Of a DNA stretch of 64,000 nucleotides, positions 1 through 64,000 are shown in pieces. The position numbers were made by a program, and so were the translations under genes. How positions within the stretch are numbered: position 1 is the first letter of the stretch; every line of letters begins with the position of its first letter. This stretch comes from Gracilibacillus caseinilyticus (GTDB lineage Bacteria; Bacillota; Bacilli; Bacillales; Amphibacillaceae). Under the pieces are notes generated by a model. That model was not told the origin of the DNA and did not search any database. It worked only from the letters and a program-made list of their open reading frames with translations. The stretch lies in contig NZ_CP095072.1 of NCBI RefSeq assembly GCF_022919115.1, positions 2,914,001-2,978,000 on the forward strand, given 5' to 3'.

Positions 1-1
1 C

Positions 2-394
2 AGTGATTTCGAGAAATGGGCCGATTTAGTTCCTGGTTATATCGAGCATCGTGTGCAAGATGATTATCGCTCTGTCTGGAAATTTAAAGGCGAAGTAGCG
101 AAAATCCACAAAACAATTACGCTCTATATTACTATTACCAAATGGGAAAAACCAAATTGTGTCAGCTTTTCTTTACAGGATAAAAGTAAAAACATTGTCG
201 GTGAAGGATGTTTTAAGGCAAATGCTGAAGATGGAAAACATACAGATGTGACAGGAAGTTTGACGATCACAGCCAACGGTATCCTAGGACCAATGGTAAA
301 CGGCGTCATGAAAACATTCATTCCTAAAACAACCATTGAATTTACTGAAGAGGTAGCGAATCGAATGGTTGAAGAATCAGCTGTATCGAAGTAG
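2..394 (+). CDS. SRPBCC / CoxG-like protein, 5'-truncated by window edge
   Basis: The reading frame is open from the first bases of the window, so this is the C-terminal part (about 130 residues) of a longer gene whose start lies outside. Residues such as the GEGCFKANAEDGKHTDVTGSL stretch and the closing GPMVNGVMKTFIPKTTIEF segment resemble the last beta-strands and long C-terminal helix of START-like SRPBCC proteins of the CoxG (carbon monoxide dehydrogenase subunit G) type. These bind hydrophobic ligands in a cavity; the specific role in Bacillaceae is unknown. A GTG at 53 could start a shorter product but has no convincing ribosome-binding site, and the upstream frame encodes plausible family sequence. 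A terminator hairpin follows directly. Confidence 0.6.
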   Translation, partial: SDFEKWADLVPGYIEHRVQDDYRSVWKFKGEVAKIHKTITLYITITKWEKPNCVSFSLQDKSKNIVGEGCFKANAEDGKHTDVTGSLTITANGILGPMVNGVMKTFIPKTTIEFTEEVANRMVEESAVSK

Positions 395-400
395 CTACAT

Positions 401-440
401 ATCCCTTATCCAGAAAAAGGATAAGGGATTTACTTGTTTT
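401..440 (+). terminator. Rho-independent terminator after the SRPBCC gene
   Basis: Perfect 11-bp stem ATCCCTTATCC (401-411) / GGATAAGGGAT (419-429) with a 7-nt loop, followed by a T-rich stretch ending in TTTTTT. Confidence 0.8.
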
Positions 441-512
441 TTGATTCAAAATGTAATATATTGAACTTTTTGGGGTATATGTTTTGCAAAACGAAGAAAG
501 GGGTTTATCAAC

Positions 513-1940
513 ATGAGTACTACTGAACAAATTGCCTCCAAAATTGTTGAATGGGGAAATTTAGTTTTATGGGATTACGTTCTGATTTATTTATTAATTG
601 GAGCCGGATTATTTTTTACGTTACGTTCTAAATTCGTTCAGTTCCGATTATTCGGAGACATGTTTCGTGTTCTTTCAGAGGAAGCGGTTGAACAGAGTGG
701 TAAAAAAGGTACCAATGCATTCCAGGCATTTAGTATTTCGATTGCATCAAGAGTTGGAACCGGTAACTTGGCAGGTGTCGCATTAGCTGTTGCACTTGGT
801 GGTCCGGGCGCTGTATTTTGGATGTGGATAATTGCATTAGTAGGTATGGCAACAGCCTTTATCGAAAGTACGCTTGCACAGGTATACAAGGTGCCGGATA
901 AAGACGGTTTTCGTGGCGGACCAGCTTATTATATGGAGAAAGCTTTGGGTCAAAAATGGATGGGGATTTTATTTTCCATCTTAATCACGTTTACATTCGG
1001 ATTTATTTTTAATGCCGTTCAGGCGAACACAATATCTGCTGCTGTAGAAGAAGCATTTAACATCGATAAAGTGTGGACAGGTATTGTATTAGTGATTTTG
1101 GCAGGTATTATTATTTTTGGTGGCATTAAACGTATTGCAACTGTATCGGGAGTACTTGTGCCAATCATGGCTGTTATTTATATGGCTGTTGGTTTTTACG
1201 TTGTATTCACAAATATTACGGCGTTACCAGAGATTTTTATGCTAATCATCAAAAACGCTTTCGGATTAGAAGAAGTGTTTGGTGGGGGAGCGGGTGCCGC
1301 AATGATGTATGGTATTCGCCGAGGACTATTCTCTAATGAAGCCGGTATGGGTAGTGCGCCTAACGCAGCGGCTACAGCAGGCGTCAATCACCCGGTTAAG
1401 CAAGGTTTAGTTCAATCTCTGGCTGTATTTTTTGATACGATTGTCATTTGTAGTTTAACCGCGTTTATTATTATTCTGTACGATAATGTTGGTCAATCGT
1501 CAGCTGATGGTATCCAGTTAACACAAGTTGCTCTCAGTGCGCAAGTAGGGGAATGGGCATCGATCTTCCTGGCGCTTGTGATTTTCTTCTTTGCATTCAG
1601 TTCCGTGATCGGGAACTATTACTATGGTGAAACAAATGTGAGCTTTATGAATCCAAAAGGGGTATGGCTTAATGTTTACCGAGTAGTAGTACTAGCGATG
1701 GTTATGTTCGGATCACTTGCTTCGATTCAATTGGTATGGAATATGGCAGACTTATTCATGGCAATGATGGCAGTGGTTAACTTGATTGCTATTCTGTTAT
1801 TAAGTAAAATTGCGTTCGATGTATTGCGCGATTACACGCAACAGAAAAAACAAGGCAAAGACCCGGTGTTCCACTATAAGAATGTAGAAGGATTAAAAAA
1901 TGTTTCCTGGTGGGGAGCACAGGACGAAAAGCAAAAATAG
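513..1940 (+). CDS. Sodium:alanine/glycine symporter (AGCS family)
   Basis: 475-residue polytopic membrane protein of the alanine or glycine:cation symporter family (AlsT/GlnT/YrbD type in Bacillus). It imports small amino acids such as alanine, glycine or glutamine with Na+. Seen in sequence: about 11 hydrophobic segments, the SRVGTGNLAGVA and GGPGAVFWMW motifs near residues 86-110, and the GSAPNAAATAGVNHP signature around residue 285. The length is typical. The ATG at 513 follows a GAAAGGGG ribosome-binding site. The gene stands alone between terminators, so its substrate cannot be inferred from neighbours. The Na+ coupling would fit a halotolerant organism, but that is only suggestive. Confidence 0.93.
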   Translation: MSTTEQIASKIVEWGNLVLWDYVLIYLLIGAGLFFTLRSKFVQFRLFGDMFRVLSEEAVEQSGKKGTNAFQAFSISIASRVGTGNLAGVALAVALGGPGAVFWMWIIALVGMATAFIESTLAQVYKVPDKDGFRGGPAYYMEKALGQKWMGILFSILITFTFGFIFNAVQANTISAAVEEAFNIDKVWTGIVLVILAGIIIFGGIKRIATVSGVLVPIMAVIYMAVGFYVVFTNITALPEIFMLIIKNAFGLEEVFGGGAGAAMMYGIRRGLFSNEAGMGSAPNAAATAGVNHPVKQGLVQSLAVFFDTIVICSLTAFIIILYDNVGQSSADGIQLTQVALSAQVGEWASIFLALVIFFFAFSSVIGNYYYGETNVSFMNPKGVWLNVYRVVVLAMVMFGSLASIQLVWNMADLFMAMMAVVNLIAILLLSKIAFDVLRDYTQQKKQGKDPVFHYKNVEGLKNVSWWGAQDEKQK

Positions 1941-1961
1941 AATATGAATGACACAACTTAA

Positions 1962-1999
1962 CCGCAAGGACCAAATAATAGGAGTCCTTGCGGTTTTTG
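1962..1999 (+). terminator. Rho-independent terminator of the AGCS gene
   Basis: Stem CCGCAAGGAC / GTCCTTGCGG with a short A/T loop, followed by TTTTTG. Confidence 0.85.
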
Positions 2000-2123
2000 T
2001 ATGAACATAAGTGAGAACCCGGGATTACCATCATTTCTAGCCACAGTTAGATGAAAATCATATAACGATATAAAGCTCATCGTTTCCCTGAAGTAAAGGT
2101 GCATTGTTATGAATCATGCCTTG

Positions 2124-2333
2124 TCATTTGTCCCTTTTCTCCAATATCCGGTCACTTATGGATTTATTTTCATTTATGAATTTTTTGTGTATATGGTGCA
2201 ATAGATAGACAGCTCTTATCATCAAAGCTAACATTAGACTAATAGCAATGGATGGGAGATAAACGCTGATCCCTAAAATAATTAGCAGATAGCCTACGAA
2301 TAAAATGAACAAAAATAACAAAAGGGTATACAT
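2124..2333 (-). CDS. Small membrane protein, unknown
   Basis: 69-residue protein with two hydrophobic stretches (about residues 2-22 and 25-40) and a charged, Lys/Glu-rich C-terminus. The start is placed at the ATG at 2333 because GAAGGAGGT lies just upstream; a longer frame to 2414 exists but would run through this ribosome-binding site and the terminator of the sulfatase operon. No family recognised. It lies downstream of the sulfatase gene on the same strand but beyond that operon's terminator, so co-expression is uncertain. Confidence 0.5.
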   Translation of the reverse strand: MYTLLLFLFILFVGYLLIILGISVYLPSIAISLMLALMIRAVYLLHHIHKKFINENKSISDRILEKRDK

Positions 2334-2404
2334 TCCTGCACCTCCTTCTTCTATATCATTATAAAAGATAAGGGCAATCATTTCTACCTGCTTCGAGTAC
2401 ACAA

Positions 2405-2431
2405 AAAAGGGCATCCCATATGAGAATACCC
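2405..2431 (-). terminator. Terminator of the sulfatase operon
   Basis: On the minus strand an 11-bp stem with several G-U pairs (AAGGGTATTCT / GGGATGCCCTT, loop CATAT) is followed by a run of Ts. It lies 17 bp after the sulfatase stop codon. Confidence 0.65.
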
Positions 2432-2447
2432 TTACCTACTTCACGAT

Positions 2448-3938
2448 TTAGTTGTCACTTTTAAGATATCCTTTTGAAGCAAGTTCATTCGCATATTTCT
2501 GCTCCAGCTGTTCAGCACCCTCTGCTCTTCCGGTTTTCCGTAAGTGGCTGAGGTAGCGGATTAAATCTTCGGTTTTGGCATGATACGGTCCGCCTTCTTT
2601 CATCACTGTCCACATCGGATCTGTATCGTACTTCATCGTGAACATCATATCATCATGCCATTGGTTCAGAAGGTAGACGGCATCTTTACATAAATCTCGA
2701 CGTTCTTCAGCCAGGTTGTGTTGTTCATAAGGATCATTATCGAGATCAAACAGCATTTCCTTATCAAACAGGTGAAAGCCGTCGTGGTACGTGCGAATAT
2801 ATAGCCAGTTGTCAAAGCGGACACTTCGTTGACAGACATGGGCATTTTGGGAGAAGACCAAAAACGCTCGATCAGCGGAGCTACCGTTTCTCAGGACCGA
2901 AGCATAGCTTTGTCCGTCCCAGGTCGGGCGCTGTTCCTCTTCCAATAGATCTGCAATAGTGGGTAACAGGTCCAGATGATAATGAAGGCCATCATCAACA
3001 TGATTTGCTTGTAAACCTGGCCATCGAATAATCATTGGTAAACGACAAGTCATTTGGTCAGCTGTACCATGTTCTGCATATATGCCAAGTTCGCCCAGGT
3101 TTTCACCATGATCTGCGGTTATGATAATCACCGTATCTTCTAAAATGTTCGCTTTATCCATTTGATTGAAAATTTCTCCTATATGGTCGTCCATATAACG
3201 TAATCCAGTATCATATCCATCGATCACTCTTCTTAGTCCTGCCATATCGGTAATCTCACCTGGATGACGAGGAAAGGATGGGTTATCATAGTTATCATAC
3301 ATATTGATTTCTCTGGCAGAATGTGGACCAATACTTTGTAAATGCTGCTTTAGTACATCTTCCGATAACCAAGCTGGAAGCGACTCATTTTCAAAGGGAT
3401 TACCGTAATCTTCCGGTGCCCGGTATGGAGTATGAGGATCCCAATAATTTACATACAAAAACCAATCTTCCTCTCCACTATTACGTTCGAGCCAATCTAA
3501 TACAATGGGAGTGATTTCTTCAGCCGACTCATCACCGGTTTTTCCCGTGTTATACATTTCGGTGAAGCCGGCATAAAATTGCCAGGAAGCATGTCGTTCT
3601 GCAAATGGACTGATAAGTGCTGTTTTCATACCGTTACGGCGGAAAATAGTTGGAAAACTATCAGATTTTAATCGGTCGTGAAACTCTCGCTCTTTACCTT
3701 CTATCCTCATATCTCCGGCAGTGCCGCCATGACCGATATTTCCAGTATGGATACCGAATTGGCCGGTCATAAGCGCGTTTCTGGATGGTGCACAAGGTGC
3801 GTCTGTTGTGTAATAATTCGTAAAGCGTACTCCTTCATTGGCAATACGGTCGATATTCGGTGTTGTCTCACGATGATATCCGTAACATCCTAAATGATCA
3901 GCTCTCGTAGAATCTAAATCTAACAATAATACACGCAT
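2448..3938 (-). CDS. Cytoplasmic type I (S1) sulfatase
   Basis: 496-residue arylsulfatase-like enzyme that hydrolyses sulfate esters, probably on a sugar. Residues 49-53 are C-A-P-S-R followed by ALMTGQ: the C-x-P-S-R signature whose Cys is converted to formylglycine by FGE or an anaerobic maturase. An N-terminal metal-binding block (DLDSTRADHLGCYGY, residues 7-21) and a C-terminal ITADHGENLGE block supply the other catalytic residues. The start is the ATG at 3938 with a GGAGG ribosome-binding site; the frame extends 35 codons upstream into the esterase gene but without family sequence. No signal peptide is visible, so it should act inside the cell on an imported substrate. It is the last gene of the sugar operon. 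No maturase gene lies in the window, and the precise substrate cannot be told. Confidence 0.9.
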   Translation of the reverse strand: MRVLLLDLDSTRADHLGCYGYHRETTPNIDRIANEGVRFTNYYTTDAPCAPSRNALMTGQFGIHTGNIGHGGTAGDMRIEGKEREFHDRLKSDSFPTIFRRNGMKTALISPFAERHASWQFYAGFTEMYNTGKTGDESAEEITPIVLDWLERNSGEEDWFLYVNYWDPHTPYRAPEDYGNPFENESLPAWLSEDVLKQHLQSIGPHSAREINMYDNYDNPSFPRHPGEITDMAGLRRVIDGYDTGLRYMDDHIGEIFNQMDKANILEDTVIIITADHGENLGELGIYAEHGTADQMTCRLPMIIRWPGLQANHVDDGLHYHLDLLPTIADLLEEEQRPTWDGQSYASVLRNGSSADRAFLVFSQNAHVCQRSVRFDNWLYIRTYHDGFHLFDKEMLFDLDNDPYEQHNLAEERRDLCKDAVYLLNQWHDDMMFTMKYDTDPMWTVMKEGGPYHAKTEDLIRYLSHLRKTGRAEGAEQLEQKYANELASKGYLKSDN

Positions 3939-3981
3939 GATTTGCCTCCATTTCAATGAATGTATTCGTTCACATTTTGAT

Positions 3982-4677
3982 CTATGTGTTATATAACCAC
4001 CAGTAAAGTTCTTTCGTTTCATATGCCGCAACCCACGAATCATGTCCTACCTCCGGATAAACGGTGAGTTGAACATTGGCACCAAGTTGTTGAAGATTAG
4101 TCACGATCTGTTTCGTTTCATCAATCGGAACCACTTCATCCAGGGCGCCGTGAAATGCCCAAATCGGCAAATGCTTTAGTTTGACTAATGCATGCTGCAC
4201 CTGCTCTTCTGAATAAATCTCATGAAATGACCCTTTTCGGTGAGTGGGAAGGGTGATGGAACCACATACAGGTGCCATAGCGTGAAAAAGGTCAGGGTAT
4301 TGCAGTGCCAAATTCCAGGCTCCGATTCCTCCCATACTCATGCCTGTTAAGCAGATGCTGTTGACATCAATCTCATATTCGTTTGTAATAAAATCTATGA
4401 ACAGCTTCAAATCTGTTAGATGCTCTGTCCAGTAAGAATCCTGCGGACATTGAGGTGACACTGTCACAAATGGGAAGTCGTGAAAATCCTTTTGATCTAA
4501 AAGTTTTGGCAGTCCATGTTGCTTCAGTAACGCCAAATCATAACCACGTTCGCCCGCACCGTGTAAAAAAAGCAATAGCGGATATTTACACGGTCCTTCC
4601 AATATATATCGATCTGGTACATGGACGAGATAGGGGAGAGGGGTGGAACCACCGGTAAATATCATTTCTTTTTGCAA
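3982..4677 (-). CDS. Alpha/beta-hydrolase (carboxylesterase / CE1-like)
   Basis: 231-residue serine hydrolase of the dienelactone hydrolase/prolyl oligopeptidase-like group that includes carbohydrate esterases. The triad is visible: Ser114 in G-M-S-M-G-G, Asp180 in HGALDEVVP and His212 in EVGHDSW; an oxyanion-hole motif FLHGAGERG lies at 37-45. No signal peptide, so it is cytoplasmic. It sits between the LacI regulator (16 bp upstream) and the sulfatase (43 bp downstream), which suggests removal of acyl groups from the same imported saccharide that the sulfatase desulfates. Acetyl- or feruloyl-esterase activity is possible; the sequence alone does not decide. Confidence 0.85.
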   Translation of the reverse strand: MQKEMIFTGGSTPLPYLVHVPDRYILEGPCKYPLLLFLHGAGERGYDLALLKQHGLPKLLDQKDFHDFPFVTVSPQCPQDSYWTEHLTDLKLFIDFITNEYEIDVNSICLTGMSMGGIGAWNLALQYPDLFHAMAPVCGSITLPTHRKGSFHEIYSEEQVQHALVKLKHLPIWAFHGALDEVVPIDETKQIVTNLQQLGANVQLTVYPEVGHDSWVAAYETKELYWWLYNT

Positions 4678-4693
4678 GAGCTATCACCCTTTT

Positions 4694-5689
4694 TTATTGT
4701 TTTTTTAGCATAACGGATTTTCGTTCGATTAACTCAGTTGATAATTTGTAATGGCTGTTAATATTCTTTCCTTCTAATAGTTGAAAAATGAGATGTACAG
4801 CTAAAGCACCTACCTCATACTTTGGTTGTTTGATCGTGGTTAAAGGCGGGTGTACGTATTCAGCCAATTGAATGTCATCAAAGCCGATAATCGAGATATC
4901 CTCCGGTATCCGAATATTTTTCTCCTGGAAAGCTTGTAAACCACCTATTGCCATTTCATCATTCCCATAAAAAATCGCATCAGGCAGTTCCCCTTGGGCG
5001 ATTAATAATTTCGTTGCTTTATATCCACCTTCTTTGGTGAAATATCCAATTGAGTTCCATTTTGAATGACTAGGCAGTTGATATTGCTCCAACGCCTGTT
5101 TGTAGCCATCGAATCGTTTCTGGTTATCAAGCGAGGCACTAGGTCCGCCAATATAAGCAATATTTTCGTGACCGTGCTTAATGAGACATTCTGTTGCGAT
5201 GAAACCGCCTTCTGTATTATCTACTTCAACATGGTAAACATTTTCATCTATTAAGTCCCGGTCGAGAACAATCACGGGAAAACCAGCTTGTGCTGATTCG
5301 ATTGTAATCGCGTCACTAATGTTGTGGGCGAGTATTATCGCACCATCGACCCGTTTTTCCTTCAGGAATTTGACTGCTGTCGATTGTTGATCACCGATGG
5401 AACTGCATGCAATCAAATCAAAGCCGTTGGCAGTGGTCACATCTTGTACTCCTTTAATCAATTCCGAATAATATGGGCCGGATAAATCACTGAGAATCAA
5501 TGCAATCGTATTTGTTTTGGTTCTTTTTAAATCAGAAGCGATACCATTTTTCTTATAGTTGAGTTGTCTTGCTGCTTCTTCGACTCGCTCCTTCGTCGCT
5601 GTACTAATGCGTTTACTGTTATTAAGTGCATAGGAGGCAGTGGATACTGCCACACCTGCTAATTTTGCTACATCTTTAATCGTTGCCAT
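4694..5689 (-). CDS. LacI-family transcriptional regulator of the sugar locus
   Basis: 331 residues, normal for the family. The N-terminal helix-turn-helix MATIKDVAKLAGVAVSTASYA is followed by the hinge and a periplasmic-binding-protein-like sugar domain (about residues 60-331; GxDDIQLAEYVHPPLTTI block near the C-terminus). The start is the ATG at 5689 with GGAGGAAAGACA upstream; an in-frame upstream ATG lacks a site. It lies inside the operon, between permease and esterase genes. The likely operators are the two GAAACGTTTC palindromes in the 8766-9058 divergent region, since LacI-type proteins bind palindromes with a central CG. Binding is inferred. Confidence 0.93.
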   Translation of the reverse strand: MATIKDVAKLAGVAVSTASYALNNSKRISTATKERVEEAARQLNYKKNGIASDLKRTKTNTIALILSDLSGPYYSELIKGVQDVTTANGFDLIACSSIGDQQSTAVKFLKEKRVDGAIILAHNISDAITIESAQAGFPVIVLDRDLIDENVYHVEVDNTEGGFIATECLIKHGHENIAYIGGPSASLDNQKRFDGYKQALEQYQLPSHSKWNSIGYFTKEGGYKATKLLIAQGELPDAIFYGNDEMAIGGLQAFQEKNIRIPEDISIIGFDDIQLAEYVHPPLTTIKQPKYEVGALAVHLIFQLLEGKNINSHYKLSTELIERKSVMLKKQ

Positions 5690-5757
5690 TGTCTTTCCTC
5701 CATCACTACACAATATATTACCTATATTACGTTATTTGGAATAGATTTTTAAGGGCT

Positions 5758-6579
5758 TTATTTAATTCCAGATACATTAAAGCCTTCGATGATGTATTTC
5801 TGGAAGATAGTAAAAATGATAAGAATCGGCAGTACCATGAATGTAGAACCTGCCATTTGCAGTCCATAATTGGTTACATTCTGATCCTGCAATAATGCAA
5901 GTCCGACGGATAACGTGTACAATGCTTCATCATTGGCGACAATCAGTGGCCATAGGAAACTGTTCCATGCACCGATAAAGGTTAAGATCACCTGAACTGC
6001 TAATATCGGCATCGATAGTGGAATGATTATCCTGGTGAAAATGTAAAATTCACCAGCGCCATCCAAGCGCGCTGCCTCTATTAGATCGTCTGGAATGGTT
6101 ACCATAAACTGTCGGATTAAGAAAATGTTAAAAGCGGCAATCAAACCGGGCAGGATAATCCCGCTCATTGTATTGGTTAAACCCATTTCATTTAATAGTA
6201 AATAGGTCGGGATCATCGTCACTTGACCGGGCAGCATCATTGTAAGTAACACGACAATAAACCAGGCCTCCTTACCTTTGAACTGAAATTTCCCAAAGCC
6301 GTAACCTGCCATTGTGTTTAAAAATAAGCCAATCATCGAACATGCGACGATAATCAGAGTATTGATTAAATAGACATCAAAATTCAAGTTTTGAAATAAA
6401 TGGACGTAATGCTCTATCGTTGGATCCTGTGGAAAAAGGGTAGGGGGAATGCTCAGTACTTCCCGCTCTGTTTTGAATGAACTTAACACCATCCAGATGA
6501 ATGGAAGCGAGACGAGCAATCCGCCAACTGTCATAATGGCAAGTACAATTGTTTTTTCCAATTTATTTCGTATATACAC
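5758..6579 (-). CDS. CUT1 carbohydrate ABC transporter permease (MalG-type)
   Basis: 273-residue inner-membrane permease with about six transmembrane helices and the EAA loop characteristic of binding-protein-dependent importers (EAARLDGAGEFYIFTRIIIPLSMP, residues near 185). The length and the C-terminal FQKYIIEGFNVSGIK tail are typical of MalG-like carbohydrate permeases. The start is GTG at 6579 preceded by AGGTG; the gap to the upstream permease is 11 bp, indicating tight cotranscription. It partners the MalF-type permease and the binding lipoprotein. No ATPase gene is in the locus. Confidence 0.93.
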   Translation of the reverse strand: MYIRNKLEKTIVLAIMTVGGLLVSLPFIWMVLSSFKTEREVLSIPPTLFPQDPTIEHYVHLFQNLNFDVYLINTLIIVACSMIGLFLNTMAGYGFGKFQFKGKEAWFIVVLLTMMLPGQVTMIPTYLLLNEMGLTNTMSGIILPGLIAAFNIFLIRQFMVTIPDDLIEAARLDGAGEFYIFTRIIIPLSMPILAVQVILTFIGAWNSFLWPLIVANDEALYTLSVGLALLQDQNVTNYGLQMAGSTFMVLPILIIFTIFQKYIIEGFNVSGIK

Positions 6580-6590
6580 AATTGTTCACC

Positions 6591-7469
6591 TCACAGTGTT
6601 TGGTCTGATTTTCTGAATTTAAATTGAACAAGGGTTGCGACAATGATGATCGCAAATAAGATAAACGAAGCGGCAGCACCATATCCAAATTCGTTATATT
6701 GGAACCCTTCCTGATAAATAAACAATGCAATTGAGTTAGTACCATTTAAAGGTCCACCATCTGTCATCACGAACGGCTCTTCAAAGAACTGCAGCCAGCC
6801 GATTAGTGTAGTGACCGTCACAAAGAAAGTAGCAAAACTCATTGATGGAATGGTGATCTTGATTAATTTCTGCCATCTGTTGGCGCCATCAATGTCCGCC
6901 GCTTCATAATATACCCTAGGAATTGCCTGCAGTGCTGCCAGAAAGATAAGCATGCTCACGCCATTACTCTTCCAAACGGCCAGAAGAATCAGTGACAATT
7001 TAGCCACAAGAGGATCTTCTAACCAGGGGACTTTGTCAATATCGACTAACGATAAGAGGTAATTGAATAAGCCGTATTCCTGATTATAAAGAAATCCCCA
7101 AACAACAGCGATGGCGACAATATTAGTAACGGATGGTACGTAATAAATCACTCGAAAGGTAGATGCCAGCCAGCTTCCTATCAGATTGAGGAAAAAGGCA
7201 ATCATAAAGGAGCTTCCAACTGCTAACGGAACCCCGATAATGACATAAAATATGGTGTTACCAATAGATTCAAGAAATTTCTTATCACTAAACAGGTCGG
7301 CATAGTTATCAAAAGCGATAACATTTATTTTGGACCAATTTGCCAATCCGATTAAATTGGTATCCGTAAAGCTAATGCCGAATGCAATTAAGATCGGTAC
7401 AAATGAAAAAATGATTAACAGCAAAACCGCTGGGCCAATAAATAGAAACGGTGTCCACTTGGACTTCAT
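6591..7469 (-). CDS. CUT1 carbohydrate ABC transporter permease (MalF-type)
   Basis: 292-residue inner-membrane permease with six predicted helices. The conserved EAA-type loop YEAADIDGANRWQKLIKITIP lies around residues 188-208. It starts at an ATG with AGAGGAGG upstream. It forms the heterodimeric channel with the 5758-6579 permease and receives substrate from the 7533-8765 lipoprotein. The family as a whole imports oligosaccharides; the neighbouring sulfatase, esterase and GH3 enzyme suggest a decorated beta-linked di- or oligosaccharide. Confidence 0.93.
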   Translation of the reverse strand: MKSKWTPFLFIGPAVLLLIIFSFVPILIAFGISFTDTNLIGLANWSKINVIAFDNYADLFSDKKFLESIGNTIFYVIIGVPLAVGSSFMIAFFLNLIGSWLASTFRVIYYVPSVTNIVAIAVVWGFLYNQEYGLFNYLLSLVDIDKVPWLEDPLVAKLSLILLAVWKSNGVSMLIFLAALQAIPRVYYEAADIDGANRWQKLIKITIPSMSFATFFVTVTTLIGWLQFFEEPFVMTDGGPLNGTNSIALFIYQEGFQYNEFGYGAAASFILFAIIIVATLVQFKFRKSDQTL

Positions 7470-7532
7470 TCGATTTCCTCCTCTCGTGGATCTACCTGGT
7501 ATGTTGCGAGGAAACCCCTCGCAACTTCCCGG

Positions 7533-8765
7533 TTATCTGTCTAAAATCTCCGCAGCTTTTGTCTGAAATTCTTCGAGCGCTTGATCAATATCCGCTCCTC
7601 CACGATTAATTTCTTCTAAAGAGGTCAATATTTCCTGACCTAGACGCTCGTATTCTGGAATTAACGGTAATGGTTGTGTTGATTTCAGTTGTTCCCCGAA
7701 TGTACTTACCATTTCATCGTCAGCCAGTGCCGGATCTTCCCATGCACTTAAATTGGCAGGTAATTCACTATTTGCTTTATACCATTCCACCTGTGTTTCT
7801 GGATCTGCCATCCAATTGATGAAATCAAGGGACTTGTCGACTTTTTCGGAATTATGGAAGATAGAAAGGTGTGCACCGCCCATCATTGATTTGTTATTTT
7901 CTGCGGATGGCATCAGACGCACATCCCATTTTCCTTCAATATCCGGTGCGCGTTCCTTGATCATTCCGATATCCCATGGTCCGCTAATGAACATTGGTTT
8001 AGAGCCGTCAGAAAAGGCTTGGAAAAATTCCTTGCCTTCACCTGTTTGGGATAATTCTTCTTCATAGAATAAATGGTGCAATTCAATTGCTTCTTTAAAT
8101 CCTTTTGATTGGAAGTTGTCTGCACCGTTTCCGATTTCATAATTCCATCCTTGTTCCCAAGCAAGAATAAAAGGGAACTGTGGATCGGTGGTAGGTAAAT
8201 CAATTGCATACTGTTCATCCCCGCGAGCGGCTAATTGTCTTGATGCATTAATCATTTCATCCCAAGTAGCCGGACCTTCCGGGTAGCCAACATCCGCTAA
8301 AATATCCGTACGATAGAATAATGCCCTCGTATCGACATACCATGGAATACCAATCGTTTGCTCTTTATATTTCGTCGTACCTATTGCGCTCTCATAAAAA
8401 TTGTCATCAGCAAGATTATCATAATCATCCAGATACTCTGTCAGGTCGAGAAATGTACTAGCCTCTGCGAATTCTGCAACCCATGTGGTACCAATTTGTA
8501 ATACATCCGGACCTTCTCCAGACGCAACAGCAGTTAATAACTTATCATGCGCATTGTCCCAAGGAATGACCTGGACATCAACGTTGACACCAGCTTCTTC
8601 TTCATATTGTGGAACAAAATCTTTTAAAGCTTTCGACATTGTCCAGACTGTAATCGTATTTTCATCCGATGATCCTCCTTCCGTTGTCGAATCATCAGAA
8701 CATGCAGCAACAAATAAAATGAAACCAAACATTAACGCTAACATCAGCTTTTTAGTGGTTAACAA
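7533..8765 (-). CDS. Extracellular sugar-binding lipoprotein (CUT1 solute-binding protein)
   Basis: 410 residues. The start is read as TTG at 8765 because AGGAG lies 8 nt upstream and the resulting N-terminus is a classic lipoprotein signal: two Lys, a hydrophobic core and lipobox V19-A20-A21-C22. Upstream in-frame codons run through the operator/promoter and are not coding. After a Ser/Asp/Gly-rich linker comes a type-1 solute-binding domain (NTITVWTMSKALKDFVPQYEEE...; FISGPWDIGMIKERAPDIEGKW around residue 275). It captures the sugar at the outer membrane face and hands it to the two permeases. It is the first gene of the six-gene operon, 77 bp downstream of an operator overlapping its promoter. 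Confidence 0.93.
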   Translation of the reverse strand: MLTTKKLMLALMFGFILFVAACSDDSTTEGGSSDENTITVWTMSKALKDFVPQYEEEAGVNVDVQVIPWDNAHDKLLTAVASGEGPDVLQIGTTWVAEFAEASTFLDLTEYLDDYDNLADDNFYESAIGTTKYKEQTIGIPWYVDTRALFYRTDILADVGYPEGPATWDEMINASRQLAARGDEQYAIDLPTTDPQFPFILAWEQGWNYEIGNGADNFQSKGFKEAIELHHLFYEEELSQTGEGKEFFQAFSDGSKPMFISGPWDIGMIKERAPDIEGKWDVRLMPSAENNKSMMGGAHLSIFHNSEKVDKSLDFINWMADPETQVEWYKANSELPANLSAWEDPALADDEMVSTFGEQLKSTQPLPLIPEYERLGQEILTSLEEINRGGADIDQALEEFQTKAAEILDR

Positions 8766-8841
8766 TTTGATCACTCCTATTGATAGATTTTCGTACATAA
8801 TGTAAAAAACTTTGTGACCTATCACCTCAACATGTAATAGT

Positions 8842-8861
8842 TTGTTGAAACGTTTCGACAA
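8842..8861. promoter_or_regulatory. Operator 1 (LacI-type palindrome) of the sugar operon
   Basis: TTGTTGAAACGTTTCGACAA is a 20-bp near-perfect palindrome (one mismatched pair) around GAAACGTTTC. It starts 5 bp after the -10 box of the minus-strand promoter, covering the probable start of transcription, a repressing position. It does not match the CcpA cre consensus because the conserved G before the half-site is T. Confidence 0.7.
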
Positions 8862-8865
8862 ATCC

Positions 8866-8894
8866 ATTATAAAACAAGATGTAATCGGTTTCAA
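8866..8894 (-). promoter_or_regulatory. Sigma-A promoter of the sulfatase/ABC operon
   Basis: On the minus strand TTGAAA (8889-8894), a 17-bp spacer and a perfect TATAAT (8866-8871). It reads toward the binding-protein gene, with operator 1 immediately downstream. Confidence 0.8.
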
Positions 8895-8978
8895 GTTTTT
8901 TGTAAAAAAATTTATTTTTAATGATTTACATTATGTATTAACTATTAATTGTTATTTAATTAATTTTACAAACAAGTG

Positions 8979-9007
8979 TTGAAACGTTTCGAATTATGTT
9001 TTATAGT
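8979..9007 (+). promoter_or_regulatory. Sigma-A promoter of the GH3 gene with operator 2
   Basis: TTGAAA (8979-8984), a 17-bp spacer and TATAGT (9002-9007). The palindrome GAAACGTTTC (8981-8990) overlaps the -35 box and the spacer, so a bound LacI protein would block polymerase. Its centre lies 134 bp from that of operator 1. Confidence 0.75.
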
Positions 9008-9058
9008 AGTAATAGAATGTAAAGGATTACATACTGATTTTTTGGAGGAGGTAACAGG

Positions 9059-11212
9059 ATGAAAAACATCCAACATCTATTAGAGCAAATGACCTTGCAA
9101 GAGAAAATCGATCAATTAACTCAATTGGCTGCTCCTTTTTTTAAAGGCGCAGAGGATGCAGGAGCCATTACAGGACCAATGATGAATATGGAAGTAGAAG
9201 ATGATAATATACGGAATGCAGGTTCCGTACTCGGTGCATCTGGAGCGAGAAATATAAAATCTATTCAAGAACAACATTTAGCGGAAAATCGCCTCAGTAT
9301 ACCGCTTTTGTTTATGTCTGATGTGGTACATGGTTATAAAACCATCTTTCCTATTCCTTTAGCGATTGGTTGCTCGTGGAATCTTGAGCTTGCAGAAGAC
9401 AGTGCGCGAATCGCGGCATTAGAATCAGCTGTATCTGGTATCCATGTAACTTTTGCGCCGATGGTAGATTTAGTAAGGGATCCAAGATGGGGGCGAGTAA
9501 CGGAAACAACAGGTGAGGATCCTTTGCTGAACAGTTTGTTTGCTAAAGCGCAAGTCCGTGGTTTTCAAGGAGAGGATGTAGCGAATGATTTAGAACGTGT
9601 GGCTGCATGTGTGAAGCATTTCGCTGGTTACGGTGCGGTGGAAGGAGGACGTGATTACAATACGGTTAATATGTCTGATCGCCAATTGCACGAAATCTAT
9701 TTACCAGCGTACAAAGCCGCTTTGGATCAAGGCTGTAAAATGGTGATGTCTTCTTTTAATGTCATTGACGGCATTCCGGCAACTGCGAACCAGACTTTAA
9801 TGAGAGATGTCTTGCGTGAGCAATGGCAATTCGATGGAGTCGTGATTTCTGATTGGGGGGCTGTTAAAGAATTAATCGCGCATGGTGTTGCAGCAGATAA
9901 AGGGGAAGCTGGATTAAAGGCGGTCCTTGCTGGAACAGACATTGAAATGATGACTGACTGTTATTCCAGCTATTTAAAAGAATATGTTGAAAATAGCATG
10001 CTATCGGAAGCGATCATTGATGAAGCGGTATTACGTATTTTAAAGTTAAAAGAAGAATTAGGCTTGTTTGAAAATCCGTATAGAGGTGCTGATGAACAAT
10101 TAGAAAAAGAAATAATACTTTCAGATCAGCACCGAGCATCGGCAAGAGAATTAGCAGTAGAATCAACAGTCTTATTGAAAAATGAACAGGTCCTCCCATT
10201 AGACTGCACTCAGAAAGTCGCGCTTATCGGACCTTATGCTGACAGCGGGAATATTCTAGGGCAATGGTCTTGGTTAGGGTCAAAAGACGATTCCATCACA
10301 ATGCTAGAAGCAATGAAAGGTAAAGCTGAAAATGAAGTGTTTTTCGCAGAGGGATGTCGTATTGAAGACGAAATAGAAAATGGTTTTGAAGATGCGAAAC
10401 AAAAAGCAGCTCAAGCAGATGTAGTAATCGTTGCTGTAGGGGAAGACCCACTTATGAGCGGTGAAGCAGGTTCACGAACGAATATTAAATTGCCAGAACC
10501 ACAATTAAGCTTAATCACAGAACTGAAAAAATTAGGTAAACCAATCGTCACCGTTTTATTTAATGGCCGACCTCTGGATTTACACGGAGTTATCGAAAAT
10601 TCAGATGCTGTCGTGGAAGCTTGGTTCCCTGGAACGGAAGGAGGGCAGGCGATTGCGGATTTGATCTATGGCGACGAGAATTTTTCTGGAAAATTATCGA
10701 TGTCGATCCCGCATTCAGCAGGGCAAATACCAGTCTATTATAACCATTACTCCACAGGAAGACCAAAAGGAGCGCCAGATGCACAGGAGAGATACGTGTC
10801 ACAATATTTGGATAGCCCAAACGGACCGTTATTCCCATTTGGATACGGTCTAAGCTATACCAGCTTTGAATATGGTGACGTGCAGCTCTCAACAGATGTT
10901 TTGACAAAAGATGCTGAATTAACGATCACTGTTTCTGTTAGAAATTCCGGTGAGCTAACTGGAAAAGAAGTGGTGCAGTTGTATGTACAGGATGTCATTG
11001 GTGAGGTGGTTCGTCCGGTGAAGGAATTAAAGGGATTCCAAAAAGTAGAGTTTTTGCCTGGTGAGGAAAAGGAAATTACCTTTGTCCTGTCAGAAGAAGA
11101 CTTTCGTTATTATCATTCCGATATGACATACAAAAGTGATCCAGGAGAGTTTATTGTATATGCAGGAAGGGACAGTTTGACGGATATGGGAACTTCCTTC
11201 GTGTTAAAATAA
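9059..11212 (+). CDS. bglX: Glycoside hydrolase family 3 beta-glucosidase
   Basis: 717 residues, the BglX size class. It contains the GH3 N-terminal barrel (PRWGRVTETTGEDP at 142-155; KHF at 186-188; nucleophile Asp265 in VVISDWGAV), the C-terminal alpha/beta sandwich and a fibronectin-III-like domain at the end (LTITVSVRNSGELTGKEVVQLYV). It releases terminal beta-linked glucose (or xylose/galactose) from oligosaccharides. No signal peptide is seen, so it acts on imported substrate, unlike periplasmic E. coli BglX. The ribosome-binding site GGAGGAGG is strong. It is transcribed divergently from the sulfatase/ABC operon and shares its operator sequence, so it is very likely co-regulated. Confidence 0.93.
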   Translation: MKNIQHLLEQMTLQEKIDQLTQLAAPFFKGAEDAGAITGPMMNMEVEDDNIRNAGSVLGASGARNIKSIQEQHLAENRLSIPLLFMSDVVHGYKTIFPIPLAIGCSWNLELAEDSARIAALESAVSGIHVTFAPMVDLVRDPRWGRVTETTGEDPLLNSLFAKAQVRGFQGEDVANDLERVAACVKHFAGYGAVEGGRDYNTVNMSDRQLHEIYLPAYKAALDQGCKMVMSSFNVIDGIPATANQTLMRDVLREQWQFDGVVISDWGAVKELIAHGVAADKGEAGLKAVLAGTDIEMMTDCYSSYLKEYVENSMLSEAIIDEAVLRILKLKEELGLFENPYRGADEQLEKEIILSDQHRASARELAVESTVLLKNEQVLPLDCTQKVALIGPYADSGNILGQWSWLGSKDDSITMLEAMKGKAENEVFFAEGCRIEDEIENGFEDAKQKAAQADVVIVAVGEDPLMSGEAGSRTNIKLPEPQLSLITELKKLGKPIVTVLFNGRPLDLHGVIENSDAVVEAWFPGTEGGQAIADLIYGDENFSGKLSMSIPHSAGQIPVYYNHYSTGRPKGAPDAQERYVSQYLDSPNGPLFPFGYGLSYTSFEYGDVQLSTDVLTKDAELTITVSVRNSGELTGKEVVQLYVQDVIGEVVRPVKELKGFQKVEFLPGEEKEITFVLSEEDFRYYHSDMTYKSDPGEFIVYAGRDSLTDMGTSFVLK

Positions 11213-11225
11213 AGTTAAGAAAAGG

Positions 11226-11258
11226 AGTCATCGACATCGTAGTGTCGGTGGCTTTTTT
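11226..11258 (+). terminator. Terminator of the GH3 gene
   Basis: An 11-bp stem AGTCATCGACA / TGTCGGTGGCT (two G-U pairs), 6-nt loop, then a run of six Ts. Confidence 0.85.
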
Positions 11259-11485
11259 ATCTGGTAATTTGTAAAAAAAGTATTGCTTTTATCCGTTCTG
11301 TTCGATAAGTTAAAAGAGATTAGAAAAAAATGTTAATAATATTTGTGATTTCGGTCTGCACTTTTGGAATTTGAACGGAGAGTAGTTTGTGATGTTGTTT
11401 TTGTTGTAATATCGTTAACTTGTACCTGGAGTAATTATATTTCATATGGCTATGGTGTTATTTATTTGGTAAGGGTGGGATTAAC

Positions 11486-11979
11486 ATGGTGAAAATTAAA
11501 AGCGCAGAAAGAGAACATATCGAAGGGATTTCGACAGTATGCTGTGAAGGATGTAGAGACACGTACAAAGGTATCAGAAGTGACGTGAATATCGAAAGAA
11601 ATAACCAATTATTCTACAATTATACACGATAGCCAAAGAACTAGATGAGTCAAATGGGTGGGATGGTTATATTGTAGAAGTGGAGGATGGAGTAGTTCTA
11701 GGAGCGATTGGCGGTGGAATGGCTGGAGTAGACACAAGTGAAGTATATGTGCTTTATGTAGACGTGGGGGAGGAGAGGAGAAGGGATAGGTGCAAAATTG
11801 TTAGAGTATCTGTCTCATATTCAGCGTCGAAAGGGGTCTAAGGAACAATGGGATTCTGTTCAAAAAGGAAATAGCAAAGGTATGAAGCAAAAGGATTTGA
11901 ATTCAAGCATGAAAAAGAAGCATTTTCTAATGAACGAGGTGAAGGTTACGTATCCTTGAGGTATGTCAGAAGATTATAG
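11486..11979 (+). pseudogene. Broken GNAT-family N-acetyltransferase
   Basis: No single frame spans this stretch, but joining three frame changes gives a near-complete GNAT protein of about 160 residues. The N-terminal part (MVKIKSAEREHIEGISTVC) stops at TAG 11630-11632. A second frame from about 11610 gives AKELDESNGWDGYIVEVEDG and GGGMAGVDTSEVYVLYVD. Near 11765 the frame changes again to R-R-G-E-G-I-G-A-K-L-L-E-Y-L, the acetyl-CoA-binding loop, then KEQWDSVQKGNSKGMK. Near 11882 it changes to YEAKGFEFKHEKEAFSNE and GYVSLRYVRRL, ending at TAG 11977. Three separate frameshifts argue for a decayed gene rather than one sequencing error. Confidence 0.8.
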
Positions 11980-12053
11980 TTGATGCTGGTTTCTATTACG
12001 TTACTCTGTAATTTTCTTTGTTTGTGGAAAATACATAATTTGAGGTGATATTG

Positions 12054-12359
12054 TTGAATAAGACGCATTTTATTATATTGGGGAGTATTGTTTTGGCAAC
12101 TATCTTGGGAGTTTTTGGTCAAAGTTTTGCTTATTTTTTTAGTGACCAAATCATTGGATCATCTCCAGTATTTAACTTAACAGCAATTACTATATTAAGT
12201 GTAATATTGTATTTGAACTCATTTGTTGCAACTATACTTCAATATAAAAAGAGAAAAATAGAAAAAAATACAATGGAAGTGTATCTGTCTATATTTGTGG
12301 TGTTTGGCTTATTTACCAGTGGTTGGTCTGTGTTTGTGCTAGCTATGTGGTGGGGGTAA
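12054..12359 (+). CDS. Small three-helix membrane protein, unknown
   Basis: 101 residues with three hydrophobic helices (about 5-25, 37-60 and 78-99) and a basic cytoplasmic-type loop QYKKRKIEKN. The start is taken as TTG at 12054, 6 nt after AGGTG; a TTG at 12051 is equally in frame. No family recognised. It is isolated between a pseudogene and the terminator shared with rpsD, with nothing to suggest a function. Confidence 0.55.
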   Translation: MNKTHFIILGSIVLATILGVFGQSFAYFFSDQIIGSSPVFNLTAITILSVILYLNSFVATILQYKKRKIEKNTMEVYLSIFVVFGLFTSGWSVFVLAMWWG

Positions 12360-12429
12360 TGCAAGAAATACATTTATAATTTGATTCGGGTCCCTGATGC
12401 TGAACAGGAAATTCTAAATTTATAACAGA

Positions 12430-12473
12430 AAACCCTAGAAACATTAATAAAATCAACGTTTCTAGGGTTTTTA
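12430..12473. terminator. Bidirectional terminator between the small membrane gene and rpsD
   Basis: A 13-bp perfect stem (12430-12442 with 12458-12470, AAACCCTAGAAAC) with a 15-nt loop; T-rich tracts follow on both strands. Confidence 0.8.
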
Positions 12474-12499
12474 ATACTGCTAAAGAATATTTTCTGAAA

Positions 12500-13102
12500 T
12501 TAACGAGAGTAGAACTCAACAATAAGTGCTTCGTTGATTTCAGCTGGTAATTCAGAACGCTCTGGTAAGCGAGTGAAAGTACCTTCTAATTTGTCTTCGT
12601 CGAAAGTTACGAATTCAGGTGTGAATGTGTTAGCCTCAATAGCTTCCTTGATGATGTCAAGGCTTTGAGATTTTTCACGAACACCAATTACTTGACCAGG
12701 TTTTACTTGGTAAGATGGGATATCAACGCGTCCGCCATCTACTGTAACGTGACCATGGTTTACTAATTGCCGTGCTTGGCGACGAGTGCGTGCAAGACCT
12801 AAACGGTAAACAAGGTTATCTAAACGTGATTCAAGAAGAATCATGAAGTTTTCACCATGGATACCTTTGATCGTACCAGCGCGATCAAATAAGTTGCGGA
12901 ATTGACGTTCAGTCACTCCGTACATGAAACGTAATTTTTGTTTTTCTTGTAGTTGTAAACCATATTCAGATAGTTTACGACGTTGGTTAGGTCCGTGTTG
13001 ACCTGGTGCGTAAGGGCGTTTGTCTAACTCCTTACCAGTACCTGTTAACGAGATACCAAGACGACGAGACTTTTTCCATACAGAACCTGTATAGCGAGCC
13101 AT
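12500..13102 (-). CDS. rpsD: 30S ribosomal protein S4
   Basis: 200 residues, the exact family length. S4 binds 16S rRNA early in small-subunit assembly and in Firmicutes also represses its own mRNA. Seen: N-terminal [19 protein letters not shown], and the S4 RNA-binding domain [34 protein letters not shown] around residues 91-124. This copy has no zinc-binding Cys cluster, as in the Cys-less S4 type. It starts at an ATG after AAGGAG and has a roughly 185-nt leader behind a consensus sigma-A promoter, consistent with autogenous control. Confidence 0.98.
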
Positions 13103-13289
13103 AGTGCATCTTCTCCTTTATATATGAAATTTGCATAAAATAAGACAGTGTGTCCCTCACATAACAGCTATTTTGTATTCATGTATCTTCGCCCTAGTAG
13201 CAGAGAGTTACGGGATACACCTTACTGTTTAAACAGATAAGGAACAAAATAGTCAGCCAGCGGTTCACATAGGCTACCTTTTTTACACA
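13103..13289 (-). ncRNA. rpsD leader (candidate S4 autoregulatory structure)
   Basis: The promoter at 13296-13324 places transcription start near 13289, giving an untranslated leader of about 185 nt before rpsD. Bacillus rpsD carries a structured leader bound by S4 (known for B. subtilis). Segments able to pair are visible (for example ACTGTTTAAACAGT near 13223-13236), but I have not matched the consensus fold. Called from position and length. Confidence 0.5.
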
Positions 13290-13295
13290 AAGTTC

Positions 13296-13324
13296 ATTAT
13301 ATGATGTTAGGAGACTAATGTCAA
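13296..13324 (-). promoter_or_regulatory. Consensus sigma-A promoter of rpsD
   Basis: Minus strand TTGACA (13319-13324), 17-bp spacer, TATAAT (13296-13301): both boxes perfect, as expected of a ribosomal-protein gene. Confidence 0.9.
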
Positions 13325-13340
13325 CAGGAACTTACCTTGC

Positions 13341-13820
13341 TTAAATATATTTTTCTAATGTTTGAACGAACTGCTCCAAATATTGTTGATCTGTTTCATC
13401 AAAGTGGTTTTTACTAGGACTATCGATATCTAATACGCCGAAGACTTCTCCATCCTTCAAAATAGGTACGACAATCTCAGACTGGCTGGCAGCATCACAG
13501 GCAATATGACCAGGGAACTGATGCACATCTGCTACTAATTGTGTTTGTTTTTCCGATACGGCTGTTCCGCAAACACCTTTTCCGCTCTTAATACGAACAC
13601 AGGCCGGTAAGCCTTGGAATGGTCCTAATACAAGTTCATCTTCTTTCCATAAATAAAAGCCTACCCAGTTCACATCATTTAAAAATTGATTCAATAATGC
13701 CGATGCATTAGATAGATTAGCGATAACATCCGGCTCATCTTGTAGTAATGCGTCTAACTGTTTTATCACAATTGGGTAGTTTTGTGCTTTGTTGCCTTCA
13801 TAATTTTTTGTTTCAAACAT
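13341..13820 (-). CDS. ytsP: Free methionine-(R)-sulfoxide reductase, GAF domain
   Basis: 159-residue single GAF domain. It reduces free methionine-R-sulfoxide to methionine in the cytoplasm, an oxidative-damage repair function. Cys74, Cys84 and Cys108 (in LPACVR, KGVCGTA and HIACDAAS) have the same 10- and 24-residue spacing as the three catalytic/resolving Cys of E. coli fRMsr (84, 94, 118, recalled). The start is the ATG at 13820 with GGGAG upstream; a longer in-frame start lacks family sequence. It lies upstream of rpsD in the same direction but rpsD has its own promoter. Confidence 0.9.
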   Translation of the reverse strand: MFETKNYEGNKAQNYPIVIKQLDALLQDEPDVIANLSNASALLNQFLNDVNWVGFYLWKEDELVLGPFQGLPACVRIKSGKGVCGTAVSEKQTQLVADVHQFPGHIACDAASQSEIVVPILKDGEVFGVLDIDSPSKNHFDETDQQYLEQFVQTLEKYI

Positions 13821-14063
13821 GTACTCCCACTCCCTTGGTGAATAGTTATTGTGGATTTTTTTAATCATACAATAGATCTATTAGTGTGACAAATGTTCGA
13901 GCTTAGATAAAAAAATGCTTTTTTCGATAAAAATATTCAAAAAATAGTAAAATTCTTAGCAAAAAGCCATAGAAACATGGTATCATAACAAGTAATCATA
14001 TAGACGTGTTTATCTTACTAGATAAATGGAAAGTTATCGGGTGTTTTTGAAGGAGGATTACTT

Positions 14064-15773
14064 ATGTTGTTGGAATTCGTGATCGGCGGAATTCTTGTTA
14101 TTATCGCATTATTGATTATCGGACTGATCTTTAGGAAAAAGGTCTATGATCAGGTTGACCGACTGGAAGCATGGAAGATGGAAATCATGCACCGGAATGT
14201 GACAGAAGAGTTGGCGAAAGTAAAGAAATTAAATCTGTCAGGTGAAACCCAGGTCAATTTTGAGCGATGGAAGGATAACTGGGATATGATACTTACTCGT
14301 GATCTGCCAGATATGGAGGAATATTTGTTAGATGCAGAGGAAGCAGCAGATAAGTTTCGAATCAAAGCATCCAGAAAGAACCTTCAGCATGTAACAGATG
14401 CACTTCAGGCGATCGAGAAGAATATCGAAGAAATGTATAAGGAGCTGGATTATTTACTTGATTCAGAGAAATATACACGACAGGAATTAGAAGAATTAGA
14501 ACCACAGATCAAAGAACTAAAGAAGCACCTTTTACATAATCGCACACAATACGGACGTGCTGAAATTGTGTACGAATCAGAATTAACGAAGATGGAAAAA
14601 AGGCTATCGGAGTATGCAGTATTAACGAGTGAAGGTAATTATATCGAAGCACAAGGTCTGATTCAGTCGTTAAAGGCAGAGCTAGAAACAATCGAAGAAA
14701 AGATCACGTCTTTTCCAACGATTTATCGTCAAAGTAAACAGCACATTCCGGAGTTAATGAAAGATTTAATACGCGGAATGGCAGAAATGGAAGAAGAGGG
14801 TTATCGTGTTCAGCAATTCGGTTTCGAAAAGGAATTGAAACAATACGAAACAATGTTAAAAAACGCCATTAGACAGTTGGAAAATGGGGAAATAGACACA
14901 ATCGAGGAATCATTTGAACAAATGGAAGACCGCATCAATGAAATGTTCCAACTGTTAGAAAAAGAAGCGAAGTCTAAATCGATTGTGGAAAGTCATATGC
15001 CGAATGTCAAACAACAATTAGCCGATATCCAAGAAGAAGTAGCGAACACGAAGCAGCAAATTCAAGAACTTCAACAAACATATTTCCTTGAAGAATCCGA
15101 ATTAGAAATGTTTCTAAGTGTAGAGAAGTGGCTGGAAAAAGTCGAAAATCAATTTGAACAAATTGAACAAGATTATGTTGACAAAAAAGCGAATCACTTA
15201 GAAATAAAAGATAAATTGGATACTCTTTCCGAGGAACTGGAAAAGCTTAATAAAGCACAGCAAGACTTCCAATCACAGATTTCTGATTTACGTAAAGATG
15301 AAATGGAAGCGAAAGAAAAAATTACTGAATTAAAGAAACAACTTATTTATACGAGTAAGCAACTGCAAAAAAGTAATATTCCTGGTGTACCTTCTTTCAT
15401 AGTCAATGCATTAGATGAATCAACAGATAAGTGTGAGATGGTATTGCATCATCTTCAAAAACACCCGTTGGACATGGGCAAAGTACAGCATAGTATTACA
15501 GAAGCGAATAAATCGGTGGATCATTTCGTCGGCCAAACTAATATGCTGTTGGACCAGGCAAGACTTGTGGAGCTTGCGATTCAATTTGGTAATCGATACC
15601 GTAGTTCGCACCCTGTTCTTTCAGCTCAGCTATCCGAAGCGGAGCAACTGTTTAGAGATTATAAATATGAAAATGCATTGGAAACAGCTGTGAAAGCATT
15701 AGAAGAAGTGGATCCAAATGCAATGGAAAAAATCGAAAAAATGGATCAGGCATTTCAACAGATGGCTAACTAA
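14064..15773 (+). CDS. ezrA: Septation ring formation regulator EzrA
   Basis: 569 residues (B. subtilis EzrA is about 562). A single N-terminal transmembrane helix (residues 3-24) with a short outside tail is followed by an all-helical, coiled-coil cytoplasmic part rich in Glu/Lys/Gln, with repeats of the spectrin-like type. EzrA binds FtsZ, limits Z-ring formation to mid-cell and links division to cell-wall synthesis. The strong AAGGAGG ribosome-binding site precedes the ATG. It is followed after 28 bp by a small unknown exported protein on the same strand, probably cotranscribed. Confidence 0.95.
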   Translation: MLLEFVIGGILVIIALLIIGLIFRKKVYDQVDRLEAWKMEIMHRNVTEELAKVKKLNLSGETQVNFERWKDNWDMILTRDLPDMEEYLLDAEEAADKFRIKASRKNLQHVTDALQAIEKNIEEMYKELDYLLDSEKYTRQELEELEPQIKELKKHLLHNRTQYGRAEIVYESELTKMEKRLSEYAVLTSEGNYIEAQGLIQSLKAELETIEEKITSFPTIYRQSKQHIPELMKDLIRGMAEMEEEGYRVQQFGFEKELKQYETMLKNAIRQLENGEIDTIEESFEQMEDRINEMFQLLEKEAKSKSIVESHMPNVKQQLADIQEEVANTKQQIQELQQTYFLEESELEMFLSVEKWLEKVENQFEQIEQDYVDKKANHLEIKDKLDTLSEELEKLNKAQQDFQSQISDLRKDEMEAKEKITELKKQLIYTSKQLQKSNIPGVPSFIVNALDESTDKCEMVLHHLQKHPLDMGKVQHSITEANKSVDHFVGQTNMLLDQARLVELAIQFGNRYRSSHPVLSAQLSEAEQLFRDYKYENALETAVKALEEVDPNAMEKIEKMDQAFQQMAN

Positions 15774-15801
15774 CTAACTAGTACTTAAAGGTGGAGATTG
15801 T

Positions 15802-16137
15802 ATGAAGTGGCTGCTATCGGCTTTAGCTGTCGTTACACTTAGTGTATGGTCAATGGTTCTGTTTTTTTATCTGGACCATCAGGATACCAATTATGTTGCA
15901 GCAGCAAATCATGTAGCTTTTAAGCATCAGGATCAGACGAAATATACGAATTTTGTTTTTCAGTTTTCTGAATCACATTACTCGCCATTTAATAAGGAGA
16001 CCTCTGTTACAGAAGTGGAATCTAACCAATCCGCTTCCGACGACATATCCTCCTCATTATCTGGCCTGTCGCTGTCACTAACAGCTGATAATAAAGTTTC
16101 CATTGATGAATTATTAACAGCATTAGAAATCGATTAA
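15802..16137 (+). CDS. Unknown membrane-anchored or secreted small protein
   Basis: 111 residues. The N-terminus (MKWLLSALAVVTLSVWSMVLFFYL) is a signal anchor or signal peptide; the rest is polar and Ser/Asp/Asn-rich, closing with a Ser-rich stretch and KVSIDELLTALEID. The ribosome-binding site AAAGGTGGAG is good. I recognise no family. It directly follows ezrA (28 bp), so it may belong to the division operon, but it has no recalled counterpart at this point in B. subtilis. A terminator follows. Confidence 0.7.
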   Translation: MKWLLSALAVVTLSVWSMVLFFYLDHQDTNYVAAANHVAFKHQDQTKYTNFVFQFSESHYSPFNKETSVTEVESNQSASDDISSSLSGLSLSLTADNKVSIDELLTALEID

Positions 16138-16179
16138 TAAATAGCGAGCCTAACACAAAAGTATATGTGTTAAATGAAT

Positions 16180-16237
16180 AGCCGGACATAACATGAATGT
16201 TAATCAAGTAATCCTCGTGTTATGTTCAGCTTTTTTC
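16180..16237 (+). terminator. Terminator after the ezrA unit
   Basis: Stem AGCCGGACATAACA (16180-16193) / TGTTATGTTCAGCT (16218-16231) with one mismatch and one G-U pair, then TTTTTT. Confidence 0.75.
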
Positions 16238-16267
16238 TTATGTCGTAAACATAAAGTGCAAAGTAAC

Positions 16268-16796
16268 TTCTTAATATAATCGCGAAAAATGAACGTGATG
16301 ATCAGCTATGAGATCATATTGACATACTTAATACCGCTCCGGCCAACCACTTCACGTCCTTCAGCCTCTGCACAATCCCGCGGAAGTCTACGCGGTTGGC
16401 CTACGCTAGGATAGGTACTCTACAACTTTTGTAAGAGTTAGTATTTTGAGCGCATCTCTAATCGTCCATAAATAATAGTATTTGAATAAAAACATAATGC
16501 CTAGAACCACTGCATTTAGTTATTATTCCTTACGTTGTAGCACTTCCTTAAGCGTAGGAAATATGCGGAGACTCCGCATGCCTCAGCGCGAGCTGAAGAT
16601 CCACTTTGTTTGTGCCTGTGTCTAAAAGCATCGCTTCGAAGTGATTTCCCTTGGCACACGGCAGCAAAGAAGAAGTTCAAGTTTTAGTCTAGCTGAAGCC
16701 GTGCTCCACAGGACGAGTAGCATATTTCCGAAGCTTTTCTTAGCACAGTAAAAATGTCAGAATCACCAAATGAAAATACAACCTTATATCATTAGG
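16268..16796. repeat. MITE-like repeat copy A (long form, degenerate ends)
   Basis: This gene-free stretch between the ezrA unit and the cysteine desulfurase is G/C-richer than its surroundings. It carries the family core CGCTCCGGCCAACCACTTC near 16334 and the opposite end ATATTTCCGAAGCTT near 16721. Its inside (CTACGCTAGGATAG, AAGCGTAGGAAATATGCGGAG, GCGCGAGCTGAAGATC) is closely shared with copy D. The terminal inverted repeats are eroded (CTTCTTAATATAAT on the left, CTTATATCATTAGG on the right). No reading frame is credible in it. Confidence 0.75.
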
Positions 16797-16948
16797 GAAA
16801 AGTAATTTTACTTAGCATAAAATTTGCTACATAACAAAAATGGCATTACTTGGCAGTTTTCTTCAACTTCGAATTGCATGTTCGTTTAATGGCATACACT
16901 TTGCACCAGCAATAGTATAAATATTCTAGCACTGCTAGGCATAACTTA

Positions 16949-16977
16949 TTTTCACTAACGGAAAAATGTGATAAGAT
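16949..16977 (+). promoter_or_regulatory. Candidate promoter of the cysteine desulfurase-thiI pair
   Basis: TTTTCA (16949-16954), 17-bp spacer, TAAGAT (16972-16977), 34 bp before the start codon. Boxes are imperfect. Confidence 0.45.
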
Positions 16978-17011
16978 ATGGCAATGTTAACAGAAAAAAG
17001 AGGGATAATGG

Positions 17012-18154
17012 ATGATATATCTAGATAATAGTGCAACAACAAGACCAAACCTACAAGTACTGGAAAGCTTTACGAAAGCATCCAGTCAATTTTTTGGCAA
17101 CCCGTCTTCGATACACGGCATAGGTATGGATGCGGAAAGACTGCTTCGTAAGTCGCGCGAGCAAGCAGCATCCATTTTGAAAGTCCAGCCAAATGAAATT
17201 ATTTTCACGGCAGGTGGTACAGAAGGGAATAATATCGCAATCAAAGGAACTGCGCTAGCGCATCAAAAGAGGGGAAAACATATCATTACCACTGCAATCG
17301 AGCATCCATCAGTATTGGAAGCGTGTCAAGGTCTGGAGTCACTCGGCTTTGAAGTGACGTATCTTCCGGTAAATGCTGAGGGTTTTGTTGAGGCTGAATA
17401 CGTCAAAAAGGCAATGCGAAAAGATACCATTTTAGTATCGATTATGCATGTAAATAATGAAATAGGCACCATTCAACCGATCGAGGAGATTGGGGCGATT
17501 GTGAAGAATTATCCGAAAGCATTGTTTCATGTTGACCATGTTCAAGGTTTTGGGAAAGTCCCGTTAAATATAGAGAAAAGTCATATTGATTTGTGCACTA
17601 TCTCTGCTCACAAAATTCATGGGTTAAAAGGGACAGGATTATTAGTTGTCAGAAACGGAGTGCGTTTGTTTTCTTTAGCGCATGGTGGCGGTCAAGAGCA
17701 GTCGATTCGATCAGGTACAGAAAATGTAGCAGGTATTGTATCTTTCGTTAAAGCAATGCGCCTGGCTAATGAGAAGCAAAGCGAAACGGCAAGTAATTTA
17801 ACTGAATTAAAAAAGTATCTAATCGAGCAATTACAATCGAGTGCTAAGGTTAAACTAAATACACCTGCAAACAACAGTGCGCCACATATTGTCAACTTCT
17901 CCGTTCCGGGTTTTAAGCCAGAAGTGATGATTCATGCACTGGAAGAATCAGATATCTATATTTCAACGAAATCAGCTTGCTCCTCCAAAAGTGCTGACGA
18001 AAGTGCCGTGCTGATAGCATGTGGTAAAAATCGTTCCATTGCTACATCAGGATTGAGAGTCAGTATGTCATATGAAACAACAAAAGAAGAGATTGTCTTC
18101 TTCAGTCAACAGCTAGAAAATGTCATTCAAAAATTAAGTGAAGTAATGGGGTAG
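17012..18154 (+). CDS. nifZ: Cysteine desulfurase (NifS/IscS family) paired with ThiI
   Basis: 380-residue PLP enzyme that takes sulfur from cysteine as an enzyme-bound persulfide. PLP-binding His99, Asp175 and Lys201 (SAHKIHG) and the catalytic loop Cys323 (KSACSSKS) are all present. It starts at ATG 17012 after AGAGGGA; another ATG at 17008 is in a dead frame. Only 6 bp separate it from thiI, so the sulfur is most likely destined for 4-thiouridine in tRNA, as for the NifZ-ThiI pair of B. subtilis, rather than for iron-sulfur clusters. Confidence 0.93.
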   Translation: MIYLDNSATTRPNLQVLESFTKASSQFFGNPSSIHGIGMDAERLLRKSREQAASILKVQPNEIIFTAGGTEGNNIAIKGTALAHQKRGKHIITTAIEHPSVLEACQGLESLGFEVTYLPVNAEGFVEAEYVKKAMRKDTILVSIMHVNNEIGTIQPIEEIGAIVKNYPKALFHVDHVQGFGKVPLNIEKSHIDLCTISAHKIHGLKGTGLLVVRNGVRLFSLAHGGGQEQSIRSGTENVAGIVSFVKAMRLANEKQSETASNLTELKKYLIEQLQSSAKVKLNTPANNSAPHIVNFSVPGFKPEVMIHALEESDIYISTKSACSSKSADESAVLIACGKNRSIATSGLRVSMSYETTKEEIVFFSQQLENVIQKLSEVMG

Positions 18155-18160
18155 ATAGAA

Positions 18161-19363
18161 ATGCAATATGATCACATTATAATAAGATATGGTGAATTAG
18201 GATTAAAAGGCCGTAATCGAAAAATATTTACGACACAGCTAGCTAAAAACGTGCGAAAAGCATTACGTCATTTTCCTGCGATTAAAGTAGATAAGCTGCG
18301 AGATCGTATGTATATCGTGTTAAACGGAGAAGATCCAGAACCGATAATGGAAATCTGCCGAAAGATTTTCGGTATTCAGAATATGAGTTTGGCAGTAAAA
18401 GTTGCCAATGAGCCTGAAAGAATCAAAGAAGAGGCATTACGATTATTAAAAGAAACAAAAAATGTTCGAACTTTCAAAGTCACTACGAAACGATCTAACA
18501 AGGAGTTTCCGATTGGTTCACAAGAGTTTAATCAAGTACTTGGTGGACATTTATTAGTAAATACGGATGACATTACCGTCGATGTACATCACCCTGATCT
18601 TGAGATTACCGTAGATATACGTGCAGAAGCAACGTATTTAACATCCAGAAAAATTCCTGGCGCTGGTGGGCTGCCAGTTGGTTCTTCCGGTAAATCACTT
18701 CTATTGTTATCAGGAGGAATTGATAGTCCGGTAGCTGGTTATTTAACGATGAAGCGTGGCGTACAGATAGAAGCGATTCATTTCCATTCACCGCCGTATA
18801 CGAGTGAACGCGCAAAGGAAAAAGTAGTCGATTTGGCTGAGAAATTAGCTTCCTACGGGCACTCTGTAAAAATTCATGTGGTGCCTTTCACGGCATTGCA
18901 ACAAAAAATTCACCGCGAAATTCCGCACGGTTATTCGATGACGGTGATGCGCAGAATGATGATGCGTATAAGCGAAAGAGTGGCAGAACGTAATGGTATT
19001 TTATCACTAGTCACTGGTGAAAGTCTTGGACAAGTAGCAAGCCAAACGATGGAGAGTATGCATGCGATCAATGCGGTGACAAATTTTCCGGTCATTCGTC
19101 CGCTAGTCGCCATGGATAAAGACGAAATTATCTCCATATCGGAGGCCATTGATATGTATGATATTTCAATCAGACCTTTTGAAGACTGTTGTACTGTCTT
19201 TGTGCCAAAGCAGCCAAAAACCAAACCGAGGCTGGAAAAGGTTGAACAATTTGAAGGTAATATGACGTTTGATCAAGATATAGAAGAGATATTAAATGCC
19301 ATCGAAACCATTGAAGTAGAGGCAACAGATCAAGCAGAAGAACAGTTGGAAGACTTGCTCTAA
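18161..19363 (+). CDS. thiI: tRNA 4-thiouridine synthetase ThiI
   Basis: 400 residues. An N-terminal ferredoxin-like plus THUMP RNA-binding region (about 1-165) precedes the PP-loop adenylation domain with S-G-G-I-D-S-P at 184-190. It adenylates U8 of tRNA and accepts sulfur from the upstream desulfurase. The C-terminal rhodanese domain found in E. coli ThiI is absent, as is normal for Bacillus forms; the C-terminus is an acidic tail (EEQLEDLL). Tight coupling to the desulfurase gene supports direct persulfide transfer. Confidence 0.96.
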   Translation: MQYDHIIIRYGELGLKGRNRKIFTTQLAKNVRKALRHFPAIKVDKLRDRMYIVLNGEDPEPIMEICRKIFGIQNMSLAVKVANEPERIKEEALRLLKETKNVRTFKVTTKRSNKEFPIGSQEFNQVLGGHLLVNTDDITVDVHHPDLEITVDIRAEATYLTSRKIPGAGGLPVGSSGKSLLLLSGGIDSPVAGYLTMKRGVQIEAIHFHSPPYTSERAKEKVVDLAEKLASYGHSVKIHVVPFTALQQKIHREIPHGYSMTVMRRMMMRISERVAERNGILSLVTGESLGQVASQTMESMHAINAVTNFPVIRPLVAMDKDEIISISEAIDMYDISIRPFEDCCTVFVPKQPKTKPRLEKVEQFEGNMTFDQDIEEILNAIETIEVEATDQAEEQLEDLL

Positions 19364-19401
19364 TGATTGGGTAAATTAACAACAACTACCAGAAAAAAAA
19401 T

Positions 19402-19432
19402 TGCATGAGATCGCCTCCTCGAGCGCATCATA
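19402..19432 (+). promoter_or_regulatory. Sigma-G-like (forespore) promoter of the SASP gene
   Basis: TGCATG (19402-19407), 18-bp spacer, CATCATA (19426-19432). This fits the forespore pattern of TGNATA-like -35 and CATNNTA -10 boxes known for SASP genes. Confidence 0.6.
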
Positions 19433-19461
19433 GTAGTGTAGTCAAGAGGAGGTGAATGACA

Positions 19462-19659
19462 ATGGCGAACAGTTCTAACAACTTAGTAGTACCAGGAGTA
19501 AGCCAAGCACTTGATCAAATGAAATATGAGATCGCACAAGAATTTGGTGTAAGCTTAGGTGCTGATACAACTTCAAGAGCAAACGGTTCAGTTGGTGGTG
19601 AAATCACTAAACGTCTAGTACAAATGGCTGAACAACAAATGGGTGGCCAAGCTAAATAA
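19462..19659 (+). CDS. Alpha/beta-type small acid-soluble spore protein
   Basis: 65 residues, typical size. It coats and protects DNA in the dormant spore and is degraded on germination. Seen: [21 protein letters not shown] with the germination-protease recognition region Y-E-I-A-Q-E-F, and the second conserved block [16 protein letters not shown]. The start is ATG 19462 because GAGGAGG is 9 nt upstream; ATG 19456 would be too close. It has a sigma-G-like promoter and its own terminator, so it is a single-gene sporulation unit. Equivalent in position to B. subtilis sspA. Confidence 0.95.
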
Positions 19660-19674
19660 TGAATTGAATAAAAT

Positions 19675-19706
19675 AAAGGATAGTGCTCAGGTGCACTATC
19701 CTTTTC
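19675..19706 (+). terminator. Terminator of the SASP gene
   Basis: Perfect stem AAAGGATAGTGC / GCACTATCCTTT with a 6-nt loop and a following T tract. Confidence 0.85.
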
Positions 19707-19774
19707 TTCGTCTTGAGTTTTTGCTATTCTTTAAGTATTAACAGAAGATTTCAAAGCATAGGCAAGGTGATAGA

Positions 19775-21364
19775 ATGTCTACACTTTTTTATGGTGGTAC
19801 CATTTATACAATGATTGAACCAGGAGCAACGGTAGAGGCTGTTATCGTTGAGAATGGTAAAATCAAAGACGCTGGCGAAGAGCCATATCTTAGAAATACA
19901 TATCACATAGAACAACAGTATCATTTGCAAGGCGCTGTTATGTATCCTGGCTTTGTTGACAGTCACTTACACATTGCAGGGCACGGGGAGAAATTGTTGC
20001 ACTTGGACCTTTCATTAATGACGTCGGCTGAGGAAGTACTGGAGGCGCTTGCTCAAAAAGTCCACGACTTAGAGCCTGGGGAATGGCTGATTGCAGATGG
20101 TTGGAATGAAAATCAGTGGCAGGAACCACGAATTATCGATAAATATGAACTAGATCAGATTTCCAGTGATCATCCCATGATTTTAACACGTGTTTGCCGT
20201 CATGCGATTATCGTCAATTCAAAAGCATTAGCGCTAGCAGGGATCCAAGCAGACACGGAAGATCCGCAAGGTGGAAAAATCATACGAGATGAGACAGGAG
20301 AACCGACAGGCTATTTACTCGATCAGGCGCAGGAAATGATCAAAGAAATTATTCCGACTATTTCTGAAGCTTTGTTGCAGAAAACGATAAAAGTAGCGAT
20401 TGAAGATTTGTTGCGGCTAGGTTTGACAGGTGGTCACACAGAGGATCTTTCTTACTATGGTGGTTTTGACCGAACATTAAGAGCGTATCAGGAAGTTGTG
20501 CCAAGACAGTATAAGTTTAGAGCACATTTATTGGTTCACCATCTTGTTTTCGATGATATGTTAGCGCAAGGTTATCGTTATGGTCAAGGTGGTGACTTCA
20601 CATCACTTGGTGCGATGAAAATATTTTCAGATGGTGCTTTAGGTGGTGCAACTGCTTGGTTAAGTGATCCGTATGAAGATGATCCGGATAATATTGGCAT
20701 CCCCATCCACACAAGGAAAAATCTAGAAATATGGTTTCAAAAAGCAAGGAAGTTCGGTTTCCCAGTGGCGGTACATGCAATCGGGGACAGAGCGGTAGAG
20801 GAAGTGGTTAACTGTATCATTAAATATCCTCTGACAAATGGTTTGCGTGACCGTATTATTCATGCGCAAATTATGAATCAGAAGCTTCTGACACAGTTGA
20901 AAGGATTGAACGCTGTACTGGATATTCAACCCTCCTTTGTTGCTTCTGATTTTCCATGGGTCAAGGATAGAATTGGTGACGAAAGAACGAGAGCCTCTTA
21001 TCCTTGGAAAACGTATTTAGAGGAAGGAATTGCTTGTGCGGGTGGTTCTGATGCTCCGATTGAACAAGTGAACCCGTTATTAGGTATACAAGCAGCGGTA
21101 ACCCGGCGATCTGCGATAGACGGTAAGGTGTATGGAAAGGAACAACAACTTTCTGTTTTTGATGCAATCTCTTTATATACAAGAGGAAGTGCCTATGTCA
21201 TTCATCATGAATATGACAGAGGGATGATTCTGCCGGAATATGTGGCAGACTTCACAATATTAGAACAAGACCTGTTTCAGAACGATCCCGAACTTTTCCA
21301 TGAAATTGAAGTACAAGCTACGATTGTCGATGGGGAAGTAATGTATCAAAAAACAGAGGATTAA
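19775..21364 (+). CDS. Amidohydrolase, YtcJ/imidazolonepropionase-like
   Basis: 529 residues of the metal-dependent amidohydrolase superfamily (YtcJ group). The metal-binding motif G-F-V-D-S-H-L-H is near residue 60, a second His in GGHTEDLSYYG near 228, AVHAIGDRAV near 330 carries the metal-ligand His, and GGSDAPIEQVNP near 425 the catalytic Asp. The family hydrolyses C-N bonds of imides or amides; the physiological substrate of YtcJ is unknown. It has AAGGTGATAG ahead of the ATG and a terminator overlapping its stop, so it is a single-gene unit. Confidence 0.85.
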   Translation: MSTLFYGGTIYTMIEPGATVEAVIVENGKIKDAGEEPYLRNTYHIEQQYHLQGAVMYPGFVDSHLHIAGHGEKLLHLDLSLMTSAEEVLEALAQKVHDLEPGEWLIADGWNENQWQEPRIIDKYELDQISSDHPMILTRVCRHAIIVNSKALALAGIQADTEDPQGGKIIRDETGEPTGYLLDQAQEMIKEIIPTISEALLQKTIKVAIEDLLRLGLTGGHTEDLSYYGGFDRTLRAYQEVVPRQYKFRAHLLVHHLVFDDMLAQGYRYGQGGDFTSLGAMKIFSDGALGGATAWLSDPYEDDPDNIGIPIHTRKNLEIWFQKARKFGFPVAVHAIGDRAVEEVVNCIIKYPLTNGLRDRIIHAQIMNQKLLTQLKGLNAVLDIQPSFVASDFPWVKDRIGDERTRASYPWKTYLEEGIACAGGSDAPIEQVNPLLGIQAAVTRRSAIDGKVYGKEQQLSVFDAISLYTRGSAYVIHHEYDRGMILPEYVADFTILEQDLFQNDPELFHEIEVQATIVDGEVMYQKTED

Positions 21365-21382
21365 AGGTGCCTCTGTTTTTTT
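21348..21382 (+). terminator. Terminator overlapping the amidohydrolase stop codon
   Basis: Stem AAAAAACAGAGG (21348-21359) / CCTCTGTTTTTT (21370-21381); the left arm is the last codons of the gene. Confidence 0.85.
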
Positions 21383-21462
21383 GATAAAGTATATAATTAC
21401 CACATTAAAGCCGAATCACAAAAATTTCCGCTTAAGATTGAGAAAATAAAAGTGTAGGTACT

Positions 21463-21715
21463 TATAATACGGATTATATAAAGTGTAGCAGTATGTCAAT
21501 TTTGTACTTTTGATAGGTTTTCTATGCTAACAAAGCTCCGGAAATATGCTCCGCGTCCTGTGGGGTCGGCCTCAACTCGAAAAGAAGCTCGCTTTCCTGC
21601 GGGATTTTCGGAAACGACTGATCCCACGGGACGCAAAGTGATTGGCCGGAGCGATATACTAGCACATGAATCATTTTAAAATTATTACGTAAGCTAGTTG
21701 TTATAATCCGTATTA
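21463..21715. repeat. MITE-like repeat copy B (intermediate form)
   Basis: Bounded by inverted ends TATAATACGGATTATATA (from 21463) and TTATAATCCGTATTA (to 21715). The inside has the joined-end core: AAGCTCCGGAAATATGCTCCGCGTCCTG, then, after about 70 bp, GACGCAAAGTGATTGGCCGGAGCG. This gap and copy C fill the 760 bp between the amidohydrolase and NAD kinase; no gene is seen. Confidence 0.8.
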
Positions 21716-21840
21716 AGGAAGTTGTATATACTTATGTTAGTTAGGACCGGGACAGTGTATACCCGGTTTTTCTTACCAGGTAAGAAAGTATAAAAGTAAA
21801 GTCATAGAAGTAAACATGCTAAACATGATTGATGGGTTCT

Positions 21841-22029
21841 TATAATATGGATTATGTCAAGTAGAACTGACTGACATTGTGTTAATTTTGATAGATTTCA
21901 TCTGCTTAGCAAAGCTCCGGAAATATGCTTCGCGTCCTGTGGGGCACGGAGTGGTTGGCCGGAGCGGTCTCCCAGCATATGAAATATTTCAAAGTTACCA
22001 CTGTGTTAGTTGACATAATCCATATTATA
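21841..22029. repeat. MITE-like repeat copy C (short form, perfect 20-bp ends)
   Basis: Perfect 20-bp terminal inverted repeats: TATAATATGGATTATGTCAA at 21841-21860 and its complement at 22010-22029. Inside are GCTCCGGAAATATGC and GGTTGGCCGGAGC, which can pair through GCTCCGG/CCGGAGC. 189 bp long. It is only 125 bp from copy B and followed by the flanking string TTATGTTAGTTAGG also seen after B. Confidence 0.88.
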
Positions 22030-22125
22030 GGTAGTTATATATTATTTATGTTAGTTAGGGCCAGGTGGGCTTTCCCGGTTTTTCCATTACTGAATCTTTA
22101 CTCAATTTATTGGATAAACGTCTCC

Positions 22126-22926
22126 TTAGAGAAACGTCCGTTGAACACGGTCCCAGAAGGAGTTGTTTTTCAGTTTGACCGTCTTAATCCGTTTATCGCT
22201 CAATTGCATGGTCAATGATTTAATATTTCGGATCGAATAAGCTTCGTTATCCAAGCCGACAATCGGGTAATCATTTCCGTCTTGCACCACTTCTAAACGG
22301 AGGGTGCGGTCTTTGTTAAGAATGAATGAAGAGCCGAGTGTACGGTAGCGATTGTTGTTTAAGGAAGCAAGTTCCGTTACTTGAAAACAAGGAATTTTCG
22401 GATCGATGACAGCCCCTCTTGTTGACTTATTATATCCTGTACTACCAGTAGGTGTGGCAACAATCAGTCCGTCCCCGCGAAAACGTTCAAAGAAATTATC
22501 ATCAATATAGACATCCATCACAATGGTTTTGATAACAGCAGAGCGAATCGTTGCTTCATTGAGGCAATGAAAAGTGGATCGACCATTAATATTTACATCG
22601 ATTGTTGGGAAACGGCGAACCTCGATATTTTCTTCTTTCACAGCTTCAATCATTGTACTGTACTCATCAAGGTTAAAGTCGCAATACAATCCGGACTCAT
22701 CAGCCTGTGTCATGCCAACGTATAAACAATCCTGCCGAAAATTAGTGTTGCGTACTGCCTGAAGAAATTCACCGTCACCACCGATGCTAATGATAATATT
22801 TGCCTCTTTCGATTCCTCAACTACTTCAAATCCTTGATCCCTTACATATTGAAATAATATTTCTAATTTGTTACTGATATCTTTCTGCTTCTTGTAATAG
22901 AAAAAAATATTTCGTCTTTTATCCAT
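22126..22926 (-). CDS. nadK: NAD kinase
   Basis: 266 residues (ppnKB/YtdI class of Bacillus). It phosphorylates NAD to NADP, supplying NADPH for biosynthesis and redox stress. The nucleotide-binding GGDG motif is at residues 49-52, and the conserved T-P-T-G-S-T-G-Y block lies near residue 152. The ATG at 22926 is used, 7 nt after AGGAGG; a TTG one codon upstream is less likely. It is on the minus strand, facing the repeats B and C. Confidence 0.95.
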   Translation of the reverse strand: MDKRRNIFFYYKKQKDISNKLEILFQYVRDQGFEVVEESKEANIIISIGGDGEFLQAVRNTNFRQDCLYVGMTQADESGLYCDFNLDEYSTMIEAVKEENIEVRRFPTIDVNINGRSTFHCLNEATIRSAVIKTIVMDVYIDDNFFERFRGDGLIVATPTGSTGYNKSTRGAVIDPKIPCFQVTELASLNNNRYRTLGSSFILNKDRTLRLEVVQDGNDYPIVGLDNEAYSIRNIKSLTMQLSDKRIKTVKLKNNSFWDRVQRTFL

Positions 22927-23079
22927 CAATTTGCCTCCTAATTCCTTATGTAATTACTTTCATCTTATCATGTAAATTCGATCAATCCCATTGATAACCT
23001 TCATTATTTTGTTCTATTTAACGCGAGTTTATGACTAATCTTGTTATTCCTCGTAAATAATAGATCATGAGGTGAGTTT

Positions 23080-23604
23080 ATGATAATCATTGGACTGATT
23101 GCCTTTCTATTCATTGTCTTATTGACATGCCTGCTTCTTATTGCATTCATTAAACTATATGTCTTTTTTGCATGGCAATGGGATGAAGAGGGGAAAATGT
23201 TTGAAGTAAAGGTGAAGGTTTTGCGTATGGTAGTATATAAGAAAACAGTCGATTTAACAGGAAGTGAAAAAATAAAATCTACAGATTCTGAAACAAATTG
23301 GAAAGAAGTGATCCCGCTAGGGAAAGAGATAATTAAAATGGCGACGATTGAGAAGGTGGAAACAGAAACCGTTGTAGCTACCAATGATCCTTCTTTTACT
23401 GCTCATTTGTATGTTGTCTTGCAAACACTGAAACACCGGCTGCTTGCGCAGTACCCTAGAAAAGACTTTCTCCTCAGTGTAGGAGCTGATTTTGAGCAGG
23501 AGAGTTTAGAATCATTTGGTGAATGCATGATTTCCATGAAATTGAGCAAGACTATCAAAGAAATAAACAAGATGAAGAAGTTAATGAAAGGAGCAAATAA
23601 CTAA
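23080..23604 (+). CDS. ytfI: DUF2953 membrane protein YtfI
   Basis: 174 residues: an N-terminal transmembrane helix (4-30) and a soluble beta-rich part with FLLSVGADFEQ near 130. The family is found with gerW in spore formers; its biochemical role is unknown. It seems shorter than the B. subtilis protein (about 228 residues, recalled). The stop codon overlaps the gerW start (TAATG), so the two are translationally coupled. Confidence 0.75.
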   Translation: MIIIGLIAFLFIVLLTCLLLIAFIKLYVFFAWQWDEEGKMFEVKVKVLRMVVYKKTVDLTGSEKIKSTDSETNWKEVIPLGKEIIKMATIEKVETETVVATNDPSFTAHLYVVLQTLKHRLLAQYPRKDFLLSVGADFEQESLESFGECMISMKLSKTIKEINKMKKLMKGANN

Positions 23605-24050
23605 TGGCAGATAATAATAATAACAATAACGAAAACGTACATCCTCTCGAAGGTTTCATGTCATTGACAATGGAAAGCCTCAAGCAATTAATTGAAGTAG
23701 ATACAGCAATCGGTAAGCCAATTGACGTACCAGATGGAAGTGTAATCATTCCATTGTCACAAGTGAAATTTGGTTTTGCATCTGGAGGTAGTGAGTTTGT
23801 CCCAGGTGGTCAAAAAGGAAATAATCAATCAGAATCGATCATACCGTTTGGTGGAGGTAGCGGTGGAGGGGTATCGATTACGCCGACTGCTTTCGTTGTA
23901 GCTAATAAAGAAGGTGTAAAGTTGATGCCGGTTCACGAATCCTCAAGTGCATATGAAAAAGTATTAGAGAAATGTCCACAGTTGATTGACCAGGTGATGG
24001 ATATGTTGAAACAGAAAAAAGATTCAGGTAAAGACAGCAATGACATTTAA
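23604..24050 (+). CDS. gerW: Spore protein GerW (YtfJ family)
   Basis: 148 residues. Needed for normal spore germination in Bacillus. Recognisable features: an N-terminal Asn-rich stretch, HPLEGFMSLTMESLKQLIEVDT, the IIPLSQVKFGFASGGSEF block near residue 50, and the Gly-rich FGGGSGGGVSITPTAFVV near residue 85, which is the family hallmark. It starts in the ytfI stop codon with AAAGGAG upstream. Confidence 0.92.
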   Translation: MADNNNNNNENVHPLEGFMSLTMESLKQLIEVDTAIGKPIDVPDGSVIIPLSQVKFGFASGGSEFVPGGQKGNNQSESIIPFGGGSGGGVSITPTAFVVANKEGVKLMPVHESSSAYEKVLEKCPQLIDQVMDMLKQKKDSGKDSNDI

Positions 24051-24063
24051 TGCTTCTCAGTAG

Positions 24064-24114
24064 ACATAATGAATTCACTGCCTTCATAATAGATAGGCAG
24101 TGAATTCATTATGT
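24064..24114. repeat. 20-bp perfect inverted repeat upstream of ytxK
   Basis: Arms ACATAATGAATTCACTGCCT (24064-24083) and its exact complement (24095-24114), loop 11 nt. No T tract follows; the right arm ends 7 bp before the GGAGG of ytxK. It may act as a terminator without a U-tract, an mRNA 3'-end stabiliser or a protein-binding site. Confidence 0.85.
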
Positions 24115-24134
24115 ACATGTTGGAGGGAAGTAGT

Positions 24135-25118
24135 GTGACGTTTGAAGTAGATAAGGCGTTTACGTACTTAGATCAATTAGCAATGTCTATAGAGAAAACA
24201 GAAGAAGAAACGTATTTAGATAGTCTTGTATTCGCATTGCGTGCGATTCAGACAGAAGAAGAATTAGCTTTTCCTGATGCTGAAACGGAAGAAAGTGTTG
24301 TGAAGTTGAAGGAGCTCTTTTATCAGGAGAATCCTGCCAAAGAGTCGATTCGAAAAGTGATTCAGCTAGCCTTGATTAAAGGCATGAAAGGTTCAACACA
24401 GCAGCAGCATGTCGTTACACCCGATTCAGTTGCGATGTTTATTGGTTATTTTCTGCAGAAATTATTAAATGATAAGAAGCAGTTTCGACTATTTGATCCT
24501 GCCAGTGGTGCCGGAAATCTTTTAACAGCGGTTATGAATCAGGTGAGTGCAGAAGCAGAAGGATATGGTAGTGAAATTGATACTACTTTAATTCAGTTAG
24601 CAGTAGAAAGTGCAAACTTACAGCAATTATCGATCGAATTTTTCCATCAAGATGCATTAATGCCGTTATTATTAGATCCAGCCGATGCTGTGGTTGCCGA
24701 TCTGCCTGTAGGCTATTATCCTAATGATGAGCAAGCTGCTCAATTTGATCTGCAAGCTGAGGAAGGGCACTCCTATGCTCATCATTTATTTATCGAACAG
24801 AGCTTGCGTTATACAAAAGAAGCAGGTTATTTAGTTTTTGTTATTCCTAACTTCTTATTCACGAGTGAACAAAGTGAGCAACTGCAAGCATTTTTACGTA
24901 AAGAAGCACATATATTGGCGATGTTGCAATTACCATTATCGATGTTCTCGTCTGAACAGCATGCAAAAAGTATCTTAGTTCTACAAAAGCAAGGTAATAA
25001 TACGAAGGCCCCGAAACAGACATTAATGGCACAATTACCTTCTTTTAAAGATGTAAATGCTACTCATAATATGTTGCGTAAAATTGATGGCTGGTTCAAG
25101 ACGGAAGCGGAGAAATAG
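24135..25118 (+). CDS. ytxK: Class I SAM-dependent methyltransferase YtxK
   Basis: 327 residues, of the N6-adenine methyltransferase-like fold (HsdM-related). SAM-binding motif F-D-P-A-S-G-A-G-N is near residue 121. The catalytic N/D-P-P-Y position reads D-L-P-V-G-Y-Y-P near 189, a variant shared with the YtxK group, so DNA methylation is doubtful. The target is unknown. The start is GTG 24135, 8 nt after GGAGG; an ATG at 24111 lies within the hairpin arm. It precedes ackA as in B. subtilis. Confidence 0.85.
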   Translation: MTFEVDKAFTYLDQLAMSIEKTEEETYLDSLVFALRAIQTEEELAFPDAETEESVVKLKELFYQENPAKESIRKVIQLALIKGMKGSTQQQHVVTPDSVAMFIGYFLQKLLNDKKQFRLFDPASGAGNLLTAVMNQVSAEAEGYGSEIDTTLIQLAVESANLQQLSIEFFHQDALMPLLLDPADAVVADLPVGYYPNDEQAAQFDLQAEEGHSYAHHLFIEQSLRYTKEAGYLVFVIPNFLFTSEQSEQLQAFLRKEAHILAMLQLPLSMFSSEQHAKSILVLQKQGNNTKAPKQTLMAQLPSFKDVNATHNMLRKIDGWFKTEAEK

Positions 25119-25139
25119 TCTGAAAATAAAAAATTCTGA

Positions 25140-25154
25140 AAGCAAACGTTACCA
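25140..25154 (+). promoter_or_regulatory. Candidate CcpA site (cre) for ackA activation
   Basis: AAGCAAACGTTACCA matches the cre consensus WTGNAANCGNWNNCW except for one base. Its centre is about 55 bp upstream of the predicted transcription start, close to the position used for CcpA activation of B. subtilis ackA (recalled). Confidence 0.6.
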
Positions 25155-25167
25155 TTTAACATTCCGG

Positions 25168-25196
25168 TTGCAAACTTGTCCTGACGGTGTTTTAAT
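25168..25196 (+). promoter_or_regulatory. Candidate sigma-A promoter of ackA
   Basis: TTGCAA (25168-25173), 17-bp spacer, TTTAAT (25191-25196). Confidence 0.6.
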
Positions 25197-25271
25197 GAGT
25201 ATGGGAATGTAAGGAGCTATTATATATACGTACATAGCTTGCAGGATAAGGAAATGAAAGGATTGAATATA

Positions 25272-26459
25272 TTGAGTAAAATTTTAGCAGTTAACGCCGG
25301 AAGTTCTTCCCTTAAATTTCAACTGATTGAAATGCCGGAAGAAAAAGTATTGTCAAAAGGATTAGTGGAACGAATTGGGATTGATGATTCGGTTTTTTCT
25401 ATTGAGTTCGGAGAAAAAGAAGATGAAGAAACAGCTGATATCCCTGACCATGCGGTTGCGGTAAAATTATTACTAGAAAAATTAACATCTTTTGGTGTTA
25501 TTAAAAGTTTAGATGAAATTGACGGAATCGGTCACCGTGTCGTTCATGGTGGTGAAAAGTTTAATGATTCTGTTGCGATAAATGACCACGTGATCGAGGA
25601 AATAGAGGAAGTGTCTGATTTAGCACCACTTCACAACCCTGCTAACTTAACAGGTATTCGTGCTTTCCGTGAAGTGCTTCCTAATGTACCTTCCGTGGCA
25701 GTGTTTGATACAGCCTTTCATCAGACGATGCCTGAACAGTCTTATTTATACAGCTTGCCATATGAGTATTATCAAAAATATGGCATCCGTAAATATGGTT
25801 TTCACGGTACATCACATAAATATGTATCAGAACGTGCTGCAGACTTAATGGGTGTACCACTAGAGCAGTTGCGCTTATTATCTTGTCATTTAGGAAATGG
25901 TGCAAGTATTGCAGCCATTGAAGGTGGTAAATCGATTGATACTTCCATGGGCTTTACGCCATTAGCTGGTGTAACAATGGGGACAAGATCTGGTAACATT
26001 GATCCAGCCTTAATCCCTTATATCATGGAAAAGACAGGTCAATCTGCAGCAGAAGTCATGAACGTATTAAATAAGAAAAGTGGTATGCTAGCATTGTCTG
26101 GATTCTCCAGTGACTTGCGAGATATTGAAGAGAAAGCCAATAATGGTGATGAGAGAGCAGAATTAGCCCTACAAGTATTTGCGGAAAGAATTCACAAATA
26201 TATCGGTTCTTATGCTGCAAGAATGCATGGCGTGGATGCGATTATTTTCACAGCAGGTGTTGGTGAAAATAGTGTAACGATCCGTGAGCGCGTACTAAAA
26301 GGATTAGAATTCATGGGCGTTTATTGGGACCCATCCTTGAATAACATTCGTGGAAAAGAAAAATTTGTTAATTATCCACACTCACCTGTAAAAGTAATCG
26401 TGATTCCAACCGATGAAGAAGTTATGATTGCTCGCGATGTGGTTCGTTTAGCGCAATAA
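25272..26459 (+). CDS. ackA: Acetate kinase
   Basis: 395 residues from the TTG at 25272, the same length as B. subtilis AckA and with the same N-terminus pattern ([18 protein letters not shown]). The TTG is 9 nt after AAAGGA; an ATG at 25254 would add residues not found in the family. It makes ATP and acetate from acetyl phosphate during overflow metabolism. Conserved blocks: NAGSSSLK at 8-15, [17 protein letters not shown] and the C-terminal [14 protein letters not shown]. Its promoter has a cre-like box at the activating distance, in keeping with CcpA control. Confidence 0.96.
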
Positions 26460-26466
26460 ATAACAC

Positions 26467-26517
26467 AACCGACTTTTTTCTGTGTAGTTAATCTATGTGG
26501 AAGGAAGTCGGTTTTTT
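26467..26517. terminator. Terminator between ackA and the convergent membrane gene
   Basis: AACCGACTT (26467-26475) / AAGTCGGTT (26505-26513) stem with a long, partly pairing loop, then T6 on the plus strand. Confidence 0.75.
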
Positions 26518-26560
26518 ATTATAATTTATCGTTATTGATTTCCATAGCAAAGGAATAGTG

Positions 26561-26875
26561 TTATTGTTCCTTATCAAATGAATAGCCGTGCTCTTTTAAT
26601 CTGTAACTGATAATAAATAATTGTTTGATGACTTCCGCTATGCCAACTAATCCTAATCCAGTGGCTGTTCCAATTGAGGCATAAATGATAAAAACAAAAA
26701 ATGAATTATTGGGAGTATTCATGGAGACAAATAATGACAAAACTGCGCCTGCTGTTAAAATAATCCATCCAGCGTAAGTCAAAAGCGTAGAAATCCAGTT
26801 TACCGGTGTCCCATTGGAGAGCCGTTTGACTTGATGTCTTCTGAAATCATTGAATTCGTTATGTTCCTCTGTCAT
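26561..26875 (-). CDS. Two-helix membrane protein, unknown
   Basis: 104 residues with two hydrophobic helices (about 32-53 and 60-82) separated by a short Asn/Pro loop. The polar N-terminus (MTEEHNEFNDFRRHQVKRL) and charged C-terminus (RLKEHGYSFDKEQ) probably both face the cytoplasm. The start is the ATG at 26875 behind GGAGG. No family recognised. It converges on ackA. Confidence 0.65.
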   Translation of the reverse strand: MTEEHNEFNDFRRHQVKRLSNGTPVNWISTLLTYAGWIILTAGAVLSLFVSMNTPNNSFFVFIIYASIGTATGLGLVGIAEVIKQLFIISYRLKEHGYSFDKEQ

Positions 26876-27079
26876 AATTAAATACCTCCTCGAGCAATCT
26901 CTAACATATTTTACCACGCGCGCTAAAAACAGAACAGATTAAATAATGGAAAGATGTGGTGATGAAGGAATTTTCATACATTGTTCTAGTTCGAAAATCA
27001 AGTGTTGGTTATTAGTGTTGTTTTAATACACAATATTGAGCGAAACCCGATTGTCCTATCGAAATTACATATGGCTGGC

Positions 27080-27515
27080 TATAATAACGATTATATTAAC
27101 TGGCATAGCGGTCATTTTAAAATGTTATTAGTGCAAGGATAACGCTTCGGCCAACCACTTCGCGTCCTGCGGCTACGGGAGTCTACATGGTTGTCCTACG
27201 CTAGGATAGTACTCTATAACTTTTATAAGAGCTAGCATATTCAGCGCCTTCCTTAAGCGTAGGAAGGAAATATGCGGAGACACCGTATGCGTCAGCGCGA
27301 GCTGAAGATCTACTGTGTCTGAACCTGTGTCTACAAGTATCGGTTTGAATCGGGCTCACTCGGCACAGGCAACAAAGAAGTTGTTCAAGTAGTAGCCTAG
27401 CTGAAGCCGTGCCCTACAGAACGCGGAGCATATTTCCGGAGCTTTGCCACGAATAAAAAATCTATCAAAATTACCATATTGTCATACAGTTCCCCTTTAC
27501 ATAATCTGTATTATA
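27080..27515. repeat. MITE-like repeat copy D (long form)
   Basis: Ends TATAATAACGATTATATTAA (left, partly decayed) and TTTACATAATCTGTATTATA (right). Contains CGCTTCGGCCAACCACTTCGCGTCC, CCTACGCTAGGATAG, AAGCGTAGGAAGGAAATATGCGGAG and GAGCATATTTCCGGAGCTTTG. About 436 bp and homologous with copy A through the whole inside. It fills the gap between the two-helix protein and the universal stress gene; no credible gene. Confidence 0.82.
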
Positions 27516-27599
27516 GAAACCTTTCCTATTTCAATCTTTTACACCATTCTTTCAATTGTGGCAATGACAGCAACATTATCTTTTCATCACGTATCAAAG

Positions 27600-27628
27600 A
27601 AAATCCGGGCATTGATGGCCCGGATTTT
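27600..27628. terminator. Terminator of the universal stress gene
   Basis: AATCCGGGC (27602-27610) / GCCCGGATT (27618-27626) stem with T-rich sequence on both sides. Confidence 0.75.
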
Positions 27629-28072
27629 TTAGCTTCTGACGACTAATACATCGCATTTGGCATATCTGGTAATGCTTTCCGAAACGCTGCCGATTAAAAA
27701 GCGTTCGACTGCATTCATCCCTGTTGCGCCGCATATAATTAAATCGGCATCAAATGTTTTTGCAAGATCTTTCGGTATTTTCATTTTTGGTGATCCGATT
27801 TCAACGTGTGTTGTTATACTATTTATTCCATGCTTTTCCGCTTTTTCCTTATATTCATCAAGTAAAGTCTTGGCATAATTTTCAGATCGATTTGCCAAGG
27901 ATTGATCATATACCTCAGGCGCGACTGTTGTAATGGTTCTGGTGTCAATCACATGAGCTAAAAACATCTGAGCATTATTTCGCAGGACAATGTCTACTGC
28001 TTTCTTAAATGCTAGTTCGGAGGCATCAGAGCCATCGACAGCTACTAAAACACGATTATATTCAAAAGCCAT
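27629..28072 (-). CDS. Universal stress protein, UspA family (ATP-binding type)
   Basis: 147 residues, single Usp domain. The ATP-binding signature G-x2-G-x9-G-S is intact (G115-A-T-G118 ... G128-S129), so it belongs to the nucleotide-binding class rather than the E. coli UspA class. N-terminal VLVAVDGSDASELAF is typical. Roles in stress and starvation survival are known for the family; no specific function is apparent here. It starts at an ATG with AAGGAG upstream. Monocistronic, facing repeat D. Confidence 0.93.
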   Translation of the reverse strand: MAFEYNRVLVAVDGSDASELAFKKAVDIVLRNNAQMFLAHVIDTRTITTVAPEVYDQSLANRSENYAKTLLDEYKEKAEKHGINSITTHVEIGSPKMKIPKDLAKTFDADLIICGATGMNAVERFLIGSVSESITRYAKCDVLVVRS

Positions 28073-28277
28073 GTTATTTCACTCCTTCTTATATCTTATA
28101 AACAGTATATCATGTATCCGTTTACATGTGTTTAATGATACTAAATTATATTTATGTAATTCCACATATAATGCCTTTTTAAACGTTCGGAGAAAGGAAC
28201 TGCACATTAATAGAAAAAAACGAAACATTGATGTAACATAGAACTATCATGTGTTTGAAGAAGTAAGGAGGATGAAA

Positions 28278-29030
28278 ATGGGGCACGCCTTTATTACGGC
28301 TGGCACAAAAGGATTAGGTCGACAGGTAACCGAAGCCTTTTTGAAAGAGGGTCACAACGTATCCATTACATATTTTCGAGATTATAAACGCGCTCAGGAA
28401 CTGGTGAACCTTTATCCTGATGCATCGATCGAAATTATCCAAGCTGATGTAAGCGACAAAGAAGATTTAAGTGCTGCAGTCAAGCAAGCCGTGGAAAGGT
28501 ATGGTACCATAGATTATGTAATCAATAATGCTGGACCATTTGTGTTTGAAAGGAAAAAATTAATCGATCATACCGAAGAAGAATGGGACCAGATGATTCG
28601 AGGAAATTTAGATGCAGTCTTTCATCTATTGAAATTAACAATACCATCGATGCGGGAGCAGCGATTTGGCAGGATTATCAATTATGGATTCCAGAGTGCT
28701 AATACGGCTGCTGGATGGATTAATCGGGCAGCCTTCTCTGCTGCTAAAGTCGGTCTGGTCTCTTTGACGAAATCCGTTGCATATGAAGAGGCAGAAAATG
28801 GTATCACCGTCAATATGGTATGTCCTGGGGATATAGCGGGTGAAATGAAAGAAGCGACAATTAAACAAAGTAAACAAATTGCGGATCCTCATACACCGAT
28901 TGGAAGGTCCGGTACAGGAGAAGATATTGCGCGTGCGGTGATGTTTTTTTGTGATGAAAATGCCGATATGGTAACAGGCACCATCCTTGATATAAATGGT
29001 GGGCTAGACGTCATCCATCAGCATCGTTAA
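28278..29030 (+). CDS. SDR-family oxidoreductase with altered active site
   Basis: 250 residues, FabG-like short-chain dehydrogenase/reductase fold. The cofactor motif T-A-G-T-K-G-L-G (7-14), N-N-A-G (83-86) and Ser140 are present, but the catalytic Y-x-x-x-K reads F153-S-A-A-K157: the Tyr is replaced by Phe, while flanking residues are standard. The reductase reaction as known would be impaired, so it may have a binding or altered role. The start is ATG 28278 with AAGGAGG; the frame runs 27 bp further up without a site. Possibly equivalent to B. subtilis YtkK, given the ytkL-like gene nearby. Confidence 0.85.
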   Translation: MGHAFITAGTKGLGRQVTEAFLKEGHNVSITYFRDYKRAQELVNLYPDASIEIIQADVSDKEDLSAAVKQAVERYGTIDYVINNAGPFVFERKKLIDHTEEEWDQMIRGNLDAVFHLLKLTIPSMREQRFGRIINYGFQSANTAAGWINRAAFSAAKVGLVSLTKSVAYEEAENGITVNMVCPGDIAGEMKEATIKQSKQIADPHTPIGRSGTGEDIARAVMFFCDENADMVTGTILDINGGLDVIHQHR

Positions 29031-29046
29031 ATTTTTTTTGAAAAAT

Positions 29047-29073
29047 TGAAACCTTTTTTGTCGAGAGATCGTA
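29047..29073 (+). promoter_or_regulatory. Sigma-W-type (ECF) promoter of the PspA operon
   Basis: TGAAAC (29047-29052), 17-bp spacer, CGTA (29070-29073). These are the invariant boxes of B. subtilis sigma-W promoters, which respond to cell-envelope stress; B. subtilis pspA is a sigma-W target (recalled). Located 44 bp before the first gene. Confidence 0.7.
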
Positions 29074-29116
29074 AATAAGAATAATAACCCATCACGGAAG
29101 AAAAGAGGTGCACCAA

Positions 29117-29626
29117 ATGGGTTTCTTCTCGAAGTTATTTAAGAAAGAAGAAAAAAAACCAGAAGTAAGAAAACGAAATTTGCTATCCGTTGAGATAGGC
29201 GATATTATTGAGTACGACCTTACTGATTATGAAGTGATTGGTAAGATTACATATCGGCAAAACCGGTATGAATGGTACAGCTATCAGCTTCTGGGTGAGG
29301 CGAAGACCATCTGGCTTTCTGCAGAGATGGATGATGCATTAGAGATTGGTATTTATGAAACCATTCAATTGCCTGAAGCAAACAACTTTCCTGACAAATT
29401 AGTATATCAGGATAAACAGTTCTCCTTAGATGAAAAGGGGGAGGCGAATATTATCGGAGAAGGTAGGAGCAAATCCTTAACTGGTCAACGGATCCGATAT
29501 GCCGAATATTATGATGAAGAGGAAGAAACATTCATAAGTTTGGAAGCGTGGGATAGTGATGTAGAAGCAAGTATTGGTTACTCAATAGAAGAATATGAAA
29601 TTAAAATTATTGCAGGATCCCATTAA
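29117..29626 (+). CDS. DUF4178 protein of the PspA operon
   Basis: 169 residues. A basic N-terminal stretch (MGFFSKLFKKEEKKPEVRKRN) leads into a beta-rich domain with LLSVEIGDIIEYDLTDYEVIGKITY and later FISLEAWDSDVEASIGYSIEEYEI, recognised as DUF4178. Function unknown; the family recurs next to PspA and DUF350 genes (recalled), suggesting a membrane-stress role. The start is ATG 29117 with AAGAGGTG. First gene behind the sigma-W-like promoter, 19 bp before pspA. Confidence 0.75.
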   Translation: MGFFSKLFKKEEKKPEVRKRNLLSVEIGDIIEYDLTDYEVIGKITYRQNRYEWYSYQLLGEAKTIWLSAEMDDALEIGIYETIQLPEANNFPDKLVYQDKQFSLDEKGEANIIGEGRSKSLTGQRIRYAEYYDEEEETFISLEAWDSDVEASIGYSIEEYEIKIIAGSH

Positions 29627-29645
29627 TTATTAGGAGGAGATTTAT

Positions 29646-30314
29646 ATGTTTCAATTTTTTAAGCGTGTCAAAACGGTTGTAGGTTCTGAGTTGAATTCCA
29701 TGCTGGATAAGGCAGAAGATCCGGTGAAAATGCTAGATCAATTTATGCGCGAAATGGAATCAGATATTCGTGAAGTAGAATCAGCAGTTGCAAAACAAAT
29801 TGCTAACGAAAAAATGTTAAAACGTAAAGCAGATGATGCCCAGGCATTAGTAGACAAAAGACAAAAACAAGCAGAGCAGGCAATCGAATCTGGAAATGAA
29901 GATTTAGCTCGCCGTGCATTAGAAGATAAGAAAGATCACGAATCACAAAGCACGATGTTACGTGAATCATGGGAACGTTCGAAACAAGATGCGAATCAAT
30001 TACGTGATAAATTAGACGAAATGAAAAAAGAACATCAGCAAATGAAAATCAAGAAAGATTCCTTGAAAGCACGTGCTGAAACAGCAAAAACACGTACGAA
30101 AATGAATCGCACTATGTCTTCTATCGGTAACGATGAATCAAAACGAGGCTTTGAGCGCATGGAGGAAAAAGTCATGCAATTTGAAGCGGAGGCGGACACA
30201 AGTGATGATATGTCCATGGCAAGTAAGTCTTTAGACGATGAATTCGAGGCGTTAGATAATAATGAAGTAGATGACGAATTGGCTGCTTTGAAAAAGAAAA
30301 TGGGGAAAGAATAA
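29646..30314 (+). CDS. pspA: PspA/IM30 (Vipp1) family membrane-stress protein
   Basis: 222 residues, almost wholly helical and coiled-coil, rich in Lys/Glu/Gln. The N-terminal amphipathic helix and FKRVKTVVGSELNSMLDKAEDP motif are the PspA hallmark. It polymerises on the inner membrane face and limits proton leakage under envelope stress. Preceded by AGGAGG. It lies between DUF4178 and a DUF4247 lipoprotein; with the upstream ECF-type promoter this makes a dedicated envelope-stress operon. Confidence 0.95.
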   Translation: MFQFFKRVKTVVGSELNSMLDKAEDPVKMLDQFMREMESDIREVESAVAKQIANEKMLKRKADDAQALVDKRQKQAEQAIESGNEDLARRALEDKKDHESQSTMLRESWERSKQDANQLRDKLDEMKKEHQQMKIKKDSLKARAETAKTRTKMNRTMSSIGNDESKRGFERMEEKVMQFEAEADTSDDMSMASKSLDDEFEALDNNEVDDELAALKKKMGKE

Positions 30315-30387
30315 GCGATTCTGAAAAACGTCAAGTAACTTCACTGTTTATAACGGATAATTTCTGATAAAGTAACAAATAGAGAAT

Positions 30388-30419
30388 GAACTGGAATATG
30401 GGTGCTCATATTCCAGTTC
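30388..30419 (+). other. 13-bp perfect hairpin between pspA and the DUF4247 gene
   Basis: GAACTGGAATATG (30388-30400) / CATATTCCAGTTC (30407-30419), 6-nt loop, no T run. A partial terminator or an RNA-processing hairpin could lower expression of the downstream genes relative to pspA. Confidence 0.6.
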
Positions 30420-30477
30420 TCTCTGTAATAGACTGTTGAAGGATAGATTATATATTGGGATTGGAGGTGGTGCGTCA

Positions 30478-31146
30478 GTGATGAAAAAAATCAGCTATGC
30501 GATCGGACTGCTTTTTCTATGTTTATTAGTCGGCTGTGGATCAAATTCATCATCAAACCTTTCTGCATTTAATGAGTCTAACGATATTTCAGAAGATGAT
30601 TTAAAAGTGGAGGAATCGAAAGATGAAGTGCTAAATCAATTGCAAAATAACAGCAATGGGAATTTAGAAGCACTGATTTCTAATCATTTTCCATTTGTAG
30701 ATTCTGTGACTGGTGAAGACACAACTGCTAATGTTTATGGAACGTTACTGTTTGAAGTTGAAGAATTAGCGGACATTTTATCCGAAATCGAACAACCTGA
30801 TGAAAAAAGTGACTTTATTGATGGACAGCTAATTTTGATGTACTCAAATGATAATTTCATCATTCTCAAAGAAAGCGAAGAAATACCAGGTGCTACATTT
30901 ATTGAGGTTGCCAGTGAACAATTTGTTCGTGATAATTATTCACCTAATTTCCTAACTACATATTTCACCATACGGATGCTAGATAGCGTCTTTGGAAATA
31001 ATTGGGTTACAAACAGACGAAGCTACTGTAGCTCAAATGACTGTTATGGTGGTTATTCGACGTCACGAAGTTATAACAATGGAAATCTATCGACGAACAG
31101 AGGAATGGGGACATTCCGAGGTGGCGGTCCAAGTTCAGGTAAGTAA
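30478..31146 (+). CDS. DUF4247 lipoprotein
   Basis: 222 residues. The signal sequence ends in a lipobox (L17-V18-G19-C20), followed by a Ser/Asn linker, so it is anchored on the outer face of the membrane. The globular part holds FIEVASEQFVRDNYSPNFL near residue 140; the tail is Ser/Gly/Asn-rich with two Cys (YCSSNDCYGGY) and ends RGGGPSSGK. Recognised as DUF4247, function unknown. The start is the GTG at 30478, 10 nt after GGAGG; the adjacent ATG at 30481 is the alternative. Third gene of the PspA unit. Confidence 0.75.
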   Translation: MMKKISYAIGLLFLCLLVGCGSNSSSNLSAFNESNDISEDDLKVEESKDEVLNQLQNNSNGNLEALISNHFPFVDSVTGEDTTANVYGTLLFEVEELADILSEIEQPDEKSDFIDGQLILMYSNDNFIILKESEEIPGATFIEVASEQFVRDNYSPNFLTTYFTIRMLDSVFGNNWVTNRRSYCSSNDCYGGYSTSRSYNNGNLSTNRGMGTFRGGGPSSGK

Positions 31147-31168
31147 AAATAACAAAGGAGTGTGAAAA

Positions 31169-31564
31169 ATGGGACCATTTATTTCAACGTTTATTTATTT
31201 CGCTGCAGCGATTATTATTGTCGTTATTGGACTTATTATTTTTGAATGGCTCACAACGAAATACAAAGATTGGGATCAAATCAAATCAGGTAATCAAGCT
31301 GTTGCATTATCCATTGCTGGAAAAATAATTGGAATTTGTGTTATTTTATCTTTTGCTATTTACCATAGTATTAATGTGGTAGAGACATTAATCTGGGGTG
31401 CCTATGGCGTAATCCTCCAGTTGATTGCTTATTTAATTTTCGAGGGTTTAACACGCCATTTTTCAGTGGAAGAACAGTTGAAAGCAAATAATGTTGCGGT
31501 CGGTATTGTTTCTTTTGCTGTTTCTGTAGGATTGGCATTTGTAATTGGTTCGTCAATTACATAA
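31169..31564 (+). CDS. DUF350 (YjfL-type) membrane protein
   Basis: 131 residues with four hydrophobic helices (about 5-26, 47-66, 72-92 and 108-130) in two similar halves, as in the DUF350 family. E. coli YjfL, a relative, also lies in a cluster with a PspA-like protein (YjfJ). Function unknown. Preceded by AAAGGAGTG, 22 bp after the lipoprotein gene. It ends the operon at the terminator at 31620. Confidence 0.8.
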   Translation: MGPFISTFIYFAAAIIIVVIGLIIFEWLTTKYKDWDQIKSGNQAVALSIAGKIIGICVILSFAIYHSINVVETLIWGAYGVILQLIAYLIFEGLTRHFSVEEQLKANNVAVGIVSFAVSVGLAFVIGSSIT

Positions 31565-31619
31565 TCGCAGTTCCAAAAAGAAGCGACAGTGTTATCTCGA
31601 TGGTGGAGAGAAAACAAAG

Positions 31620-31652
31620 AAGCCTGATCATTATCAATGGTCAGGCTTTTTA
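31620..31652 (+). terminator. Terminator of the PspA operon
   Basis: AAGCCTGATCAT (31620-31631) / ATGGTCAGGCTT (31637-31648), then TTTTTA. Confidence 0.8.
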
Positions 31653-31681
31653 TATCAAGTTTAACTAGGAAGCGTGGATGA

Positions 31682-33223
31682 ATGATGGATGATATAAAAA
31701 AGAAACAGAGTCATTTTATATATTGGGCATCAGGAATAGTTTCGATATGCGGCATAATCTTTGAAGTATTGTTTGGCGCACTGGGTTCATATATTTTAGG
31801 TGACGGTGTCAAACAGTATACATTGACGATTTCGCTGTTTTTAACCGGCATGGGAATTGGAGCTAGTCTTAGTGAACGTGTGACGAAAAAGTTAATTTTA
31901 TCTTTTATTTACATAGAATTTCTAGTAGCGCTCATTGGTGGGTTTTCCAGTTTTCTAATGTTTGCTGTGACGGCCTTCTCATCCGATGGGACGGATGCTC
32001 TATTCCTCTATGTTGTGACGTTAATTATCGGGGCGCTTACAGGTGTCGAATTACCAATCCTGATTCGCAAAGCTAACGAAATTGGTGTAACGCTGCAAAA
32101 AAGCACGGCAAGAGTTTTATTTTCAGATTATGCTGGTGGTCTGATCGGCGGTTTATTGTTCGTCTTTTTGCTACGACCTCAGTTCGGGATGGTAAAATCA
32201 GCATTTATTGTAGGGTTGATCAACCTAACCGTTGCAATGGTTGTGTTGTATTTATTCCGCAAAGAAGTTAAACACCGATGGGTACATGGCATTATTGGTT
32301 CTATTATCGGTGCCCTGTTGCTTGCTGGCGTGTTTGTCGGGGAATCAATTGCTTTAACATTTGAACAGAAATTATATAAGGATCCTATTGTCCATATGGA
32401 AGAGAGTCAGTATCAAAAAATCGTCATTACCAAGCAAAATGAAGATATCCGATTATACTTAGATGGGGGATTGCAGCTAAGTTCAATTGATGAACACCGT
32501 TATCATGAAGTACTTGTCCATCCAGCAATGACCGCTTCTGACTCCCGAGAGCAAGTACTTATTTTAGGGGGCGGAGATGGTTTAGCAGCTAGGGAACTGT
32601 TAAAGTATAAGGATATCAAGGATATTACGTTAGTAGATTTGGATCCCGCCGTTATTGAACTAGCAAATGAAAATCCTCATCTGCTGAAATTAAATCAAGG
32701 ATCACTTAAAGATGATCGAGTGCATGTTCAAAATCAGGATGCATTTGAATTCCTTGAACAGAGTGAAAACTGGTATGATGTCGTCATCGTAGATTTGCCT
32801 GATCCTAATAATGAAAGCTTAAATAAATTATATACAAAAGAGTTTTATTCCTTAATTCGAAATCACCTTAAGCCTGGCGGAGCAATGATGGTACAATCAA
32901 CAAGTCCGGTTTTTGCGAGAGAAGTATATTGGACCATTTCTAACACGATTGCTTCGACTGGATTAACAACAGAAAACCTTCATGTCGATGTTCCGAGCTT
33001 CGGCAATTGGGGATTTGTATTAGCTTCCAGAGAAGAAATAGCTATAGAGGATCTCAATATAAATGTGCCGACTGACTTTTTAAACAACCATATGTTGGAG
33101 AGTTTAACTGTTTTCGGAAAAGATGAAGATGACAGTTTTGCAGATGAAGACAAATTAGAAGTCAATACTTTAATTGATCCGGTATTAATCGAAATGTATG
33201 AAAATGCTTGGAAATATTATTAA
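31682..33223 (+). CDS. Membrane-anchored polyamine aminopropyltransferase (SpeE-like)
   Basis: 513 residues in two parts. Residues 1-230 contain about seven transmembrane helices; residues 230-513 form a spermidine-synthase-like domain with the SAM-binding G-G-G-D-G at 296-300, the substrate motif QLSSIDEHRYHE at 265-276 and VDLPDPNNESLNKLY. The reaction would transfer an aminopropyl group from decarboxylated SAM to a diamine, here at the membrane. The genuine acceptor is unknown. It starts at one of two adjacent ATGs (31682/31685). The gap to the DUF350 gene is 117 bp and contains a terminator, so expression may depend on read-through from the stress operon. Confidence 0.88.
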   Translation: MMDDIKKKQSHFIYWASGIVSICGIIFEVLFGALGSYILGDGVKQYTLTISLFLTGMGIGASLSERVTKKLILSFIYIEFLVALIGGFSSFLMFAVTAFSSDGTDALFLYVVTLIIGALTGVELPILIRKANEIGVTLQKSTARVLFSDYAGGLIGGLLFVFLLRPQFGMVKSAFIVGLINLTVAMVVLYLFRKEVKHRWVHGIIGSIIGALLLAGVFVGESIALTFEQKLYKDPIVHMEESQYQKIVITKQNEDIRLYLDGGLQLSSIDEHRYHEVLVHPAMTASDSREQVLILGGGDGLAARELLKYKDIKDITLVDLDPAVIELANENPHLLKLNQGSLKDDRVHVQNQDAFEFLEQSENWYDVVIVDLPDPNNESLNKLYTKEFYSLIRNHLKPGGAMMVQSTSPVFAREVYWTISNTIASTGLTTENLHVDVPSFGNWGFVLASREEIAIEDLNINVPTDFLNNHMLESLTVFGKDEDDSFADEDKLEVNTLIDPVLIEMYENAWKYY

Positions 33224-33291
33224 ACATGTTTAAACTAGCGATGGAAAGGTAATATCTTAAGAAGAATGTCTAATAGAAGGAGTGTCGTTTG

Positions 33292-33972
33292 ATGAAAGTT
33301 TCTTTTCACGGACAATCTTGTGTAAAGGTGGAAACTGCGAAACATACTATTTTAATTGATCCTTTCATTTCTGGAAATGAGACAAGTGATTTAGATCCAA
33401 ACACGCAAAAACCAGATGTAATTCTGTTAACCCATGGACATAATGATCATGTTGGGGATACAATTCAGATTGCGGAACGGACGAACTGTCTCGTAGTTGC
33501 TCCGAACGAACTAGCAGAATATTTGGGTTCAAGAGGATTGAATACACATCCAATGCATATTGGCGGTGCCCATGCGTTTGATTTTGGTATAGTGAAGCTG
33601 ACACCTGCATTCCATGGTTCAATGTTTCAGGATGAAGAAGGTAATCTTATTTATGGTGGTATGCCGGCTGGTATTTTACTATTTGCCGATGGACAAACCA
33701 TTTACCACGCGGGCGATACCGGTCTATTCTCAGATCTGAAATTAATTGGAGATATGAATGAAATCGATCTTGCCTTCTTACCCATTGGCGATAATTTCAC
33801 AATGGGACCAGAAGATGCACTGATTGCTGCTGATTGGATAAAAGCAAAAAGAGTAGTGCCAATGCATTACAACACCTTCCCACTCATTGAACAAGACGGC
33901 AAGGCATTTTGCGAACAAGTAAAAACAGGGGACGGAATCCACCTGCAACCAGGAGAAGCAATCGAACTCTAA
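33292..33972 (+). CDS. ytkL: UPF0173 metal-dependent hydrolase (metallo-beta-lactamase fold)
   Basis: 226 residues. The H-x-H-x-D-H metal motif reads [10 protein letters not shown] near residue 45, [10 protein letters not shown] near 140 supplies a bridging Asp and the final metal His is in [10 protein letters not shown] near 190. The family (YtkL) resembles UlaG-type lactonases; its substrate is unknown. The start is ATG 33292 after AAGGAGTG. Single-gene unit with a perfect terminator. Confidence 0.92.
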
Positions 33973-34002
33973 GGTCAAAGCATTAATGCTTTGACCTTTT
34001 TT
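33971..34002 (+). terminator. Terminator of ytkL
   Basis: A 28-bp perfect palindrome AAGGTCAAAGCA-ttaa-TGCTTTGACCTT (33971-33998) followed by Ts; the left arm overlaps the stop codon. Confidence 0.88.
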
Positions 34003-34067
34003 ATACGTCAGGAACAAGTAAAATCATAAAACTGACTTAATCATGCTCAAGATTAAGTATGAATTCT

Positions 34068-34243
34068 TATAATACGGATTATGTAAAGTCGACTGTTTCG
34101 ATATGTTCATTTTAACAAATAGTGTGTGCTTAACAAAGCTCCGGTAATATGCTCCGCAGGACGCGAAGTGATTGGTAGAAGATATCACATCACTAACAAC
34201 ATGTCAAAATGACCTCTTCGCTAGCATTACATAATCCGTATTA
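34068..34243. repeat. MITE-like repeat copy E (short form)
   Basis: Left end TATAATACGGATTATGTAAA (34068-34087), right end TTACATAATCCGTATTA (34227-34243). The inside keeps AAAGCTCCGGTAATATGCTCCGC and AGGACGCGAAGTGATTGG. About 176 bp, the shortest copy. The rest of the gap to ytoI (34244-34494) is A/T-rich with no gene. Confidence 0.85.
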
Positions 34244-34494
34244 AAGGAACATTGATTTAATATCAATCATTTTCTTCGCTGCTTCCTTAAATTAGTCTGT
34301 CCAAAAAGTGATAACAGTTCGGATATTTTATTAATACAGATGCTTTCAGAAAATTACTACAGAAGAAGTTGTATAAATTTTCAAGTATAAGTAATCATAA
34401 TATTTGCAGAAAAAATTGAATATTATGGTTATAAACTGTATAATAAAAATAGATAGCAAATTACTAGTACAGATGAAAGAATGGTGAGCTGCGA

Positions 34495-35808
34495 TTGGCT
34501 ACAAAACATGAACAAATTCTATCTTTTATAGATTCATTAAAAGTAGGAAACAAAATATCTGTAAGACAAATTGCGAAAGAATTAAATGTAAGTGAAGGAA
34601 CAGCTTATCGTGCCATAAAAGAAGCGGAAAATAAAGGATTGGTTAGTACCATTGAGCGAGTTGGTACGATTCGAATCGAACGAAAGCAGAAAGAGAATTT
34701 TGAAAATCTAACGTTTGCTGAAATTGTCAGCATTGTCGATGGTCAAGTATTGGGTGGCAGAGACGGACTGTATAAAACGCTAAACAAATTCGTAATCGGT
34801 GCCATGAAGCTTGATGCGATGATGAGATATACGGAAAAAGATTCACTGTTAATTGTCGGGAATCGTACGGAGGCTCATCAGCTGGCTTTGAAAGAAGGGG
34901 CGGCGGTTTTAATTACCGGTGGGTTTGACACAGATGAGGAAACGAAGCAATTGGCAGACGAGAAACAGTTGCCAATTATTTCTACAAGCTATGATACCTT
35001 TACGGTAGCCGCGATGATAAATCGTGCAATCTATGATCAATTGATCAAAAAAGAAATTGTGTTAGTTGGCGATATCTATACGAACCTGGAAGATACTTAT
35101 TACTTATCTGTAAAAGATCAGGTAACCAAATGGTATGAATGGGAAGAACGAACAACACACAGTAGATATCCTGTTGTAGATGACCGAAATAAAGTAGTTG
35201 GAATTGTTACTTCTAAAGATGTTATCGGAAGAAAAGCCGATGCATTGATTGATAAAGTAATGACGAAGAATCCATTAACCGTAATGAAGGAAACATCATT
35301 AGCGTATGCGGCACACATGATGGTATGGGAAGGGATTGAAATCATGCCAGTGGTGGATCAGCACCACCAGCTGGAAGGATTGATTTCGCGTCAAGATGTG
35401 CTGAAGGCATTACAGCATATTCAGAAACAGCCTCAAGTAGGAGAAACCATTGATGATATTCTCTCTAATTATTTGGAACCATCATCAGGCGACCCTCATT
35501 TATCTACATATCATGCTGAAGTAACACCTCAAATGACAAATCAGCTAGGGACCCTTTCCTATGGTGTTTTTGTTTCCTTTGTTATTGATGCAGCAAGACG
35601 AATGATGAGGCATCAGAAAAAACGAGATTTAGTAGTAGAAAATACAACCGTTTATTTTATCAAACCGATTCAGTTAGAAACAACGATCACCTTCCATCCG
35701 AGGATCATTGATCTTGGAAGGAAATCAGTCAAAATTGACGTTGAAGTATATCATGAAAAAAAAGTTGTAGGAAAAGCCTTGTTAATGGCACAGTTAATTG
35801 AGCGCTAA
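34495..35808 (+). CDS. ytoI: YtoI: HTH-DRTGG-CBS-hotdog domain protein
   Basis: 437 residues (B. subtilis YtoI about 439, recalled). Domains in order: winged helix-turn-helix (about 5-60, VRQIAKELNVSEGTAYRAIKE), a DRTGG domain (about 70-180), a CBS pair (about 195-310, HSRYPVVDDRNKVVGIVTSKDV and MPVVDQHHQLEGLISRQDV) and a hotdog thioesterase-like domain (about 330-437). It looks like a nucleotide- or acyl-sensing regulator; its target is unknown. The start is TTG 34495 after GGTGAG. Confidence 0.9.
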   Translation: MATKHEQILSFIDSLKVGNKISVRQIAKELNVSEGTAYRAIKEAENKGLVSTIERVGTIRIERKQKENFENLTFAEIVSIVDGQVLGGRDGLYKTLNKFVIGAMKLDAMMRYTEKDSLLIVGNRTEAHQLALKEGAAVLITGGFDTDEETKQLADEKQLPIISTSYDTFTVAAMINRAIYDQLIKKEIVLVGDIYTNLEDTYYLSVKDQVTKWYEWEERTTHSRYPVVDDRNKVVGIVTSKDVIGRKADALIDKVMTKNPLTVMKETSLAYAAHMMVWEGIEIMPVVDQHHQLEGLISRQDVLKALQHIQKQPQVGETIDDILSNYLEPSSGDPHLSTYHAEVTPQMTNQLGTLSYGVFVSFVIDAARRMMRHQKKRDLVVENTTVYFIKPIQLETTITFHPRIIDLGRKSVKIDVEVYHEKKVVGKALLMAQLIER

Positions 35809-35814
35809 ATAACA

Positions 35815-35846
35815 AAAGCAAATTGTCAGCTGGCAATTTGCTTTAT
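35815..35846. terminator. Terminator between ytoI and ytpI
   Basis: AAAGCAAATTG / CAATTTGCTTT stem with a loop of about 8 nt; T-rich on the plus strand. Confidence 0.75.
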
Positions 35847-35872
35847 TATCTATGTAACCTGCTACATCTGCA

Positions 35873-36169
35873 TTATTCAGAAGTTGCTCTTTTTTGAAAT
35901 TCACCTTTGTAATGGATCCACCTTTTAATTCCTCCGGTACCTTGTAACACACCAAAGAAAAGAAAGACAATCGTGATAAAAAGCGCTAATCGAGTTTGAT
36001 AAAATAGATATTGATTAATACCGAAGAAGCTGATACAGACACCTAGTGCAATCCGTGCTTTAGCATTCTTAATTTCTTGTGCGAGCGGGTCACGATCTCG
36101 CAAAATCATTATTTTATAATAAAAATACATAAAAAATGAGACGATAATAATAATTGGAAACACAACCAT
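35873..36169 (-). CDS. ytpI: YtpI-like membrane protein
   Basis: 98 residues with three hydrophobic stretches (1-16, about 39-56 and 60-77). The polar segment LRDRDPLAQEIKNAKARIALGVCISFFGINQY is typical of the family. Function unknown. The start is ATG 36169, 10 nt after GGAGG; the TTG at 36178 is too close to the site. Divergent from nrnA and convergent with ytoI. Confidence 0.82.
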   Translation of the reverse strand: MVVFPIIIIVSFFMYFYYKIMILRDRDPLAQEIKNAKARIALGVCISFFGINQYLFYQTRLALFITIVFLFFGVLQGTGGIKRWIHYKGEFQKRATSE

Positions 36170-36334
36170 TTTTTGCAAACCTCCATCTTCTTAAACAAAA
36201 CGGTAACACTCTGTATTCGTATCTATTGTATCGCGTCAAATCGACAATTGCTAGTAAAATTACACAAGAACTGATAATCTAATAATCGAAAGTCGAAACG
36301 TAAATGTTAGACAGTAAAAAAAAGGAGAAATAAT

Positions 36335-37273
36335 ATGACAATAACTACAGACATACTATCCACAATTAATCAATACGAGACCATCATTATTCACCGCCAT
36401 GTCCGACCGGATCCAGACGCTTATGGTTCTCAAGCTGGCCTTGCAGAAATCATCAAAGCAAGCTTTCCTGACAAATCAGTACATATCGTAGGAGAGGAAG
36501 AGGATTCGCTTGCATTTTTAGCGACGATGGATCGCCTGGAAGATCAAGCTTACCAAGGGGCACTTGTGATTGTGTGTGATACAGCTAATCAGGAGCGAAT
36601 CTCTGACTCGCGTTATCAATCAGCGGATGCGATTGTGAAAATTGATCACCATCCTGTCGTTGACGTGTATGGTGATATTCAATGGGTGGATGTCAATGCA
36701 AGTTCTACGAGTGAATTAATTTATCGATTCTATCAAGAGCAGAAAGACAAAGGATTGAAGATGACGGATAAAGCGGCATTTCTTTTGTATAGTGGTATTG
36801 TTGGAGATACAGGCCGATTTCTATTTCCGAGTACTACGAAACAGACCTTTCAGATCGCTGCTGAGCTTGTGGGCTATGATTTTGATCGAACAGCGCTTTA
36901 CGAGCAAATGTACAAAACGAATTTGCGAATTGCGAAATTAAAGGGGTATATCTTACAGAATATTAACATGTCGGATGCTGGTGTAAGTTATGTGAAGCTT
37001 ACGAAAGAAACGTTGAAAGCATTTGATGTGACTCCATCTGAAACAAGTGCTGTTGTAGGCGTGTTAGGAGATATCGAAGGGATCAGAGTATGGGCAATTT
37101 TTGTCGAAGAAGACGAAGTAATACGCGTTCGTTTACGCTCGAAAGGTCCAGTCATTAACGAAATTGCTGCGAAATATGAAGGTGGAGGGCATCCACTGGC
37201 TTCTGGAGCGAAAATTCATCAATGGGAAACAATGCAACACGTATTAGCTGATTTAGAAGAAGCATGCAAGTAA
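36335..37273 (+). CDS. nrnA: NanoRNase/pAp phosphatase NrnA (DHH-DHHA1)
   Basis: 312 residues. The DHH domain has H-R-H-V-R-P-D-P-D-A-Y-G-S at 20-32 and the signature D-H-H in IVKIDHHPVVD near 109; the C-terminal DHHA1 domain carries G-G-G-H-P-L-A-S-G-A-K near 290. It degrades 2-5-nt RNAs and dephosphorylates 3'-phosphoadenosine 5'-phosphate. Strong AAAAGGAG ribosome-binding site. Single gene here. Confidence 0.95.
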   Translation: MTITTDILSTINQYETIIIHRHVRPDPDAYGSQAGLAEIIKASFPDKSVHIVGEEEDSLAFLATMDRLEDQAYQGALVIVCDTANQERISDSRYQSADAIVKIDHHPVVDVYGDIQWVDVNASSTSELIYRFYQEQKDKGLKMTDKAAFLLYSGIVGDTGRFLFPSTTKQTFQIAAELVGYDFDRTALYEQMYKTNLRIAKLKGYILQNINMSDAGVSYVKLTKETLKAFDVTPSETSAVVGVLGDIEGIRVWAIFVEEDEVIRVRLRSKGPVINEIAAKYEGGGHPLASGAKIHQWETMQHVLADLEEACK

Positions 37274-37274
37274 A

Positions 37275-37323
37275 CAAAAATAGCGGAAAGTACGCTTATC
37301 ATCTGAAAGTGTATTTTCCGCTA
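37275..37323 (-). terminator. Terminator of the ytrHI operon
   Basis: TAGCGGAAA / TTTCCGCTA stem (37281-37289 with 37315-37323); on the minus strand it is followed by ATTTTTG. May also slow plus-strand transcription from nrnA. Confidence 0.65.
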
Positions 37324-37330
37324 GCAATAC

Positions 37331-37840
37331 CTAATTGGCTTTTTCTAATTCTATTGATAAACGCAATGTCTCCCCAACGATAATCCGGCTCACTGTAGCT
37401 TGGAAACGGAAATCATCGATATTTATGACTTTATTTTCAATAGTGGAAATAAGAAGGTCAATTGAACTGGATAGATCATCCACGCTTTTTCCGATGGCAT
37501 TCGATGCTTCGGTCCGTAATACTTGTTCAAGCTGCTGTACCATCGGTCTGTCATTATCGATATTTAATTCCTCTAAATTTAAAAATTCAATCTCGAGTTC
37601 TTGAATTTGGATACCGTCTTTCGTTTCCTGATCAAGCTGCTGGTGGTTTTTTAACAGCGTATCATAGCTGTGCTGTAAATCTTGTAATTCGCCCTGCATT
37701 GCCAACTTTTCTTCAATCCATTTTTGCTGTAATTCACCAAACATATAAATAAACACGAAATAACCTACGATGGCACCTATGCAAACGCCTGCCAAAAAAC
37801 GCTGCCACCCCGGCCTTTTGTAATAAGGAGGAATATGCAT
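37331..37840 (-). CDS. ytrI: Sporulation membrane protein YtrI
   Basis: 169 residues: an N-terminal P-Y-Y-K-R-P-G-W-Q-R-F motif, one transmembrane helix (about 14-33), a coiled coil (about 38-85) and a C-terminal beta-rich domain. Required for efficient sporulation in B. subtilis; exact role unknown. The ATG at 37840 overlaps the last base of the ytrH stop codon (TAATG), so translation is coupled. Confidence 0.88.
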   Translation of the reverse strand: MHIPPYYKRPGWQRFLAGVCIGAIVGYFVFIYMFGELQQKWIEEKLAMQGELQDLQHSYDTLLKNHQQLDQETKDGIQIQELEIEFLNLEELNIDNDRPMVQQLEQVLRTEASNAIGKSVDDLSSSIDLLISTIENKVINIDDFRFQATVSRIIVGETLRLSIELEKAN

Positions 37841-38172
37841 TACTCGATCTCCTCTTGAATCAGCCACTCTATTATGAGTAAGGCAGTATGTGCACCACCC
37901 ATTGCGGTGATGATCAGTAATATTTGTTTAAATAAATCTATCGTAGATCCATAATATAATCCTCTTTCAAAATTATAAATTGCATCAAATGTACCACCGA
38001 TGGCAGCAACAATTGCCCAAATTCGTAACCCCTTCGCAATACGACCCATATGTGTAATTGGTGCATCCCCCGTAAGAAAAGCGCCGATACTTCCTATCAT
38101 GGAACCGCCTATCATGACACCAAAGGCGATAAAAAAACAATGTATCGCCGTTTGCATAAATCGCTCTTCCAT
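37840..38172 (-). CDS. ytrH: Sporulation membrane protein YtrH
   Basis: 110 residues, three hydrophobic helices (about 7-33, 44-60 and 75-100). Known as a mother-cell sporulation protein in B. subtilis. The start is ATG 38172 after GGAGGGG. First gene of ytrHI; a sigma-E-like promoter lies upstream. Divergent from dnaE. Confidence 0.88.
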   Translation of the reverse strand: MEERFMQTAIHCFFIAFGVMIGGSMIGSIGAFLTGDAPITHMGRIAKGLRIWAIVAAIGGTFDAIYNFERGLYYGSTIDLFKQILLIITAMGGAHTALLIIEWLIQEEIE

Positions 38173-38208
38173 CCACACCCCTCCATCGTACAAGTGCATC
38201 TATACTAC

Positions 38209-38236
38209 AATATATGTGAACTTGTCTACTATATGT
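38209..38236 (-). promoter_or_regulatory. Candidate sigma-E promoter of ytrHI
   Basis: Minus strand ACATATA, 13-bp spacer, CATATATT, compared with the mother-cell consensus KCATATT and CATACANT. ytrHI belongs to the sigma-E regulon in B. subtilis (recalled). Confidence 0.45.
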
Positions 38237-38243
38237 TTATCAA

Positions 38244-38272
38244 CTTACAAGTTTTACTTCGTCTGCTATAAT
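38244..38272 (+). promoter_or_regulatory. Candidate sigma-A promoter of dnaE
   Basis: CTTACA (38244-38249), 17-bp spacer, TATAAT (38267-38272), 44 bp before the start codon. Confidence 0.65.
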
Positions 38273-38315
38273 AGAAGAACGAAACATTTGCTCGTATTTA
38301 GAAGGAGGTGAATCG

Positions 38316-41300
38316 ATGCCGGAATTAACAGCTCTTCAATTAAAGAGTGGTTACTCGTTAATGAAGAGTACCATCCAAATTGATTCCCTGGTTGAGCAAG
38401 CTAAGCAGCTCGGCTATTCTTCACTTGCTATTACCGATCATCAAGTAATGCATGGTGCTATTCGTTTTTATACAGCATGCAAAGAAGCGGGAATTAAACC
38501 GATCATCGGTTTGTCCTTTGAATTGATGGTGGAGAATGAAGCGGTGCAAGTCATTAGCTTAGCGAAGAATTATCATGGTTATCAGCAATTATTGCAATTA
38601 AGTACTGCCATTCAATACGGGGAAAATATAACAATTGAGCGCATGAAAGATTTTCAGGAGGATCTGCTGTTAATTATTTCTGCTGAACAATGGAGTATAG
38701 ATGATATAGAGGCTCAGGTCAATGCGTTATCCAGATTGCTGGCTCCGATGCGTTACTATTTAGGAATTTCTGAGAATATGTTGCCGTATCGTGAGCAATT
38801 ACAAGGACTGACAATCGAAAAAGTGGCCATGCAGGATATTCGATATCTGACCAAGCAAGATGCTGTGGCCTATTCCTGTGTGAGAGCAATGGATCAAGGT
38901 GTGAAATGGAATAAAAATATACTTGATGATTTAGAAGGTACTTATCTGCCAACAAATCAGGAATTAGAATGGATATATCAATCATGGCCTGACCTGAGAA
39001 GCAATGCGAATCGAGTGGCAGATCAATGTGCAGTTGATCTGCCGTTGGATCAGCGATTACTGCCGAAATACCCTGTACCAGATGGCGAACATGCGGATCA
39101 ATTTTTAGAGGTATTATGTCAAAAGAAATTACAAACTATATATCCGTCAGTAACAGAAGACATCAAGGCTCGTTTCCATTATGAGCTGGATGTCATTCAA
39201 TCAATGGGTTTTAGTGATTATTTCCTGATTGTATGGGATTTTGTAGAGTATGCTAAACAACAGCAGATAATGGTAGGTCCGGGAAGGGGTTCTGCAGCTG
39301 GCTCGTTGATCGCCTATTTATTAGGGATAACAAATGTAGATCCGATTAAATATGAGTTACTGTTCGAACGTTTCTTAAACCCGGAACGTGTTACCATGCC
39401 AGATATCGATATTGATTTCTCGGACGAAAGAAGAGATGAAGTGATCCGCTATGTAGTTGACAAATACGGTGCCGAGTATGTCGCTCAAATTGTCACGTTT
39501 GGTACTTTTGCTGCAAGGTCGCTCTTAAGAGAACTTTTTAAAGTACTAGCGATTGAAGAAAGCGACCAGGCTTACATATTAAAGTCACTGCCGAAAGATA
39601 GCGGTCAATCCATTGCGGCAATGCTGAAACAAGCACCGGAGCTTACTGAATATATTAAGCAGTCAGACCCTCTGAAGAATCTTTTTAAAATTGCTAATCG
39701 GTTAGAAGGTTTACCTAGGCATGTATCCACCCATGCTGCGGGTGTCATCATCAGTCAGGATGCATTGGTAGATCATGCGGCAGCAATGCCAGCCCAGAAT
39801 GAAGTGCCGCTTACGCAGTATGCCATGAACGACTTAGCGATAATAGGCTTATTAAAAATGGACTTCCTGGGCTTAAGGAACTTATCGTTAATTGAAAAAA
39901 TTGTGAAACAAATCGAAAGGCAGCATAAGCGCAGAATTTCATTAGATGACATTCCGTCCGATGATCCGGCTACTTTTTCCTTATTGCAGAATGGACATAC
40001 GAATGGTGTTTTTCAATTAGAATCACAAGGAATGCAGCAAGTACTGCGGGAGTTGAAGCCAACAGAGTTTGAAGATGTGGTGGCGGTTAATGCTTTGTAT
40101 CGGCCGGGACCAATGGAATTTATACCTGCATATGTCGCACGAAAACATGGGAAGGAAAAGGTGCGCTATCCGCATCCGGATTTAGAACCGATTCTAGCCA
40201 AAACTTATGGCGTGCTTGTATATCAAGAGCAAATTATGCAAATCGTGAATCTGATGGCAGGTTTTTCATATGGAGAGGCAGACATTTTGCGAAGAGCTGT
40301 CAGTAAGAAAGATAAAGATGCCTTGATCAATAATCGTTCCAAATTCATAAATGGTTGTTTACAGAAAGGCTATGCTAGACAGATTGCTGAACAAATTTTT
40401 GATTGGATTGTCCGATTTTCTAATTATGGTTTTAACCGTAGCCATGCGGTAGCATACAGTGTGATTGCTTATCAGTTAGCATATCTGAAGGCAAATTATC
40501 CGGTTGCCTTTTTTATTGAAATGTTAAGCTCGCAAATGGGTAATCAAGACAAAATCCAAGTCTATTTACGAGAGGCAAAAGCCCGTGACATCCGAGTACT
40601 GCCACCTTCGATTAATGAAAGCATTGGTAAATTTAAAGCGGAGAAGCAAGGGATTCGAATTGGATTGAATTTGATTAAAGGAGTCGGTTATCAGGCGTTT
40701 CAGGAAATATTTGAGGTCAGAAAAAAACAGCGATTTAAAAGTTTATTCGATTTTTGTCTGCGAGTGCCACTTCAGAAAGTGAACCGCTCCATTATTGAAT
40801 CACTTATTCTGGCTGGAGCATTTGATGAACTGCATGATAATCGTGCAACTATGTTAGCCAGCCTGGATGAGGCGATGGAACAAGGGGAACTCTTTAAAGA
40901 ATTCGATGACCAAATGCGTTTCTTCGAAGGTGATCTTGCCCTTGATTTCTCTTACACAGAGACAGATCCATTTCCTGTCATGCATCAATTAATGATGGAA
41001 AAAGAAGTGATTGGCTTCTTTGTTTCCACACATCCATTAGCAGAAGTACGAGATAAGATTCGCCAAATCGGTTATATTACGATCCAGCAGGCTATTCAAT
41101 CTAAGCAGAAAAAACTGAAAATGGCCGCAGTTATACAATCACTCAAGGTGATCCGTACAAAAAAAGGTGAGGCGATGGCTTTTGTGATGCTCGCGGATGA
41201 ATCAGCTGAAGTTGATGCGGTTCTGTTCCCTGTTGTTTTTCGACAAGTAAATCATTGGCTCGAAGAAGACAGCTTTGTATTTGTGGAAGGACGAATCGAA

Positions 41301-41603
41301 GAGCGTAACCAGAAGAAGCAAATGATTATCGATGTCATACAACCTTACCAACTTGATGAGAAACAATTTACTAGTGATAAAATATATATTAAAGTAGAAC
41401 GAGAGCAAACAGAGGCGATGACAAAGCTCAGTGAGTTCGCAACCAAGTATCCAGGAGCTTCCACTGTCTATCTCTATCAAGGAGATGCTAACAAACTGTT
41501 TAAAATGTCTGCGAATTATAATTTGGACAATACTTGGAATGTGATCAAAGAGTTAAAGCAATTCTTTGGAGAAGGCAATGTAGTCATCAGGCATTCTTCT
41601 TAG
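38316..41603 (+). CDS. dnaE: DNA polymerase III alpha subunit DnaE
   Basis: 1095 residues (B. subtilis DnaE about 1115). N-terminal PHP domain (TDHQVMHGAIRF near 42), polymerase palm with G-P-G-R-G-S-A-A-G-S near 327 and catalytic P-D-I-D-I-D-F with Asp363/365/367, fingers, a helix-hairpin-helix segment and an OB-fold domain near 960-1040. It extends RNA primers on the lagging strand before handing over to PolC. AAGGAGGTG is a near-ideal ribosome-binding site. Divergent from ytrHI. Confidence 0.97.
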   Translation: MPELTALQLKSGYSLMKSTIQIDSLVEQAKQLGYSSLAITDHQVMHGAIRFYTACKEAGIKPIIGLSFELMVENEAVQVISLAKNYHGYQQLLQLSTAIQYGENITIERMKDFQEDLLLIISAEQWSIDDIEAQVNALSRLLAPMRYYLGISENMLPYREQLQGLTIEKVAMQDIRYLTKQDAVAYSCVRAMDQGVKWNKNILDDLEGTYLPTNQELEWIYQSWPDLRSNANRVADQCAVDLPLDQRLLPKYPVPDGEHADQFLEVLCQKKLQTIYPSVTEDIKARFHYELDVIQSMGFSDYFLIVWDFVEYAKQQQIMVGPGRGSAAGSLIAYLLGITNVDPIKYELLFERFLNPERVTMPDIDIDFSDERRDEVIRYVVDKYGAEYVAQIVTFGTFAARSLLRELFKVLAIEESDQAYILKSLPKDSGQSIAAMLKQAPELTEYIKQSDPLKNLFKIANRLEGLPRHVSTHAAGVIISQDALVDHAAAMPAQNEVPLTQYAMNDLAIIGLLKMDFLGLRNLSLIEKIVKQIERQHKRRISLDDIPSDDPATFSLLQNGHTNGVFQLESQGMQQVLRELKPTEFEDVVAVNALYRPGPMEFIPAYVARKHGKEKVRYPHPDLEPILAKTYGVLVYQEQIMQIVNLMAGFSYGEADILRRAVSKKDKDALINNRSKFINGCLQKGYARQIAEQIFDWIVRFSNYGFNRSHAVAYSVIAYQLAYLKANYPVAFFIEMLSSQMGNQDKIQVYLREAKARDIRVLPPSINESIGKFKAEKQGIRIGLNLIKGVGYQAFQEIFEVRKKQRFKSLFDFCLRVPLQKVNRSIIESLILAGAFDELHDNRATMLASLDEAMEQGELFKEFDDQMRFFEGDLALDFSYTETDPFPVMHQLMMEKEVIGFFVSTHPLAEVRDKIRQIGYITIQQAIQSKQKKLKMAAVIQSLKVIRTKKGEAMAFVMLADESAEVDAVLFPVVFRQVNHWLEEDSFVFVEGRIEERNQKKQMIIDVIQPYQLDEKQFTSDKIYIKVEREQTEAMTKLSEFATKYPGASTVYLYQGDANKLFKMSANYNLDNTWNVIKELKQFFGEGNVVIRHSS

Positions 41604-41613
41604 AAGTGTGCCT

Positions 41614-41642
41614 CTTTACATCATATATGGTTCTGATATAAT
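41614..41642 (+). promoter_or_regulatory. Promoter of the gntR-accDA unit
   Basis: CTTTAC (41614-41619), 17-bp spacer, TATAAT (41637-41642); TTTACA with 16 bp is the alternative -35. Confidence 0.7.
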
Positions 41643-41652
41643 GTAATAGTTA

Positions 41653-41667
41653 ATTGGTCTGACCAGT
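41653..41667 (+). promoter_or_regulatory. FadR/PdhR-type operator in the gntR leader
   Basis: The perfect odd palindrome TGGTC-T-GACCA (41655-41665) sits about 5-20 bp after the predicted transcription start. It fits the TNGTNNNACNA pattern of FadR-subfamily GntR regulators and is closely similar to the E. coli FadR site AACTGGTCNGACCAGTT. It lies 27 bp before the gntR start. Confidence 0.7.
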
Positions 41668-41691
41668 AAAGACGGTTACAGGGGGAAAGTA

Positions 41692-42255
41692 ATGTCAGAA
41701 CGAACAAAGGTATATCAGCAAGTTTTAACCGAAATTCAACGTCTTATTAGAGAAGACGGTTATCTGCCAGGAGATAAATTACCTTCGGAACGTCAGCTGT
41801 CTGTACAGTTAGATGCAGCAAGGTCGTCCGTTCGAGAAGCGTTACGTGCTATCGAATTGTTAGGCATCATTGATACGAGACAAGGCGAAGGAACCTATCT
41901 CCGAAATTACCAGACCTATCAAGCTGTTGGATTGTTAGCTTCTTTCGTATTGCAGGATTCACAGACCCAATCGGAATTGGCGGAAGCTAAGCAAGTATTA
42001 GAAGATCATGTCATTTCATCGATGACAGCGACAGATCAGCAGATCGAGCAATTAACTGGAATTATCAATGATCCTGCCTTAACAAATGAAGAGAAGCATC
42101 ATCGTTTTTTTTCTGTCTTTTTTGAAGCATATGGAAACCAGCTTTTGTTAAAGATATGGAGATTGATGGAAGATTTTTCACTGAACATCAAATCAGACGT
42201 TCAGTTGGATCCATATTACAAGGGTATTATGAAACATATACAGGATAACAGGTAG
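41692..42255 (+). CDS. GntR-family (FadR-subfamily) regulator upstream of accDA
   Basis: 187 residues. N-terminal winged helix (about 8-72: DGYLPGDKLPSERQLSVQLDAARSSVREALRAIELLGII, EGTYLR). The C-terminal helical effector domain is short: FadR-like proteins are usually about 230 residues, and the His/Asp metal ligands of the FCD domain are not evident. It probably senses a small acid or acyl compound. An autoregulatory operator lies in its leader. The gap to accD is 58 bp with no terminator, so it probably controls acetyl-CoA carboxylase expression as well as its own. Confidence 0.88.
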   Translation: MSERTKVYQQVLTEIQRLIREDGYLPGDKLPSERQLSVQLDAARSSVREALRAIELLGIIDTRQGEGTYLRNYQTYQAVGLLASFVLQDSQTQSELAEAKQVLEDHVISSMTATDQQIEQLTGIINDPALTNEEKHHRFFSVFFEAYGNQLLLKIWRLMEDFSLNIKSDVQLDPYYKGIMKHIQDNR

Positions 42256-42313
42256 AATAAGAAAATTATGAAGTGAATATATTGATAGTGTAATGGAGAA
42301 GGAGGAATCTTCA

Positions 42314-43192
42314 TTGTTGAAAGATTTGTTTGGAAAAAAGAAAAAATACACTCCTATTCCAGGAGAAAATGCAAAAAAAGATATACCACAAGGCTTAATG
42401 CAAAAATGTGACAGCTGTAAAAAAATTTTTTACCAAAAGGATTTACACAAAAACTTAAATGTTTGTCCGGAATGTGGACAGCATCATCTTATATCAGCTC
42501 ATGACCGTATTAATAGTCTGTTTGATGAAGGAACGTTTAAAGAGTGGGATCAGGATCTTTTGTCTGATAATCCACTTCAATTCCCTGAGTATGAAGAGAA
42601 AATTGCCAAAGACCGTAAAAAGACTGGCTTAAACGAGGCAGTTGTTACGGGTGAAGGCAAAATCCATGACAGCCGTACAGCTATTGCAGTGATGGATGCA
42701 CGCTTCCGTATGGGAAGTATGGGATCAGTGGTTGGTGAAAAAATTGCTCGGGCGATTGAACGTGCACGTAAAGAACGCATGCCTATTATTATTTTTACGG
42801 CATCTGGCGGTGCCCGAATGCAGGAAGGTATCCTTAGTTTAATGCAAATGGCGAAGACGTCCATTGCAATTGAACGATTGCATCGGGAGAAAGGTTTATT
42901 TATTTCTGTGATGACCAACCCTACAACTGGTGGAGTTTCTGCTAGCTTTGCTTCGATTGGTGACTATAATTTTGCAGAACCGGGAGCCTTGATCGGATTT
43001 GCTGGTCGACGCATCATTGAACAGACAATTCGAGAAAAATTACCGAAAGACTTTCAAACGGCAGAATTCCAATTAAAGCATGGCCAGATTGATAAGGTAA
43101 TACCTCGACAAGAGATGCGAGATACACTAGGAACGATCCTGGAGATCCATACTATAGGAGGCGGAACAGATGAAGCAAGTGCTAGAGTTTGA
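42314..43192 (+). CDS. accD: Acetyl-CoA carboxylase carboxyltransferase beta subunit
   Basis: 292 residues from TTG 42314, which gives the family N-terminus [12 protein letters not shown] and lies 8 nt after GGAGG. Zinc ribbon Cys32, Cys35, Cys51 and Cys54; crotonase-like core with [12 protein letters not shown] and [12 protein letters not shown]. With AccA it transfers the carboxyl from biotin to acetyl-CoA, giving malonyl-CoA for fatty-acid synthesis. The end overlaps accA by 23 bp, so the subunits are translationally coupled. Confidence 0.96.
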
Positions 43193-44135
43193 GAAACCTG
43201 TAGTGGAATTGCGAGAGAAAATTGAAGAACTGAAAGCTATGACAAAAGATAGTGATATCGATCTGTCAGATGAGATTGCCAAAATGGAAAAACGACTGGC
43301 TAGATTAGAAAATGATATTTATGGAAAATTAAAACCGTGGGATCGTGTTCAAATTGCACGCCATTCTGAACGTCCAACGTCATTAGATTATATTGAGCAA
43401 TTATTTACTAATTTTATCGAATTTCATGGCGACCGTTTTTATGGTGATGACGAAGCAATGATTGCCGGTATTGCTAAATTTAAAGACAAACCGGTAACAG
43501 TAATTGGACATCAGCGTGGTAAAACGACTAAAGAGAATATAAAGCATAATTTTGGTATGCCTCATCCGGAAGGCTATCGGAAAGCGTTACGCCACATGAA
43601 GCAAGCGGAGAAATTTAATCGGCCTATCATTACGTTTATCGACACGAAAGGCGCCTATCCTGGTAAAGCTGCAGAAGAACGAGGTCAAAGTGAAGCGATC
43701 GCCCGTAACTTGATGGAAATGGCTGGTCTAACTGTACCTGTAATCTCTGTTGTTATCGGAGAAGGAGGGAGTGGTGGAGCATTAGGTATCGGTGTTGCTG
43801 ACCGCATTCATATGCTTGAGAATTCCACGTATTCTGTAATCTCTCCAGAAGGAGCCGCCGCATTGTTATGGAAAGATTCCGGACAAGCTGAACGTGCTGC
43901 GAAAACAATGAAGATTACAGCGAGTGATTTGAAAGACTTAGGTGTAGTGGATGATGTTATAGCGGAGCCATTAGGCGGTGCGCATCGCGATCTTGTGACA
44001 CAAGCATTATCTATAAGTGAAGTCATCGATGACTCACTGCAGAAATTAGAATTAGAAAATGAAACAACGTTATTAGATAAACGCTGGGAAAAATATAACA
44101 AAATCGGAAAAGTCCGTTCACTTCTAGAAGTATAG
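43170..44135 (+). CDS. accA: Acetyl-CoA carboxylase carboxyltransferase alpha subunit
   Basis: 321 residues. N-terminal [16 protein letters not shown] helix, then the carboxyltransferase domain with [34 protein letters not shown] and [17 protein letters not shown]. Forms a heterotetramer with AccD. Starts inside the accD 3' end with GGAGG available. A terminator follows, so the transcript gntR-accD-accA stops before pfkA. Confidence 0.97.
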
Positions 44136-44138
44136 CTG

Positions 44139-44178
44139 CAATCCCCTCATTCGTTGGAAGAGGGGATTGTTATTTTCT
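44139..44178 (+). terminator. Terminator of accDA
   Basis: CAATCCCCTC (44139-44148) / GAGGGGATTG (44160-44169), 11-nt loop, then TTATTTTC. Confidence 0.75.
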
Positions 44179-45457
<1,279 letters not shown>

Positions 45458-45516
45458 TAATGTAAATATCTAACTAATTTTGAAATAGGGAACAGAACAC
45501 ATAGGGAGGAAGCAAT

Positions 45517-47277
45517 ATGAGAAGAACGAAGATCGTTTGTACGATAGGGCCGGCATCAGAAGCACCAGAAAAGTTGGAAGAACTTATTAAAGCAGGTATG
45601 AATGTTGCTAGGCTGAACTTTTCTCATGGTGACTTTGATGAACATGGGGCAAGAATTAAGAATATTCGTCAGGCTGCTAAAAAATTAGGAAAAACAGTAG
45701 CTATTCTGTTAGATACAAAAGGACCGGAAATTCGTACAGGTATATTGAAATCAGGTCAGGCAGATATTGTAAAGGGGAACACTGTTAACGTTTCGATGGA
45801 CGAAATAGAAGGAGACGAGGAACGTATTTCTGTCACATATCCTCAATTAATTCATGATGTTCATGTTGGCTCTAAATTATTATTGGATGATGGGCTTATA
45901 GCATTAGAAGTTACAGAGATTCTGAAAGAAACCAATGAATTAAAAACTGTTGCATTAAACTCTGGCTTGTTGAAGAACAAAAAAGGTGTTAACGTACCGA
46001 ACGTTAGTGTAAATCTCCCAGGAATTACAGATAAAGATGCAGCAGATATCAAATTTGGTATTGAGCAAGGTGTTGATTTTATTGCAGCATCCTTTGTTCG
46101 TCGTGCATCGGATGTATTGGAAATCAGAGGATTGTTAGAAGAGCATAATGCGACGCAGATTCAAATTGTTCCTAAAATCGAAAACCAGGAAGGTGTCGAT
46201 AACTTAGACGCCATTCTGCAAGTGAGTGACGGATTAATGGTTGCTCGTGGGGATTTAGGTGTTGAAATTCCACCAGAAGATGTACCACTTGTGCAAAAAG
46301 ATATGATTTTCAAATGTAATAATGCTGGAAAGCCAGTCATTACAGCAACACAAATGTTAGATTCGATGCAACGAAACCCAAGACCGACACGTGCAGAAGC
46401 TTCTGACGTTGCCAATGCAATTCTTGATGGTACAGATGCTATTATGTTATCCGGTGAAACAGCTGCAGGTGATTACCCAGTGGAAGCTGTTCAAACAATG
46501 AGCAATATTGCCAAAAAAGCTGAAACAGCGATCGATCATAAAGCGATGCTTGATTTGCGATCGAAATCTTCTGATATGACGATTACAGATGCGATCAGTC
46601 AATCGGTAAACCACACTGCGATGAATTTAAGTGTAGATGCAATCCTGACACCAACAGTCAGTGGCTTTACTGCACGAATGATTTCTAAATATCGTCCAGA
46701 GGCACCAATTATTGCTGTAACATTCGATGAACAAATCAGTCGCCGATTAGCGCTAGTTTGGGGTGTAGAATCTATTGTTGGGACGTTACTTCATACAACA
46801 GATGATGTGCTTGAAGAGGCAATTGAACAAGGTTTGAAGACCAATCACTTTAAACGTGGCGATCGCGTGATTATTACAGCAGGTGTTCCAGTTGGCGAAA
46901 GTGGAACGACGAACTTAATGAAAGTTCACGTAATTGGAGATGTGTTAGCGAAAGGCCAGGGTGTTGGCAAAGGAAGTGTTTATGGACGTGCTGTAACTTG
47001 TAAAGATGCAGATGAGGCAAAATTAAAAGTACAGCAAGATGATATTATCATCACCTATGGTACGGATAAAGATATGATGCCTTCTATTGAAAAAGCAGGA
47101 GGAATTATCACACAAGAAGGTGGTCTTACTTCCCACGCAGCAGTAGTAGGATTAAGTCTAGGCATTCCTGTTATCGTTGGTGTAGAAAATGCATTAGATG
47201 TCATTAATGATGGTCAGGATATTACGATTGATGCCCATAAAGGTGACATTTACGCTGGCCATGCTAGTGTCCTATAA
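45517..47277 (+). CDS. pyk: Pyruvate kinase with C-terminal PEP-utilising domain
   Basis: 586 residues: barrel plus B domain ([11 protein letters not shown] near 28; [12 protein letters not shown] near 67; [11 protein letters not shown] near 242), C domain to about 470, then the extra roughly 110-residue domain found in Bacillus/Geobacillus enzymes, with [21 protein letters not shown] related to the phosphohistidine domain of PEP synthase. Makes pyruvate and ATP. AGGGAGG ribosome-binding site. Terminator follows. Confidence 0.97.
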
Positions 47278-47285
47278 GTAACGAT

Positions 47286-47319
47286 AGAGAAGAAGCTGGT
47301 CTTCTTCTCTATTTTTTTA
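47286..47319 (+). terminator. Terminator of pfkA-pyk
   Basis: AGAGAAGAAG (47286-47295) / CTTCTTCTCT (47301-47310), 5-nt loop, then A and seven Ts. Confidence 0.88.
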
Positions 47320-47529
47320 ATAGTATAAATGCAAAGTCGTGAAGCAATTCTTTATATTGGAAAAAGTAATGATAGCTTTTCTACCGAACGGTATTTCAAT
47401 TTGATTATTTGGATATTCTAAAATGGCTTAGCAAAACTCCAGCATCCAGTAGGAGTACCTAGCCAGGCTGTTAAAACAGTAATCAGATCAAAATGACACT
47501 GAACAATTATGCGAAAAAGGATGATGCAG

Positions 47530-47922
47530 ATGTTTCGTTGGTTACTTCTATTTATATTAGTCGTTCCTGCCTTAGAAATTGGGATTTTCGTTTGGGCGGG
47601 TGGTTATATCGGCCCTTGGTGGTTAATCCTCTTGATTATATTTACAGGTGTGTTAGGTGCGTGGTTAGCGAAACAGCAAGGCATGGAAACCATTCGAAAA
47701 GCTCAGGAATCCATGCGAATGGGTTATCCACCACAGGAAACTATTTTTGACGGGATTTGTATATTAATTGGCGGCGTTGTCTTACTGACACCTGGTTTTA
47801 TCACAGATGGGGTAGGCTTCTTCTTATTAGTTCCGGCGACAAGAAAGCCGTTTAAACGAATCCTGCAACAACTTGTCCAAAAATGGATAGAGAGCGGCAA
47901 ATTTACGGTTTATCGACGTTAA
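47530..47922 (+). CDS. fxsA: FxsA family membrane protein
   Basis: 130 residues. Three N-terminal hydrophobic helices (about 2-20, 24-45 and 68-92) and a basic C-terminus. PALEIGIFVWAGGYIGPWWLILLII and GLLLTPGFITDGVGF-like segments mark the FxsA family, whose E. coli member suppresses F exclusion of phage T7; the role in Bacillus is unknown. ATG 47530 is chosen, 8 nt after AAAAAGGA; earlier in-frame ATGs exist at 47509 and 47524. Its end overlaps the end of convergent ytvI by 20 bp. Confidence 0.9.
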   Translation: MFRWLLLFILVVPALEIGIFVWAGGYIGPWWLILLIIFTGVLGAWLAKQQGMETIRKAQESMRMGYPPQETIFDGICILIGGVVLLTPGFITDGVGFFLLVPATRKPFKRILQQLVQKWIESGKFTVYRR

Positions 47923-49024
47923 GGTGATTATACTTTATATAATTCCAGATCAGTGAGAACAATTTAGCTTCAATGCATGCTTTGCCGATAAACAGAATAG
48001 CTGGTGCAATCCAGATGCCTTTAACTCCAAACAGCTGAAAACCTAAATAGATAGCCAGTATAGTGAGGATAGGGTGTACTCCTAGTGCATTTGCTATAAG
48101 CTTGGGCTCTGCTAACTGTCTTTGTAATAAGACTACGAGGTAGAGGCTGAATAGGCAAATGGCAAGTCCTGTTTGTCCAGTCATAAATAAATACAGACTC
48201 CAAGGGACAAAAATAAGTCCTGTTCCAATTACAGGTAGCAAATCAACGATAGCCATGATAAAGGCTATCGTTAATGCGTGTTGAACACGAAAAATCAATA
48301 AGCCGAGCAAGATGATGACAAACGTCATTGCGATCAGGATCAACTGTGCTTTTACATATTTTATGACTTTCTCTTTTACATGCTGGGAAATCGTGAAGGA
48401 TAATTCGACAAGGCTAATTGGCATTGTCTCAGCAAGAAAGTGACTAAATCTCATCCAGTCTTTACAGATGAAAAACGTGCAAAGAAATGAAAAAATCAGG
48501 ACTGTTAATGATCCGGGTAGACTTGCTAATTGATTACCTGTCCAATTTAACAGCATTTCGAGAAATGCTCCCAGTTGATCAGCGGCATTTTGACTTATTT
48601 CACTCAACTTATCCTCCATAATAGTATGCGGTTGATTGGGAAGGCTATGGATAAACAGATCCAGCCTTTCTAAAAGCGGTTGAATCCATAGATTAAACTG
48701 CTGGACAAACGCATCTATCAAAAATTGTATATTCTGTGGAATCCATTTTGCTAAATACATAATGCCTTGGAGTAATTCCATTCCAATAAAAACAAAGACA
48801 AACAACAGTAAACAAATAGCAAATAAAATCGCTAAGAGACAACTGACGACATGGGGGATGTTTAATCGGTTACTCAAGGCTTTAACTAAGGGGTACAAGA
48901 TCAAGGCGAAGAGACACCCTAAAAATAAGGGAAATAAATAATTTATAACCAAATAAATTGAAAATACGATAAATAAGAGAGAAATCAGCAAATATAACAT
49001 TCTTATGGACATATCCTTGGTCAT
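47903..49024 (-). CDS. ytvI: Sporulation membrane protein YtvI (AI-2E transporter family)
   Basis: 373 residues with about eight helices: a hydrophobic pair at the N-terminus (about 10-50), a helix near 60-85, a large amphipathic loop (about 90-150) and four or five C-terminal helices including DLLPVIGTGLIFVPWSLYLF. This is the UPF0118/AI-2E permease fold; YtvI is the sporulation-associated member. The start is ATG 49024 after AAAGGAG. Convergent with fxsA, overlapping by 20 bp, with no terminator between them. Confidence 0.88.
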   Translation of the reverse strand: MTKDMSIRMLYLLISLLFIVFSIYLVINYLFPLFLGCLFALILYPLVKALSNRLNIPHVVSCLLAILFAICLLLFVFVFIGMELLQGIMYLAKWIPQNIQFLIDAFVQQFNLWIQPLLERLDLFIHSLPNQPHTIMEDKLSEISQNAADQLGAFLEMLLNWTGNQLASLPGSLTVLIFSFLCTFFICKDWMRFSHFLAETMPISLVELSFTISQHVKEKVIKYVKAQLILIAMTFVIILLGLLIFRVQHALTIAFIMAIVDLLPVIGTGLIFVPWSLYLFMTGQTGLAICLFSLYLVVLLQRQLAEPKLIANALGVHPILTILAIYLGFQLFGVKGIWIAPAILFIGKACIEAKLFSLIWNYIKYNHLNVDKP

Positions 49025-49120
49025 GATAAACAAAGCTCCTTTAAGCAAAGGTTATTTTTAAAAATTACTTCTGCTTTGTGATAAAATATATTTTGGTTAA
49101 CAACAGTGGAGGCACATCAT

Positions 49121-49591
49121 ATGTTCAATAGTTCAACTATTTTTTTATTGGTATTATTTCTGCTTGGTTATGTCGCGAAGAACCAGGCAATAATGGTAGC
49201 CGTGTACATCCTGTTTGGGATGAAATTATTAAAACTTGACGATAAATTTTTCCCTTACATACAAGACAAAGGAATAGGCTGGGGAGTTATCGTCATTACA
49301 GTAGCGGTATTAATTCCGGTTGCAACAGGTGAAATAGGTTTCAAAGATTTATTGCAAAGTGTGAAGTCCTATCATGCCTGGGTTGCCTTAATTGCGGGGA
49401 TGTTTGTTGCGATAGTGGCAAAAAACGGTCTGACGCTCCTTGCCAATGATCCTGAAGTTACAACCGCTTTGGTATTGGGGACTATCATAGCTGTTGTCGC
49501 ATTCCAAGGTGTGGCGGTGGGTCCACTCATTGGTGCCGGTATTGCCTATATGATTATAAAAATGCTTGAATCATTACCTTTTATTAAGTAA
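49121..49591 (+). CDS. ytwI: DUF441 membrane protein YtwI
   Basis: 156 residues with four or five hydrophobic helices; FLLGYVAKNQAIMVAVYILFG at the start and AGIAYMIIKMLESLPF at the end are typical of DUF441. Function unknown. The start is ATG 49121, 8 nt after GGAGG. Precedes citZ as in B. subtilis; citZ has its own promoter. Confidence 0.88.
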   Translation: MFNSSTIFLLVLFLLGYVAKNQAIMVAVYILFGMKLLKLDDKFFPYIQDKGIGWGVIVITVAVLIPVATGEIGFKDLLQSVKSYHAWVALIAGMFVAIVAKNGLTLLANDPEVTTALVLGTIIAVVAFQGVAVGPLIGAGIAYMIIKMLESLPFIK

Positions 49592-49637
49592 TAAAAGGTA
49601 ATACAAGCTATGCAAGAAAATCAGAATATATGATAAA

Positions 49638-49652
49638 TTTTAATCGTTTTCA
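49638..49652 (+). promoter_or_regulatory. Candidate cre site for citZ repression
   Basis: TTTTAATCGTTTTCA matches the cre consensus except one position (G to T) and abuts the -35 box. CcpA represses citZ in B. subtilis (known). Confidence 0.5.
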
Positions 49653-49681
49653 TTTACTATCTTTTTTTGTTTGTTTATAAT
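49653..49681 (+). promoter_or_regulatory. Sigma-A promoter of citZ-icd
   Basis: TTTACT (49653-49658), 17-bp spacer, TATAAT (49676-49681). Confidence 0.7.
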
Positions 49682-49769
49682 AGGCATGGGGATGTTCAAA
49701 AGCACCAGTTTTTTATCGCGCTTTGGACGATAGGAAAAGGATTAAGGATTAGAAAAGGAGAGGGATGTT

Positions 49770-50885
49770 ATGTCAACAACGAAAGGACTTGAAGGGGTAG
49801 TTGCAACAGAGTCAAAGATTAGTTCCATTATCGATGATCAACTGACTTATGCTGGTTATACAATCGATGATTTGGCAGAGAACGCAAGCTTCGAAGAGGT
49901 TGTCTTTTTATTATGGAATAAACGACTGCCAAATAAACAAGAATTAGCGGAGTTAGAAAAAGCTCTATTCGAAAACATGACATTACCAGATGGTTTAGTA
50001 GAACATTTTAAGTCATACGATATACATAATGTTCACCCAATGGCAGCGCTCCGGACAGCGATCTCTTTATTAGGATTGTATGATTCGGAAGCAGATGAGA
50101 TGACAGAAGAAGCAAATAAACGTAAAGCTGTTCGTTTGCAGGCAAAAGTAGCTTCAATTGTGACAGCATTTTCACGAATTCGTGATGGGAAAGAATTAAT
50201 CCAGCCGAAACAAGGGCTTAGCTATGCAGCGAATTTCCTTTATATGTTGAACGGGGAAGAACCAAGTGATTTAGAAGTGGAAGCAATCAATAAAGCATTA
50301 GTACTGCATGCTGATCATGAATTAAACGCTTCTACATTTACTTCTCGCGTATGTGTGGCAACCTTGTCTGATATGTATTCAGGTATTACTGCAGCGATCA
50401 GTGCTTTGAAAGGACCACTCCACGGTGGTGCGAATGAACGCGTAATGTCGATGCTTCTTGAAATCGGCGAAGTAGAAAATGCAATTCCGTATGTGAAAGA
50501 GAAGATGGCAAACAAAGAAAAAATTATGGGAATGGGCCACAGAGTATATAAAACTGGTGATCCACGTGCCAAACATTTAAAGAAAATGTCTAAAGAACTG
50601 ACAAAGAAACACGGCATGGAAAAATGGTATGAAATGTCTGAAAAAATTGAAGAATTCATCAAATCAGAAAAAGGGTTACCAGCAAATGTTGATTTCTATT
50701 CTGCTTCCGTGTACCATAGTTTAGGGATCAAACATGATCTGTACACGCCTATTTTTGCAGTGAGTCGATTCTCTGGATGGATTGCTCATATTCTAGAACA
50801 ATATGAGAATAACCGTCTCATTCGTCCTCGTGCAGAGTATGCAGGCCCAACGAAGCAAGTATATACAGACATAGACGAACGATAA
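49770..50885 (+). CDS. citZ: Citrate synthase
   Basis: 371 residues, type II short form. Active-site residues in PLHGGANERVM near 217 (His), GMGHRVYKTGDPRA near 255 (His) and PANVDFYSASVYHSLGI near 305 (Asp). Condenses oxaloacetate and acetyl-CoA at the entry of the TCA cycle. Its promoter carries a cre-like box. 56 bp upstream of icd with no terminator, so cotranscribed. Confidence 0.97.
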   Translation: MSTTKGLEGVVATESKISSIIDDQLTYAGYTIDDLAENASFEEVVFLLWNKRLPNKQELAELEKALFENMTLPDGLVEHFKSYDIHNVHPMAALRTAISLLGLYDSEADEMTEEANKRKAVRLQAKVASIVTAFSRIRDGKELIQPKQGLSYAANFLYMLNGEEPSDLEVEAINKALVLHADHELNASTFTSRVCVATLSDMYSGITAAISALKGPLHGGANERVMSMLLEIGEVENAIPYVKEKMANKEKIMGMGHRVYKTGDPRAKHLKKMSKELTKKHGMEKWYEMSEKIEEFIKSEKGLPANVDFYSASVYHSLGIKHDLYTPIFAVSRFSGWIAHILEQYENNRLIRPRAEYAGPTKQVYTDIDER

Positions 50886-50941
50886 GCATTTTCAATATGA
50901 AAATGATATAAATATTATTGAAACTAGGAGGAGTTAGAATT

Positions 50942-52207
50942 ATGGGTGAAAAAATTACAGTAGAAAATGGTGTCGTACAAACACCAAACAAACCAATTAT
51001 TCCTTTCATTGAAGGTGATGGAACAGGTGCTGATATCTGGGCAGCTGCTAGCCGAGTACTAGAAGCTGCAGTTGAGAAAGCATATAACGGTGAAAAAGGT
51101 ATCGAATGGAAAGAGGTACTTGCTGGGGAAAAAGCTTATAACCAAACTGGTGAATGGCTTCCAGAAGAAACATTAGATGTTATTCGCGAATATAAAATTG
51201 CGATTAAAGGACCTCTTACTACTCCGATAGGTGGTGGTATCCGTTCTTTAAACGTTGCTTTACGTCAAAAACTTGATCTTTTCACATGTTTACGTCCAGT
51301 ACGCTGGTTTGAAGGTGTACCTTCTCCGGTTAAACGTCCAGAAGATACAGATATGGTAATCTTCCGTGAGAACACAGAAGATATTTACGCAGGTATCGAA
51401 TGGCAAGAAGGGTCAGATGAAGTGAAGAAAGTAATCGACTTCCTTCAAAATGAAATGGGAGTAAAGAATATCCGTTTCCCTGAAACATCTGGTCTAGGTG
51501 TAAAACCAGTATCTAAAGAAGGTACAGAGCGTCTAGTGCGTGCTGCGATTGAATATGCCATTAATGAAGGACGTAAAAGTGTTACATTAGTACACAAAGG
51601 TAACATTATGAAATTTACAGAAGGTTCTTTCAAGAACTGGGGTTATGAATTAGCGGAAAGAGAATATGGTGATAAAGTATTCACTTGGGCTGAATATGAT
51701 CAAATCGTGGAAGAAAAAGGTCGCGATGCTGCAGATAAGGCACAAGCAGATGCAGAAGCTGCTGGCCGTATTATCGTAAAAGACGCGATTGCGGATATTT
51801 TCTTACAACAAATTCTTACTCGTCCTAAAGAATTTGATGTAGTAGCTACGATGAACCTAAACGGTGACTATGTATCAGATGCACTAGCTGCACAAGTTGG
51901 CGGTATCGGTATTGCACCAGGTGCGAACATTAACTATGAATCAGGTCATGCGATCTTTGAAGCGACTCACGGTACAGCTCCAAAATACGCTGGACTTGAT
52001 AAGGTAAACCCATCTTCGGTAATCCTTTCAGGTGTGCTTATGCTTGAACACCTTGGTTGGAGAGAAGCTGGAGAATTAATCCTTAAATCAATGGATAAAA
52101 CAATCGGTTCAAAAGTTGTAACTTACGACTTTGCTCGATTAATGGATGGCGCAACAGAAGTAAAAGCTTCCGAGTTTGCGAATGAATTAATCAAAAACAT
52201 GGACTAA
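50942..52207 (+). CDS. icd: Isocitrate dehydrogenase (NADP+)
   Basis: 421 residues (B. subtilis Icd 423). The phosphorylatable/substrate Ser region [22 protein letters not shown] near 95-117, [14 protein letters not shown] near 143, and [26 protein letters not shown] near 305 are all present. Oxidative decarboxylation to 2-oxoglutarate. The start is ATG 50942, 10 nt after AGGAGG. In B. subtilis mdh would follow; here a terminator and repeat F come next. Confidence 0.97.
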
Positions 52208-52235
52208 GAAGTTTGCCATGCGATAGATAATAGTC

Positions 52236-52270
52236 AAAAAAGCACCAGGATTGATTCCTGGTGCTTTTTT
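52236..52270 (+). terminator. Terminator of citZ-icd
   Basis: AAAAAAGCACCAGGA (52236-52250) / TCCTGGTGCTTTTTT (52256-52270), 5-nt loop. Confidence 0.92.
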
Positions 52271-52306
52271 ATGTACTGAGTAAAGAAAGTATATAAGTTG
52301 GCTTCT

Positions 52307-52736
52307 TATAATATGGATTATGTCAACTAGCGTTGAAGTCATTTTGAAATGTTTAGTGTAGTGGCATACCGCTCCGTCCAACCACTTCGCGTCCTGCGGG
52401 GCACGGCTGAAGCTAACTTTGTGAAGAAGAGCGCTTCACAAAGTGGATCTTCAGCACCTGCACTTACCGCGGGAGTCTACGTGGTTGGCCTACGCTCACG
52501 TATAGCTCCACAATGAATGCGACAGGTAGGATGTGGAACTCTATCTGCTTCATTTGATGCTATACAATGCCTAGCACGACCGCTTTTAGCTGTTCCATAC
52601 GTTGTAGCACTTTACATAAGCGTAGGAAATATGCCCCACAGGACGCGGAGCATATTTCCGAAGCTTGCATAGCAGATAAAATATTTCAAAATGACCTTAT
52701 CGTCATACTGTTCCACTTGACATAATCCATATTATA
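52307..52736. repeat. MITE-like repeat copy F (long form, perfect 20-bp ends)
   Basis: Perfect inverted ends TATAATATGGATTATGTCAA (52307-52326) and complement (52717-52736), total 430 bp. Contains CGCTCCGTCCAACCACTTCGCG, a perfect 11-bp hairpin (ACTTTGTGAAG 52416-52426 with CTTCACAAAGT 52434-52444), TGGTTGGCCTACGCT, AAGCGTAGGAAATATGC and GGACGCGGAGCATATTTCCGAAGCTT. No gene is seen; mdh would be expected at this place by comparison with B. subtilis. Confidence 0.9.
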
Positions 52737-52956
52737 GGTATTTGTATATTATTTTATTAGTTAGGACCGGATGGGCTTTCCGCTTTTTCTTAAGTATATA
52801 AGTACAGAGTCAAAGTGAACAGCAGACTAATCATGTGCAAGATTGAGACAGATAAGAAAGAATCAGTCTAATCTTATATAGGAACAATGTTAAAATACTT
52901 TAAATTATTGTAAACAAATTTTTACATAAGAATTGAAGTTTTGTGCTGAAAAGCTA

Positions 52957-52985
52957 TTCACAATAAATACTCGTCCATGTATGAT
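52957..52985 (+). promoter_or_regulatory. Candidate promoter of phoPR
   Basis: TTCACA (52957-52962), 17-bp spacer, TATGAT (52980-52985), 35 bp before phoP. The region 52737-52956 holds repeat-flank strings (TTAGTTAGGACCGG) and A/T-rich sequence; I could not find convincing Pho-box direct repeats. Confidence 0.45.
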
Positions 52986-53020
52986 AAAATAGTATAGATA
53001 AAATAAGATGGGGTGCTTGG

Positions 53021-53716
53021 ATGGAAGAGAAAGTATTAATTGTCGATGATGAACAATCTATTGTAACCTTATTACAATATAATATCGAAAAATCAGGGTT
53101 TAAAACAGATATCGCGTATGATGGTTCAGAAGGATTGGAAAAAGCGGTTAGCGGTGAATTCGATTTAATTATTTTAGATTTAATGCTGCCAGGCATGGAA
53201 GGTACTGAAGTTTGCAAAGCATTAAGACAGAAGCAAATTGAAACGCCAATTTTGATGTTAACAGCAAAAGATGATGAATTTGATAAAGTGCTGGGGTTGG
53301 AATTAGGCGCAGATGATTATCTAACAAAACCTTTTAGCCCAAAAGAGGTAGTAGCCAGAATTAAAGCAATATTGCGCCGGACAAGAAAACGGGAAAATGG
53401 AGAAGATCAACCATTTATTAAAATTTCTGATTTGCTTATTTACCCTCAACAGTACGAAGCAACCATAAAGGGAGATCCTTTAGCATTTACCCGGAAAGAG
53501 TTTGAATTGCTTCATTACCTTGCGAAGCATAAAGGTAAAGTGTTATCACGAGATCAATTATTAAGTGCGGTTTGGAATTATGATTTTGTTGGTGATACGA
53601 GAATTGTAGATGTTCATGTCAGTCATTTAAGGGAAAAAATCGAACCAGATACGAAACATCCGGTATACATTAAAACCATCCGAGGGCTTGGGTACAAGAT
53701 GGAGGAGCCCTATTAA
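53021..53716 (+). CDS. phoP: Response regulator PhoP
   Basis: 231 residues, OmpR/PhoB type. Receiver domain 3-118 with acidic pair at 9-11, phospho-acceptor Asp53 (ILDLMLPG) and LTAKDDE near 80; C-terminal winged helix with FTRKEFELLHYLAKHKGKV and RGLGYKMEEPY. Controls phosphate-starvation genes. The last base of its stop overlaps the phoR start (TAATG). Confidence 0.93.
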   Translation: MEEKVLIVDDEQSIVTLLQYNIEKSGFKTDIAYDGSEGLEKAVSGEFDLIILDLMLPGMEGTEVCKALRQKQIETPILMLTAKDDEFDKVLGLELGADDYLTKPFSPKEVVARIKAILRRTRKRENGEDQPFIKISDLLIYPQQYEATIKGDPLAFTRKEFELLHYLAKHKGKVLSRDQLLSAVWNYDFVGDTRIVDVHVSHLREKIEPDTKHPVYIKTIRGLGYKMEEPY

Positions 53717-55095
53717 TGAACACGAAAAATAAAGTGAATTTGTTTTACAGGTACATATTAATGCTTGCATCTGTTTTCATTTTAATCGGTATTATTATTA
53801 TTCCACTTACATCAGATGAAGAGCAGTTATTCGTATTGTTCTCTTTAATAATAGGATTTATTATTTTACTTGTATTAATTTACCATATGTTTGAAAATTA
53901 TGTTCGGCCAATCAGGGCTTCGATTAATGTAACGAATGAGCTTGTGAAAGGAAATTATAATGCTCGTACATATGTGAAGCCATCAGGTGAAGCGCAGCAG
54001 CTTAGCAGTGCAATCAATGTATTGGCAAGAAATTTACAAGAGATGTCCATTCAGGAGAAAATGCAAGGTAGTCAATGGAAAACAGTCATGAACAATATGG
54101 AAAGTGGTCTCATGCTGATTGATGAAAGAGGATATGTTCACTTAATCAATCGTAAATTTATTCACCTATTTGGTAAGAAGTCCGTGGATTTCTTAGGCTA
54201 CTTATATTATGACGTGCTGGATGATCAGATCATTCACAAAGTCGTCCAGGAAACGTTCCTGTATGAAGAAAAAATGACAGGTAATATAACATTAATGATC
54301 GATGGAAAAAAACATTACGTTGAAGTAACGGGGGCACCGGTTATTAATGACGTAAAAGATTTAAAAGGTGCCGTACTCGTATTCCATGATATATCTGATT
54401 TGAAGCGGGTAGAAGAAATGCGAAAAGATTTTGTTGCTAATGTATCGCATGAACTGAAAACACCGATAACCTCAATAAGGGGTTTTGCTGAAACACTGCT
54501 AGAGGATGATATGGTGGATGAAGAAATACGGAATCAATTTTTAAATATCATATTAAAGGAAAGTACGCGTCTTCAGTCATTAATCCATGATTTGCTTGAA
54601 CTATCCAAGATTGAAAAAGAAGAAATGAAACTATCATTGAAACTGATAGAATTTGATAGTTGGATGCAAAGCAGTCTAACATTGATAGAACAACAGACAC
54701 AAAAGAAATCACTGCAGTTTACCAAAGAAATAGAGCCTGGTATTACATTTTATGGAGATCCAGATCGCTTGGAGCAAGTTGTCTTGAATTTAATGTATAA
54801 TGCGATTAACTATACAGGTGAAGGCGGCAGTGTGACTTTGCGAGTGGCAGAAACATCGAGTGATATAGTGATAGAAGTAGAAGATACAGGTGTAGGTATA
54901 CCCGAGGATGCGAGGTCCCGTATCTTTGAGAGGTTTTATCGGGTGGATCGAGCCCGCAGTCGAAACACAGGTGGTACAGGTCTAGGCTTAGCAATCGTTA
55001 AGCATATTGTTGAAGTACACCGAGGTACGATCACTGTCACCAGTGAAGTGGGAAAAGGCTCCTCTTTTACAGTTAAATTACCAAAGAAGTTGTGA
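53716..55095 (+). CDS. phoR: Sensor histidine kinase PhoR lacking an extracellular sensor domain
   Basis: 459 residues against roughly 580 in B. subtilis. Two helices (about 12-30 and 38-57) are joined by a loop of only about seven residues (LTSDEEQ), so the extracytoplasmic sensor domain is missing. HAMP (about 58-112), PAS (about 118-230), HisKA with His245 in VSHELKTPITSIRG, then the N (NLMYNAINYT), G1 (DTGVGIP) and G2 (GTGLGLAIV) boxes follow. It should phosphorylate PhoP. Translationally coupled to phoP. The signal must enter through the membrane helices, PAS domain or a partner. Confidence 0.92.
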   Translation: MNTKNKVNLFYRYILMLASVFILIGIIIIPLTSDEEQLFVLFSLIIGFIILLVLIYHMFENYVRPIRASINVTNELVKGNYNARTYVKPSGEAQQLSSAINVLARNLQEMSIQEKMQGSQWKTVMNNMESGLMLIDERGYVHLINRKFIHLFGKKSVDFLGYLYYDVLDDQIIHKVVQETFLYEEKMTGNITLMIDGKKHYVEVTGAPVINDVKDLKGAVLVFHDISDLKRVEEMRKDFVANVSHELKTPITSIRGFAETLLEDDMVDEEIRNQFLNIILKESTRLQSLIHDLLELSKIEKEEMKLSLKLIEFDSWMQSSLTLIEQQTQKKSLQFTKEIEPGITFYGDPDRLEQVVLNLMYNAINYTGEGGSVTLRVAETSSDIVIEVEDTGVGIPEDARSRIFERFYRVDRARSRNTGGTGLGLAIVKHIVEVHRGTITVTSEVGKGSSFTVKLPKKL

Positions 55096-55128
55096 AGAAC
55101 CAAACCGGTTTCTTCACAACTTTTTTTA
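55087..55128 (+). terminator. Terminator overlapping the phoR stop codon
   Basis: AAGTTGTGAAGAA (55087-55099) / TTCTTCACAACTT (55110-55122), then a T run. Confidence 0.9.
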
Positions 55129-55212
55129 AAATAAGGAAAGTGTGTAATTAAAGTCAAAAAGGCGAAGTGCAGAATTAATGATGCTCAAACTGAATATGCG
55201 GCTGATCCCGCA

Positions 55213-55562
55213 GTCTTCTTATATTTCCTACGCTTAAGGTGAGTTCTACAATGATAGGAACAGCTAATAGCAGTGTTTTTAGCAATTATGTATGCAATTA
55301 TTCAAGAACGATTGCGGGTGCGCTCCATGTGTTGGCTCTTGCAAAAGTTGTAGTGTTCCTATCCTAGCGCAGGCCAGCCACGTAGACTCCCGTGGGATCA
55401 GCACGAGCTGAAGATCCACTTTGGAAAGAAAAGTAGTTTCTTTCCAAAGTTAGCTGAAGCCTTGCCCCACAGGACGCGAAGTGGTTGGCCGGAGCGATAT
55501 CATAGCACTAACAATATTTCAAAATAAGCTCTACGCTAGTTAATATAATCCATATTATAGGT
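55213..55562. repeat. MITE-like repeat copy G (long form, left end lost, inverted)
   Basis: The right end ATAATCCATATTATA (to 55562) is intact; the left inverted end is missing beyond CTTCTTATA. The inside runs opposite to copies A, D and F: CCTACGCTTAAGG, ATCCTAGCGCAGGCCAGCCACG and GGACGCGAAGTGGTTGGCCGGAGCG. It holds a perfect 14-bp hairpin (55418-55431 with 55437-55450), equivalent to that of copy F but with different bases. No gene seen. Confidence 0.82.
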
Positions 55563-55710
55563 AGCTTTGTATACAAATTAGCTAGAAACGGCTAGCATTG
55601 CTATTTACTTATTCATTTTTGTCAACTCATTGAAACCTTTTTGTAACATGATCCGTATGTATTCAATGAGAGGAATTATTACATATTTTTTAGCAGGAAG
55701 GGGAAATAGC

Positions 55711-56709
55711 ATGACGTTAAAACAAGTTTACAGATGGATTGCAATTGTCATCGTCATTATAGTGCTTGGCTTATTTGCAGCCACAAGCTGGTATACCGTC
55801 GATGAATCAGAACAAGCAGTATTAATTACTTTCGGTGAAGCAGAAGAAGCTACAACCGAATCAGGACTTCATTTTAAACTCCCATGGCCCATTCAGTCGG
55901 TAGAGACACTTTCGAAAGAAACCTTCAGTTTGAATTTTGGATATGACCCTGAGCAAGCTGAACAGGCGAATGTAGTCCGAATGATCACAGGTGATGAAAA
56001 CATTCTTCAAGCAGATTTAGTTGTGCAATGGAAGATCATAGAACCAAGTAAGTATTTATTCAGCTCAAGTGATCCTGAGCAAATTTTATACAATGCAACT
56101 TCCGCCTCGTTACGCAGTATAATAGGCTCTTCAACCATTGATGAAGCGTTAACAGATGGAAAAGCAGAAATAGAAAATAAGGTACTCGATTTATTAGTAT
56201 CCGTAATGGAAGATTACGAAGTTGGAATCGCTATTCAAGACGTGAAACTTCAAGAAGTAGATTTACCTAACGAAGAGGTACGTCAAGCATTTATGAAAGT
56301 AACGGATGCAAGAGAAACAATGAATACGAAGAAAAATGAAGCAGACAAATATCGAAACGAGATTTATGAAGAAGCATTAGGGGAAAAAGATGCGATTATT
56401 ACAAGAGCAGAAGGGGATAAGATTGAGCGAGTTGAAAGAGCTCGCGGAAATGTGGCAGAGTTCAATGCCTTGTACAACGCGTACAGCGATAATCCAAATG
56501 TCACCAGACAACGCCTCGTGTTAGAAACCTTAGATCAAGTGTTACCAAATGCGAACATTTATATCATGAATGATGATGGCAATACAATTAAGTATTTACC
56601 AATTGGTGAGAATGCATCGAAAAACACACCACCTGTTACCGAATCCTCAGAAGATGATACGACGGAAGAGGAAAATACGAATGAACAGGAGGAAAATAAT
56701 AATGGTTGA
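55711..56709 (+). CDS. hflK: Membrane protease modulator HflK (SPFH/prohibitin)
   Basis: 332 residues: one N-terminal transmembrane helix (about 10-30), SPFH domain (about 35-210; YTVDESEQAVLITFGEA, LHFKLPWPIQSVETLSKE), a helical coiled coil and an Asn/Glu-rich tail. With HflC it forms a membrane cage around FtsH in E. coli; in Bacillus the role is less studied. The start is ATG 55711 after AAGGGG; in-frame codons further up lack a site and family sequence. Overlaps hflC by 8 bp. Confidence 0.92.
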   Translation: MTLKQVYRWIAIVIVIIVLGLFAATSWYTVDESEQAVLITFGEAEEATTESGLHFKLPWPIQSVETLSKETFSLNFGYDPEQAEQANVVRMITGDENILQADLVVQWKIIEPSKYLFSSSDPEQILYNATSASLRSIIGSSTIDEALTDGKAEIENKVLDLLVSVMEDYEVGIAIQDVKLQEVDLPNEEVRQAFMKVTDARETMNTKKNEADKYRNEIYEEALGEKDAIITRAEGDKIERVERARGNVAEFNALYNAYSDNPNVTRQRLVLETLDQVLPNANIYIMNDDGNTIKYLPIGENASKNTPPVTESSEDDTTEEENTNEQEENNNG

Positions 56710-57634
56710 TGATAATAATGTTTTTGAAATGAAAAAGAAATCACCGAAAGAAATTAGACGATTAGTGAAGATAGGCTTGGCTATTTTGTTTACGGTTATT
56801 CTCCTTTTTCTAGTGTTCAGCAGTATGTTTGTAGCGAAAGAAGGCGAATATAAAGTGGTGCGGCAGTTTGGTGAGGTTGTACGAATCGTGGATGAACCAG
56901 GCCTGAATTTCAGAATTCCACTATTACAAACGGTATCAACATTGCCAAACAAAAAATTAGTCTATGACGTAATGGAGCGAGAAATTAATACATTAGATAA
57001 AAAACGGATGATCATTGATAATTATGCTATTTGGGAAATTACCGATCCGGCATCGATGATCGCTAACGCTAAAACAGAAATGGGTGCAGAAGCAAGAATG
57101 GGTGAGTTTATCTTTTCTGTGATCCGTTCAGAATTAGGTTCAATGGATTATGATGAGATTATAAATGATGAAGGTAGTACGAGAGGTGACTTAAACCAGA
57201 GGGTTACCCAGAAAGTGAACGAGTTGCTGGTCAGAGATAATTATGGTATTCAAGTAGATGATGTTCGCATTAAACGGACTGATTTACCAGAGGAGAATGA
57301 GCAATCCGTCTTTAACCGTATGATTTCCGAACGTGAATCGCAAGCACAGCAATACTTATCTCAAGGTGAAGCTGAAAAAAGCAGGATCAGTGCAAATGCA
57401 GAACGGGATGTAACGGAAATGATTTCAAAGGCGAACGCTGAAGCAGAACAGATTCGTGCCGAGGGGGAATTAGAAGCCTCTGAGATGTATAACGAAGCAT
57501 TCTCACAAGACGAAGAATTTTATCAATTGTATCGGACGCTTGAATCCTACAAAAAGACAATTGACGGAGAAACGACGATTATTATCCCGCAAGGATCACC
57601 ATATGCGGACATATTGTTAGGGTATACCGAATAA
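56702..57634 (+). CDS. hflC: Membrane protease modulator HflC (SPFH/prohibitin)
   Basis: 310 residues: transmembrane helix (about 20-42), SPFH domain with FVAKEGEYKVVRQFGEVVRIVDEPGLNFRIP, coiled-coil region rich in Ala/Glu (AEKSRISANAERDVTEMI) and C-terminal TIIIPQGSPYADILLGYTE, typical for HflC. The start is ATG 56702 with AGGAGG. Overlaps the end of hflK by 8 bp, so the two are coupled. Confidence 0.93.
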   Translation: MVDDNNVFEMKKKSPKEIRRLVKIGLAILFTVILLFLVFSSMFVAKEGEYKVVRQFGEVVRIVDEPGLNFRIPLLQTVSTLPNKKLVYDVMEREINTLDKKRMIIDNYAIWEITDPASMIANAKTEMGAEARMGEFIFSVIRSELGSMDYDEIINDEGSTRGDLNQRVTQKVNELLVRDNYGIQVDDVRIKRTDLPEENEQSVFNRMISERESQAQQYLSQGEAEKSRISANAERDVTEMISKANAEAEQIRAEGELEASEMYNEAFSQDEEFYQLYRTLESYKKTIDGETTIIIPQGSPYADILLGYTE

Positions 57635-57635
57635 G

Positions 57636-57671
57636 AAAACCTCGGAGACAAAGTAGTCTCCGAGGTTTTTA
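57636..57671 (+). terminator. Terminator of hflKC
   Basis: Perfect stem AAAACCTCGGAGAC (57636-57649) / GTCTCCGAGGTTTT (57656-57669), 6-nt loop and following Ts. Confidence 0.92.
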
Positions 57672-57754
57672 TTGTAAGCAACGAAAGTATATAATGACAG
57701 TCATTAAGGTGATTGACAGAAGTGAATCGCACGAAAGAACGGAAAATAGATTCT

Positions 57755-57941
57755 TATAATATGGATTCTGTAAATTGGATCTGTATGTCAATGGGTAATT
57801 TTGATTAGAAGTATGTGCTTAGCAAAGCTTCGGAAATATACTTCGTGCTCGCAGGACGCGAAGTGGTTGGCCGGAGCGATATTTTAGCACATTAATGATT
57901 TCAAAATTACCATTAAGCCAGTTATCATAATCCGTATTATA
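57755..57941. repeat. MITE-like repeat copy H (short form)
   Basis: Ends TATAATATGGATTCTGTAAA (57755-57774) and TATCATAATCCGTATTATA (57923-57941), 187 bp. The inside is AAAGCTTCGGAAATATACTTCG joined to GGACGCGAAGTGGTTGGCCGGAGCG, i.e. the two ends of the long form without the middle. The rest of the gap to polA has no gene. Confidence 0.88.
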
Positions 57942-58160
57942 GGTAGCTTTATATAGTTTAGTTAGGGATTGAATAGAAAGTTCGATTTTTTAATGGATAA
58001 AGGGATATGAAATTCGAATTTGGTTGAGACGGAACAGAATTTTATTCGTATTACTAACATGTATGATGGTCATGCCGGGCAAGAATGACGAATATTTTCT
58101 TCTTGACAGCAATCATGGTAAAATGAAAGCAATGTTTTTATGAAAAAGGAGATCGGTAAC

Positions 58161-60800
58161 ATGGCAAACAAGCTAATTTTAATTGATGGAAACAGTATCG
58201 CTTATCGCGCTTTTTTCGCATTGCCGTTATTAAATAACGATAAAGGCGTGTATACCAACGCTGTCTATGGATTTACAACGATGTTATTACGAATGCTTGA
58301 AGAGGAACAGCCTACACATGTGTTGGTAGCATTTGATGCTGGCAAGACCACCTTCCGTCACGAAACCTTCAAAGAATACAAAGGTGGTCGTGAGAAAACA
58401 CCATCCGAACTAAGTGAACAATTTCCGCTGCTGCGTGAACTGTTAGATGCCTTCGAGATCAAGCATTATCAGCTGGAGAAATTTGAAGCAGATGATATTA
58501 TCGGAACAATTGCTAACGAGGCGAAGGATAAAAATTGGCAAGTTAAAGTTGTCTCTGGTGATAAGGATTTACTGCAGCTAGTTTCTAAGCAAGTGGACGT
58601 GCGTCTGACAAAGAAAGGTATTAGCGATGTCATGACTTATACTCCGGAAACGTTGAAAGAAGATATGGAAGTAAGAGCTGACCAAATTATTGACTTAAAG
58701 GCATTAATGGGTGACAAATCAGATAATATTCCTGGTGTTCCAGGAGTCGGACAGAAAACAGCTGTTAAGTTATTGAAACAGTTCGATACTATTGAGAATC
58801 TTTATGAGCATCTGGACGACGTTTCGGGACAGAAGCTGAAAGAAAAATTAGCCGGTAATAAAGAATTCGCATTTATGAGTAAAGAGCTTGTTACCATTAA
58901 TCAATCTTCTCCAATTAAGATTTCTGCAGAAGACACAATATATGAAGGGTATCAGGACCAAACTGTGAAAGACTTTTTCATCGACCTAGGTTTTCAGTCA
59001 TTACTCAATCGTATCGATGGTGGCAGTGAAGAAGAAGCAGAGCATACAGAATTGGCTGATATATCTTACGAAGTCATAACGAACATAACAGCTGATCTCT
59101 TTACAGGACGTGACGCTTTTGAAATCGAGATTCTGAATGAAAACTATCATATCGAAAAGATGCTCGGTGCATCACTAGTAAATGATAAAGGCAGTTATTT
59201 TCTTCCGATAGATGTCTTGGAAAAGTCGGACGTATTTAAAGAGTGGGCAAGTGATGACAGCCAGAAAAAATATGTCTTTGATGCAAAGAAAATAAAAGTA
59301 TTACTTAACCGTATCGGCATGGACATGCAAGGGGTTGCTTTTGATACATTATTAGCTTCCTATTTGATCAATCCATCTGAAAACAATCATGATATCCCTG
59401 CAATCAGTCACCGATTTGGTGAGAAAGACATCCACTTTGATGAAGAAGTGTATGGAAAAGGTGCGAAAAAAGGAGTACCTGATGATGGAGCAGCACTTCA
59501 AGAACATATTGTCCGAAAAACAATGATGCTGTTCCGGTTGAAAAAACAGATGCAAGAAGCTTTACAGGAAAATAAACAATTAGAGCTTTTAATGGATTTA
59601 GAATTGCCACTTGCACTCGTACTCGGAGAGATGGAAGCAACAGGTGTGAAGGTGGACAAGCAGCGTCTGATCGATATGGGGAAAGAATTAAAAGAGACGC
59701 TTAGCCAGTTGGAGAAGGATATTTATGAACTGGCAGGGAAAGAATTTAATATTAATTCACCAAAGCAATTAGGGCCTATTTTGTTTGAGGAGTTAGAGCT
59801 GCCTGTCATTAAGAAAACGAAGACAGGTTATTCTACCGCAGCGGATGTTTTGGAGCAGCTGCAAGGTAAGCATGCGATTATTGATAAATTACTTCATTAT
59901 CGTCAACTAAAGAAACTTGATTCCACCTATATCGCGGGTTTACTCAAAGTCATTCATGAAGATACCAATAAGATTCACACACGATTTAACCAAGCATTGA
60001 CGCAGACGGGCAGACTTAGTTCCATTGACCCCAATCTGCAAAATATACCAATTCGGATCGAAGAAGGAAGAAAGATACGTCAAGCATTTATTCCGTCTAA
60101 AGAAGGTTGGAAGTTAATCGCAGCCGATTACTCCCAAATCGAATTGCGTGTGTTAGCACATATTGCTAAAGATGAGAAATTACAAGCTGCCTTTAAACAG
60201 GATAAAGACATCCATACTCAAACAGCGATGGACGTGTTCCATGTAGCAGAAGATGAAGTAACTTCAAATATGAGGCGTCAGGCAAAAGCCGTTAACTTCG
60301 GAATTGTTTATGGAATCAGTGATTACGGTTTATCACAAAGTCTAGGAATTACCAGAAAAGAGGCAAAATCCTTTATTAGTCGCTATCTCGAAAGTTATCC
60401 AGGTGTACAGGAATATATGGATGAAATTGTGCAAGAAGCGAAGCAACAAGGTTATGTCACAACGATAATGAACAGAAGAAGGTATTTACCAGATATCACG
60501 AGTCGTAATTTTAATCAGCGAAGCTTTGCAGAACGCACAGCGATGAATACACCAATTCAAGGAAGTGCTGCTGATATTATTAAATTAGCGATGATTGAAT
60601 TGGATCGACGTTTAAAAGAAGATCAATACCAGGCGAATTTACTGCTACAAGTCCACGATGAGCTTATATTAGAAGTGCCGGACGAGGAATTAGACACTAT
60701 CTCCAATCTGATTGTCGAGGTCATGGAGCAAGCACTCGATTTAAACGTACCTCTCAAGGTCGATGTCGAATATGGAGATACTTGGTATGATGCAAAATAA
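58161..60800 (+). CDS. polA: DNA polymerase I
   Basis: 879 residues (B. subtilis 880). 5' nuclease domain (1-290; LILIDGNSIAYRAFF, FEADDIIGT, GVPGVGQKTAVKLL), a 3'-5' exonuclease-like domain (about 310-470) without the catalytic D-x-E residues, as in other Bacillus Pol I, and the family A polymerase domain (AADYSQIELRVLAHIA, RRQAKAVNFGIVYGIS, LLQVHDELILEVP). Removes primers and fills repair gaps. The start is ATG 58161, 9 nt after AAAAGGAG. Followed by mutM after 12 bp: a repair operon. Confidence 0.97.
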   Translation: MANKLILIDGNSIAYRAFFALPLLNNDKGVYTNAVYGFTTMLLRMLEEEQPTHVLVAFDAGKTTFRHETFKEYKGGREKTPSELSEQFPLLRELLDAFEIKHYQLEKFEADDIIGTIANEAKDKNWQVKVVSGDKDLLQLVSKQVDVRLTKKGISDVMTYTPETLKEDMEVRADQIIDLKALMGDKSDNIPGVPGVGQKTAVKLLKQFDTIENLYEHLDDVSGQKLKEKLAGNKEFAFMSKELVTINQSSPIKISAEDTIYEGYQDQTVKDFFIDLGFQSLLNRIDGGSEEEAEHTELADISYEVITNITADLFTGRDAFEIEILNENYHIEKMLGASLVNDKGSYFLPIDVLEKSDVFKEWASDDSQKKYVFDAKKIKVLLNRIGMDMQGVAFDTLLASYLINPSENNHDIPAISHRFGEKDIHFDEEVYGKGAKKGVPDDGAALQEHIVRKTMMLFRLKKQMQEALQENKQLELLMDLELPLALVLGEMEATGVKVDKQRLIDMGKELKETLSQLEKDIYELAGKEFNINSPKQLGPILFEELELPVIKKTKTGYSTAADVLEQLQGKHAIIDKLLHYRQLKKLDSTYIAGLLKVIHEDTNKIHTRFNQALTQTGRLSSIDPNLQNIPIRIEEGRKIRQAFIPSKEGWKLIAADYSQIELRVLAHIAKDEKLQAAFKQDKDIHTQTAMDVFHVAEDEVTSNMRRQAKAVNFGIVYGISDYGLSQSLGITRKEAKSFISRYLESYPGVQEYMDEIVQEAKQQGYVTTIMNRRRYLPDITSRNFNQRSFAERTAMNTPIQGSAADIIKLAMIELDRRLKEDQYQANLLLQVHDELILEVPDEELDTISNLIVEVMEQALDLNVPLKVDVEYGDTWYDAK

Positions 60801-60812
60801 GGAGCTATAACG

Positions 60813-61646
60813 ATGCCAGAGTTACCCGAAGTAGAAACGATAAGACAAACATTAAAACAGCTAGTCATTGGAAAAACAATTGAATCAGTCGAGGTCATGT
60901 GGCCGAAGATTATTCAGGAACCAGATGATAGCCAGCAATTTGGTCAAGCAATCATCAATCAAACGATTCAGGATATTAGAAGAAAAGGGAAATTTCTATT
61001 GTTTGATTTAGACGAGCACGTATTAGTGTCCCATCTTCGTATGGAAGGAAAATACGGTGTGCATCCTGCAGAAGAAACGGTGATGGACCATACACATGTT
61101 ATTTTTCATTTCACTGATGAAACCGATCTGCGCTATCGGGATGTACGTAAATTTGGAACGATGCATTTGCAGGAGAAAGGTTCTGAAGAAACGAAAAAAC
61201 CATTGCTTTTATTAGCGAAAGACCCACTTGAAGCTGATTTTTCATTGAAGCACTTTACAGAAAAAGTGCAAAAGAGTGAACGGAATATTAAGAACATTTT
61301 ACTCGATCAATCGGTTATTGCTGGTTTAGGAAATATTTATGTCGATGAAACATTATTCCTAGCCGGTGTTCATCCTTTAACGAAGGGAGTCAGCTTAACA
61401 ACAGAACAAATATTAAAAATCAAAGAAGCTGCTGTCCTTACTTTACAGGATGCGGTGAAGCAAGGTGGAACAACCATTCGTTCCTACGTAAACAGTCAAG
61501 GACAAATCGGCATGTTTCAACAGAAGTTAAATGTATATGCACAGAATGGTAAACCATGTCATCATTGTGAAGACACAATTACTAAAATAAAAGTAAATGG
61601 CCGTGGCACCCATTATTGCCCGACCTGTCAGCCGCAACCGCTCTAA
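60813..61646 (+). CDS. mutM: Formamidopyrimidine-DNA glycosylase
   Basis: 277 residues. N-terminal MPELPEVETI with the catalytic Pro2/Glu3, conserved Lys in HLRMEGKYGV near 73, helix-two-turn-helix with NIYVDETLFLAGVHP near 170 and a C-terminal zinc finger C-H-H-C ... C-P-T-C. Excises 8-oxoguanine and formamidopyrimidines. Cotranscribed with polA, ribosome-binding site AAGGAG. Confidence 0.97.
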   Translation: MPELPEVETIRQTLKQLVIGKTIESVEVMWPKIIQEPDDSQQFGQAIINQTIQDIRRKGKFLLFDLDEHVLVSHLRMEGKYGVHPAEETVMDHTHVIFHFTDETDLRYRDVRKFGTMHLQEKGSEETKKPLLLLAKDPLEADFSLKHFTEKVQKSERNIKNILLDQSVIAGLGNIYVDETLFLAGVHPLTKGVSLTTEQILKIKEAAVLTLQDAVKQGGTTIRSYVNSQGQIGMFQQKLNVYAQNGKPCHHCEDTITKIKVNGRGTHYCPTCQPQPL

Positions 61647-61714
61647 CCGCTCACATGTTTCTGATTACGCCATACTATATAGGGATGAACTGATAAAAAG
61701 GAGTAATCAGAAAT

Positions 61715-62302
61715 ATGATGTTGCCGTTATTGCTTTTTGCGATCAGTATGGATAGTGTGCTGGTGGCTTTTACTTACGGGTTACGTGGATTAACGTTACC
61801 CGCGAAAGAATTAGTGAAAATATCGTTCACAGTCGCGGTTTTCTTTGGGATTTCTATGGGATTTGGTTCGGTATTAGCTTCTTTCATTTCGATTAATTTG
61901 ATGGAATTAGCCGGAGGTTTTATATTAACGATCGTCGGTCTCTGTTTAATTGTGTCATTACTGCAGAAAGAATCGGAGAAGAAAATCCCCTTTCCTATTA
62001 AAATCTTAAAAAAGCCAATGGAGGCAGATATTGACCGTTCCGGGAACATTAACGGAATGGAGCCATTTCTAATTGGAGTCGCCCTGTCACTTGATTCATT
62101 TGGGGCAGGGATTGGTATTTATCTGTTAGGGGCTTCTCCTATTTTTACTCCAATACTAGTCGGTTTTATTACAGCTTTTTGTCTTTTTGTCGGGGTGTAC
62201 ACCGGCAAGTATTTTGCCAATAGTAAGGGGCTGGGCAAAATGTCTTTCTTGCCAGGCTGCCTATTGGTCATCATCGGTATTTGGAAAATGATAGTAGTAT
62301 AG
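61715..62302 (+). CDS. ytaF: Sporulation membrane protein YtaF (MntP-like)
   Basis: 195 residues, six helices in two similar halves: LLLFAISMDSVLVAFTYGLRG at the start and FLIGVALSLDSFGAGIGIYLLG in the second half repeat the same S-x-D-S motif, as in MntP manganese exporters. YtaF is the spore-associated member; its ligand is unproven. AAAAGGAG precedes the ATG. Lies in the mutM-coaE gene run. Confidence 0.9.
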   Translation: MMLPLLLFAISMDSVLVAFTYGLRGLTLPAKELVKISFTVAVFFGISMGFGSVLASFISINLMELAGGFILTIVGLCLIVSLLQKESEKKIPFPIKILKKPMEADIDRSGNINGMEPFLIGVALSLDSFGAGIGIYLLGASPIFTPILVGFITAFCLFVGVYTGKYFANSKGLGKMSFLPGCLLVIIGIWKMIVV

Positions 62303-62370
62303 TATGTAGGCCGCTTTGGCGGCTATTCTTCGAATGGACAAGCATAGATTAAGGTAAAGGGTGAACCAAA

Positions 62371-62970
62371 TTGATCATTGGATTAACAGGGAATATTGCT
62401 ACAGGAAAATCAACCATCAGCGAGATGTTTTTAAACCATTATCATATTCCGGTAATTGACGCCGATATCGTTTCCAGAGAAGTGGTAGAACCTGGCGAAC
62501 AAGCACTACTGGAAATAACCAAAGTATTTGGCTCTGATATATTGCTTGAAGATGGGCGTTTAAATCGCGCAGAGCTCGGAAATATTATATTTAAAGAGAA
62601 AGAAAAGAGGCAAATGCTAAATGAGATCGTTCATCCAGCTGTTAGACAGCGAATGCTACATAAGAAGGACAAGCTCTATAGCGAAGGTTATCAGACCATT
62701 GTGATGGACATTCCTCTTCTTTTCGAAAACAACTTAACCTATTTAACAGATAGAAATATTGTCGTATATACGATAGAAGCTATCCAGTTGAAGCGATTAA
62801 TGAAACGAAATCAGTTAACAGAAGAACAAGCAAAAGATCGAATGAAAAGTCAAATGGATATCAATCAAAAAAAACAGCTGGCAGATGCTGTTATTGACAA
62901 TAGCGGCTCTATAGAAGCGTCTCATCAACAGCTAGAAGTTATCCTGAAAGAATGGGAATTATTAAAGTAG
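62371..62970 (+). CDS. coaE: Dephospho-CoA kinase
   Basis: 199 residues. P-loop G-N-I-A-T-G-K-S-T at 7-15 (often G-G-I-A-S-G-K-S in relatives), IPVIDADIVSREVVEPG near 30, VMDIPLLFENN near 110 and a C-terminal IDNSGSIEASHQQL. Last step of coenzyme A synthesis. The start is TTG 62371 after AAAGGGTG. A small GC-rich hairpin (GCCGC/GCGGC near 62311-62323) lies just before it. Confidence 0.95.
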   Translation: MIIGLTGNIATGKSTISEMFLNHYHIPVIDADIVSREVVEPGEQALLEITKVFGSDILLEDGRLNRAELGNIIFKEKEKRQMLNEIVHPAVRQRMLHKKDKLYSEGYQTIVMDIPLLFENNLTYLTDRNIVVYTIEAIQLKRLMKRNQLTEEQAKDRMKSQMDINQKKQLADAVIDNSGSIEASHQQLEVILKEWELLK

Positions 62971-63004
62971 TTTTGTAAAAAATAAGAAAGCATTTATTTT
63001 TGTC

Positions 63005-63033
63005 TTGCTAAAATCGACAAAAGTAGATATAAT
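63005..63033 (+). promoter_or_regulatory. Candidate promoter of speD
   Basis: TTGCTA (63005-63010), 17-bp spacer, TATAAT (63028-63033). Predicts a leader of about 175 nt before speD. Confidence 0.65.
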
Positions 63034-63059
63034 CTTTTTGCACAAGTTTTCTAGATAAG

Positions 63060-63172
63060 ATTTGTCAGGGTATGTTAAGCTTGTACAAAAGACTTTTGAA
63101 TAATGACAAATGATTAATGCTTAAAGGGTTAGGACCTCTTTGGACTAACTTTCCCCCGTGGCATTTAAGCAT
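63060..63172 (+). ncRNA. Structured leader RNA of speD, riboswitch-like candidate
   Basis: Two consecutive closed domains. Domain 1: perfect 8-bp helix ATTTGTCA (63060-63067) / TGACAAAT (63104-63111). Domain 2: perfect 9-bp helix ATGCTTAAA (63117-63125) / TTTAAGCAT (63164-63172), enclosing GTTAG (63128-63132) / CTAAC (63145-63149) with a CC/GG extension at its tip. The UCCCCC at 63152-63157 can close this inner hairpin against GG 63126-63127, or pair perfectly with GGGGGA at 63202-63207, the speD ribosome-binding site. Not matched to any riboswitch class I know. Confidence 0.6.
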
Positions 63173-63215
63173 AATTATTTAAAAGAATCTGTTGAAATGA
63201 AGGGGGATTAAATGC

Positions 63216-63593
63216 ATGGATACAATGGGAAGACACGTAATTGCAGAATTATGGGAATGTAATATTGATTTATTAAATGATATGGAGACTTTGGAAAGAA
63301 CGTTTGTCAATGCTGCACTTAAAGCAGGGGCTGAAGTGAGAGAAGTCGCTTTTCATAAATTTGCACCATTTGGAGTAAGTGGTGTTGTCATCATCTCAGA
63401 ATCACATTTGACTATTCACAGCTTTCCTGAGCACGGTTATGCTAGTATTGATGTCTACACTTGCGGGAACATTATTGACCCAAATGTAGCAGTAGCGTAT
63501 ATCGAAGAACAATTAGAGGCGAAGTCATCGGAAAAAATTGAGGTGCCTAGAGGTATGGGTGCCGTTCAAATTAAAAATATAAAAGCACAATAG
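63216..63593 (+). CDS. speD: S-adenosylmethionine decarboxylase proenzyme
   Basis: 125 residues, the short bacterial class. Self-cleavage between Glu62 and Ser63 makes the pyruvoyl group from Ser63; His68 and Cys83 complete the active site, with the same numbering as the Thermotoga/Bacillus enzymes. Makes decarboxylated SAM, the aminopropyl donor for spermidine. The ATG at 63216 is 8 nt after AGGGGG. Long structured leader upstream; terminator downstream, so monocistronic. Its natural partner in this window is the aminopropyltransferase at 31.7 kb. Confidence 0.96.
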
Positions 63594-63622
63594 GCGATGG
63601 GAAAGAAGAATGGAAGTTAAAG

Positions 63623-63679
63623 AAAAAACCGAACGAAAATCGAATGTTTACTATCACATTCGACTCCGTTCGGTTTTTT
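63623..63679 (+). terminator. Two-step terminator of speD
   Basis: Outer stem AAAAAACCGAACG (63623-63635) / CGTTCGGTTTTTT (63667-63679) encloses a second stem CGAATGT (63641-63647) / ACATTCG (63656-63662); T run follows. Confidence 0.88.
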
Positions 63680-63769
63680 CTTTTTCGGTTTCCATAAACG
63701 GCGAATTATCTGAGTAATGCTTATTTAAAAATGTATCAAATCGAGTGCTTATTCCATTCAACGCTCCGA

Positions 63770-63895
63770 AAAATATTCCCTTTTTTCTCGGGGACGCGTC
63801 TCCCAACTTTGGAAAGAAGATCGCTTGCGTAAGTGGATCTTCAGTTCGCACTGATCCCCCAGGAGGATCGCATTTTTCCTCCGCATAAGGTATCT
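63770..63895. repeat. Related repeat fragment I at the window end
   Basis: Shares strings with the long repeats (AACTTTGGAAAGAAGATCGCTTGCG, AAGTGGATCTTCAG, CCTCCGCATAAGG) but lacks the TATAAT-type ends and the GGTTGGCCGGAGC core. It fills the rest of the window with no convincing gene; a frame on the minus strand across it is judged spurious. Confidence 0.55.
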
Positions 63896-64000
63896 TCATT
63901 GTTATTTTTTTATGTGTATCTGGATCAAAGTGTGAAAAGATTCTGCAAATGTTCGGTTTTTACAAGCGTTTGCTTTTTAGTGCTAAGAATGACTTCTGGG

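Follow-up and report, generated by a model that had tools for sequence, protein, structure and literature searches.

SpeD, S-adenosylmethionine decarboxylase, is a key polyamine enzyme and supplies the aminopropyl donor from which spermidine is made. For its regulation in Gram-positive bacteria we found no account beyond a rare riboswitch, a variant of SAM-I, in the accessible part of PMC10853860. The locus at the end of the window (the whole stretch of 64 000 nucleotides from Gracilibacillus caseinilyticus that was analysed) raises the question of whether the RNA in front of speD is a switch acting on translation of the gene, and which signal such a switch would answer. The initial annotation of this DNA had proposed a structured cis-acting leader whose C-tract has one pairing partner close by and a second in the speD ribosome-binding site. 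That proposal holds up, with a different set of conserved helices.

The speD leader of the window

The gene next upstream (Table 1) we take to be coaE, a name that comes from gene order and sequence. The promoter is one of four sites found in a scan of the region, against 2.9 by chance, and the other genomes of the genus that carry the leader also show a matching promoter. Transcription is expected to start near 63040, and the leader length of about 175 nt in the initial annotation fits this promoter. A transcription attenuator was ruled out, an intrinsic terminator being absent from the leader: a terminator scan of 62900-63720 returned zero terminator-like sites on its + strand. Behind speD, the same scan scored a terminator-like site on the - strand (63667-63636). 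It belongs to an inverted repeat (63624-63681) with A-rich and T-rich ends, of which only the - strand reading scored and which is probably a two-way terminator.

Table 1. Features of the speD locus, in coordinates of the window
Feature	Position	Strand	Evidence or remark
coaE	62371-62970		upstream neighbour of leader and speD at the window's end
sigma-A-type promoter TTGCTA-17-TATAAT	63005..63033	+	consensus scan, 10/12, 17-bp spacer
speD leader (predicted 5′ untranslated region)	63041..63215	+	promoter to start codon
outer helix, 5′ strand CUUUUGAAUAAU	63093..63104	+	12 pairs (one G-U) with 63174-63185
P1, 5′ strand AAUGC	63116..63120	+	5-bp pairing with 63161-63165
P2, 5′ strand GGGUUAG	63126..63132	+	alignments; compensatory changes in distant families
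apical loop GACCUCUUUGGA	63133..63144	+	alignment A1; ends conserved, middle variable
P2, 3′ strand CUAACUU	63145..63151	+	alignments; pairs with 63126-63132
anti-ribosome-binding-site tract UCCCCC	63152..63157	+	conserved in 84 leaders
P1, 3′ strand GCAUU	63161..63165	+	covariation in A1 and A4 alignments
outer helix, 3′ strand AUUAUUUAAAAG	63174..63185	+	16 nt before ribosome-binding site
speD ribosome-binding site GGGGGA	63202..63207	+	GGGGG at most 22 nt before start in 84/84 leader-bearing loci
speD, S-adenosylmethionine decarboxylase proenzyme, 125 aa	63216..63593	+	ORF; Pfam PF02675, E = 7.8e-38

The conserved core of the leader reads CUUAAAGGGUUAGGACCUCnnnGGACUAACUUUCCCCCGUGG. We compared leaders in two alignments, A1 of 84 close leaders (73 distinct rows) and A4 of 70 leaders from many families (69 distinct rows); counts across leaders are inflated by kinship. 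Among the 84 leaders, 14 of the 42 core columns (63120-63161) are invariant and 24 nearly invariant. Four C's of the UCCCCC tract are invariant, and its fifth C and its U are kept at 90% or more. The apical loop may hold a tandem G.A/A.G, with G.A in 71 and A.G in 70 of the 73 distinct rows of A1.

Folding of single sequences was ordinary (z = -0.83 for the leader and -0.32 for the core); stability therefore proves nothing, and significance comes from comparison. The minimum-energy fold of the window leader, at -36.3 kcal/mol, covers the ribosome-binding site and includes an 8-bp helix (63060-63067/63104-63111). The best fold with the site kept free has -31.5 kcal/mol and consists of P1, the outer helix, four P2 pairs and GGG on the C-tract, while a free-site fold with full P2, which also contains P1 and the outer helix, has -31.1 kcal/mol. 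Such nested folding is blind to a pseudoknot in which P1 and the outer helix coexist with pairing of tract and site. Base 63104 belongs both to the 8-bp helix and to the outer helix, whose 5′ strand would be trapped in the loop of the 8-bp helix.

This 8-bp helix was one of the two that closed the domains drawn in the initial annotation. It is perfect and part of the minimum-energy fold, but lies in a 5′ half whose length differs widely within the genus. The second, of 9 bp, is a perfect match in the window (63117-63125/63164-63172) but is not conserved: 39.8% of cells are paired against 40.5% in shuffles, and 401 of 500 shuffles pair as well. Since relatives pair no better than shuffles, it was ruled out as a conserved element. 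The two domains thus have to be redrawn, the 9-bp helix being confined to this sequence and the helix that is conserved, P1, being a 5-bp pairing with another 3′ strand.

Distribution and a second form of the leader

SpeD is encoded in all 17 genomes of the window's genus, and the core precedes speD in 14 of them (L001-L014). In the other three (L015-L017) the leader is absent, speD lies close behind the preceding gene and the site has no GGGGG. A scan of named genomes confirmed at least 582 loci among 595 stretches, and the best 80 of these at least 582 loci all have the core, with local scores of 45 to 78 of 78. Because the best 80 are those most closely related to the query protein, a wider sample of the class, 398 genomes, was drawn and searched with model R1, built from the 84 leaders, at a cut-off of E up to 0.01.

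R1 matched 195 of the 398 genomes. The SpeD domain AdoMet_dc is found in 292 genomes of the sample, 193 of which have an R1 match; of the two matches outside these, one (G549, E = 0.0095) is probably a chance match and the other (G550) lies at a contig end. At the level of the order, 246 of 299 genomes matched. There is nearly always one match per genome; G344 has two. SpeD was found downstream on the same strand at 69 of the 69 R1 loci examined (L099-L167). It was also found at 59 of 59 further loci (L210-L268) with element-like letters no more than 200 nt upstream, where the element was placed by a loose pattern and some genomes are already counted elsewhere.

We read the DNA upstream of speD in 23 speD-bearing genomes, all but one R1-negative, and many of these carry a leader of the form UAGGAACCAGGAUUCACU ... 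AGUGAAUGRCGUAGGUCCUAGCGA ... GCUAGGAAGGGGG. A second model, R2, was built from 32 second-form and intermediate leaders, none from the window's order, and matched 69 of the 79 genomes with a canonical SpeD and no R1 match. Left out here were 20 of the 99 R1-negative SpeD genomes: 17 had a weak AdoMet_dc only and three, read by eye, had no leader. At least one of the ten misses of R2 is not a true absence, since a variant leader (L182) can be made out by eye in G334. Counting both forms, a leader is found in 262 of the 292 SpeD-bearing genomes of the class sample. The two forms are related, because R2 recovers the window's own leader (63107-63218, E = 3.2e-5) and several of the loci L138-L167 combine features of both.

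Some loci are unusual. The leader of L148 (G330; - strand, near 1498-1618), which seems to link both forms, has about 49 nt inserted in its P2 apical loop. Four genomes (G373, G429, G459 and G609) have two R2-type leaders each; G373 has a leader of the CCCCC type (L185) and another of the CUCCUC type (L195), both followed by an AdoMet_dc gene, from which we conclude that leader and gene were duplicated together. At three distant loci (L179, L186 and L189) speD has an RNase P RNA gene as a neighbour at a distance of about 1 kb or less.

Over 199 genomes of the phylum R2 matched nine, five of which belong to the window's class. Outside the class, one match (G757, locus L202) is a real leader with SpeD downstream; L207-L209 have no convincing SpeD and were taken for chance. 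Viral contigs, searched with one exact 16-letter pattern, gave three matches; speD is adjacent to none of them, and the remainder of the core is missing from all three. The leader is dispensable, as speD occurs with no detected leader in the three genomes of the genus and in others of the class. It is conserved before other speD genes, one of the points on which the initial annotation had made its proposal depend, and we regard a conserved structured leader before speD as practically certain.

Helices, tract and ribosome-binding site

In A1, P1 is paired in 85.5% of cells. A structure of P1, P2 and an AAA/UUU pairing has 71 double-change cells there against 19.5 in shuffles, a value reached by none of 500; counted by pairs, four have a double change against 3.0 in shuffles, and 139 of 500 reach this. 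In A4, with P1 91.2% paired, P1 and P2 have 99 double-change cells against 27.9 in shuffles (0/500), slid versions of the structure giving at most 30, and seven pairs with a double change against 4.3. RNAalifold found zero covarying pairs in the 84 leaders and left P1 out of its fold. P2 is silent in the close set because it is nearly invariant there. In distant families one P2 pair changes from U-A to G-C in six rows, with four rows unpaired, and the next pair from A-U to G-U in 25; the first G-U pair, the next one outward, becomes G-C in 18 of 67. The AAA/UUU pairing beyond P2 (A1 columns 17-19 with 51-53), whose letters are nearly invariant in A1, was rejected: distant sequences put C opposite G at its first 3′ place, so a G-U extension of P2 fits better. 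Covariation, which the initial annotation had proposed to test, is present in P1 and P2, but the 9-bp helix it named is not conserved; the CCCCC and GGGGG, its other candidate pair, are invariant in the 84 close leaders and cannot covary there.

For the outer helix we swapped flanks among the 75 leaders, of 84, that have distinct 3′ flanks. Pairing with the leader's own flank has a mean of -14.7 kcal/mol, against -11.65 kcal/mol with swapped flanks, and none of 5000 permutations did as well.

The second form adds a further pair of helices. R2 gave 103 matches in 96 loci; after nine short opposite-strand pieces were dropped, 94 were complete and 83 distinct. In this distant set a central strand, GGUCCUAGC, has two partners, one at the 5′ end (helix P0) and one in the strand before the ribosome-binding site (helix P3). 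P0 is paired in 72 to 82 of 82 leaders at its four outer pairs, and P3 in 82 of 82 at four pairs and in 79 and 56 of 82 at its last two. One place inside P0 is A.G in 66 leaders and U-A in 16. A register of P0 with a bulged A (ACC/GGU) was discarded, failing in 16 of 83, while the unbulged register is paired either side of the A.G or U-A in 82 of 83. P0 and P3 share bases and are hence mutually exclusive, and both are kept in the 83 distinct distant leaders. L202, a locus from outside the class, has another central strand, with changes in both partners that match it. Taken together, P1, P3 and the inner pairs of P0 show double changes at six pairs, where shuffles give 0.6, with only eight cells in all (90 distinct rows, short pieces included).

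The UCCCCC tract and the GGGGGA of the speD site can form six perfect base pairs, as the initial annotation had it, and part of the tract has an alternative local partner in GGG 63126-63128, on the 5′ strand of P2. A GGGGG site is found at 84 of 84 leader-bearing speD loci, but at only two of the window's 50 long ORFs, namely speD itself and a gene for a GntR-family regulator (41692-42252). The site of the latter gene is AGGGGGA, and by eye the C-tract leader is absent from the 240 nt upstream of it. A second speD copy with no leader, L175, has six G's in its site and is a counter-example.

In the distant set the tract varies. It is CUCCUC in 12 of the 83, CCCCC in 57 and of other types in 14 (CCCUCG type in 11, CCCC in three), all 14 with an AAGGGGG site. 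GAGGGG is found in 11 of the 12 sites that follow CUCCUC, the twelfth (L194) offering AAGGAG to CCUCCUC, and in two of the 57 that follow CCCCC (Fisher p = 5e-10, kinship uncorrected). The duplex energy of CUCCUC is -13.7 with its own sites and -9.5 with CCCCC-type sites; that of CCCCC is -12.7 with its own and -14.0 with CUCCUC-type sites. CCCCC thus pairs no less well with the other type of site than with its own, and the constraint between tract and site therefore shows from one side only. In the types read by eye, a purine tract able to hold the pyrimidine tract locally lies upstream. Judged from this arrangement, the leader very likely acts through the ribosome-binding site.

Proposed mode of action and candidate signals

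Comparison and folding agree on mutually exclusive pairings that cover or free the ribosome-binding site, and a conserved 5′-leader RNA with covarying helices is what a translational riboswitch would present. That translation is the step controlled, that the leader switches, which state the signal favours and what the signal is we infer from this anatomy. In the on state, the pyrimidine tract (63153-63157) would be held locally by purines at the base of P2, leaving the site free; in the off state it would pair with GGGGG 63202-63206 and cover the site. The choice would most likely be set by a small molecule of this metabolic branch, and the simplest signal would be feedback by the SpeD product, decarboxylated SAM, or by the spermidine made from it.

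The whole is best explained, with moderate confidence, by a cis-acting RNA switch that sets speD translation, a small molecule choosing its state. That the leader senses a small molecule at all we also hold to be rather probable, and product feedback is a plausible reading that we place somewhat short of probable. The leader, real and widespread and by its anatomy translational, is probably a new riboswitch class, and one of the SAM/decarboxylated SAM/spermidine branch. A fuller version of this reading can be offered tentatively: the class might be a general feedback sensor of decarboxylated SAM or spermidine before speD in Bacillus and relatives, with a double strand-exchange (P0 or P3; local purines or site) and an apical module kept in some families and lost or replaced in others.

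A protein may act in place of the small molecule, SpeD itself or another RNA-binding protein binding the core and setting access to the site. We consider this unlikely: to our knowledge SpeD has no RNA-binding role, and the competition of P0 with P3 and the tract with two partners resemble ligand-driven switches. On its side are the very conserved letters of the core, the usual presence of one element per genome before one gene, which is the pattern expected of autogenous control, and the co-purification with Hfq of RNA from the speD leader region of B. subtilis (PMC3574147). Table 2 of that study, as far as its text was accessible, lists a 79-nt peak between speD and gapB as 'Unknown or speD leader region', with an RPKM ratio of 14.1 with Hfq; a footnote states that earlier work had suggested a leader there, and the authors note that structured leaders may co-purify with Hfq unspecifically. 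The peak is probably from the same transcript region as the present leader, but in the accessible text it is a table entry with no motif, structure or function.

The small-molecule switch could also run in the opposite sense, sensing SAM, the substrate, and opening the speD site when SAM is plentiful. SpeD consumes SAM, and the fold with the site free is compatible with P1 and the outer helix, so that a ligand stabilising this fold would turn translation on. SAM riboswitches, however, usually also precede metK or methionine genes, and the examined loci precede speD only; the Rfam SAM riboswitch families gave no match either. A substrate-driven on-switch is in our estimate quite unlikely.

We see little chance that the leader is structured but passive, an RNA thermometer, a target site of a trans-acting small RNA or a stability element with no dedicated signal. 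Pairing of tract and site alone would lower translation constantly or by temperature, but a thermometer would have no need of a core kept nearly invariant across many families, or of two competing helices that are both conserved.

A translated leader peptide in the frame LKGLGPLWTNFPPW, stalling the ribosome as for polyamine genes elsewhere, is scarcely credible: in the window this frame runs open through the core, several Bacillus leaders end the frame at TAG/TAA right after a tryptophan codon and three of the five core lengths other than 42 differ by a multiple of three, but the other two (43 and 41) break the frame, 49 of 81 scorable leaders lack an in-frame start codon (ATG in only 10), the mean entropies by codon position (0.205, 0.147 and 0.239) show no concentration of variation at the third and P1 covaries. 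The coding reading of the core, with control of the SpeFL type, was accordingly disfavoured on start codons and substitution pattern despite some signs for it.

Relation to known systems, and significance

The initial annotation had found no match with SAM, preQ1, guanidine or other classes, and no Rfam 15 family matches the leader. A covariance-model search of the whole window against Rfam 15, SAM classes included, gave zero matches at gathering score, and 62960-63240 gave five matches with E from 0.3 to 5.3, all far below the gathering scores. At 20 distant loci the families found were RNase P RNA and tRNA, both of them outside the leader and with no others beside them, and the L184 leader had zero matches at E up to 5.

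One close likeness is with the SAM-III (SMK box) riboswitch before metK of lactic acid bacteria, a compact RNA with an upstream tract that pairs directly with the ribosome-binding site. The two are alike in translational control by pairing of site and tract and in metabolic neighbourhood, and differ in gene, sequence and hosts, the speD leader having no Rfam match. The SpeFL leader peptide of enterobacteria is likewise a leader control of a polyamine gene, but it is peptide-based, and a coding reading of the speD leader fails. In the accessible text of PMC8632094, the odc1 motif with its short upstream reading frame also controls polyamine genes from a leader, again through a peptide, unlike the speD leader.

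The spermidine riboswitch is described, in the part of PMC10853860 open to us, as a close variant of SAM-I, an off-switch of narrow distribution that is found in several genera of Gram-positive bacteria upstream of polyamine genes, speD, speE and speB among them. Its aptamer is SAM-I-like, whereas no Rfam family matches the speD leader, which stands before speD at every locus examined; judged indirectly, through the Rfam SAM families, the leader is a different RNA. We found no earlier description of this element in a literature that was mostly open-access text, so an earlier account is possible. By term search, 'speD' is absent from four candidate-riboswitch papers, and 'speD expression', 'speD mRNA', 'feedback' and 'transcription of speD' are absent from the accessible part of PMC5519356.

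Among the best 80 named loci, the core is present in B. sonorensis and B. paralicheniformis. Both species are relatives of B. subtilis, and the question can therefore be tested in a standard host. If the ligand is decarboxylated SAM, it would be a metabolite with no riboswitch known to us. If the ligand is spermidine, the sensor would be far more widespread than the known variant.
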